33,835 nt of DNA from Thermincola ferriacetica (GTDB lineage Bacteria > Bacillota > Thermincolia > Thermincolales > Thermincolaceae), in NCBI RefSeq assembly GCF_001263415.1, contig NZ_LGTE01000030.1:1-33835 (forward strand), given 5' to 3'. The first letter of the stretch is position 1, and every line of letters starts with the position of its first letter. The notes beneath the pieces were generated by a model, which made no database searches, was not told the DNA's origin, and was given only the letters and a program-made list of their open reading frames with translations. The translations under genes were made by a program, and so were the position numbers. This document shows positions 1 to 33,835 of this stretch, piece by piece.

Positions 1-100
1 AACATGCGGGAACCCCCTGCCTGCCTGGCTGCGGTTTTGCGGGCGCAGTCGCTCCTTAACGGTAGCCTGCGAACCCCACCCACCCCTCCTTGTTGCTGGT
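1..100. repeat. Partial copy of dispersed intergenic repeat (copy A)
   Basis: Bases 1-89 closely match bases 28012-28100 in the same orientation, with a few substitutions. The stretch ends in the C-rich core (ACCCCACCCACCCCTCC, about 73-89) that also appears at 6350, 18954 and 28085. The left part is cut by the window edge. It has no reading frame and is probably a fragment of the composite repeat seen whole at 27787-28186. Confidence 0.75.
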
Positions 101-147
101 AGGCGTTGTACGGTGAAACAACCGTCGCTTTAAGGAAAACAGAAGAT

Positions 148-350
148 ACCGCTATGGAGGTAAAACAATAAGTTGCGACTTGGTGGAGGGCCGATAGACA
201 GTGTTAACGACAGTGAAGGCTTGAAATCGCTGAACCCGGCCACGAGTCACGGATGACGATTTGGCCGGGTTCAGCGATTTCAACTGAACGGAGTTTACAC
301 TGTCTCCGCCCGTAACCTCGAAGCAACGGTTGTTTTACCTCCATAGCGGT
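148..350. repeat. 203-bp nested palindrome, MITE-like
   Basis: The outer arms are a perfect 21-bp inverted repeat (148-168 and 330-350). An intermediate 8-bp pair, GACAGTGT/ACACTGTC, lies at 197-204 and 297-304. The inner arms are a perfect 22-bp inverted repeat (221-242 and 262-283) around a 19-nt loop. Arms between these blocks are partly complementary, so the whole unit can fold into one long hairpin. No coding region is inside. This is the layout of a miniature inverted-repeat element or an intergenic structured repeat. No flanking target duplication was recognised. Confidence 0.7.
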
Positions 351-489
351 TAGCGGACTTCCTGGCCAGGTTTTGCAGCACAAAGCTCCCGGGTAGCCGG
401 GCACCCCACCTAACCTGCCGTAAACACAGCCTGCCGCAGCCGCAACCGCAGGAAGGCGTAACCTCGGAGCAACGGTTGTTTTACCTTCC
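312..489. repeat. Direct repeat of a ~30-bp module, plus composite-repeat fragment
   Basis: The module GTAACCTCGAAGCAACGG followed by TTGTTTTACC at 312-340 recurs almost unchanged at 460-488, ending a few bases before the stop codon of the DUF1002 gene. A diverged inverted copy lies near 112-140. Between the two direct copies, bases 363-400 read in reverse complement match 27853-27890 of the composite repeat. Nothing in 1-494 looks like a gene. Confidence 0.6.
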
Positions 490-494
490 CTTTT

Positions 495-1388
495 TTATAA
501 CCCAAACCAAGCCCGTATCTTTTCTATTAACCCGTTCAGAGCATCAAGGATTTGCTGCAGGATTGACTTGACTTCTTTGTTTTGAGCTATCACATCATCC
601 AGTTTTGTCTTCAGGTCCTGCAACTGGGAAGAAATGTCCCGGATATTCAAATCAAGTTTGCTGATTTTTTGCATCAATTGAGTGATCTGGTCAATTTGGG
701 CCGGTGTCAGGTTAATATTTAAGTCACCGGCAACATTGATGATTATTTGCTTTATCTGCTCCGGATCCGTTACTTTATCAGCGATGACCCGCTCCTTTAC
801 CTTTAACATCAATTCAGTTGCTTTTTCCTTGCCGATAGCTTCCCCCAACTCTCCGGTCCTGACCAGTTCTTCGTTGGCAGTCTTCTTGGATTCCTCGTCA
901 AGCTTTTGCCCTGTAGCCGTTTCAAAAGCCTTGAATATTCCGGTAAGGGCAGCAGTTCCTGACACCGGGAAAGGCGCAGCCGCAATTATCCTGGCGTCCT
1001 TGACTTTGGCGGTAACCACGGCATTTTCAAACATATCCGTGGTTACCCAGGTAATATTATGAGTTTGCACTGTCACTCCGCTACCCGCCGGTAATACCTC
1101 TACCATGGCTGAAGATATGGCCCGAGAACCAATTACCTTATTGGGAACCAACCCCTGCAGGTAACGCCGCTCTTCCGCATTGGTTACTTCTATCAGGGGA
1201 ATTGCCGTATCTTGTAAATTAACACCGAATTTCCGGGCCACCAGCGCCTTTTGTTCGCTGTTCAGGTCTGCCCCAAAAGTAATAACCTGCGAAGTATCAG
1301 CATAAGCCACAGCCACAGGCACTAGGAAAAAGCATACAATGATAATGGTTAAAGAAATAGATCTGCGCAGCAAGAAATGAGTAAACAT
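495..1388 (-). CDS. DUF1002 family secreted protein
   Basis: A 297-residue protein of the DUF1002 family (YpuA-like in Bacillus), of unknown function. It begins with a basic stretch and a hydrophobic signal segment ending near AYA, then the typical family region starting at SQVITFGADLN. The C-terminal ~90 residues are heptad-rich and probably coiled coil, ending in an amphipathic tail (EKIRAWFGL). The start was chosen at the ATG at 1388 because AGGAGGTG lies five bases upstream; the frame stays open for 23 more codons but without a ribosome site. It is transcribed alone: a terminator precedes it and repeat DNA follows. Expected to be exported and outside the membrane. Confidence 0.85.
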   Translation of the reverse strand: MFTHFLLRRSISLTIIIVCFFLVPVAVAYADTSQVITFGADLNSEQKALVARKFGVNLQDTAIPLIEVTNAEERRYLQGLVPNKVIGSRAISSAMVEVLPAGSGVTVQTHNITWVTTDMFENAVVTAKVKDARIIAAAPFPVSGTAALTGIFKAFETATGQKLDEESKKTANEELVRTGELGEAIGKEKATELMLKVKERVIADKVTDPEQIKQIIINVAGDLNINLTPAQIDQITQLMQKISKLDLNIRDISSQLQDLKTKLDDVIAQNKEVKSILQQILDALNGLIEKIRAWFGL

Positions 1389-1812
1389 TGACACACCTCC
1401 TAATACTTTGTCCATCCTACATTTATATTTATTTACCAATGCGAAAATGTAATACAAAAAATTATATCCTATTTTTTACTGATAGGAATTATTATAGCAA
1501 CCAGCATCGCAGTTATGCAACCGTCTCATTGGGACGAACTTCCAACAGTGAATGTTTCCGAAAGGCGGCGAAACATGCTGGGCTATTACAATTTACTTTT
1601 ACGATCCGGCGCAAAAAAAAATGGCAGCATGGGGAGTTCCTTTATCCCTATGCTGTCATAGACCGCTGTTATCGCCAAAGGAAATTTTTAATGTACTCAT
1701 TGCAGCCGCCGGCCGAAAAAGGCCTTACATTTTTCAACAGGGTATTCCCAGAATGAAATTCAGAGGCGGACCCTTTTCCATTCGTTCATGGGCTATGAGG
1801 AACGGGCACAAA
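1389..1812. other. Intergenic region, terminator and weak promoter only
   Basis: No convincing gene. It holds the operon terminator at 1613-1655 and a possible minus-strand -10 box (TATAAT, reverse complement of 1461-1466) for the DUF1002 gene, without a clear -35. Short inverted repeats (GGCC-GAAAAA-GGCC near 1710-1724) occur in the trailer of the efflux operon. Open frames on the plus strand have no ribosome site or family resemblance. Confidence 0.5.
1613..1655 (-). terminator. Rho-independent terminator of the efflux operon
   Basis: Read on the minus strand, an 11-bp stem with one mismatch (1625-1635 with 1645-1655) and a 9-nt loop is followed by CCA and a run of at least eight T. It lies about 160 bp after the permease stop codon. 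A second, smaller hairpin (ACGGGC/GCCCGT, 1802-1822) covers the permease stop codon itself. Confidence 0.75.
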
Positions 1813-1813
1813 T

Positions 1814-2995
1814 TTAGCCCGTATACGTCTCGCCTGCCAATGGAGCGCCAATGTTTTTTGATAAGCTGCGTTTAAAGGTAACCACACTTAAGGGATAAAA
1901 TACTACGATTAAGCCTGCCAGGTACAAAATACTGGACCCGATAACCTCCAGACCCACTCCCTTTAAAGCTATATCCCGCAAAGCATTTACAAAATAGGTC
2001 AAGGGCAGAATGCGGGCTAAAATCATGACAGGTAACGGCATAGCCTGTAAAGGCCAGGTAAAACCGGAAACCAAAAATGAAGGTACCGCAATTAACATGG
2101 ACGTTTGGGTAGCTTCCAGCTCGTTTTTGCAGACAATGGATAAAAATACCCCTAATGCCACCAGGGCAGTAACAAATACAGCGCCTAAAAGCAGAGTCAA
2201 TAACACACTGCCTTTAAAAGTCAACCCAAACCCAAAAATCAAAAGAGCCAGAATAAAATTCAAGTTGGCATAATTAATCACTACGTACGGCAAACTTTTC
2301 CCCAAAATATATGCGCCCGTTTCAGCCAGATTCATGTGTGCCAAATGCCTATTGTTTTTTTCCCTGGTTAAAGTTATCGAAGTAAATAATAACAATATTT
2401 GCTGGATAGCCGTACCCAATAAACCAAAAAGGAGGAAATTAGAGTAACTAAAGGTGGGATTATACCATATCCGGGGCCGAAAACTTATGGGCAGTACCGT
2501 TTTTTGAGCTTTTTCCGGCAATACCCCGGAACCCTCAATGGTTTTTATGCTGACCCCGGCAGAAAGAGTCTGGACAACCTCCAGCGCCGAACTGACCACG
2601 GCGTTGGAGATGATCATGTTTGTCCCGTCTATGCATACCAATATTTCAGAGGTATGCTGCTTTTTCACATCCTTCATGAAATCCCTGGGAATGACTATAC
2701 CGGCCCTGGCCTTTCCCGTATCCAGCGCCTCCCTTAATTCTTCCTGACTGGCAACGTTCCCGACAATGTTAAACCTGTCGGTATCACGGAAGCTATCCGT
2801 TACCATCCGGCTTAAAGATGTATTGTCCTGGTCCCAGATGACCGTATCAATATGGTTAACTACATTTTGCCAGTAAAGAAAACCAAACAGCACCAGATAT
2901 AAGATGGGGCCGCCTATAAGAACCAATAAATCGCGTTTTCTGGATAAAAGCCCCGTCCATTCTTCTCCGGCCGCTTCCAACAAAATTCTTAGCAT
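1814..2995 (-). CDS. ABC-2 type transporter permease (YbhR/YhhJ-like)
   Basis: A 393-residue membrane protein with one N-terminal membrane helix (around residues 24-42), a large extracytoplasmic domain (about 45-180) and five to six C-terminal helices. This is the usual build of ABC-2 exporters of the YbhR/YhhJ group. A conserved-looking segment near PSFLVSGFTWPLQAMP (residues ~325-340) fits the family. It is the last gene of an operon with HlyD-like, TolC-like and TetR genes, 11 bp after the HlyD-like stop. No ATP-binding subunit is encoded next to it, although ABC-2 permeases need one, so the ATPase must come from elsewhere. Substrate unknown; drugs or hydrophobic compounds are likely by analogy with E. 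coli YbhFSR. Confidence 0.88.
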   Translation of the reverse strand: MLRILLEAAGEEWTGLLSRKRDLLVLIGGPILYLVLFGFLYWQNVVNHIDTVIWDQDNTSLSRMVTDSFRDTDRFNIVGNVASQEELREALDTGKARAGIVIPRDFMKDVKKQHTSEILVCIDGTNMIISNAVVSSALEVVQTLSAGVSIKTIEGSGVLPEKAQKTVLPISFRPRIWYNPTFSYSNFLLFGLLGTAIQQILLLFTSITLTREKNNRHLAHMNLAETGAYILGKSLPYVVINYANLNFILALLIFGFGLTFKGSVLLTLLLGAVFVTALVALGVFLSIVCKNELEATQTSMLIAVPSFLVSGFTWPLQAMPLPVMILARILPLTYFVNALRDIALKGVGLEVIGSSILYLAGLIVVFYPLSVVTFKRSLSKNIGAPLAGETYTG

Positions 2996-3006
2996 GGCAA
3001 GGCCCC

Positions 3007-4137
3007 CTACCGGCTAAAATTGACCCGGACCGACTGTCCAATTACAGCATCCCGGACCTTAGCCTTAATTACCACTTTTACGCCATAGGCAAGGATATCA
3101 CGGTCATCCCTTTCACCGGTTGCCCTTTTGGCAGCAAAATCAGGTTTCCGGTTAATCCATGCCACTTCTCCCGGATATGTTGTCCCGGTGGGTAATTCCA
3201 CCTCCACTTTCTGGTGCAGGGAAACTTTGTCCAAATCTGTCTCCCTGACCTTTACTTCAACCCACAGGCTATCATCAGAAGTTATGGTGGCAATGGGCAT
3301 ACCGGTAGAAATTAACTCTCCGTTCTCCACATAGATAACCGATACTTCCCCTGCTGCAGGAGCTTTGATTTCGGTGTCTTTTAAATAAGCCTCCACTTCT
3401 TTTAATCCGGCCAGGGCCTGTTCATATTTGGCCTTGGCCGCAGCAACGTTCATTTCCGCAAGGCTGGTCTGCAACAAACCGGCATTGGCCTGTTCCAGAC
3501 TGGCCTTTGCCGATTCCGCCATAGCGGCCGCAGCTTCAATATCCTCTTTTCTGGCCCCTTCCTTGGCCATCTTCAGGGTTTCTTCGGCAACCTTTAACTG
3601 GGTATCTACTTCATCCACCTTCTGCGCAGCCACGGCTCCTTTGGCATAAAGCTTATGCACCCGTTGGGAAGTTTTCAGCCAAAGGTCATAACTCGCCTGA
3701 GCCTGGGCTATTTCCTGAGTCCTGGCCCCGTTGCGGGCTTTCTTAAGCTGAGCAACACTGGCCTGATAGGCACCCATGGCCTTGTTCACGTTTGTCTGGT
3801 TTACCTGCCGCTGTAATTCGACAGCCAGGTTAGCCTGATCCAACTGGCTTTTGGCGGCATCTACCAGGGCCTGGGCCTGAGCTTTTTTGGCCAGCAGTTC
3901 TTCATCAGAAATTTTCGCTATAAGTTGGCCCGCTTTCACCTTTTGCCCATCGGAAACATAAAGCTTCACAATTCTACCAGGTATTTTGGAATTGATATCA
4001 ACTTCCTTGCCTACCAGCGTTCCCGTCACAACCAGGCCGTTTTCGGCATGTACATTACGGTTCAGTATAAAACCGGTCAATGTGCCAATGGTTATTATCA
4101 GAGCTACGCTAATTAACGCTACTCTTTTTTTGTTCAT
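3007..4137 (-). CDS. HlyD-family periplasmic adaptor-like efflux protein
   Basis: A 376-residue membrane-fusion protein. An N-terminal membrane anchor (residues ~5-25) is followed by the first half of the biotinyl-lipoyl domain (NSKIPGRIVKLYVSDGQKVK, then GQLIAKI), a long alpha-helical hairpin of Ala/Gln/Lys-rich heptads (about 70-240), the second lipoyl half (APAAGEVSVIYVENGELIS) and a beta-barrel segment. It would join the permease to an outer component; in E. coli the equivalent is YbhG. It lies 15 bp after the TolC-like gene and 11 bp before the permease, clearly one operon. The ATG at 4137 has GGGGGG nine bases upstream. Confidence 0.9.
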   Translation of the reverse strand: MNKKRVALISVALIITIGTLTGFILNRNVHAENGLVVTGTLVGKEVDINSKIPGRIVKLYVSDGQKVKAGQLIAKISDEELLAKKAQAQALVDAAKSQLDQANLAVELQRQVNQTNVNKAMGAYQASVAQLKKARNGARTQEIAQAQASYDLWLKTSQRVHKLYAKGAVAAQKVDEVDTQLKVAEETLKMAKEGARKEDIEAAAAMAESAKASLEQANAGLLQTSLAEMNVAAAKAKYEQALAGLKEVEAYLKDTEIKAPAAGEVSVIYVENGELISTGMPIATITSDDSLWVEVKVRETDLDKVSLHQKVEVELPTGTTYPGEVAWINRKPDFAAKRATGERDDRDILAYGVKVVIKAKVRDAVIGQSVRVNFSR

Positions 4138-4152
4138 CCCATGTCGCCCCCC

Positions 4153-5580
4153 TTAGAGACCCTCACCAATACTAAACAGGTAATTAGCTTTGGCCAGATT
4201 ATAACTGTAATTGATTTCAATTACCTTCTCTTCAATGTCAAGCAGCTTTTCTTCAGCGGCCAGAACTTCAACAGTGGTACCTGCCAGGTCCTCAGCGTTT
4301 AATGCTTTAAGTATGGGCGAAGGTATGCCGTATCCTTCCCTGTACCGGTATTCTGCAATAGACGCGCTCTCCCTGGCCTTTTCAACGGTACCGGTAACAG
4401 ATTCCTTCATCAGGGATGTGCTGCGCAGGTTTTGGTATGCCTCACGAATTTCCTTCTCCACTGTTGTTTTTTGCCTGTTTAACTCAATTTCTGCCTTGGC
4501 AACCCCGATTTTGGCCTGCTCATAGTCTACCGTGCCAGGCCCCAGATACTTTTGGGCTATTTCGAAACCCAGTTTGGCAACTTCCAGTTCGCCTGCCGCC
4601 TTTTGAATCTCCAGACGTTTTTCCAACCCCTGTTTTAAATCCCGCTCCAAATCCGGCCGTAAAGAGTCCTCTTTCCATTCTGCCAGTTCTAATTTGACAG
4701 TTTGGTCTATTCCTATGGTGGCTTTTAATTCCGTTTCCGCATTTTCCGCCTCCATGCTGGCTTTCTGGTAATCCGCCTTCATCAGTTCTGCCTGAGCCCT
4801 GGCCAGCAGAAAATCATCCTTCGGTCGGAAACCGACTTCATAAGACTGCTGAGCCGCTTCGGCCTGCCTGACAGCTCTTTCATAGGCCAGCTTTTTGACT
4901 TCCTCAATTTTGCGATATTTTATGGCATCAAAATACTGTTTGCTGACCAGTAAAGAAATCTTTTGCCTGACCACCTTTTCCGCCAGTTTAGTTATTTTGA
5001 GACCTGTTTCAGCCTGTTTCTCATAAAGATAGGCTATTTTGGCATTTTCATAATTATCTATTCTGTACGGCTCCGCCTCTTTTAAGGCAGCCTCAATTTC
5101 GGCAATCTGAGCTGTCAGATAGTCGTATGTAGGCTTGTAGGCCGGGTCGTTAGGATCAGGAATCAGAGCCAGTTGCTCCCGCAAGAGTCTGAGCATATCT
5201 TCACCGTATTCGGCTTTATCTTCCGCGTCTTTAATCTTATCGGCATAGTAATGGGCTTTTTCAAAATCCTGTTCCCGCATTAAAACATCCTGACTGATTG
5301 CCTTAATCTCCGGGTGGTTTTCCATCGCCAGGTTTACCGCTTCCTGCAGGGTCAATTTTCGGACTTTACCGGATTTGTTAGCCGTAGTACCATAAGCTCT
5401 GTCATATACGGTATCCTTAACATTTCCCGTTCCGTTCAAGGCAAATCCTGAAAAAGCCGACAAATTATAATTACCGGAATTATTATCCTGTCCGGCCATA
5501 CTGATGCCCGCCGTCAGGCCACACAACAAAATAACCAGTAAAATTATTGCCGTTTTTCTTCTCCTGTTCTGATATGCCAC
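4153..5580 (-). CDS. TolC-like outer-membrane efflux family protein
   Basis: A 475-residue protein with an N-terminal signal sequence (hydrophobic residues ~11-29) followed by two TolC-type repeats. The first starts at RKLTLQEAVNLAMENHPEI (~79-97), a characteristic opening of the family. The remainder is almost entirely long charged helices (coiled coil) with the motif YEVGFRPKDDFLLARAQAEL and a second GY-type turn, YRYREGYGIP. Segments that would form a beta-barrel are hard to see. It sits between tetR (2 bp) and the HlyD-like gene. A TolC-like partner is odd if the host has a single membrane, so it may act as a wall-spanning or surface helical protein. Family assignment is firm; architecture is inferred. 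Confidence 0.82.
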   Translation of the reverse strand: MAYQNRRRKTAIILLVILLCGLTAGISMAGQDNNSGNYNLSAFSGFALNGTGNVKDTVYDRAYGTTANKSGKVRKLTLQEAVNLAMENHPEIKAISQDVLMREQDFEKAHYYADKIKDAEDKAEYGEDMLRLLREQLALIPDPNDPAYKPTYDYLTAQIAEIEAALKEAEPYRIDNYENAKIAYLYEKQAETGLKITKLAEKVVRQKISLLVSKQYFDAIKYRKIEEVKKLAYERAVRQAEAAQQSYEVGFRPKDDFLLARAQAELMKADYQKASMEAENAETELKATIGIDQTVKLELAEWKEDSLRPDLERDLKQGLEKRLEIQKAAGELEVAKLGFEIAQKYLGPGTVDYEQAKIGVAKAEIELNRQKTTVEKEIREAYQNLRSTSLMKESVTGTVEKARESASIAEYRYREGYGIPSPILKALNAEDLAGTTVEVLAAEEKLLDIEEKVIEINYSYNLAKANYLFSIGEGL

Positions 5581-5582
5581 AG

Positions 5583-6203
5583 TTATTCCCTCCTGCTTGC
5601 AATTCCCTGGAAATATATTTTAAGCGCTGATTCTATAATTTTTTCTACGGATAAATTTTTGTCCTCACGGGCTTCCTTGAAGGTTTCCACCGTTACAACA
5701 CTGAAAAATGCACGGGACGCAATAGTAGTATCTATTTCGGGGTCTACGAGGCCTTTTGCTTTAGCTTCATTAATCGTATTTTCCACCAGAACCGTTACCG
5801 ATTTATTTCCCTTTTCTTCATAAAGCCGGCTCCCCACAGCACGCCTCAGCTCATGGGACATTACCCGGATTAAGTCTTCATATTCGTGACAGGTTTGCAA
5901 ATACTGCCTGAATATTTTTTCCAGCTTCGTCAAAGGGTCATCCAGCGGTTTTATCACCCCGCTCAACCGGGCCATCAGTTGTTCATCGGCCTTTCTTATA
6001 ATTGCTGCGAGCAATTGCTCCTTGGTAGGAAAATGAAGATAAATAGTTCCCCTGGCAATCCCCACTTCTGCGGCAACGTCATTGAGGTTGGTGCCATAAA
6101 AACCCTTTTCTGCAAACATGCGCCGGGCAACGTTCAGAATCTGCTCTTCCCGTTCCAAAATCTGCCGCTGCTTGAAGGAAAGTTTTTCAGTATCACCGCG
6201 CAT
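5583..6203 (-). CDS. TetR/AcrR-family transcriptional repressor
   Basis: A 206-residue regulator. Residues ~15-62 hold the TetR helix-turn-helix (ILNVARRMFAEKGFYGTN, then DVAAEVGIARGTIYLHFPTK). The rest is the helical ligand-binding and dimerisation domain. It is the first gene of the efflux operon, 2 bp ahead of the TolC-like gene, so it most likely represses its own operon and is released by an efflux substrate. This gene order resembles E. coli CecR with ybhGFSR. The ATG follows GAGGTG at good spacing. A palindromic candidate operator lies in the leader at 6226-6249. Confidence 0.9.
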   Translation of the reverse strand: MRGDTEKLSFKQRQILEREEQILNVARRMFAEKGFYGTNLNDVAAEVGIARGTIYLHFPTKEQLLAAIIRKADEQLMARLSGVIKPLDDPLTKLEKIFRQYLQTCHEYEDLIRVMSHELRRAVGSRLYEEKGNKSVTVLVENTINEAKAKGLVDPEIDTTIASRAFFSVVTVETFKEAREDKNLSVEKIIESALKIYFQGIASRRE

Positions 6204-6225
6204 ATTTTCACCTCAGTACATTTTT

Positions 6226-6249
6226 ATGACGCACGTGTCACGTTATGAC
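6226..6249. promoter_or_regulatory. Candidate TetR operator
   Basis: On the minus strand the leader reads GTCAT-AACGTGACACGTGC-GTCAT. The inner ACGTG-A-CACGT (6233-6243) is a perfect 11-base palindrome flanked by direct GTCAT repeats. It lies just downstream of the predicted promoter and ahead of tetR, where an autorepressor would bind. This is inferred from symmetry and position. Confidence 0.5.
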
Positions 6250-6258
6250 TTATTTGTT

Positions 6259-6287
6259 ATTTTACCCTCTTGACAATTTGCCGTCAA
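6259..6287 (-). promoter_or_regulatory. Predicted promoter of the efflux operon
   Basis: On the minus strand TTGACG (6282-6287) and TAAAAT (6259-6264) are separated by exactly 17 bp, close to a vegetative sigma-A promoter. Transcription would start near 6252 and run into tetR. Confidence 0.65.
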
Positions 6288-6349
6288 TAGCCAAAGGCGT
6301 ATTTTCAAAAAATTTTTCCCCCAAGAGAAAATAAAATTATTTGACTTAA

Positions 6350-6446
6350 ACCCACCCACCCCTCCATAAAAAAACAGCGGATTAAACCAGAGCCCCGCTC
6401 CGAAAAACATTTAACCTCCCCAAATTTGCCAGAATAACCTTTGTCC
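6350..6446. repeat. Dispersed intergenic repeat, single half (copy B)
   Basis: Starts with the C-rich core CCCACCCACCCCTCC (6351-6365), then a stretch matching the left half of copy C read in reverse and the same half of copy D (28083-28186). Shared landmarks are the ATAAAAA run, GGATTAAA, AGAGCCCCGCT and the end TTTGTC. Only one half of the palindromic unit is present. It lies between the efflux promoter and the hydrogenase terminator. Confidence 0.75.
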
Positions 6447-6457
6447 ATAATCTGAAA

Positions 6458-6480
6458 GCGGGCCGCAAAACACGGCCCGC
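6458..6480 (-). terminator. Terminator of the hydrogenase operon
   Basis: A perfect 8-bp stem, GCGGGCCG / CGGCCCGC, with a 7-nt loop, starting 3 bp after the last hydrogenase-operon gene (minus strand) and followed by TTTCAGATT. Confidence 0.7.
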
Positions 6481-6483
6481 TTC

Positions 6484-6951
6484 CTATTTGTTGATTTTTT
6501 TAATTTCTTTGAAAACCAAATCAATTATCTGCGGCATTTTTGCCTGCAGTTCCGGAGTAAGCTCCATACCCCAGTCAAAAGATTTGGGCTGTACTGCAAT
6601 AATTACCGTATCAGGCAGTTTGCCGATAAGCTTCCCCATTTGCAGCACTTCCAGTAACCCCAATTGATGCACCGAAGTTTCTATATTGCCGGGAAATCCC
6701 GTAACATCGTCAGGCTTAAACCTGAACAAGGTACCGGGTTTTTCTCCGGCATTCACTGCATCCACTACAATCATGTGACTGTAATCCTCAATCAATGGGA
6801 GCAGTTCCAACCCGGCAGTTCCGCCCTCAATAACGTCAACGTTTTCCGGCAAATTCATCTTTTGCAGGGCCTGGATAACATGAATACCCACCCCTTCATC
6901 CTGGAAAAGGATATTGCCCACTCCCAAAACAACGATTTTCTGCAAACCCAT
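6484..6951 (-). CDS. hyaD: [NiFe] hydrogenase maturation protease (HyaD/HybD family)
   Basis: A 155-residue endopeptidase of the HyaD/HybD (M52) family. It removes the C-terminal tail of the large subunit once nickel is in place. The family signature is visible at residues ~8-22 (GVGNILFQDEGVGIHVI), including the acidic residue expected to bind nickel in the DEG turn. A conserved HQLG motif follows near the middle (SVHQLGLLEVL). It is the last gene of the hydrogenase operon, 4 bp after the cytochrome b gene. Its substrate must be the large subunit in the same operon, which still carries a 15-residue extension after the final His. The hypA-F accessory genes are not in this window. Confidence 0.92.
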   Translation of the reverse strand: MGLQKIVVLGVGNILFQDEGVGIHVIQALQKMNLPENVDVIEGGTAGLELLPLIEDYSHMIVVDAVNAGEKPGTLFRFKPDDVTGFPGNIETSVHQLGLLEVLQMGKLIGKLPDTVIIAVQPKSFDWGMELTPELQAKMPQIIDLVFKEIKKINK

Positions 6952-6955
6952 TCAC

Positions 6956-7531
6956 CTATTCTTCGTCAGCAATTCCCAGCATCATCAGCTTCACAGCAGC
7001 AATCGATTCAGTGAAACTGAGATAGAAATGGATACCGGTAAATACAATAAAGAACCACATCATACCATAATGAATTACCCGAACACTGGCTATGCCCCCC
7101 AGGAAATCAACAACGCCGCTTAAGGCCACCGGCCAATAAAGGGCAAAACCGGTAATCCCCTGGAAGATGATGGCAAAAACAACCACAACGTAACTCATTT
7201 TTTGCAACGGGTTGTATTTCCCTGTCTGCACATGGGGGCCTATAAAAAGGTAGTATTTTATCATGGGCCAGATGTTTTTAATGTCCTGTTTAGTAATAAT
7301 AAACTCCCGGCCATCACTATACTTGCCAAAAACGGCATAATATATCCGGGCCCCAAGGTTCAGTAAAATAACGTACATGAACACAAAGTGCAGGAAACGG
7401 GCCAACCACATATATCCGCCGGTAAAAGGGTAGTGGATATAAAAACCGGTTACGGTCAGCATAGCCATACTGATCAGGTTGATCATATGGAAAAACCTGT
7501 GTGGAAACGGATGGTCAGATGCTTTGGCCAT
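6956..7531 (-). CDS. hyaC: Hydrogenase cytochrome b subunit (HyaC family)
   Basis: A 191-residue integral membrane diheme-type cytochrome b that passes electrons from the exported hydrogenase to the quinone pool. Four main hydrophobic segments are visible (about 15-33, 43-60, 107-130 and 150-172). Candidate heme histidines lie in HRFFHMIN near the N terminus, in RFLHF in the second segment, and in VIHYGMMW and GIHFYLSF in the last one. It is shorter than E. coli HyaC (~235 residues) but has the expected helices. It lies between the large subunit (12 bp) and the protease (4 bp). Confidence 0.88.
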   Translation of the reverse strand: MAKASDHPFPHRFFHMINLISMAMLTVTGFYIHYPFTGGYMWLARFLHFVFMYVILLNLGARIYYAVFGKYSDGREFIITKQDIKNIWPMIKYYLFIGPHVQTGKYNPLQKMSYVVVVFAIIFQGITGFALYWPVALSGVVDFLGGIASVRVIHYGMMWFFIVFTGIHFYLSFTESIAAVKLMMLGIADEE

Positions 7532-7543
7532 TGTGCTTCACCC

Positions 7544-9103
7544 CTAACTGATTTTGAATTTGAGAATTTCGTTGGTGTTAGGTTCAATGAGGTGAACGGC
7601 ACAGGAAATGCATGGGTCAAAAGACCTGATTACCCGCGCTAGATTAATGGGGTTCTTCGGATCCGGAACAGGAACTCCGATTAACGCCTCTTCAACAGGT
7701 CCCCGGTTGCCTTTATTATCCCGTGGGGACAGGTTCCAGGTAGACGGAACCACCATCTGGTAGTTAGCAATCTTCTTGTCCTTAATGTCGATATAATGAG
7801 CCAGCGCTCCCCTGGGAGCTTCCAGTAAACCCGCTCCCTGAGCCGATTCAGGAACTTCCCAGTGCGCCGTATCGTGGATTCTCACTTCTCCCCGGTTCAT
7901 TAAACTTTCGAGTTCGTCCAGCCACTCAACCATCTTATGAGCAAGCATGATAGTTTCCACGGCTCTGGCAGCATGGCGTGCCACAACACCTGGCTTAATT
8001 TTATATTTCTCAACCAGGTCCATAAATGCTTTTGGCTGCATAACCATCATTCTGGCCAGCGGTCCTACTTCAAGGATCTCGCCGTCATACCTGGGCGCCT
8101 TGATGAAGGAATAAGCGTCAGGCTTGTCCAGCTTGTGCTCGGTATTCCCCTTCAGCGGTGTCAGAGGCTCTTCCACGGCATACCAAGCGTACTTAGCTTC
8201 CTCGGTAATCTTGTCTATATTTACTTCCATTACCTGAGACAGGTTACCGTTCAGGATGAGACCCCGCTTAAAGAACAGGTCTTTACCTTCAGAGTCTTGT
8301 GGGAAACCACCGAAAGCCAGATAGTTCGGCTTACCTCCGCCCAACCCCGACTGTGCCAGCGGTAAAAGCGGACCGGTACCAAAGGCAATTACATCTTTGT
8401 AGTAAATGTTCTCCAGGTACTCAATTTGTTCCATCAATAGGGAGCGGAACTGAGCAACCAACTGCGGGTTGGGGTAACAGGTTACCCCTCCTACAATAAT
8501 ACTGGACTGGTGGGGTTGCTTACCACCGAACAGAGCAGACATTTTCTTGGCTTTGGCCTGCATTTCCAAAGCCTTCAAATAATGAGACACGGCAACAGTG
8601 GCCAGTTCGGGGTCGTTAACACAGTATTGGTCAGGTTCGTAACGCGGAGTCAAAGGTGCGGCATCTCCGGCCTGAACCAGCTTAACAATTTTATCTTTTA
8701 CGGCCAGAAGCCCGGGATCATTTCCCTTGTAGTTGGCAACAGCCATTACATCAATATAATCGAGAGCGCATAAATGATAGAAATGGAGCGGATGGTCATG
8801 CAGCCACATGGCTCCCAGCATCAGGTTTCTCAAAATCCTTCCTGCGTCGGGAACCTGCGCCCCGAATGCATCATCCAGCGCCAGAGAGGAACCCCAGCCA
8901 TGAGATCCGGCGCAAACGCCGCAAACCCTTTCCGTTACATAAGTGGCATCCCGCGGGTCTTTACCCTGCAAAAGAACTTCCCAGCCCCTGAACATAGTAC
9001 CACTGGACCAGGCATCTTTGACCACGCCATTCTCTATTTCCACTTCCACCCTAAGGTGGCCTTCAATTCTCGTCACGGGATCAATTACAATTTTTTGTGC
9101 CAT
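7544..9103 (-). CDS. hyaB: [NiFe] uptake hydrogenase large subunit
   Basis: A 519-residue catalytic subunit that splits H2 at a Ni-Fe(CN)2CO centre. The four nickel-binding cysteines are present: C61 and C64 in the N-terminal RVCGVCAGSHG motif, C498 and C501 in the C-terminal DPCISCAVH motif. The last 15 residues after H504 form the propeptide removed by the co-encoded protease. The RIEGHLRVE start is typical of the family. Sequence type and a Tat-exported partner fit group 1 membrane-bound uptake enzymes. Its ATG shares one base with the small-subunit stop codon (TAATG), indicating coupled translation. It has no signal peptide, so it would cross the membrane with the small subunit. Confidence 0.96.
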   Translation of the reverse strand: MAQKIVIDPVTRIEGHLRVEVEIENGVVKDAWSSGTMFRGWEVLLQGKDPRDATYVTERVCGVCAGSHGWGSSLALDDAFGAQVPDAGRILRNLMLGAMWLHDHPLHFYHLCALDYIDVMAVANYKGNDPGLLAVKDKIVKLVQAGDAAPLTPRYEPDQYCVNDPELATVAVSHYLKALEMQAKAKKMSALFGGKQPHQSSIIVGGVTCYPNPQLVAQFRSLLMEQIEYLENIYYKDVIAFGTGPLLPLAQSGLGGGKPNYLAFGGFPQDSEGKDLFFKRGLILNGNLSQVMEVNIDKITEEAKYAWYAVEEPLTPLKGNTEHKLDKPDAYSFIKAPRYDGEILEVGPLARMMVMQPKAFMDLVEKYKIKPGVVARHAARAVETIMLAHKMVEWLDELESLMNRGEVRIHDTAHWEVPESAQGAGLLEAPRGALAHYIDIKDKKIANYQMVVPSTWNLSPRDNKGNRGPVEEALIGVPVPDPKNPINLARVIRSFDPCISCAVHLIEPNTNEILKFKIS

Positions 9104-10275
9104 TAATCCCTACCCCCTTTACCTTTCAGAGTATGGTCCTTTGCAATTTCCCTTTGGTTATTGGCAGACTTGTTCTTCACGGAAACAGCTTCTTTTTCTT
9201 CTTTCAAAGTAAGGGGTTCATTATGGCTACGTTTATTTTTAGATAACCTTCCTGCAGCCACACTTCCCGCCAAGTGAGCACCAAGGCCCACGGCCGTAGC
9301 GCCGCCTAAAACTTTACCGACAGTGTCGGCACTAATACCGGCAACACCGGGCATCATGAAGTTTTCCTGTTTAACGTAAAGCGGCGCAAATCCGGCATAG
9401 TATTCGGGTTGTGTACAGCCTGAGCAGGGAGAACCGGCATTTACACAATAACTGGCCCCGTCATTCCACCATACCTGCGGGCAATCGGTATAGGTCTTGG
9501 GCCCTTTACAGCCTACAAGTAGTAAGCACCAGTCCACCTGTTTAGGGTCATTCCAGTCGGTCAGAAAATGACCGGCTTCAAAATGCCCCCGTCTTGGACA
9601 GTTGTCATGGTGCAATTTGCCGTAAAATGCCAGAGGGCGATTATATTTGTCCATTTGCGGTAGGTTGCCGGTAGACAGGTAATACAGCAGGGTAGCTACA
9701 AGCCTGCTGGGCTTACCGGGACAACCGGGGAGATTGATAACCGGCTTGTCTTTAACAATACTTTGTACACCGACAGATTTAGTCGGCGCCGCGGCATTAA
9801 TACCGCCGTATGCAGAGCAGGTGCCAAAAGCAATAATTGCAGCAGCCTTTTCCGCAGTTTTCAGTAATGTCTCTCTAAACGGTTTACCCCCAATTACACA
9901 GAAACGGTCGTCAACGGTCGGAATGGAACCTTCAACAACCAAAATGTAATTGCCCTCTTCCAGGGTTTGTTCCAGGGCATGCTCGGCAACATCGCCTGTG
10001 CCGGCCATCAAGGTTTCGTGATACCTTAGCGATATGGTATCCAGTAGAACTTCAGCAGTACCGGGATTGAGATTGGAAGCAAAAGATTCGGTACAGCCGG
10101 CACAATCTTGCCCCTCCAACCAGATTACAGGGGGTTTTTTTGCCGCTTTTTCAGCGGCTGATACAAATTTAGGGACCATGGTTTCACTAAGACCCAAAGC
10201 AGCAGCCGCAGCGCTGCAGAGCTTGATGAAATCCCTTCGGGTAACACCTTTGGCCCAAATTTTTTCAATAGACAA
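9103..10275 (-). CDS. hyaA: [NiFe] uptake hydrogenase small subunit, Tat-exported
   Basis: A 390-residue iron-sulfur subunit that carries electrons away from the active site. It has a Tat signal (TRRDFIKLC, with Arg13-Arg14, then an Ala-rich hydrophobic stretch). The proximal cluster begins with C58 and C61 in EGQDCAGCTES; later cysteines (GTCSAYGG, LPGCPG, DNCPRRGHFE, CLLLVGCKGPKTYTDCP, GSPCSGC) fit the three-cluster pattern. A C-terminal Gly/Ala-rich hydrophobic helix (about residues 315-345) anchors it and would contact the cytochrome b. A charged tail of ~45 residues follows. The start is a TTG at 10275, ten bases after GGAGG; no ATG is better placed. Confidence 0.95.
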   Translation of the reverse strand: MSIEKIWAKGVTRRDFIKLCSAAAAALGLSETMVPKFVSAAEKAAKKPPVIWLEGQDCAGCTESFASNLNPGTAEVLLDTISLRYHETLMAGTGDVAEHALEQTLEEGNYILVVEGSIPTVDDRFCVIGGKPFRETLLKTAEKAAAIIAFGTCSAYGGINAAAPTKSVGVQSIVKDKPVINLPGCPGKPSRLVATLLYYLSTGNLPQMDKYNRPLAFYGKLHHDNCPRRGHFEAGHFLTDWNDPKQVDWCLLLVGCKGPKTYTDCPQVWWNDGASYCVNAGSPCSGCTQPEYYAGFAPLYVKQENFMMPGVAGISADTVGKVLGGATAVGLGAHLAGSVAAGRLSKNKRSHNEPLTLKEEKEAVSVKNKSANNQREIAKDHTLKGKGGRD

Positions 10276-10389
10276 TTTCTAAACACCTCCGCCTTCATTT
10301 CAATACATAACAAACAAACAAAAAAATTAACCCTTGTTATAAGACCTGCTACAATCTTGCCTGTGTCACCCCCTACACTTATTAAGTTT

Positions 10390-10830
10390 TTATGCGGAAA
10401 GCATTACTGACAGGTAACCGTCAGCAACCCTAACCGGCAGTTCGACAAGCCCGCTAATCCCCTCACCTTCCTGTCCGGAATTTCCAAGATAAAAGGCTTT
10501 TTGACATATTGGGCACTGCAAAATTAGTCGCCCGGCATCGAAATGCATTAAAAAATGATCGTCCGGGCAATTAGCCAAAAACGCCTTAATCTTTCCTGTC
10601 TGAAAAGGTACGACCACTATCCCTTTAGTTTTTCTTATAAATAATTTCGGAACCTCAGTAAGTTCGTTTGCTGCCGTAAGCTTTGTCCATTCGCTGCTTC
10701 CACTGAATTCTTTGTAAGAATCAATAAATTTTCCCACCACATCGGTACCTATTTCAAGACCTTTTTTATATAAATAAGAAAAAAACTGGGCTCTGGATAA
10801 ATCAGTTTCTGCAATCCTCTCTTTACCCAC
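10390..10830 (-). CDS. Small Rieske-like protein with unusual Cys/His set
   Basis: A 146-residue protein, apparently the first gene of the hydrogenase operon, 114 bp before the small subunit. The N-terminal half is helical (SRAQFFSYLYKKGLEIGTDV). The C-terminal half resembles a Rieske fold in pattern: a KAFLANC element, CPIC-QKAFYLG, then SGLVELPVRVADGYLSV. The ligands differ from the Rieske CxH...CxxH pattern: visible candidates are C88, H92, C106 and C109 (Cx3H and CxxC). It could hold an Fe-S cluster or zinc, or may have lost the metal. A hydrogenase-related role is inferred from position only. The GTG start at 10830 has AAGGAG six bases upstream; an upstream TTG lacks a site. Confidence 0.6.
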   Translation of the reverse strand: MGKERIAETDLSRAQFFSYLYKKGLEIGTDVVGKFIDSYKEFSGSSEWTKLTAANELTEVPKLFIRKTKGIVVVPFQTGKIKAFLANCPDDHFLMHFDAGRLILQCPICQKAFYLGNSGQEGEGISGLVELPVRVADGYLSVMLSA

Positions 10831-10875
10831 AGTAATCTCCTTCCCAGTAAAATACAAAAATTGCTACTATTTTTA

Positions 10876-10904
10876 TTAATATCACAAATAGTCCGTTATT
10901 TCAA
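10876..10904 (-). promoter_or_regulatory. Predicted promoter of the hydrogenase operon
   Basis: On the minus strand TTGAAA (10899-10904) and TATTAA (10876-10881) have a 17-bp spacer, about 45 bp before the first start codon. No regulator palindrome was recognised next to it. Confidence 0.55.
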
Positions 10905-10990
10905 CATAATTCTGAATTTTTCTCTTTGAAATTAATACCAGGCTACACCGTTTACTACTACAGTTTAAAGAAAAACGTAATTAACAAAAA

Positions 10991-11015
10991 CCCTGGCAGT
11001 TAATTCCCGCCAGGG
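10991..11015 (-). terminator. Rho-independent terminator after the lipoprotein gene
   Basis: A perfect 7-bp stem CCCTGGC/GCCAGGG with an 11-nt loop, followed on the minus strand by TTTTTG. It closes the transcription unit ending at 11050 and separates it from the hydrogenase promoter. Confidence 0.8.
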
Positions 11016-11049
11016 CAAAATAGTCACTAATATCTTTTTGAATTAAGTT

Positions 11050-11502
11050 CTATCGCTGGTTTTTAGTTTTAATGTCAAACTTTATTTCCTGCGGTTTTTG
11101 TTTCAGATTAACCTCAGCTACCAGGTGGGGGTAGGTCAAGGCTTGCGTCACCACACTTCCCGGCTTGGGGTCGGTATATCTGACATAAACAGTAAGCTTG
11201 CTATTACCGTCAACAAGGCGTAAAGTAATCTTTTCTATTTCCACCCCGTACCCGCCCGTGTTTTTTCGGCCTCTGGTAATTACCGCATAAAAAGTTCCGT
11301 CATCGTCCACCAGCATGGCTTGTTCAATTTCCTTGTTATTTTCCAGAAAATTTTTTATCCGCTGTGGAATCTCTTTATCCTGCAGCACATGAAACCCTAT
11401 ATCGGATACCTTACTGATATCTACCTTATCTCCTTCGCCAGGTTGACAACCAATAACGGTCAACAGTAAAATCACTCCTGTTAATAGGCGAACTAACCTC
11501 AT
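11050..11502 (-). CDS. Putative lipoprotein, PrcB-C-like domain
   Basis: A 150-residue secreted lipoprotein of unknown role. The N terminus is a lipoprotein signal with lipobox VIGC (Cys19). The mature part has a pattern like the PrcB C-terminal domain: FYAVITRGRKNTGGYGVEIE, then YVRYTDPKPGS and TYPHLVAEV. Such domains are found in small cell-envelope proteins of Firmicutes. The resemblance is from recalled pattern and is moderate. It lies 54 bp after ispF and before a strong terminator, so it may be the last gene of the isoprenoid unit. The ATG follows GGGGTGATAGC. Confidence 0.6.
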   Translation of the reverse strand: MRLVRLLTGVILLLTVIGCQPGEGDKVDISKVSDIGFHVLQDKEIPQRIKNFLENNKEIEQAMLVDDDGTFYAVITRGRKNTGGYGVEIEKITLRLVDGNSKLTVYVRYTDPKPGSVVTQALTYPHLVAEVNLKQKPQEIKFDIKTKNQR

Positions 11503-11556
11503 GCTATCACCCCGTTACACCAGTAGCTAGGTATATTATTTGTTCATCTGCCACTA

Positions 11557-12033
11557 TTATTCATTTTTTATAATCGTTGCCACCGCCTGGGCGGCGATAC
11601 CTTCACCTGAACCGGTAAAGCCAAGACCTTCTGTTGTGGTAGCTTTTACATTTATACCTGCTGCATTAACCTGCAAAATACCGGCAATATTTTGCACCAT
11701 TTGCTCTATGTAAGGCGCCATTTTGGGCTTCTGAGCAATAATAATGCTGTCTACGTTGTTCACTTCGTACCCTTTATCACGAATAACCTGCGCCACCCGT
11801 TTCAGCAAAAGAAGACTGGAGATACCTTTATAAGCCTCATCAGAATCGGGAAAGTGCCGGCCAATATCACCCTCCCCGGCTGCGCCAAGCAGTGCGTCCA
11901 TAATAGCATGAATTAAAACATCAGCATCAGAATGGCCTAACAACCCCTTTTCATACGGAATGTTAACTCCGCCAAGAATAAGGGGCCTGCCGGGCACCAA
12001 ACGGTGTACGTCATATCCTATGCCTATCCGCAC
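11557..12033 (-). CDS. ispF: 2-C-methyl-D-erythritol 2,4-cyclodiphosphate synthase
   Basis: A 158-residue enzyme of the non-mevalonate (MEP) isoprenoid pathway that converts CDP-ME 2-phosphate to the cyclic diphosphate. The zinc and active-site motif GYDVHRL is at residues ~6-12, [21 protein letters not shown] at ~34-54, [15 protein letters not shown] follows, and the C-terminal [18 protein letters not shown] motif is intact. Length is normal. It starts with GTG inside the end of ispD (10-bp overlap), with GAGGAGG upstream, so the two are translated together. Confidence 0.96.
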
Positions 12034-12728
12034 TGTTTATTCCTCCTCGCCATAATCGCCTCAGCAAGAATTAAATCTTCAGGCGTAGTGATTTTCAAAT
12101 TTTCATAAGAACCCAGCACTACCTTGACATCGCCACCCAAACGTTCCACTAAGCTGGTATCGTCTGTCCCCATAAAACGATCAGCGCGGGCAGATTCAAT
12201 AGCTTCAATAAAAATACCGTACCTGAACGCCTGCGGGGTTTGGGCCTGCCATAACAACTGCCTGTCCAGGGTTTTTTTCACCCTTTGGTTTTCCCCAACT
12301 ACTTTGATGGTATCTTTTACAGGCACACAAACAACGGCTGCCCCGGTTTCTTGGGCAGCGGCAATAGTTTTAAGAATAAGGTCCTGGGTAATAAGCGGCC
12401 TGGCCCCATCGTGGATAATAACGATTTCACAATCTCCCCGTATGCTTAATACCCCGTTGTAAACGGAATCCTGCCTTTCTCGGCCTCCCGTTACAATACC
12501 GGTTAATTTCCTGATTTCATACTCCGTTATCAATTTCCGGTAAAGATGTTCTTCCCCGGCCGCCGCTACCAGGATAATTTCGTCCACTGCCGCACACTCG
12601 TCAAAAACCCGCAAGGTATGCACTATAACAGGCATACCTTGCAAGGACAAAAATTGTTTATTAACGGAGGCATTCATCCGTTTACCCTGACCGGCGGCAG
12701 GAATTATCGCCACACATTTGTCAGCCAA
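12024..12728 (-). CDS. ispD: 2-C-methyl-D-erythritol 4-phosphate cytidylyltransferase
   Basis: A 234-residue nucleotidyltransferase that makes CDP-ME from MEP and CTP. The nucleotide-binding motif [11 protein letters not shown] is at residues 9-19; VHDGARP-type motif [10 protein letters not shown] is around 103-112, and TDDTSLVE near 190-197. Length is normal. It begins with a TTG at 12728 overlapping the end of the PIN/TRAM gene and overlaps ispF at its own end. Together with ispF it supplies two consecutive-pathway enzymes, as in many Firmicutes. Confidence 0.95.
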
Positions 12729-13863
12729 TCATATTCACCTCGTCAAAGTTGGGTACTGATGTCTCCATACTTTCAGGATGTTTTCCCTGTTTCGGCTTGG
12801 CAAATATCATACGGCCCGCTGCCGTTTGCAGTACACTGGTTACAAGGACCCCAATGGTTTGGTTGATAAATTTTTTGCCACCGTCGACAACAATCATGGT
12901 CCCATCATCCAGATAAGCAACCCCCTGGCCCATTTCTTTGCCGTCCTTAATGACCTGCACCATCATCTCTTCCCCGGGGAGGACAATTGGTTTTACAGCA
13001 TTGGCCAGTTCGTTTATATTCAGCACTTTTACGCCGTGCAATTCCGCAACTTTATTGAGGTTGAAATCATTGGTAATAATCTTACCCTGTAGAATTTGCG
13101 CCAGCCGGACCAGCTTGGTATCCACTTCAGACAAATCTTCAAAATCCTGTTCGTATATTCGGACCATTACATCAAGTTCTTTGCGAATTTTATTTAAAAT
13201 ATCCAGGCCTCTGCGCCCCCTGTTTCTTTTAAGAGCATCAGAGGAATCGGCTATATGTCTGAGTTCCTCGAGAACAAATGTAGGAATAATCAGCGTCCCT
13301 TCGATAAAACCGCTTTTGCAAATATCCGCAATTCTCCCGTCGATAATAACACTGGTATCAAGAATTTTATATGCTAAATCTGTTTTTGCGTCAATCTTGG
13401 CTGGCTTCTCTTTGCCGAAACGTGGTAAAAACCCCAGCAATTCTTCTTTCCTTTTGGTCCCGATGCTTAAACCCAAATACCCCAGCAAAACGGTAACCAA
13501 AATTTTCAGGACTCCGCTTACCCATACCCACGGAATCCAGGAAATAGCGCTGCCCAGCAAAGTAGCAATAACCAACCCGAATATGAGTCCAAGAGCTCCC
13601 CCCACTATCTCCTGCATAGACATTTTATTCAGCCTTTGTTCTATCCAGGAAGTGGTTGCAATAATCCTTGTTACCAAAGTCGGGGCCAATAATATACCTA
13701 TAAGTCCGCTTAAGCCGGTAATCAATCCGATTATCCCATACCGCATCACAGGAGAATCAATAACAAGGTCGCCAATCCTATGCGGAGTATTATATAAACT
13801 TAGTGTAAAACCGGCTCCCAAAAATAAAAATATGATAATGCCCCTAAGAATTTTTTTAAGCAT
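12721..13863 (-). CDS. PIN/TRAM domain membrane protein (YacL family)
   Basis: A 380-residue protein with four N-terminal membrane helices (about 5-100 and 120-145), a cytoplasmic PIN nuclease-like domain beginning at KILDTSVIIDGRIADI (~170-185) with acidic residues later in ITNDFNLN, and a C-terminal TRAM segment (GQGVAYLDDGTMIVVDGG). This is the YacL family, usually found between the radA/disA and ispD genes. The nuclease substrate is unknown. The ATG at 13863 has GGGGGG at eight bases; an ATG two codons earlier is too close to the site, and the longer open frame upstream lacks a site. It overlaps ispD by 8 bp. Confidence 0.9.
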   Translation of the reverse strand: MLKKILRGIIIFLFLGAGFTLSLYNTPHRIGDLVIDSPVMRYGIIGLITGLSGLIGILLAPTLVTRIIATTSWIEQRLNKMSMQEIVGGALGLIFGLVIATLLGSAISWIPWVWVSGVLKILVTVLLGYLGLSIGTKRKEELLGFLPRFGKEKPAKIDAKTDLAYKILDTSVIIDGRIADICKSGFIEGTLIIPTFVLEELRHIADSSDALKRNRGRRGLDILNKIRKELDVMVRIYEQDFEDLSEVDTKLVRLAQILQGKIITNDFNLNKVAELHGVKVLNINELANAVKPIVLPGEEMMVQVIKDGKEMGQGVAYLDDGTMIVVDGGKKFINQTIGVLVTSVLQTAAGRMIFAKPKQGKHPESMETSVPNFDEVNMIG

Positions 13864-13977
13864 TCTCATTTCCCCCCTTTCAAAAAAAAGTAGTTCCCCA
13901 CCATTGCTACCATTATACGCCACCATATATCTTCTGGCAAGCAAATCGTGTAGAATTCTGTCAGGGTTGAAAAAGGA

Positions 13978-14006
13978 ATAATACGTCAGCAAATCTGACG
14001 TATTAT
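13978..14006 (-). terminator. Hairpin at the carD stop codon
   Basis: A perfect 12-bp stem with a 5-nt loop (ATAATACGTCAG ... CTGACGTATTAT) that includes the carD stop codon, followed on the minus strand by TCCTTTTTC. It is a likely terminator or attenuator between carD and the PIN/TRAM gene. Confidence 0.65.
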
Positions 14007-14479
14007 GCAAATACCTCATCCAACATTGATTGAACTTTTTCCTCTTTAACTCCCCGTGCCAAAACCAACTCACTGATTAAAATCTGGCGGGCATTTTCCA
14101 GCATTTTCCGCTCACCCGTGGATAATCCCTTTTCCTGGTCACGTCGCATGAGGTTTCTCACAACTTCAGCCACTTCAAAAATATTTCCGCTTTTAATCTT
14201 TTCCATATTGGTACGGTACCGTTTATTCCAATTTGCAGACATGGCAGTATCTTTTTCACTTAAAATATTCAAGACCCGCTGTACACCTTCCTCGTCAATT
14301 ACCTGCCGCAAACCTAAATCCTTCACATTACTGGTCGGTATCATAACCTTCATATCCCCAATAGGCAAGCGCATTACATAATAGCTGCGTACTTCGCCCA
14401 AAACTTCTTTTTCTTCGATGGCTTCTATAATACCGGCGCCGTGCATGGGGTACACGACCTTATCCCCAATATTGAACAT
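14003..14479 (-). CDS. carD: CarD/CdnL-family RNA polymerase-binding regulator
   Basis: A 158-residue CarD family transcription factor. The N-terminal Tudor-like RNA polymerase interaction domain starts at MFNIGDKVVYPMHGAGIIEAI and extends to ~65. The C-terminal helical domain includes the DNA-contact region around SANWNKRYRTNMEKIKSGN (~82-100) and LSTGERKMLENARQIL. Such proteins stabilise open promoter complexes at stable RNA and other promoters. The ATG has GGAGG upstream. It has its own near-consensus promoter at 14513-14541. Confidence 0.95.
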   Translation of the reverse strand: MFNIGDKVVYPMHGAGIIEAIEEKEVLGEVRSYYVMRLPIGDMKVMIPTSNVKDLGLRQVIDEEGVQRVLNILSEKDTAMSANWNKRYRTNMEKIKSGNIFEVAEVVRNLMRRDQEKGLSTGERKMLENARQILISELVLARGVKEEKVQSMLDEVFA

Positions 14480-14512
14480 CAGTTTACCTCCTACAAGAAT
14501 CGTTTCCTTTCA

Positions 14513-14541
14513 AGTATAGCATAATAATACATTAATGTCAA
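14513..14541 (-). promoter_or_regulatory. Predicted carD promoter
   Basis: On the minus strand TTGACA (14536-14541) and TATACT (14513-14518) are separated by 17 bp, close to the sigma-A consensus. It lies about 35 bp ahead of the start codon. Confidence 0.8.
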
Positions 14542-14606
14542 ATAAATATATGATTATATCACAAGGCCTTTGGTAAGTCAATAACTATTTTTAGATAGCT
14601 TAGCCA

Positions 14607-14636
14607 TTGACAGGGCAATAACCCCGCACGTATAAT
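14607..14636 (+). promoter_or_regulatory. Predicted promoter of the 14688 gene
   Basis: TTGACA (14607-14612) and TATAAT (14631-14636), both perfect consensus hexamers, with an 18-bp spacer, about 50 bp before the start codon. It is divergent from the carD promoter. Confidence 0.85.
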
Positions 14637-14687
14637 TAAAGCCAGGAAGGGTTTGCCAAAACTGAGCGCTTGGGGAGGAAACGAGCA

Positions 14688-15083
14688 ATGAAAGATTTAC
14701 TTTGCGACGAATTTCAAAATACTGTCGCAGAGCTGTTAATCAGGCACCATAGCATTCTTGATGTGTTGTCCAAATCTCAGGAGGCCGGTTCCAGAATAAA
14801 CAGAGCTGTTACAAAATCCGTTACCAACTGCGGTTGTACAAAAATAAAGGCCGAAAAAAAGGAAATACCGGCCGGTGCAACTCTAGCCGATTTAAAGGCA
14901 TATACAGACTCACATTTAGAAGGAGCGCTTTGTGAAAACTGCCGGGAAATTGTCGAAACGGAAATTGGCAGGTCTTTATTTTACCTGGCGGCGCTTTGTA
15001 ACCTGTTAGACCTCAATTTGTACGACATTTTTATTAAAGAGCATAAAAAGCTCTCTACATTAAGGGTATTCAATTTTACATAG
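14688..15083 (+). CDS. Conserved Firmicutes protein, unknown function
   Basis: A 131-residue soluble protein. The pattern MKDLLCDEFQNTVAELL, RHHSILDVLSK, VTNCGCTKI, LCENCREIVE and EIGRSLFYLAALCNLLDL is widely conserved in clostridia, to my knowledge annotated there as DUF1573-type, though that label is from memory. Five cysteines occur in CGC (residues ~48-50) and a CENC motif (~85-88), suggesting metal binding. The helical, MazG-like look of the N-terminal part is not enough to assign an activity. The ATG at 14688 has GGGAGG nine bases upstream; a TTG six codons earlier is inferior. It is monocistronic with a strong promoter and terminator. Confidence 0.8.
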   Translation: MKDLLCDEFQNTVAELLIRHHSILDVLSKSQEAGSRINRAVTKSVTNCGCTKIKAEKKEIPAGATLADLKAYTDSHLEGALCENCREIVETEIGRSLFYLAALCNLLDLNLYDIFIKEHKKLSTLRVFNFT

Positions 15084-15113
15084 TTTATTACTCAAATCTC
15101 TTCATATAGCTGA

Positions 15114-15147
15114 GAAGGCCCATACGGGTAAAACCCGGTATGGGCCT
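15114..15147. terminator. Bidirectional terminator
   Basis: An AAGGCCCATAC stem (11 bp) topped by a further GGGT/ACCC pairing lies between two convergent genes. It can serve the plus-strand gene ending at 15083 and disA ending at 15176. No long T run follows on either side. Confidence 0.65.
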
Positions 15148-15175
15148 TAATGTTTCGCTTCTCCTTTTGTCAGCC

Positions 15176-16255
15176 TTAAAAATGGTGTCTATCCAAGAGA
15201 ACTTGGTCGCGGTATCTCTTAAGACCCTCTTTAATAGCCCGGGCCCGCACTTCGCCAATGCCCTCCACGTCATCCAGTTCTTCAATGGAAGCATTTAAAA
15301 TGCGCTGCAACGATTTGAAATTGTTTACCAGGTTTTCAATTACAGGCCAGGGCAGGCGTGGTATCTTGTACAGTATCCGGTATCCTCTCGGTGAAACAGA
15401 TTGGTCCAGAATACTTGCGCTTCCCGTATAACCCAAAGCCCGGCATATCAGGGTCAAGTCCAGCAAATCTTCCGAACTCCACTGTCCAATAGTGGCTAAT
15501 ATATCTTCCGGTTTTTTATCCTCTACCTGGTAATAGTCCTGTATAATTAATAACCCGTCATCCTCTACATCGGCAACCAGTTCCTCCAACTGCATACTGA
15601 TGAGGCGCCCTTCGGTGCCAAGTTCACTGATATAAGTCTCTATTTCTTTCACTATTCGGACAACCATTTCTGTTCTTTGTACAACTTTGGCCACATCATA
15701 CAAAGTTACTAGGTCTTGGAATTCCAGGGTGCTTAAGGTGGCCAAAGCTTTATCCAGTACGACCTTATATTTCTCCAGAGTTTGTAGGGCCTGGTTTGCT
15801 TTAGCCAAAATTACATTGATATCCCGCAATACATACTTGGTTGTTCCTTTGTACAGAGTAATAACACTACGCCGCTGAGAAATTGATATAACTAAGGCTC
15901 CTGTTTGCCTGGTAACCCTCTCAGCCGTCCGATGTCTGATTCCCGTTTCCTGGGAAGGAATATTAGGGTCAGGAATTAACTGGGTATTGGCAAATAATAT
16001 TTTCTTGGCATCATGGCTTAGAATAATAGCTCCGTCCATTTTCGCCAGCTCATAGAGGTTAGCAGGAGTCAAATCTGTACTGATATCAAAACCGCCTTCC
16101 ACTATATCCAGCACCTGGGGGGAATCGCCAATTACAATCAAAGCGCCTGTCTTGGCTTTAAGAATATTTTCCAACCCTTCCCTAAGCGGGGTACCCGGCG
16201 CTAAAATCCTGATAGCCTTAAGAAATTCCTCATCAAGCAAAACTTCTTCTTTCAA
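15176..16255 (-). CDS. disA: DNA integrity scanning diadenylate cyclase DisA
   Basis: A 359-residue enzyme that makes c-di-AMP from two ATP while scanning DNA for branches. The N-terminal DAC domain has the DGA motif (D74-G75-A76) and the RHRTAERV motif (R108 onward), both required for catalysis. A helical linker (~150-285) and a C-terminal helix-hairpin-helix DNA-binding domain (DVEGIGEVRARAIKEGLKR, ~330-348) follow. Length is normal. The start is TTG at 16255, directly after the radA TAA stop codon, with GGGGGTGAT as ribosome site. Pairing with radA is conserved and RadA is known to affect DisA activity. Confidence 0.96.
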   Translation of the reverse strand: MKEEVLLDEEFLKAIRILAPGTPLREGLENILKAKTGALIVIGDSPQVLDIVEGGFDISTDLTPANLYELAKMDGAIILSHDAKKILFANTQLIPDPNIPSQETGIRHRTAERVTRQTGALVISISQRRSVITLYKGTTKYVLRDINVILAKANQALQTLEKYKVVLDKALATLSTLEFQDLVTLYDVAKVVQRTEMVVRIVKEIETYISELGTEGRLISMQLEELVADVEDDGLLIIQDYYQVEDKKPEDILATIGQWSSEDLLDLTLICRALGYTGSASILDQSVSPRGYRILYKIPRLPWPVIENLVNNFKSLQRILNASIEELDDVEGIGEVRARAIKEGLKRYRDQVLLDRHHF

Positions 16256-17626
16256 TTAATCACCCCCCAAAATTATATCCATTACTTCGGCCACCGATTT
16301 GACAGGAATTATATTAATCCCATTAACCTCAAGGCTCTGGACTTTATTCCCGCCCGGAGCAATTATATGCTTAAAGCCAAGTTTAGCCCCTTCTTTAACC
16401 CGCTTTTCCAGTTGCCCAACAGCCCTTACTTCACCTGTCAGCCCCACTTCTCCCACAACCAGCGTCTGGGGATTGACCGGGACCTCCTTCAGGCTGGACG
16501 CTATAGCGGCCACAAGTCCCAGGTCTATAGCCGGTTCATCCAGCTTAACACCGCCGACAACATTGACAAATATGTCCTGGTTAGCCAAATGCAGGCCAAC
16601 GCGTTTCTCCAATACGGCAGCCAATAAAGAAACGCGATTGTGGTCTATTCCTTTGGTCATCCGGCGGGGCGCAGCGAAATTGCTAGGTGAAACCAGGGCC
16701 TGAACCTCAACCAACACAGGCCTGGTCCCTTCCACGGCAGGAATCACGACAGATCCCGTAGCACCGGGAGTTCTTTCAGCCAAAAAAATTTCAGACGGGT
16801 TTGCTACCGGAACTAAACCGTGTTCCCCCATTTCGAAAACACCAATTTCATTGGTGGAGCCAAAGCGGTTTTTTACGGCCCTTAATACCCGGAAATTATG
16901 ATGACGGTCACCTTCAAAATACAGGACGGTATCTACCATATGCTCCAGAACCCGTGGCCCCGCCAGGTACCCCTCTTTGGTCACATGCCCGACGATAAAA
17001 ACGGGGATACCTGTTGATTTGGCCAACCGCATCAGGTGAGCCGTGCACTCTCTGACCTGGCTGACACCGCCGGGAGCAGCATGTACTTCCTCCGTAAATA
17101 CTGTTTGTATTGAATCAACCACCACCAGGTTGGGCTGTAACTTTTCAATATGTCTTAAGATTCCCTCTAAACTCGTTTCCGATACTATGTATAGGTCCGG
17201 GGAAGCCGCCCCCAACCGGAGCGCCCGCAGCTTAGTCTGGTGAATAGATTCTTCTCCGGAAACGTAAAGAACCCGGCCAGTCTTTATACTGATGGCGCTG
17301 GCCGCCTGCAGCCCCAGGGTAGATTTGCCTATACCCGGGTCGCCGCCAATTAATATGAGGGAACCACGAACAATACCACCACCAAGGACCCGGTCTAATT
17401 CCCCAATACCGGTACAGTATCTTATCTCTTCCACCGTTACAACATCGTTTATAGAAACGGGTTGGCCGGACATTTGTAAATTCCCGCTTCCCGCAGCACC
17501 CTTCTTGGCAGGCAACGGTTCTTCAACAAAGCTGTTCCAAGATTCACAAGAAGGACAGCGTCCAAGCCATTTCAGGCTTTCAAACCCGCATTCCTGACAA
17601 CAGAATCGAACTCTAACCCGGCTCAC
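16256..17626 (-). CDS. radA: DNA repair protein RadA
   Basis: A 456-residue RecA-related helicase for branch migration in recombination. An N-terminal C4 zinc finger (CCQECGFESLKWLGRCPSC) is followed by the ATPase with Walker A GGDPGIGKST (~85), the RadA-specific KNRFG motif (~250-254) and a C-terminal Lon-protease-like domain without expected protease function (VNVVGGVKLDEPAIDLG). The GTG at 17626 has AAGGA eight bases upstream; ten further codons of open frame upstream lack a site. It leads a radA-disA unit from a promoter at 17673-17701. Confidence 0.95.
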   Translation of the reverse strand: MSRVRVRFCCQECGFESLKWLGRCPSCESWNSFVEEPLPAKKGAAGSGNLQMSGQPVSINDVVTVEEIRYCTGIGELDRVLGGGIVRGSLILIGGDPGIGKSTLGLQAASAISIKTGRVLYVSGEESIHQTKLRALRLGAASPDLYIVSETSLEGILRHIEKLQPNLVVVDSIQTVFTEEVHAAPGGVSQVRECTAHLMRLAKSTGIPVFIVGHVTKEGYLAGPRVLEHMVDTVLYFEGDRHHNFRVLRAVKNRFGSTNEIGVFEMGEHGLVPVANPSEIFLAERTPGATGSVVIPAVEGTRPVLVEVQALVSPSNFAAPRRMTKGIDHNRVSLLAAVLEKRVGLHLANQDIFVNVVGGVKLDEPAIDLGLVAAIASSLKEVPVNPQTLVVGEVGLTGEVRAVGQLEKRVKEGAKLGFKHIIAPGGNKVQSLEVNGINIIPVKSVAEVMDIILGGD

Positions 17627-17672
17627 CCTATCAATCCTTCCAATTGTACTTAACATAATGTTATATCATAAT

Positions 17673-17701
17673 ATTATATCACTTTGATACATTCTTAACA
17701 A
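17673..17701 (-). promoter_or_regulatory. Predicted radA-disA promoter
   Basis: On the minus strand TTGTTA (17696-17701) and TATAAT (17673-17678) with a 17-bp spacer, about 47 bp before the radA start. Confidence 0.7.
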
Positions 17702-17745
17702 TACAATCATTGCCTTAGTTACCTGTCATATTTTATTATAATTTT

Positions 17746-18708
17746 TTAACCGTCTATTTTAATCACGATCATAGTCACATCATCGCAAGGCGGCTCTCCT
17801 GCCAGAAAGTCCATAAATTCATAGGAAATCAGTTCCTGAATGCTGGCCGGGTCATATATATGACTTTCCTTCAATAATTTCGTTATCCGTTCCATACCAA
17901 ACTGTTCCTTAGCCCTGTTTCTAGCTTCTTTTAAACCGTCGGTATAAAAAAGTGTTACATCACCGGGATTTAATATGCAAGCCCCTTCCCTGTACTGGGC
18001 ATCTTGACGTCCACCCATGAAAAAGTCCCTCAGTTTCAGTTTTTCACATTCATCCTTATCGGCCCGGTATATAATTGGCGGGTTGTGCCCGGCATTAGCG
18101 TACCTGAGTTCTCTTGTTTCAGGATTGTATAGACCGTAAAAGAAAGTAATAAACTGCTCGGCAAATTCCAACTGAGGAAATAAGCTTCTGTTTACCCGGT
18201 TAACCAAGGCGCTGGGGCTATCCAGGTCAAAAGCGTAATTGCGGACAAAAGCATAGGTCATGGCAACAAACAAGGCAGCCGGCACACCCTTGCCCATAAC
18301 ATCGCCGATAGCTATGCCTAATTTTTTGTTTTTTGTTACAAAGAGGTCACAATAATCTCCGCCTACTTCATTGGCAGATACAGCCGTGGCAGCAAGTGTA
18401 GCTCCCGGAACCTGCGGCAGGTTGACCGGAAATAGGCTTGACTGAATAGTATTGGCTAACTGCAGTTCCTTTTGAATCCGGCGGTCTTTTTGCACTATTT
18501 CTTCCACAATATCCCTGTACCGTTTTTCAATCAGCCTAAGCGCCTCTTCAGCCTTCTCCCGGTCAGCAATATCCTCAACTAAGGCCTGGATGGGAAAAAG
18601 CCTATCATTGCTTTTACACAAAGGAGTTAAAGTAAACAGCTCTACCAACCTGCGCATCAGTTTTAATTCTTCGATTAATTGTTCCCTCGTCTTCTCCTCA
18701 TCAGTCAT
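17746..18708 (-). CDS. PP2C/SpoIIE-type serine phosphatase (RsbU-like)
   Basis: A 320-residue protein with an N-terminal coiled-coil region (about 1-95; possibly a degenerate sensor segment near residues 30-50) and a C-terminal PPM/SpoIIE phosphatase domain. Metal-binding motifs are intact: GGDYCDLF (~115-122), GDVMGKGVPAAL (~138-149), NAGHNPP (~205-211), FYTDGLKEARN (~253-263) and the terminal DDVTMIVIKI. Enzymes of this type dephosphorylate anti-sigma-factor antagonists in partner-switching pathways. No anti-sigma kinase or antagonist is adjacent, so the target is unknown. The ATG follows GGAGGGG. Confidence 0.9.
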   Translation of the reverse strand: MTDEEKTREQLIEELKLMRRLVELFTLTPLCKSNDRLFPIQALVEDIADREKAEEALRLIEKRYRDIVEEIVQKDRRIQKELQLANTIQSSLFPVNLPQVPGATLAATAVSANEVGGDYCDLFVTKNKKLGIAIGDVMGKGVPAALFVAMTYAFVRNYAFDLDSPSALVNRVNRSLFPQLEFAEQFITFFYGLYNPETRELRYANAGHNPPIIYRADKDECEKLKLRDFFMGGRQDAQYREGACILNPGDVTLFYTDGLKEARNRAKEQFGMERITKLLKESHIYDPASIQELISYEFMDFLAGEPPCDDVTMIVIKIDG

Positions 18709-18815
18709 CTTAGCCCCTCCAAAAGGAACCGACTGCTATAGGCTTGGCCAATCTTTTTTAATAATCTTTCGACATAATTTACCAATTACCTGCATTTTTT
18801 TCCCGCGTCCACAAA

Positions 18816-18839
18816 AAAAGGGGGTTTTTTACCCCCTTT
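18816..18839 (-). terminator. Second terminator downstream of clpC
   Basis: AAAGGGGG / CCCCCTTT stem with a short T/A loop, followed on the minus strand by TTTTTTTG. It lies beyond the repeat at 18840-19048, which is therefore bracketed by two G/C hairpins of similar sequence. Confidence 0.75.
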
Positions 18840-19048
18840 CAAGCTGTCGACAAAGGTCTCTCGGATAAATTTGGAGAACTGAAATATTTTCTGAAGCGGG
18901 GTTCTACTTTAATCCGCCGGTTTTTATGGAGGGGTGGGTGGGGTGACTGGGCTACCCCACCCACCCCTCCTATAGCCCGGCCTGAAAATACCGGAGCGGA
19001 AAAATTATTTAAGCTCCCCTCAATCGTGGTAATTTTGTCTACAAATTG
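18840..19048. repeat. Complete palindromic intergenic repeat (copy C)
   Basis: About 209 bp between clpC and the phosphatase gene. The ends are imperfect 15-bp inverted repeats (CAAGCTGTCGACAAA and TTTGTCTACAAATTG). The two halves are diverged inverted copies of each other and meet at a perfect 17-bp inverted core: GGAGGGGTGGGTGGGGT (18928-18944) and its complement (18954-18970) around a 9-nt loop. The G-rich strand has four G runs with loops of 1, 1 and 5, fitting a G-quadruplex. No coding potential was seen. Related copies lie at 1-89, 6350-6446 and 27787-28186. Confidence 0.85.
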
Positions 19049-19071
19049 AAGGGGGTGAAAAACACCCCCTT
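19049..19071 (-). terminator. Terminator of the ctsR-clpC operon
   Basis: A 9-bp stem AAGGGGGTG / CACCCCCTT with a 5-nt loop, 2 bp after the clpC stop codon. T content after the stem is modest on the minus strand (CAATTTG). Confidence 0.7.
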
Positions 19072-19073
19072 AA

Positions 19074-21506
19074 TCAAACAACAACTGCCTTACTTACCAC
19101 AATTTGTCCGTCTTTCGCAGTAACTACTACTTTATCACCCGGTTTGAAAGTCCCTTTTAAAAATTCTTCGGAAAGTTGATCTTCCACTGTTTTCTGAATA
19201 GCCCGCCGCAACGGTCTGGCCCCATACATCTCGTCAAATCCTTCTTTGGCCAAAAGTTCTTTGGCCTCGTCTGTGACTTCTAATTCTATATCATTCTCTT
19301 TCATCCGTTCGGCAACTTCTTTGAGCATCAGTTCAACTATCTTCTTAATATGCTCTTTTTTGAGGGAATGGAAAACAATTATTTCGTCAATCCTGTTCAG
19401 GAATTCCGGCCGGAATGTGCGCTTAAGCTCGCCGGTAACCCGTTCTCTCATGTTGTCATAATTGGTGTCCTGGGCTGTTGTCTTGAACCCAAGAGTAGCT
19501 TCTTTTTTAATCAGATGCGCTCCGACGTTGGAGGTCATGATAATCACGGTATTCCTGAAATCCACGGTTCTTCCCTTAGCATCAGTGAGCCTTCCGTCTT
19601 CCAGTACCTGCAGAAGAATGTTGAAAACTTCCGGATGGGCCTTCTCTATTTCATCCAGCAATACTACGGAATATGGTTTTCTGCGGACAGCCTCTGTTAG
19701 CTGCCCACCTTCATCGTAGCCAACATACCCCGGAGGAGCTCCAACCAGCCTGGATACCGCGTGTTTTTCCATATATTCAGACATATCAATCCTGACCATG
19801 GCATCCTCATCGCCGAACAAAGCCTCCGCAAGAGCCCGGGCTAACTCAGTTTTACCCACACCGGTGGGGCCAAGGAAAATGAAGGAACCGATGGGCCGCT
19901 TGGGATCCTTTAACCCTGCTCTGGCCCGGCGAACAGCACGACTTACAGCTTTGACCGCTTCATCTTGCCCAATTACCCGCTGATGCAATATTTCTTCCAT
20001 ATTTAACAGGCGGGTTGTTTCTTCCTGGGCCAGTTTACTGACAGGAATCCCGGTCCAGGAGGAAACAATATGAGCTATATCGTCTTCTGTTACTGCCTTC
20101 TTTGCCAATCCTTTCTTCTCTTCCCAGCCTTTTTTGGTATCTTCCAGTTTGGCTTTGAGTTTTTGTTCTTTATCCCTCAAACCGGCAGCCTTTTCAAACT
20201 CCTGAGCTGAAATGGCGGCTTCTTTTTCTTTCTTTATTTCCTCCAACTCTGCTTCCAGCTTTTTCACATCCGGCGGTACGGTAAAAGTCTGCAGTCTTAC
20301 CCTGGAAGCAGCTTCATCAATAAGGTCAATAGCCTTGTCAGGCAGGAACCGGTCAGTAATATACCGGTCTGAAAGCCTGACAGCGCTGTTAATAGCCTCG
20401 TCTGTAATCTGGACCCGGTGATGAGCCTCATACCTGTCCCGCAAGCCTTTAAGAATGTCTATTGACTCTTCTACCGTCGGCTCATCAACAGTAATGGGTT
20501 GGAACCGGCGTTCCAATGCCGGGTCCCGTTCAATGTGCTTTCTGTACTCATCCAGCGTGGTAGCGCCGATACACTGTAATTCTCCTCTGGCTAAAGCAGG
20601 TTTTAAAATGTTAGCAGCATCGATAGCGCCTTCGGCCGCTCCAGCGCCAATCAGGGTATGCAATTCATCAATAAAAAGGATCACGTTCCCGGCAGCCCTG
20701 ATTTCATCAATAACCTTTTTCAGGCGGTCTTCAAATTCCCCCCTGAATTTTGTACCCGCCACCACCGAAGCCATGTCAAGCGTTACAACCCTTTTGTCGT
20801 TCAATGTTTCCGGTACATTACCGGCAATAATCCTTTGCGCCAATCCCTCGGCAATAGCTGTCTTCCCAACACCCGGTTCACCAATTAAAACTGGATTGTT
20901 TTTGGTCCGCCTGCTCAACACCTGGACCACTCTTTCAATTTCCTTTTCCCGGCCAACTACGGGATCGAGCTTTCCTTCCCTGGCCATCTCAGTTAAATCA
21001 CGCCCGAATTCGTTTAAAGTTGGCGTGTTGGCTTGCTTCTTACCAGGTTGAGCCGGACCGCCATGAGGCTGCGCTGTACCCAGCATGCTGATGACACTCT
21101 TTTGCACACTTTGAAAATCTACGCCCAAGTTGTGCAAAACCCGAGCAGCGACACCTTCTCCTTCCCTGATGAGCCCCAATAGCAAGTGCTCGGTACCAAT
21201 GTAGTTGTGTCCCAGTTTTCTAGCTTCATCAAAAGCCAGCTCCAGGACCTTTTTCGCCCGTGGGGTAAGTCCAATTTCACCAAAGGTGTAAAATTCACCT
21301 TTGCCAATCATTTTCTCTACTTCAGAGCGGACCTTATTGAAATCAACGCCTAATTCATAAAGTACTTTTGCAGCAATACCACTACCCTCTTGAATTAACC
21401 CCAGTAAAATATGCTCTGTACCAACGTACGTGTAATTAAGTCGTTTCGCTTCCTCCTGGGCCAACATTAATACTTTTTGGGCCCTTTCTGTAAATCTTGC
21501 AAACAT
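19074..21506 (-). CDS. clpC: ATP-dependent Clp protease ATP-binding subunit ClpC
   Basis: An 810-residue AAA+ unfoldase that, with ClpP and adaptors, degrades misfolded and arginine-phosphorylated proteins. The N-terminal double Clp-N repeat starts [20 protein letters not shown]. The first AAA domain has Walker [10 protein letters not shown] and Walker [10 protein letters not shown]; the M domain (~410-470, [20 protein letters not shown]) carries the UVR-like region typical of ClpC; the second AAA domain has GPTGVGKTE and [12 protein letters not shown]. The ATG at 21506 is preferred: GAGGTG lies six bases upstream, while an in-frame GTG at 21515 is part of that site. Last gene of the ctsR operon. 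Confidence 0.97.
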
Positions 21507-21521
21507 AGCCTTCACCTCAAA

Positions 21522-22595
21522 TTACTTTTTTAGTTTTTCCATTCGCAAACGAATTATCCTCGCTCGCTCTGTATCCCGTTCCTGAGCTGTCATCTCTCTG
21601 GCAGCCATTTTTTGCAAAAAGGCCGGCCTGATTAGCATCATTAATTCGTTTATATCCCGCTGGGTAAGATTGTCCAGTATTCCCAGAGCTATGCCCAACC
21701 TGACATCAGAAAGCATGGTCAGGGCCTCTTCTGTTGTAATCATGCGAGAATAACTTAAAATTCCCAACGACCGGAATATTTTATCCTCCAACTGGCTTTT
21801 ATTGTTTTTATAAAGGGCCGCCCGCGCCGACCGTTCCTGATTGATAATCTGTCTTGCTACGGTCAAGAGATTCCTGATTATTTCTTCTTCGGCCTGGCCT
21901 AAAGTAATCTGGTTGGAAATCTGAAACAAATGTCCCACTGCCTTGGTTCCTTCGCCGTAATAACCACGTACGGCCAGTCCCAACTGGGATATAGCTGTTA
22001 TAATATTATTTATTTGGCCTGCTATTACCAGGGCAGGTAGATGCAACATCACAGAAGCCCTTAACCCGGTACCGACATTAGTAGGACAAGCCGTCAGATA
22101 ACCCCGCTGCTCACAGAAAGCATAATCAAGGGTTTTCTCTAATAAATCATCAACCCGGTTAGCTTTCTGCCAGGCTTCCTCCAGTTGTAGGCCTGGCAAA
22201 AACAGTTGAATACGCAAATGGTCTTCTTCATTAATCATTATGCTCAAAAATTCATCTTCTGATAAGATTACAGCCCGGTTTTTTATATCTTCCAATAGTT
22301 GAGGGCTGATCAAATGCTTTTCCAACAAAATTTGCCTTTCTACCGGGCTCAGCTCTTCCAGCCTCACAAATTCCAGTGGGCCGAATTCCTGCCTTACCTC
22401 ATCATTATCAACAGCCAACCGTACGGCATTTAAAATTTCATCGGCTGCTTGGTTAGACATTGTATGGGGGAATGCATATCCACTGATGTTGCGGGCCAAT
22501 CTTATCCGGCTGCTGATAACTATATCAGATTCAGGTCCGTCACCTTTGGCCCAGTTGCTAACCGGCTGGCTAACAGTTTTTTCGATAGACATCAT
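21522..22595 (-). CDS. mcsB: Protein-arginine kinase McsB
   Basis: A 357-residue kinase of the phosphagen-kinase fold that phosphorylates arginines on CtsR and on proteins bound for ClpC-ClpP. Conserved motifs are ISSRIRLARNISGYAFP (~27-43), the central LTACPTNVGTGLRASVMLHLP (~166-186, including the catalytic-region Cys) and an RGYYGEGTKAVGHLFQISNQ segment (~209-228) that includes the McsB allosteric loop. Length is typical. Its ATG overlaps the mcsA stop codon (ATGA), and it ends 6 bp before the clpC ribosome-site region. Confidence 0.95.
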   Translation of the reverse strand: MMSIEKTVSQPVSNWAKGDGPESDIVISSRIRLARNISGYAFPHTMSNQAADEILNAVRLAVDNDEVRQEFGPLEFVRLEELSPVERQILLEKHLISPQLLEDIKNRAVILSEDEFLSIMINEEDHLRIQLFLPGLQLEEAWQKANRVDDLLEKTLDYAFCEQRGYLTACPTNVGTGLRASVMLHLPALVIAGQINNIITAISQLGLAVRGYYGEGTKAVGHLFQISNQITLGQAEEEIIRNLLTVARQIINQERSARAALYKNNKSQLEDKIFRSLGILSYSRMITTEEALTMLSDVRLGIALGILDNLTQRDINELMMLIRPAFLQKMAAREMTAQERDTERARIIRLRMEKLKK

Positions 22596-23119
22596 TTTTC
22601 CCCCTCATGCAGTTTTTTTTCCAACTCACGTATTTTATCTCTCAATTCTGCCGCTTTTTCGTATTCTTCGTGCTTAACAGCCTGCTGTAATTCCAACTTC
22701 AAAGAATCTATGCCCTTCCGGATCTTCAAGGTCCCGCCGGTTCTAAAGGGCACTTTTCCGGTATGTTTGTTGGTTCCGTGAATTCTTCTCAGCAAAGGGT
22801 CAATTTTCTCCTCAAAGGTATGATAACATTTATCACAGCCTAATTTTCCTATCTTCGCGAAATGGGCATCGGTAAATGCACAGCCAGGGCATTTAGCTCC
22901 GTAAGCTGACGAAACTTTAGGCTGGTCCAGTCCGCCGTACGCCGAATTAAACAAATCGGCAAAGATGTTATGCAAAACCATCTTGGGTTCCAGGTGAACA
23001 GCAAAGGCGTTTTCCTGCTGGGCGCAAACTTCGCATAAGCGGGTTTCCGTCTTATGTCCGTTAACTATTTTTGTGATCAACACCGTTGCTGCCCGCTGCT
23101 GGCATTTTTCACACAACAT
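22592..23119 (-). CDS. mcsA: McsA, activator of McsB
   Basis: A 175-residue zinc protein that activates the McsB kinase. Two treble-clef-like CxxC sets are visible: MLCEKCQ with LCEVCAQQ near the N terminus, and KCPGCAF with GCDKCYHTF around 90-115. A C-terminal UVR coiled-coil motif (LKLELQQAVKHEEYEKAAEL, ~140-159) follows. It lies 6 bp after ctsR and overlaps mcsB by 4 bp, so translation is coupled. Confidence 0.93.
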   Translation of the reverse strand: MLCEKCQQRAATVLITKIVNGHKTETRLCEVCAQQENAFAVHLEPKMVLHNIFADLFNSAYGGLDQPKVSSAYGAKCPGCAFTDAHFAKIGKLGCDKCYHTFEEKIDPLLRRIHGTNKHTGKVPFRTGGTLKIRKGIDSLKLELQQAVKHEEYEKAAELRDKIRELEKKLHEGEK

Positions 23120-23125
23120 TTGTTT

Positions 23126-23584
23126 TTACCCCCCTTTTAACAGTGCCATTAGCATGGATTTAAGAATCTCCGCCCTGAACATATCTCCTTTCCGGCTTTT
23201 ATCATGGCCGGTAACCCTTCTAATTACATTATCAATCATCGAAGCCTCCCGGAAAGTAATTAACTCATCATCAAATAAGCGTTCTACCAGGCCCAGGGCG
23301 CCTGCCAGGCTTATCTCATTACCTACAGTCTTATAAAGGATTTCCAGCAATTTATCTTTTTCCTTGGCGTTAAGTTTCAATATTTTTATATAACCTCCGC
23401 CACCCCGCCTGCTTTCTACTACATAACCGCGGTCAATAGTAAACCGGGTACTTAAAACGTAATTAATTTGGGAAGGGACACAGTCAAATTTTTCTGCCAG
23501 TTCGTTGCGTCTAATCAGTACCACTTCTGATTTTTGCAGCATCTGTTTTATATATTCTTCAATAAAGTCTACTAAACTTGGCAA
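23126..23584 (-). CDS. ctsR: Heat-shock repressor CtsR
   Basis: A 152-residue dimeric repressor of class III heat-shock genes. The winged helix-turn-helix covers about residues 1-70 (LVDFIEEYIKQML, RRNELAEKFDCVPSQINYVL, RFTIDRGYVVESRRGGGGYI), including the glycine-rich wing RGGGGYI that senses heat in this family. The C-terminal domain mediates dimerisation and McsB recognition. The start is TTG at 23584 after GGGGGGAT. It is the first gene of the four-gene operon and represses it through the operator at 23663-23679. Confidence 0.95.
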   Translation of the reverse strand: MPSLVDFIEEYIKQMLQKSEVVLIRRNELAEKFDCVPSQINYVLSTRFTIDRGYVVESRRGGGGYIKILKLNAKEKDKLLEILYKTVGNEISLAGALGLVERLFDDELITFREASMIDNVIRRVTGHDKSRKGDMFRAEILKSMLMALLKGG

Positions 23585-23623
23585 AGGTATCCCCCCTTTT
23601 TGACTTTTCCTGACCTTGCATTT

Positions 23624-23629
23624 ATTATA
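23624..23629 (-). promoter_or_regulatory. Possible -10 box of the ctsR operon
   Basis: TATAAT on the minus strand. A possible -35 (TTGTAT) lies 19 bp upstream, longer than ideal. An alternative promoter whose hexamers overlap the CtsR boxes (TTGGTC, 16 bp, TATATT) is also possible. The start site is therefore uncertain. Confidence 0.4.
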
Positions 23630-23662
23630 GCTTAAAACATCCCTTTTTATACAAATATAAAA

Positions 23663-23679
23663 TTTGACCTAATTTGACC
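23663..23679 (-). promoter_or_regulatory. CtsR operator
   Basis: On the minus strand GGTCAAA-TTA-GGTCAAA: two perfect heptads of the CtsR consensus with the canonical 3-bp spacer, about 80 bp upstream of ctsR. It indicates autoregulation of ctsR-mcsA-mcsB-clpC. The rest of the 375-bp divergent region to 23960 shows no gene; it is A/T-rich and must hold the promoter of the radical SAM gene. Confidence 0.92.
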
Positions 23680-23960
23680 AAAATGGTAATTTATTGTTTA
23701 TTTTCTTTGATTATCACCCAAATGGCAACAAATTTTAAACCTGTGGCCTTTTTCCAACATTGAAGGTTTGCATGCCCTGTAGCATCGTGGAAGAGAAATA
23801 CTCCAGTAAAAGTTGAAATTAACAAGGCAAATATAAATTTCCTCTTCATTTGTAAATTTTTATATGATAAAATTTAAGGTGTTTTAGCAAGTCCTTCTTT
23901 TTGCAAAATTCAACTGTTAAATCACAGTCATGATTTATATTATAGAAAAGAGGCGACCTC

Positions 23961-25772
23961 ATGATTAAAGATCTATTTAGAAGGGACATGGTTTTTATCC
24001 ATGCTCCCAGTGTGTATGACTTCAGAAAAGATACCATCATGTTTGGCCCTATCAGCGATGTGGTCCCTTCTTCACCTACTTTTGAAATGTATCCAATCGG
24101 TATTACCAGTATCGCCGAAACCCTGGAACAGGAAGGGTTCAATGTGCAAATTATAAATATGGCTTACCGGATGTTAACTGATCGAAGCTATGACGTTGAA
24201 AAAGTAATTGCCAAGATGAACCCACGTTCTTTTGCATTTGACCTGCATTGGCTGCCACATTGCCATGGCAGCATTGAAATAGCTAAAATCTGTAAAAAGT
24301 ACCATCCTGACATACCTATAATTTTTGGTGGGTTGTCTGCATCTTATTACCACGAAGAACTTATCAGATACCCCTGTGTTGATTTTGTTGTCAGGGGAGA
24401 CAGTACAGAAGAACCTGTAAGACAGCTCATGTGGGCCATCAGGAACGGTTCATCTTTTGCATCTATCCCTAACCTGACCTGGAAAAAGCCCGATGGTTCC
24501 GTGGTTGTCAACCCACTTACTCATGTACCGGAAAATATAGATTATGTTTCCATTCCCTGTTATCATTATGTAGTGAGGTCTGTATTTAAATATGGCAGCC
24601 TAGCCAACACTGTTCCATATACAGACTGGTTAAAATACCCTATTACTGCCCTGCTCACCGCACGTGGCTGTACCCAGAACTGTTCCATCTGTGGAGGTTC
24701 CAGGTTTGCCTACAAAAATATATGCAACCGGGAGAAACCCGCATACAGGTCACCTCAATCTCTTGTAAACGACATAAAACAAATTCAAAAACTGGGCAGA
24801 GCCCCGATCTTTGTATTGCATGATTTACGGCAGGCTGGGCCTCAATATGTTGATGAGTTCTTCTCTTTACTTAAGCAAGAGAATATCAAAAACGAGTTGG
24901 TAATTGAATTATTCTACCCTGCCGGTGATGATTATTTTGCCAAAATCGCCGATGCCGTACCGAAGTTCAGTCTGGAAATGACTCTGGAAACCCATATTGA
25001 ATCAATCAGGAAACTAAATGGAAAATTTGCCTGCAGTAACGAAGAAGTGGAAAATACAATTGCCTCAGCCTTTAAATTTGGGTGCCGCAAAATTGATATT
25101 TTCTTCATGAGCGGTATTCCAACCCAGACTTATCAGGATGTTATCGGTTCCATCGATTACTGCCGGCATTTGCTGGAGAAATTCAACGGAGATAAGAGAC
25201 TGGCTCTGTTTATAGCCCCTTTGGCACCGTTTCTAGACCCCGGCTGTCTGGCTTTCGAACAGCCGGAAAAATACGGCTACAAAAAGTTCTGTCATACTTT
25301 GGAGGACCACAGACAAGCCCTCCTGCAGCCGAGTTGGAAACATATCCTCAGCTTTGAAACCGAGACCATGACGAGGGACGATATTGTGCGGTCGACTTAT
25401 GAAGCTGCCCTCAAGCTGAACCGGCTAAAATATGAATTCAATTTGATTGACAGAGAGTTATTTGAACAAATAGACTTCCGGATCAGGGCCGCACAACAGG
25501 TTATGGATGAAATAGACGAAATAATTACCATAGAAAACAGTAAAGAAAAAGAAGAAAGGCTTGCTGAACTGAAACAAAAGGTTGAGCAGTTGAACCGCCA
25601 CACTATCTGCGGTAAAGATGAGTTAAAGTGGCCGATTTCGGAACGATACGGAAGTATTTTCTCTCTGACCGGAGTGTTTATGAAACTGTTTGTCACCGAA
25701 ATGCGATTACTGTGGAAAAGATTCAAAATCAACCTGGCTGAAAGGCCAACTAAACAAAATTACAACGTTTAA
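23961..25772 (+). CDS. B12-binding-type radical SAM protein, Ta0216-like (copy 1)
   Basis: A 603-residue radical SAM enzyme. The N-terminal ~200 residues match the cobalamin-binding-like region of the B12/radical SAM class, with DLHWLPHCHG (94-103) roughly where the corrinoid-ligand DxHxxG motif is expected, then FGGLSASYYHEELI and VRGDSTEEP. The [4Fe-4S] motif is C237-C241-C244 (CTQNCSIC). A helical, charged C-terminal tail follows (~480-603). It resembles the group I recall as TIGR04190 (Ta0216 family), whose reaction is unknown. It is strongly similar to the next gene along its whole length. It has its own terminator. The ATG at 23961 is preceded by GAGG. Confidence 0.88.
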   Translation: MIKDLFRRDMVFIHAPSVYDFRKDTIMFGPISDVVPSSPTFEMYPIGITSIAETLEQEGFNVQIINMAYRMLTDRSYDVEKVIAKMNPRSFAFDLHWLPHCHGSIEIAKICKKYHPDIPIIFGGLSASYYHEELIRYPCVDFVVRGDSTEEPVRQLMWAIRNGSSFASIPNLTWKKPDGSVVVNPLTHVPENIDYVSIPCYHYVVRSVFKYGSLANTVPYTDWLKYPITALLTARGCTQNCSICGGSRFAYKNICNREKPAYRSPQSLVNDIKQIQKLGRAPIFVLHDLRQAGPQYVDEFFSLLKQENIKNELVIELFYPAGDDYFAKIADAVPKFSLEMTLETHIESIRKLNGKFACSNEEVENTIASAFKFGCRKIDIFFMSGIPTQTYQDVIGSIDYCRHLLEKFNGDKRLALFIAPLAPFLDPGCLAFEQPEKYGYKKFCHTLEDHRQALLQPSWKHILSFETETMTRDDIVRSTYEAALKLNRLKYEFNLIDRELFEQIDFRIRAAQQVMDEIDEIITIENSKEKEERLAELKQKVEQLNRHTICGKDELKWPISERYGSIFSLTGVFMKLFVTEMRLLWKRFKINLAERPTKQNYNV

Positions 25773-25774
25773 GA

Positions 25775-25797
25775 AGCAGGTCATGCCTGCTTTTTTT
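25775..25797 (+). terminator. Rho-independent terminator between the radical SAM genes
   Basis: AGCAGG / CCTGCT stem with a 4-nt loop followed by TTTTTTT, immediately after the first radical SAM gene. Confidence 0.88.
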
Positions 25798-25892
25798 ACA
25801 TTAATGATTTTTAAATATAGTTACACTATTTTTTAAATTTGTTAATAACAGCTAACTGCAATATTAATTGTTTATTAACCAGTTAATTTGTG

Positions 25893-25917
25893 ATAAAATT
25901 AACTTGCTGATTTTATA
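25893..25917 (+). promoter_or_regulatory. Inverted repeat and possible promoter ahead of copy 2
   Basis: ATAAAAT and ATTTTAT arms enclose about 10 bases. TTGTGA followed 18 bp later by TTTATA could be a promoter. The element TGATAAAATT also occurs at ~23867 upstream of copy 1, so the paralogs may share a control signal. Confidence 0.35.
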
Positions 25918-25941
25918 GATTAGCCGGATGAGGTGAACTTC

Positions 25942-27777
25942 ATGTTTAAAAAAGATGTTGTGTTTTTACACGCTCCCAGTGTATATGACTTTAGAAAAGA
26001 TACCATTATGTTCGGTCCTATCAGCGATGTTGTACCGTCTTCCGCCACCTTTGAAATGTATCCCGTAGGTATTACCAGTATAGCCGATGCTCTCGAACAG
26101 GCCGGTTTTAACGTACAGATTATAAACCTGGCCTATCAAATGCTGCGCGACCCCAAATATGATGTAGAAAAAGTTATATCCCGGCTGAACCCAAGAATGT
26201 TTGCCATCGATCTGCATTGGCTTCCCCATGCACACGGCAGTATAGAAGTGGCTAAAATAGTAAAAAAATATCACCCGCACACTCCCGTTGTTTTTGGAGG
26301 TTTATCTGCTTCATACTATCACGAAGAACTTATAAATTACCCATGGGTGGATTTTGTATTGCGGGGAGATTCTACCGAAGAACCGATGAAGCAATTAGTT
26401 TTGGCTATCCGCAGGGGCATGCCGGTCAATGATATTCCCAACCTTACATGGAAAACGCCCGATGGCAAGGTCAGGGTAAACCCGCTTACACACGTTCCGG
26501 ATAACATGGATTATGTTTCCATTCCCAGCTATAGTTACTGTGTCCGCTCGGTATTTAAATATGCTAACTTGCATAATACTGTTCCTTACTTAAAGTGGCT
26601 TAATTACCCGATTACAGCTCTGTTAACATCGCGTGGCTGTACTCAAAATTGTTCTATTTGCGGTGGCTCACAGGCAGCGTACAAGAAGATTTGTAACCGG
26701 GAAAAACCAGCCTACCGCTCCCCCAAGACCATGGTGGAAGACATACTATTTTTACAAAAACTCGGCCGGGCCCCAATTTTTATTTTGAACGATTTCCGCA
26801 TGGCCGGGCCGGCTCACACTGAGGAATTTTTGAAACTCCTTAAAGAAGCCGATATTAAAAACGAACTGGTCTTCGAACTGTTTTTCCCGGGGGACGATAA
26901 TTTCTTTGCTAAATTAGCCGATGCTGTCCCCAAGTTTAGTCTGGAAATCACCTTGGAATCACATCTTGAACGTATCCGCAGATTTAACGGCAAGTTTGCT
27001 GTACCAAATGAAGTTTTTGAGAATACCGTCGCCTCTGCTTTTAAATACGGCTGCCGAAAAATAGACATCTTTTTTATGACCGGAATTCCTAAACAATCTT
27101 ATCACGACGCTATATCATGTGTAGATTATTGCCGGGAGCTTCTGGACAAGTTTAACGCTGATAAACGTCTCTGTTTCTTTGTAGCGCCATTGGCCCCGTT
27201 CCTCGACCCCGGCTGTCTGGCTTTTGAAAACCCGGAAAAATACGGCTACCGGCAGTTTTATAAAACCCTTGAAGAACATCGTCAGGGTTTAACCATGCCC
27301 AGTTGGAAATATATTCTCAGTTATGAAACGGATAGTATGACAAGGGATGAAATTGTGGAAGCCACTTACGAAGCTGCCCTGCGGCTCAATGAATTAAAGA
27401 AAGAATATAACTTGATAGAAGAACAGCTTTACCGGCAAATCGATTACCGAATCAGAACGGCGCGGGATATAATAAGGGAAATCGACCAAATCATGACCCT
27501 GTCTGATGAAAAAGAAAAAAAGTTAAAACTTAATGAAATTAGGGTAAAAGTTGCTCAGGTAAATAAAGGCTCGCTTTGCGGTGAAGATGAATTAACCTGG
27601 CCAATCACTGAACGGTTTGCTAGTTTCTTTTCTTTATTTAAAGTTTTAGTAAGTCTTTTCTTTAAGGAATGGGCATTATTCTTCAATCGTATCGGATTTG
27701 AATTGAAGGAACGGAGTTACAGTAGAAATCAAAGAATGGCGATGGCATCTAACAGTAAAAACGACGCGGCACTATGA
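25942..27777 (+). CDS. B12-binding-type radical SAM protein, Ta0216-like (copy 2)
   Basis: A 611-residue paralog of the preceding gene, colinear from the first residues (VVFLHAPSVYDFRKDTIMFG) to the charged tail. The radical SAM cysteines are C233, C237 and C240 in CTQNCSIC, and the putative corrinoid-site motif reads DLHWLPHAHG, with Ala where copy 1 has Cys. The main differences are in the C-terminal tail, which is a few residues longer and ends in a low-complexity Asn/Ser/Met stretch. The ATG at 25942 has GAGGTG six bases upstream; an in-frame GTG at 25933 belongs to that site. Function unknown, and no substrate-revealing neighbour is present. Confidence 0.87.
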   Translation: MFKKDVVFLHAPSVYDFRKDTIMFGPISDVVPSSATFEMYPVGITSIADALEQAGFNVQIINLAYQMLRDPKYDVEKVISRLNPRMFAIDLHWLPHAHGSIEVAKIVKKYHPHTPVVFGGLSASYYHEELINYPWVDFVLRGDSTEEPMKQLVLAIRRGMPVNDIPNLTWKTPDGKVRVNPLTHVPDNMDYVSIPSYSYCVRSVFKYANLHNTVPYLKWLNYPITALLTSRGCTQNCSICGGSQAAYKKICNREKPAYRSPKTMVEDILFLQKLGRAPIFILNDFRMAGPAHTEEFLKLLKEADIKNELVFELFFPGDDNFFAKLADAVPKFSLEITLESHLERIRRFNGKFAVPNEVFENTVASAFKYGCRKIDIFFMTGIPKQSYHDAISCVDYCRELLDKFNADKRLCFFVAPLAPFLDPGCLAFENPEKYGYRQFYKTLEEHRQGLTMPSWKYILSYETDSMTRDEIVEATYEAALRLNELKKEYNLIEEQLYRQIDYRIRTARDIIREIDQIMTLSDEKEKKLKLNEIRVKVAQVNKGSLCGEDELTWPITERFASFFSLFKVLVSLFFKEWALFFNRIGFELKERSYSRNQRMAMASNSKNDAAL

Positions 27778-27786
27778 AAAACTATA

Positions 27787-28186
27787 AAAGCTTAAATAAT
27801 TCCTCCGCTCCAATATTTTCAGGCCAGTCTATAGAAGGGGTGGGTGGGCTCTCCGCTACCACGGAGCTTTATGCTGCAAAACCTTGCCAAGAAGGCAGTA
27901 TTCCCGAACTCGATGGCTCATGATGATATCCTTAATATCTAGGCCGCCTCCCGTCCGGGACACTCAACCTGAGTTGAGTGCCGGACTTCCCGGCGGCCTT
28001 CGCCATCTTCAAACATGCGGGAACCTCCTGCCTTCTTGTCTGCGGTTTTGCGGGGCCAGTCGCTCCTTATCGGTAGCCTGAGAACCCCACCCACCCCTCC
28101 ATAAAAACCGGCAGATTAAAGTAGAGCCCCGCTTCGGAAAATATTTAAGTTCCTCGAATTTATCCGAGAGACCTTTGTCGACAGCC
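27787..28186. repeat. Composite intergenic repeat with insert (copy D)
   Basis: Bases 27787-27848 are the reverse complement of the right half of copy C (up to the core GGGGTGGGTGGG). Bases 28083-28186 are the reverse complement of its left half, ending TTTGTCGACAG. Between the halves, where copy C has a 9-nt loop, there are ~235 bp: a segment matching 363-400 inverted, a 57-bp imperfect hairpin (27942-27998, GGCCGCC ... GGCGGCC), and a segment matching 1-70. No gene was found in 27778-28274. Confidence 0.8.
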
Positions 28187-28236
28187 TGAAATACGTGGTA
28201 AACAACCGCGCATTTTTACTAGGGATCAAAAACAAA

Positions 28237-28260
28237 ACACATGGCACTTCTACCATGTGT
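28237..28260 (-). terminator. Terminator of tRNA-Asn
   Basis: A perfect 8-bp stem ACACATGG/CCATGTGT with an 8-nt loop, followed on the minus strand by TTTGTTTTTG, 14 bp after the tRNA 3' end. Confidence 0.85.
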
Positions 28261-28274
28261 GATAAGCTTTTCTA

Positions 28275-28349
28275 TGGCTCCCCGGGCAGGACTCGAACCT
28301 GCAACCTACCGGTTAACAGCCGGGTGCTCCACCATTGAGCTACCGAGGA
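28275..28349 (-). tRNA. tRNA-Asn (anticodon GTT)
   Basis: A 75-nt tRNA with a 7-bp acceptor stem (TCCTCGG with CCGGGGA, one G-U), discriminator G and encoded CCA. The anticodon arm reads CGGCTGTTAACCGG with GTT in the loop, and the T arm contains GGTTCGAGTCC. A single tRNA gene with its own terminator. Confidence 0.96.
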
Positions 28350-28433
28350 ACGCTTTTCATGACAACTATTATAATAACATAAGTTTTTTATTAATGCAAG
28401 TGTCAATGTTTGGTTTCATTCCCAAAACTGAAT

Positions 28434-28640
28434 TCAATCTGAAGGCCTACATGAATAGCACATATTCCTATTAGGAAGAAGCGTTGGCGGCACTTTTCCG
28501 CCAACTAACATAATTTCAAAACGGGCACATTTGTCATAATTTCTCGTACAATAATAAGTCTCAATTTGTCTCCTCAAAACAGGTAGTAGGTTTGCTCCAT
28601 TAAGCAAGTAACAATCATCTGTTTTCGGACACAACCCCAC
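28434..28640 (-). CDS. Small Cys-rich conserved protein
   Basis: A 68-residue protein with cysteines at 4, 10, 31, 38, 61 and 64. The layout CPKTDDC, YYC-x6-CARF, GGKVPPTLLPN recalls small clostridial proteins of the type CPx4C...YCx6CARY...VPxxLxPN, which are often single genes near signalling proteins; their function is unknown. The CxxC at 61-64 adds a possible metal site. The GTG at 28640 is chosen because AGGGGG lies seven bases upstream; a TTG at 28649 would touch the site. A GGCGG/CCGCC hairpin inside the gene encodes the GGKVPP stretch. Confidence 0.6.
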   Translation of the reverse strand: MGLCPKTDDCYLLNGANLLPVLRRQIETYYCTRNYDKCARFEIMLVGGKVPPTLLPNRNMCYSCRPSD

Positions 28641-28740
28641 ACTTCGCAACCCCCTTCTTCTTTCTATGGTACTTTTTTATATATAATAAATCATACTTAT
28701 TGTTATGTAACGATAAAAGCGCTAAATTGGTATTTTTAGC

Positions 28741-29262
28741 CACCGAACGGGCGCTACAGGGGTCTAATCGGTAGATTGGGTCCTCAACGCTTCAGTCTTT
28801 TGGCAAGACAACGACCGGTAAGTATTGGCTGCTACTCCTGATTTAATTTTTCATTTAAGTATTCGGGTATTGTGCCTGAAAATTCTCAGCCCTTTTCTGA
28901 GCCGTTGTGGCTTCACCACTATCTCTCAGAATAGGTCCCTATATCGAGACATCTGCTTATACGAACTTTTCGAACGTACCGTTCTTAATCTTCCTTGACC
29001 TTCGGCCCTTCCTCGTTTCGAATACTATGGCCTCTGCCTTACTTCTGCCAGTTCAGCCTTGCCTTGCGACAAGGGTTGTTAGAAGATTGCACTTGCAACC
29101 ATCTGACGGACGGGCTTTGAAGAGCACAAAGCCCCGCGTTGATACGAATTTCTGCAATTCCTGAGCTATCTGAGCAAGTTGTCGATGAAGCCGAAGTCTC
29201 TTCAATGGAAACCCCTAGTTCCTCCGTTAAGGCAGAGACCTTGTGGGCCTATAAGCGACACG
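28741..29262 (-). ncRNA. Hairpin-rich non-coding region, possible structured RNA or group II intron relic
   Basis: No convincing gene lies between the Cys-rich gene and tatA, but the stretch is rich in small perfect hairpins: 28795-28809 (GTCTT/AAGAC), 28896-28930 (TCTGAG/CTCAGA outer, GTGG/CCAC inner), 29062-29074 (CCTTG/CAAGG), 29087-29098 (TTGCA/TGCAA) and 29112-29134 (GGGCTTTG/CAAAGCCC). Read on the minus strand it begins GTGTCGC seven bases after the tatA stop codon and contains GGCAGAGGCCATAGTA, which resembles group II intron domain I sequences as I remember them. The 33-nt hairpin at 28897-28929 is the size of domain V but lacks its usual AGC triad. Strand and class are uncertain. Confidence 0.35.
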
Positions 29263-29267
29263 TTCAA

Positions 29268-29444
29268 CTAATTATTTTGCTTTTTCGCATCGCCATCAGT
29301 ATTTAAAGAATTCCTGAATTCACGAATAGTATCTCCCATTGCCTTTCCAACCCCTGACAATTTACCCGGTCCAAATATAATCAATCCAATAATCAATATA
29401 ATAATAAGTTCCGGAACCCCTAGGTTCGGCAAAAAGCCAAACAT
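29268..29444 (-). CDS. tatA: Twin-arginine translocase subunit TatA
   Basis: A 58-residue protein with the full TatA plan: a short N terminus (MFGFLPNLGVPELIII), one membrane helix (about residues 11-24, LIIILIIGLIIF), the FGPGKLSGVGKAMGDTIREF amphipathic helix with the conserved FGP hinge, and a short charged tail (DGDAKKQNN). TatA oligomers form the export channel for folded Tat substrates. GGAGGTG lies just upstream of the ATG. It follows the regulator by 35 bp in the same direction as a Tat-signal flavoprotein gene, suggesting dedicated supply. No tatC is in the window. Confidence 0.93.
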   Translation of the reverse strand: MFGFLPNLGVPELIIILIIGLIIFGPGKLSGVGKAMGDTIREFRNSLNTDGDAKKQNN

Positions 29445-29479
29445 ACTTCTGCACCTCCTGCACTATCGTAATCATAAAA

Positions 29480-30676
29480 TTAATTTAAAAAGCCGAGCAC
29501 TGTCAGTGTATCCCATACTTTAATGGCCGTATACAGATTTACCCGATCATTCATACTAGAGAGATCAGCATCAAGTAACTGTTCAATCTTAGCTACCCGG
29601 TAACGCAGGGTATTTACATGGATAAACATACTGTCGGCGGTAACCTTCCAGTTAAGCCCGGAATCAAGAAATTTTCGCAGAGTTGGCAGTAATTCATCCG
29701 TTGTTTTTTCATCATGCTCTACCAATGGGCCCAGGGTTTTTTGGCAATATTTTTTTACATTCTCCTCATCCTGTGAAAAAATAAATGAGAATATACCCAG
29801 ATCAGAAAACCTTTGGATAAACCCCTTTTTCCCCATCAGACCCGGCAAAACTAAGGCAATTCTAGCTTCAATGTAACTTTTATGCAAATCCTTTATTGTA
29901 TACATTTGGCCTAGGCCGGCAGAAATAACAATGTTAAATTTGTTTTCAACAGCTTTTTTCCAATTATCGAACTTAGTCGACTTGGGTAAATCAGGATACA
30001 TCTCAAGGGTATCCTCTCTATAAAGAGCCGGAATAAAAAACATAAGGTAATGGTCCCAGTAAATAGGGATAAATTCGACATTATGTTTTTTCGCATACTC
30101 AACCGTATAGAAGCGGATTGTACCTAAATCTATTTCTGTTTCTGCTTCATCGATTTGTGCTAACAAAACAAAGTAAGGGTTCTTATTAATATCTAAGGCT
30201 CTTTCACACATTTTAATAATATTTCTTATATTTACAGAATTTTTTATGAACAAGTCTTCAGCAAATTTTTTTTCAAATTTCTCTTTTTCACTTCTAATTA
30301 TATATAAACTAAAAAAATAATTGTTTATCGCGAGCCTGGCTTCAGAAATAACAGGGATAGTTTTAGAAATCATGTCCTTGGGCAGGTTTTTAATAATAAC
30401 GAATGCACGTGTATTCTTATGACCCAATTGGCAGAATAAGGATCCATCTTCTTCCTGGTAATAATATTCTTCTTCATTAATGCCTGGCGGCAATGTAATA
30501 AAGAGATTATCAACGGATGCATCAGTACTTTCTGTAGAAGGATAGTGGATATAACCGGTATTATCAGTTATTATTACAGGGCGATTTAATTTTTTTTTCA
30601 GATACGCTGCTACAAAAGGCAATCCGCGTTCCATCATTCCTTCCAATAAGTACACGTTTGTAGGTGGTAAAGACAT
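29480..30676 (-). CDS. PucR/CdaR-type transcriptional regulator
   Basis: A 398-residue regulator. The C-terminal ~60 residues carry the PucR-type helix-turn-helix (FLDSGLNWKVTADSMFIHVN, then TLRYRVAKIEQLLDADL), seen in CdaR, PucR and related activators. The middle (~170-300) has the GGDEF-like fold region of CdaR proteins, and the N-terminal ~150 residues may sense a ligand. The second ATG (30676) is chosen since GGGGG lies about eight bases before it; the first ATG (30682) is too close. It lies between the flavoprotein and tatA, so the likely target is the divergent promoter region with the 17-bp repeats at 32636 and 32770. Confidence 0.85.
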   Translation of the reverse strand: MSLPPTNVYLLEGMMERGLPFVAAYLKKKLNRPVIITDNTGYIHYPSTESTDASVDNLFITLPPGINEEEYYYQEEDGSLFCQLGHKNTRAFVIIKNLPKDMISKTIPVISEARLAINNYFFSLYIIRSEKEKFEKKFAEDLFIKNSVNIRNIIKMCERALDINKNPYFVLLAQIDEAETEIDLGTIRFYTVEYAKKHNVEFIPIYWDHYLMFFIPALYREDTLEMYPDLPKSTKFDNWKKAVENKFNIVISAGLGQMYTIKDLHKSYIEARIALVLPGLMGKKGFIQRFSDLGIFSFIFSQDEENVKKYCQKTLGPLVEHDEKTTDELLPTLRKFLDSGLNWKVTADSMFIHVNTLRYRVAKIEQLLDADLSSMNDRVNLYTAIKVWDTLTVLGFLN

Positions 30677-30775
30677 AAACATTACCCCCTTGCATCTGAA
30701 TAATATATACAGGTGATGTTCGGAAGCTTTACATTAATTATCATAACACATACAATTCATTATATCCAACTTTCT

Positions 30776-30807
30776 AAAAATGGTAGAGCCTTATATAAGA
30801 CTCTACC
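30776..30807 (-). terminator. Terminator between flavoprotein and regulator
   Basis: On the minus strand GTAGAGTCTTATATAAGGCTCTAC, a nearly perfect 24-base palindrome, is followed by CATTTTT. It would end or reduce transcription from the flavoprotein promoter before the regulator gene. Confidence 0.7.
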
Positions 30808-30835
30808 TGAAAAAGGGTTGGAGAATTGCAGTAAA

Positions 30836-32548
30836 TCATGGTTTCTGGGCTAGTATATTTTTTGCAGCCATCCTGCCAAAAGTCATGGCCCGGCCATGGC
30901 TAACACCCTGTACTGTTATTGGATAATCGTTAGCAAAGAAACTTCCGGAGACGTTACCTGCTGCATACAATCCTGGAATAGGATTCATTTCTGTATCCAG
31001 CACTTGTAACTTGTGGTTAATTTTTAAACCGCCAAGAGTCACCAACAAGCAGGTCCCCAGTTTAGCTGCATAAAATGGCGCTTTTTCTATAGTTGTCAGA
31101 CATTCAGGCCGTTTTCCGAAATCTTCATCTACGCCTTTCCTCGCCAGTTCATTATATCTTGCTACAGTTGCTTTAAAAGTCTCAGCAGGTACGTCCATCT
31201 TCCTGGCAAGTTCTTCAATGGTATTGGCGCTTTTTATAATTCCTTTGGAGACAAGCATATCAATTTCCTCTGGAATATGAAGTGGCGGTCTCATTGCTTT
31301 ACATATAATTGAACCAAACTTTGAAACTTCTTGTGGCCACTTGGCATCCCATATAACCCATTTAAAGTTATGACCCTTTTGCTGCCTGTCTTGATTACAG
31401 ATGTACGCAAAAGGTAGGTCTTCGTTTCCGTATCGCTCCCCTTGCAAATTAACGTTTAACCATGGTTGGCGGGTCAGGGGAACCGGTTTATACCCAGGAG
31501 GCAGGCCATCTAAAGCAATGTCAAAATACATCGCACAGTGCGGCGGTTCATCTATTGCTGCCCCGATCCACATACCCATCATATGACCATCACCGGTATT
31601 CATCGCGGGGGGATATGCAACACCGTATATATATTCAGATGATGGGATATATTTTTTAAGCATTTCCGGATTATTTCCGTAGTCTCCCGTGCAAAGAATG
31701 ACACCTTTATTGGCGTTGAATTTGGCGTAAGAGCCATCTTTTCTTCTGGCTATGACCCCGGTTACTCTGCCCTTATCCTTTCTGATAAGCTGTACTGCCG
31801 GTGTTTTATAGCGAATGTCTATTCCAAGTTTCTTGCTTGTCTCTACCAATACATATCTTAAGGCCATTTGTGACGGGAAGTGGAGTTTTGGTTTTTGAGC
31901 TAAGACCGCCTCATTGGCTATAAACTCGCCAGCTTGGATTGTAAAGTATTTGAAGCCTACTTGGTTGAGACTCTGGTGATCCAGTGGAGTTGGATGACAA
32001 GAGATTCCTACGGCTTCTGCTAAATCTACCAGCCAGTCAAAAGTTTCACCACTGTGGTCAGCCCAAACTTTAATCACTCGCTGGTCAGCTTTATATCCTG
32101 CCCATCTCATTAATTCCACAATTACTTCGTTTTTGTCGACTTTATCATTTCCGATTGACTTCTGTATTTTACTGCCAATGACACCGTATTCCATTCCACG
32201 GAAGTTAGCGGTATAACCTTTTTCTAGAACAACTACTTTTGCACCCGCCTGAGCTGCTGTAACAGCAGCACACATTCCTGCCATTCCTGCGCCAACTACA
32301 ACGACATCTGCCGTAACCGTCTCTTTAATATCTTTTTCGGGAATCGGCGGAGGTGGTGCCTCAAAGCTGGCTTTTTCAGATATAGCTCCCGAAGCAGGGC
32401 TAGATGCCTGTGTATCCGTTTCATTTGCACAACCCGCCAATAAACCTCCGGAAGCCAAACCCACTGTGGCAAACACACCACCTTTCAAAAAGTCTCTTCG
32501 TGAGACGCCAGTCTGTAGTTTATTTTCCAATTTATTTTCAGAACTCAT
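30836..32548 (-). CDS. Tat-exported FAD flavoprotein, fumarate-reductase family
   Basis: A 570-residue exported flavoprotein. It has a Tat signal (SRRDFLKGG, Arg17-Arg18) ending in a lipobox LLAGC (Cys40), so it is probably a Tat lipoprotein on the outer face of the membrane. The FAD-binding motif ADVVVVGAGMAGMCAAVTAA follows a short Pro-rich linker. The C-terminal FAD motif GLYAAGNVSGSFFANDYPIT is present, but the fumarate-reductase GxxRLGGN signature is not, so the acceptor is probably not plain fumarate. The ATG at 32548 has AAAGGAG upstream and puts the twin arginines at the proper distance; 24 earlier codons lack a site. It pairs with a divergent quinol-oxidising-type cytochrome, as in many such respiratory reductases of Desulfitobacterium-like bacteria. 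Confidence 0.9.
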   Translation of the reverse strand: MSSENKLENKLQTGVSRRDFLKGGVFATVGLASGGLLAGCANETDTQASSPASGAISEKASFEAPPPPIPEKDIKETVTADVVVVGAGMAGMCAAVTAAQAGAKVVVLEKGYTANFRGMEYGVIGSKIQKSIGNDKVDKNEVIVELMRWAGYKADQRVIKVWADHSGETFDWLVDLAEAVGISCHPTPLDHQSLNQVGFKYFTIQAGEFIANEAVLAQKPKLHFPSQMALRYVLVETSKKLGIDIRYKTPAVQLIRKDKGRVTGVIARRKDGSYAKFNANKGVILCTGDYGNNPEMLKKYIPSSEYIYGVAYPPAMNTGDGHMMGMWIGAAIDEPPHCAMYFDIALDGLPPGYKPVPLTRQPWLNVNLQGERYGNEDLPFAYICNQDRQQKGHNFKWVIWDAKWPQEVSKFGSIICKAMRPPLHIPEEIDMLVSKGIIKSANTIEELARKMDVPAETFKATVARYNELARKGVDEDFGKRPECLTTIEKAPFYAAKLGTCLLVTLGGLKINHKLQVLDTEMNPIPGLYAAGNVSGSFFANDYPITVQGVSHGRAMTFGRMAAKNILAQKP

Positions 32549-32635
32549 TATATTAGCTCCTTTCAATTTATTTTGTGAAATTATGCGCAATTGAAAAATT
32601 AAAAAAACAACGCACACCAAAATTCAATTTGCTTA

Positions 32636-32652
32636 CGTAGACAATTTCCGAC
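32636..32652 (+). promoter_or_regulatory. 17-bp direct repeat, box 1 (candidate operator)
   Basis: CGTAGACAATTTCCGAC, identical to box 2 and in the same orientation, 134 bp apart start to start. Box 1 lies in front of the flavoprotein promoter. A regulator binding here is inferred; the PucR-type regulator of the same locus is the likely candidate. Confidence 0.7.
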
Positions 32653-32769
32653 GAGTTCAGTATATCACGGACTATTAGATAAATGCTTCGGTTGTTTATA
32701 CAAAATTACAGTCGCATAATTGTTTAATTCTACAAAGACAAATGGTCATGACACATGTATAATTTGTTC

Positions 32770-32786
32770 CGTAGACAATTTCCGAC
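32770..32786 (+). promoter_or_regulatory. 17-bp direct repeat, box 2 (candidate operator)
   Basis: Second exact copy of CGTAGACAATTTCCGAC, in front of the cytochrome c promoter. A weaker shared element (TATTAG) follows each box at about 20-25 bp. Confidence 0.7.
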
Positions 32787-32867
32787 AAAAAATTTTTACT
32801 CAAAAATTATTAGTCTAACAACATTGTTTTAGAAGTTATTCTATACTGAAAAAAAGGAGGATAAAAT

Positions 32868-33416
32868 ATGGAAAGGGACAGTGGGCAACAAATAAATTTT
32901 TGGAAAAAGTCCTTCCAAAATAAGGTACTGCTATTGGTTCTTATCGCTCTAGCAGTTATTGTGATCGGAACGGGTGCAACTTTGAAGGCAAGCGACAAAC
33001 CTGCTTTTTGTACTAACTGCCATATTATGAATACTTATTATAAATCATATAGTGAGAGCAATTTACTGGCCAATAAACATGCTAAAGCAGGTCTAGTTTG
33101 TCACGATTGTCACGAAACCTCAATTACAGCCAAGATAAATGAAGGTATTAAGTATATAACTAATGATTTTAAAACACCAATGAAGCAAAGACGATATTCT
33201 AAGGAATTATGTTTAAAATGCCATAATGATTTTGACAAAATAATAGAAAAAACGCAAAGTTTGGAAGAAGCTAATCCCCATGAATCACACTTTGGTAGTC
33301 AGGAATGCTATGAGTGTCATAGCATGCACAGGCAATCAAATGTAATGTGCTCCAGATGCCATCAATTCCCATGGTATAAAGACCTGGATTCCAGTTGGAA
33401 ACAAAGCGGAAAATAA
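32868..33416 (+). CDS. Membrane-anchored five-heme cytochrome c (NapC/NrfH-like)
   Basis: A 182-residue cytochrome with one N-terminal membrane helix (about 19-38) and five CxxCH heme sites: C48-H52 (CTNCHIM), C78-H82 (CHDCH), C115-H119 (CLKCH), C147-H151 (CYECH) and C161-H165 (CSRCH). The CxxCHxM form of the first site is typical of NrfH, where the Met helps bind heme 1 next to the quinol site. NrfH has four hemes, so a fifth is unusual. The expected role is quinol oxidation and electron delivery to the exported flavoprotein encoded divergently. The ribosome site AAAGGAGG is strong. No cytochrome c maturation genes are visible here. Confidence 0.92.
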   Translation: MERDSGQQINFWKKSFQNKVLLLVLIALAVIVIGTGATLKASDKPAFCTNCHIMNTYYKSYSESNLLANKHAKAGLVCHDCHETSITAKINEGIKYITNDFKTPMKQRRYSKELCLKCHNDFDKIIEKTQSLEEANPHESHFGSQECYECHSMHRQSNVMCSRCHQFPWYKDLDSSWKQSGK

Positions 33417-33433
33417 ACCATAGTTATTGCTTC

Positions 33434-33509
33434 AAGTATAAAGTGCCTCCTGTGATTGGAAGAATGTTTACCATGACATTCATTCCCATCATAAGAGGCG
33501 CTTTTACTT
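33434..33509 (+). terminator. Long imperfect inverted repeat after the cytochrome gene
   Basis: Arms of about 33 bases (33434-33466 and 33477-33509) pair with few mismatches or G-U pairs; the best block is AAAGTGCCTC with GAGGCGCTTT. The descending arm ends in CTTTTACTT. It starts 17 bp after the cytochrome stop codon and fits a terminator, though it is long enough to be a small mobile repeat. Confidence 0.6.
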
Positions 33510-33712
33510 ATCGTGACGATTGTCATTTTACTTGACTTCTACTGTTTCCCGCAATCGCCGGGTCGGGAGATGTCCCAACTAAGAGTCCGGTAGCATCCCC
33601 TAATAAGGTATGGCTAAGAGATATTTTGTTTTACCTTCTGGCTACATTTACAAGGCTCAGCACCTCAACACTTACCGGAAAGCCCGCCCGGTAGAAAGTG
33701 CAGTCCAAATAA
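33510..33712. other. Intergenic region with no recognised feature
   Basis: About 200 bp between the cytochrome terminator and the rRNA terminator. No plausible gene on either strand. Small inverted repeats are present (TGAC-GATT-GTCA at about 33514-33525; an ACCGG/CCGGT pair near 33674-33692). I did not recognise a known RNA family. Confidence 0.4.
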
Positions 33713-33713
33713 G

Positions 33714-33743
33714 AAAGACCCTACGCTTTCACGTAGAGTCTTT
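33714..33743 (-). terminator. Terminator of the rRNA operon
   Basis: A 12-bp stem AAAGACCCTACG / CGTAGAGTCTTT with one mismatch and a 6-nt loop, about 8 bp after the 5S 3' end on the minus strand, followed by CTTATTTGG. Confidence 0.75.
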
Positions 33744-33751
33744 CATATATA

Positions 33752-33835
33752 GATCCGGCAACGACCTACTCTCCCAGGCGGTCCCCCGCCAAGTACCATC
33801 GGCGCTGAGAGGCTTAACTGCCGTGTTCGGGATCA
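33752..33835 (-). rRNA. rrf: 5S ribosomal RNA, 3' part (cut by window end)
   Basis: The reverse complement contains the conserved 5S stretches GATCCCGAACACGG, AGTTAAGCCTCTCAGCGCCG, ATGGTACTTGG and GAGAGTAGGTCGTTGCCGG. About 84 nt are present; the 5' part (roughly 30 nt) lies beyond the right edge. It implies an rRNA operon on the minus strand to the right of the window. Confidence 0.95.

Follow-up and report, generated by a model that had tools for sequence, protein, structure and literature searches.

Two tandem genes, copy A and copy B (Table 1), in a 33,835-nucleotide window of Thermincola ferriacetica (contig NZ_LGTE01000030.1) encode paralogous members of the TIGR04190 family that arose by a single in-place duplication predating the host's order. 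On balance, we favor the explanation, taken as a whole, that this old, order-wide duplication gave two enzymes with the same cofactor chemistry that are specialized in substrate or in the position modified, perhaps on a cofactor or lipid of respiration. The order-wide tandem pair beside ctsR-mcsAB-clpC is new here, TIGR04190 being mostly single copy elsewhere in Bacillota.

Family membership, fold and domain organization

Copies A and B score 743.5 and 859.1 bits, respectively, against TIGR04190 (B12_SAM_Ta0216; curated cut-off 500 bits) and cover positions 1-536 and 1-553 of the 554-position model. The earlier note had placed them in a family with no known reaction, and TIGR04190 is indeed a named NCBIfam family lacking an assigned reaction; a search of one literature library returned no paper naming TIGR04190 or Ta0216. 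Judged from its name and the present searches, the family occurs in both archaea and bacteria. The two proteins, described earlier as tandem enzymes of about 600 residues that are alike from end to end, do align without gaps over 596 residues at 68% identity (66.5% in DNA). Copy B most likely starts at the ATG rather than at a GTG at 25933, because an AGGTG Shine-Dalgarno sequence lies just 5' of the ATG and relatives start at the same place.

Both proteins match PF02310 (B12-binding) and PF04055 (Radical_SAM) above cut-off. Each has a CxxxCxxC motif in the radical SAM barrel, its three cysteines invariant across 30 family members, and a MetH-like Rossmann cobalamin domain N-terminal to that barrel, which places both, by predicted fold, in class 1 of the cobalamin-dependent radical SAM enzymes. 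A sequence search for solved relatives found none at E 0.001, and a profile search gave a weak match to TsrM; the structure predicted for copy B, at a mean pLDDT of 77, has its best matches in CysS, TsrM, AprD4, MgmA, OxsB, and TokK, with Z scores of 15.8-19.5. The class 1 enzymes CysS, TsrM, TokK, and OxsB share domain order and fold with the pair at 10-17% identity. In solved class 1 enzymes the loop after strand 3, beside the cobalt, carries Asn, Arg, or Trp (PMC13331322); in the pair this loop is the invariant LHWLPHxHG. The class also includes enzymes that are not methyltransferases, such as OxsB and BchE (PMC13331322). BchE and HpnR, which have the same pair of domains, are among the next-best family models, although membership in either is rejected by score (BchE, TIGR02026, 43.7 bits for copy A and 50.0 for copy B against a cut-off of 481; HpnR, TIGR04367, 56.4 and 54.9 against 650).

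In each copy the cobalamin domain, at the N terminus, would be followed by a partial TIM barrel, which holds the SAM-cleaving CxxxCxxC [4Fe-4S] cluster, and by a helical C-terminal domain whose last helix is long and partly hydrophobic. The copies probably share their cofactor chemistry, for which radical methyl transfer seems most likely and a ring- or C-C-forming step is the next candidate.

Table 1. Features of the tandem pair and its flanks (positions in the window)
Feature	Position	Strand	Description	Basis
ctsR-like gene	23126..23584	-	ctsR-mcsA-mcsB-clpC operon	name from sequence inspection; conserved divergent neighbor
CtsR-type operator	23663..23679	-	GGTCAAATTAGGTCAAA, perfect; in divergent ctsR/copy A gap	0.02 expected by chance
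Promoter-like site, copy A	23845..23873	+	extended -10 TGATAAAAT	alignment of relatives
Copy A	23961..25772	+	603 aa, TIGR04190-family cobalamin-binding radical SAM protein	ORF, profile match, tree
HCHG, copy A	24258..24269	+	residues 100-103	sequence
CTQNCSIC, copy A	24669..24692	+	CxxxCxxC [4Fe-4S]/SAM motif; C237, C241, C244	invariant Cys
His287, copy A	24819..24821	+	in HDLRQAG, after barrel strand 2	fixed in 8/8 copy A; outgroup-like
Terminator	25773..25797	+	intrinsic; GAAGCAGG-TCATG-CCTGC + T run	-11.3 kcal/mol
Promoter-like site, copy B	25871..25899	+	TTTATT, 17 bp, TAAAAT	TG one base upstream, extended -10
Copy B	25942..27777	+	611 aa from ATG 25942, TIGR04190-family paralogue	profile match, tree
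HAHG, copy B	26227..26238	+	residues 96-99	sequence; same state in all outgroups
CTQNCSIC, copy B	26638..26661	+	same motif; C233, C237, C240	invariant Cys
Asn283, copy B	26788..26790	+	in NDFRMAG, position of copy A His287	fixed in 8/8 copy B, H to N

Age and divergence of the two copies

The gene is present in eight of ten genomes of the order, the two without it being 61-63% complete, and in all eight it is a tandem pair divergent from ctsR-mcsAB-clpC. In a sample of the phylum, by comparison, nearly all other Bacillota members with the gene have a single copy, including one genome (G025) with the same ctsR neighbor; the ctsR-like neighbor cluster is present at nine loci in all. In the tree, the eight A copies form one clade (support 100/98) and the eight B copies another (100/100), the two joining with support 96/95. 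Because the copies fall into two orthologous clades, a single duplication in place predates the order. An ancestral single-copy gene, presumably already adjoining ctsR, would have doubled before the order radiated, with both copies being retained. Synonymous sites between copies A and B are saturated, and purifying selection is strong on each copy (dN/dS about 0.03 for copy A and 0.015-0.04 for copy B). Since the whole order has retained so old a duplication, each copy probably has a job of its own.

The earlier note had named uniformly single-copy relatives, together with near identity of the pair in DNA, as the mark of a recent neutral duplication; neither was found. Adjacency alone favors such an event, and the DNA divergence, the saturated synonymous sites, the two order-wide orthologous clades, and the selection on both copies make it vanishingly improbable; we reject it on the tree and the divergence. 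A search for plasmid-borne relatives returned only distant radical SAM proteins (<60% identity).

The differences between the paralogues are unevenly spread. None of 96 comparable columns in the cobalamin domain has a fixed A/B difference, compared with 22 of the 191 columns outside it (Fisher p = 1e-4), all 22 lying in the linker, the radical SAM barrel, or the C terminus. Many are derived in copy B, with copy A retaining more outgroup states. At barrel strand ends there is no significant concentration of fixed differences (6/13 versus 34/101, p = 0.37). The contrast between HCHG and HAHG, put forward earlier as a difference at the putative cobalamin site, is real in the host genome, where secondary structure prediction puts HCHG in the cobalamin domain, in the opening turn of the helix that follows strand 3. 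It does not mark the paralogues, because the middle residue is A, V, or C among A copies and A in every outgroup as well as in copy B. Nor is it supported as the functional difference, the domain having no fixed differences.

With the cobalamin domain free of fixed differences, the copies have probably specialized in substrate or position. We also considered that the same enzyme is kept twice, for dosage or for condition-specific expression on the same substrate. The absence of fixed differences from the cobalamin domain and the separate promoter-like sites described below would fit this, but an identity of just 68% after a history as deep as the order, and the 22 fixed differences outside that domain (linker, catalytic part, and C terminus), of which copy B has many in a derived state, speak against it, and we regard it as a minor possibility.

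Transcription signals and the ctsR neighbor

Separate upstream regions for the two genes, noted earlier, are borne out by separate promoter-like sites that are kept in relatives: the TGnTAAAAT of the copy A leader in 7/7 aligned genomes, and the -10 region of copy B in all six aligned genomes with a B leader. The terminator reported between the copies is present in the host genome, where a hairpin of nine pairs followed by T's begins one base past the copy A stop, but it is not universal among relatives; it is clear also in L011, L015, and L058, weaker in L013, and absent from L014 and L016. A simple terminator scanner left this hairpin off its list. In L012 the gap between the copies is just 13 bp, so co-transcription is likely there. 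Most members of the order would nevertheless transcribe the copies separately, making different control possible. Almost 200 bp separate the CtsR-type operator in the divergent gap from the -10 of copy A. An Rfam search of the copy A leader and the region 3' of copy B gave no match to a riboswitch or other RNA up to E = 5.

The heterodimer raised earlier as an option was considered as an obligate complex or as a pair with one catalytic and one regulatory member, and the adjacency of the copies in every pair-bearing genome, the conservation of both, and the narrow gap in L012 are as it would predict. We find no positive support for it, and consider it distinctly unlikely: one copy suffices for most relatives outside the order, and most pair genomes have a terminator, a separate promoter-like site, or both between the genes. 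Moreover, no family-invariant residue is missing from either copy, the three cysteines and the LHWLPHxHG loop among them, so neither is a degenerate partner. The other option, two specialized enzymes under different control, is the one favored by order-wide retention, the two orthologous clades, purifying selection, and the conserved separate promoter-like sites.

Candidate substrates and a working model

The window contains no substrate gene, as stated earlier, although some relatives have informative neighbors. Context in other genomes provides a weak lead to a respiratory haem, quinone, or lipid, and our leading guess would be a respiratory-chain cofactor that is either lipid-soluble or a tetrapyrrole. 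In two distant lineages a cassette of multihaem cytochrome c and b561 lies close to the gene, and it is found in 12/18 gene-positive and 21/380 gene-negative genomes. Several gene-positive genomes, the host's included, are without that cytochrome, and the association may reflect a shared anaerobic respiratory lifestyle. ResB (cytochrome c maturation) was not found in 7/21 gene-positive genomes; it does not track the gene and is rejected as a strict partner.

A family specific to anaerobic haem (Ahb/NirJ) biosynthesis is suggested by the gene orders nirJ1, gene, nirJ2, ahbA, ahbB in G798 and nirJ1, nirJ2, ahbA, ahbB, gene in G797. However, the siroheme decarboxylase AhbB shows no association with the gene over 398 genomes (6/18 gene-positive versus 116/380 gene-negative, p = 0.8), seven pair-carrying genomes are without an AhbB match, and in f2, a family that carries the pair, AhbB was not found; co-occurrence thus leads us to reject a component of this pathway, and such a role is very unlikely. 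Modification of menaquinone or another respiratory membrane lipid is rather doubtful, with evidence on both sides. MenG is present in 20/21 gene-positive genomes, and in the order of G320 the gene is confined to MenG-positive genomes (6/6 versus 2/7); it adjoins nuo-type genes (G047, G381) and lies near b561/multihaem cytochromes. But MenG is common, and G123 and G795 have it without the gene. The hydrophobic C-terminal helix of most family members would also suit a membrane lipid, although it is weaker in the order of G320 and of low confidence in the copy B model.

For the specialized pair that we favor, a working model is provided by GrsA and GrsB, archaeal GDGT ring synthases, by analogy. 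These homologous radical SAM proteins modify one lipid in succession, each at a position of its own, and differ in their expression (PMC10465181). Their substrates are archaeal tetraethers, whereas the TIGR04190 pair is bacterial, and their host S. acidocaldarius has only TIGR04190 matches below cut-off. The pair might perform two cobalamin-dependent radical modifications, either in succession or each specific to a position, on a membrane-soluble cofactor of respiration (quinone, haem, or lipid) undescribed in the order, with single-copy relatives carrying out the first step only, a specific proposal that we consider unlikely as it stands.

The context leads, namely haem operons, multihaem cytochromes, complex I, and menaquinone-positive genomes, point to profiling of haem, quinone, and lipid first. 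The order-wide pair offers a natural comparison for this, the cofactor domain being unchanged while the catalytic and C-terminal parts differ; the product of copy A, plus an extra product of copy B, would assign TIGR04190.

An order-wide pair of TIGR04190 genes

Copies A and B encode proteins that are 68% identical over 596 residues with zero gaps (BLASTP), both carry PF02310 and PF04055 domains, and they score 743.5 and 859.1 bits, respectively, against TIGR04190 (B12_SAM_Ta0216, NCBIfam; membership cut-off, 500 bits). This confirms the proposal of tandem enzymes similar from end to end. Their coding sequences are 66.5% identical, with synonymous sites saturated, and the T. ferriacetica genome (3.18 Mb, 78 contigs) has zero further TIGR04190 members above the cut-off. 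The GTG at 25933 is merely the first start codon in the copy B frame; the start is probably the ATG at 25942, which coincides with the orthologues' starts in the alignment.

Features of the copy A/copy B region and the rest of the window
Feature	Position	Strand	Remark
Nickel-dependent (NiFeSe-type) hydrogenase large subunit	7547-9103	-	829 bits; cut-off 600
Perfect CtsR-type operator	23663-23679		Divergent ctsR/copy A gap
Copy A open frame	23961-25772	+	Window ORFs
Terminator hairpin GAAGCAGG-TCATG-CCTGC, then T run	Starts one base past copy A stop	+	
Copy B extended -10 TGTGATAAAAT	25889-25899	+	
Copy B open frame	25933-27777	+	Window ORFs; from first start codon, GTG
Perfect 13-nt inverted repeat AGGGGTGGGTGGG	27836-27848 and 28086-28098		
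tRNA gene	28278-28349	-	
Group II intron remnant	29005-29260	-	Rfam RF01998, D1-D4-1
5S rRNA gene	33753-33835	-	At contig end

Two adjacent copies on one strand are present in 8 of the 10 genomes of the order containing T. ferriacetica; the remaining two are 61-63% complete. Of 398 genomes sampled evenly across the phylum, 18 contain the family, with a single copy in every one outside the order. Neobacillus bataviensis (L019/G398), reached apart from this sample, has two diverged TIGR04190 genes on separate contigs (loci L046 and L047), a second, independent two-copy case. In a maximum-likelihood tree of 30 TIGR04190 proteins, the eight copy A proteins form one clade (support 100/98) and the eight copy B proteins another (100/100), with their union supported at 96/95. 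Wherever an order member has flanking sequence, the pair is oriented divergently to ctsR and its operon, and the single-copy genome G025 has the same ctsR neighbor. The simplest history is a single in-place duplication at the base of the order. Inside one genus, dN/dS is ~0.03 for copy A and 0.015-0.04 for copy B, and both are therefore under strong purifying selection. The earlier note had held that a near-identical pair with single-copy relatives would indicate a recent neutral duplication; the pair is neither recent nor limited to T. ferriacetica, and is confirmed as stronger than first noted, being order-wide, ancient, and under selection.

Divergence and predicted structure

When only columns invariant inside each clade are compared, copies A and B have 22 fixed differences in total: 0/96 comparable columns in the cobalamin domain (Fisher p = 1e-4), 2/23 in the linker, 13/114 in the barrel, and 7/54 in the C-terminal part. 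HCHG versus HAHG had been put forward as a distinguishing motif, wrongly, as the middle residue is A, V, or C among copy A proteins, and the site is thus tolerant. It is A in every copy B protein and in all members outside both clades, and the preceding LHWLPH and following HG are invariant (30/30 members). One fixed difference, H287 in copy A and N283 in copy B (HDLRQAG/NDFRMAG), falls just past barrel strand 2, and members outside the two clades have the copy A state. This region is near the SAM site in radical SAM folds, and by analogy H287/N283 would be too.

A structure model of copy B built from 17 sequences (mean pLDDT, 77.3; pTM, 0.77) has a predicted fold like class 1 cobalamin-dependent radical SAM enzymes and related folds, matching CysS (Z, 19.5), TsrM (18.9), AprD4 (18.8), MgmA (18.8), OxsB (17.3), and TokK (15.8). 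The loop past strand 3 supplies the residue under cobalt in solved members: Asn in OxsB, Arg in TsrM, and Trp in TokK (PMC13331322). In the model, strand 3 covers residues 87-90; L91-H92-W93 come next, ahead of a helix starting LPHAHG. The candidate under cobalt would then be H92 or W93, both invariant, rather than the variable HxHG residue. The C-terminal helix (562-610 in the model) is partly hydrophobic in most members and would be compatible with touching the membrane, in a region of low model confidence.

Transcription signals and gene neighborhoods

The proposed separation into two units is supported in the window, where a terminator and own promoter-like sites are present. At the copy B site, TTTATT lies 17 bp upstream of TAAAAT, and the -10 plus part of the -35 are kept across six aligned genomes; copy A has its own TGATAAAAT, with TGnTAAAAT kept in seven. 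Separation is not absolute across relatives, as a clear terminator is lacking in the intergenic gaps at loci L014 and L016, and the gap at L012 measures 13 bp. CtsR might regulate copy A, but this is not indicated by the operator, which lies almost 200 bp away from the -10 of copy A.

Elsewhere in the window, the hydrogenase gene is ~15 kb from the pair. The inverted repeat, between copy B and the tRNA gene, encloses ~240 bp of G+C-rich, hairpin-rich noncoding DNA with zero Rfam matches up to E = 5. The intron remnant is without an intron-encoded protein and adjoins a short tatA-like frame. The tRNA and 5S rRNA genes suggest an rRNA operon as the probable end of the contig.

Among single-copy relatives, the gene lies between nirJ1 and nirJ2-ahbA-ahbB in G798 (L089:6407-11946) and after ahbB of a nirJ1-nirJ2-ahbA-ahbB heme operon in G797 (L090:9063-15068), a differing position. 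A multiheme cytochrome c plus cytochrome b561 cassette lies a few kilobases from the gene in G013/G059 and G047/G381, the latter with nuo-type genes (named by sequence inspection) upstream of the gene. Of the gene-positive genomes, 12/18 have the cassette cytochrome, against 21/380 of the gene-negative ones (by genus, 9/15 and 18/251). MenG is present in 20/21 gene-positive genomes; within G320's order, only MenG-positive genomes carry the gene (6/6 versus 2/7). AhbB has no association with the gene (6/18 gene-positive versus 116/380 gene-negative genomes), and ResB does not track it. These co-occurrences are leads, because they are uncorrected for shared ancestry or anaerobic respiratory lifestyle. 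Family f2 of the order (G001, G002, G004, G005, G006, G008, and G009) has no AhbB match despite multiheme cytochromes in most members, and its heme route may therefore differ from that of T. ferriacetica. The T. ferriacetica interval G000:C1:83440-102743 contains ResB-like genes, AhbA/AhbB, and a large match to another cobalamin-type radical SAM protein (982-aa open frame). A BchE-like protein (L048:15291-16742, minus strand; 416 bits against a BchE cut-off of 481) is encoded ~4 kb from the single-copy gene of G013.

A working model for the two copies

Most likely, copies A and B use cobalamin and a SAM-derived radical alike and diverge in substrate or position; the suggested heterodimer is without support. 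The reaction seen most often in the cobalamin-dependent radical SAM class is methyl transfer; because the class also performs ring formation and ring contraction, we can only infer the reaction type. The closest working model is GrsA/GrsB, two homologous radical SAM enzymes that work successively on C-7 and C-3 of a single archaeal lipid and differ in expression (PMC10465181), by analogy and with no claim of membership. The pair represents clean, testable paralogues of an uncharacterized family, not a new kind of system.
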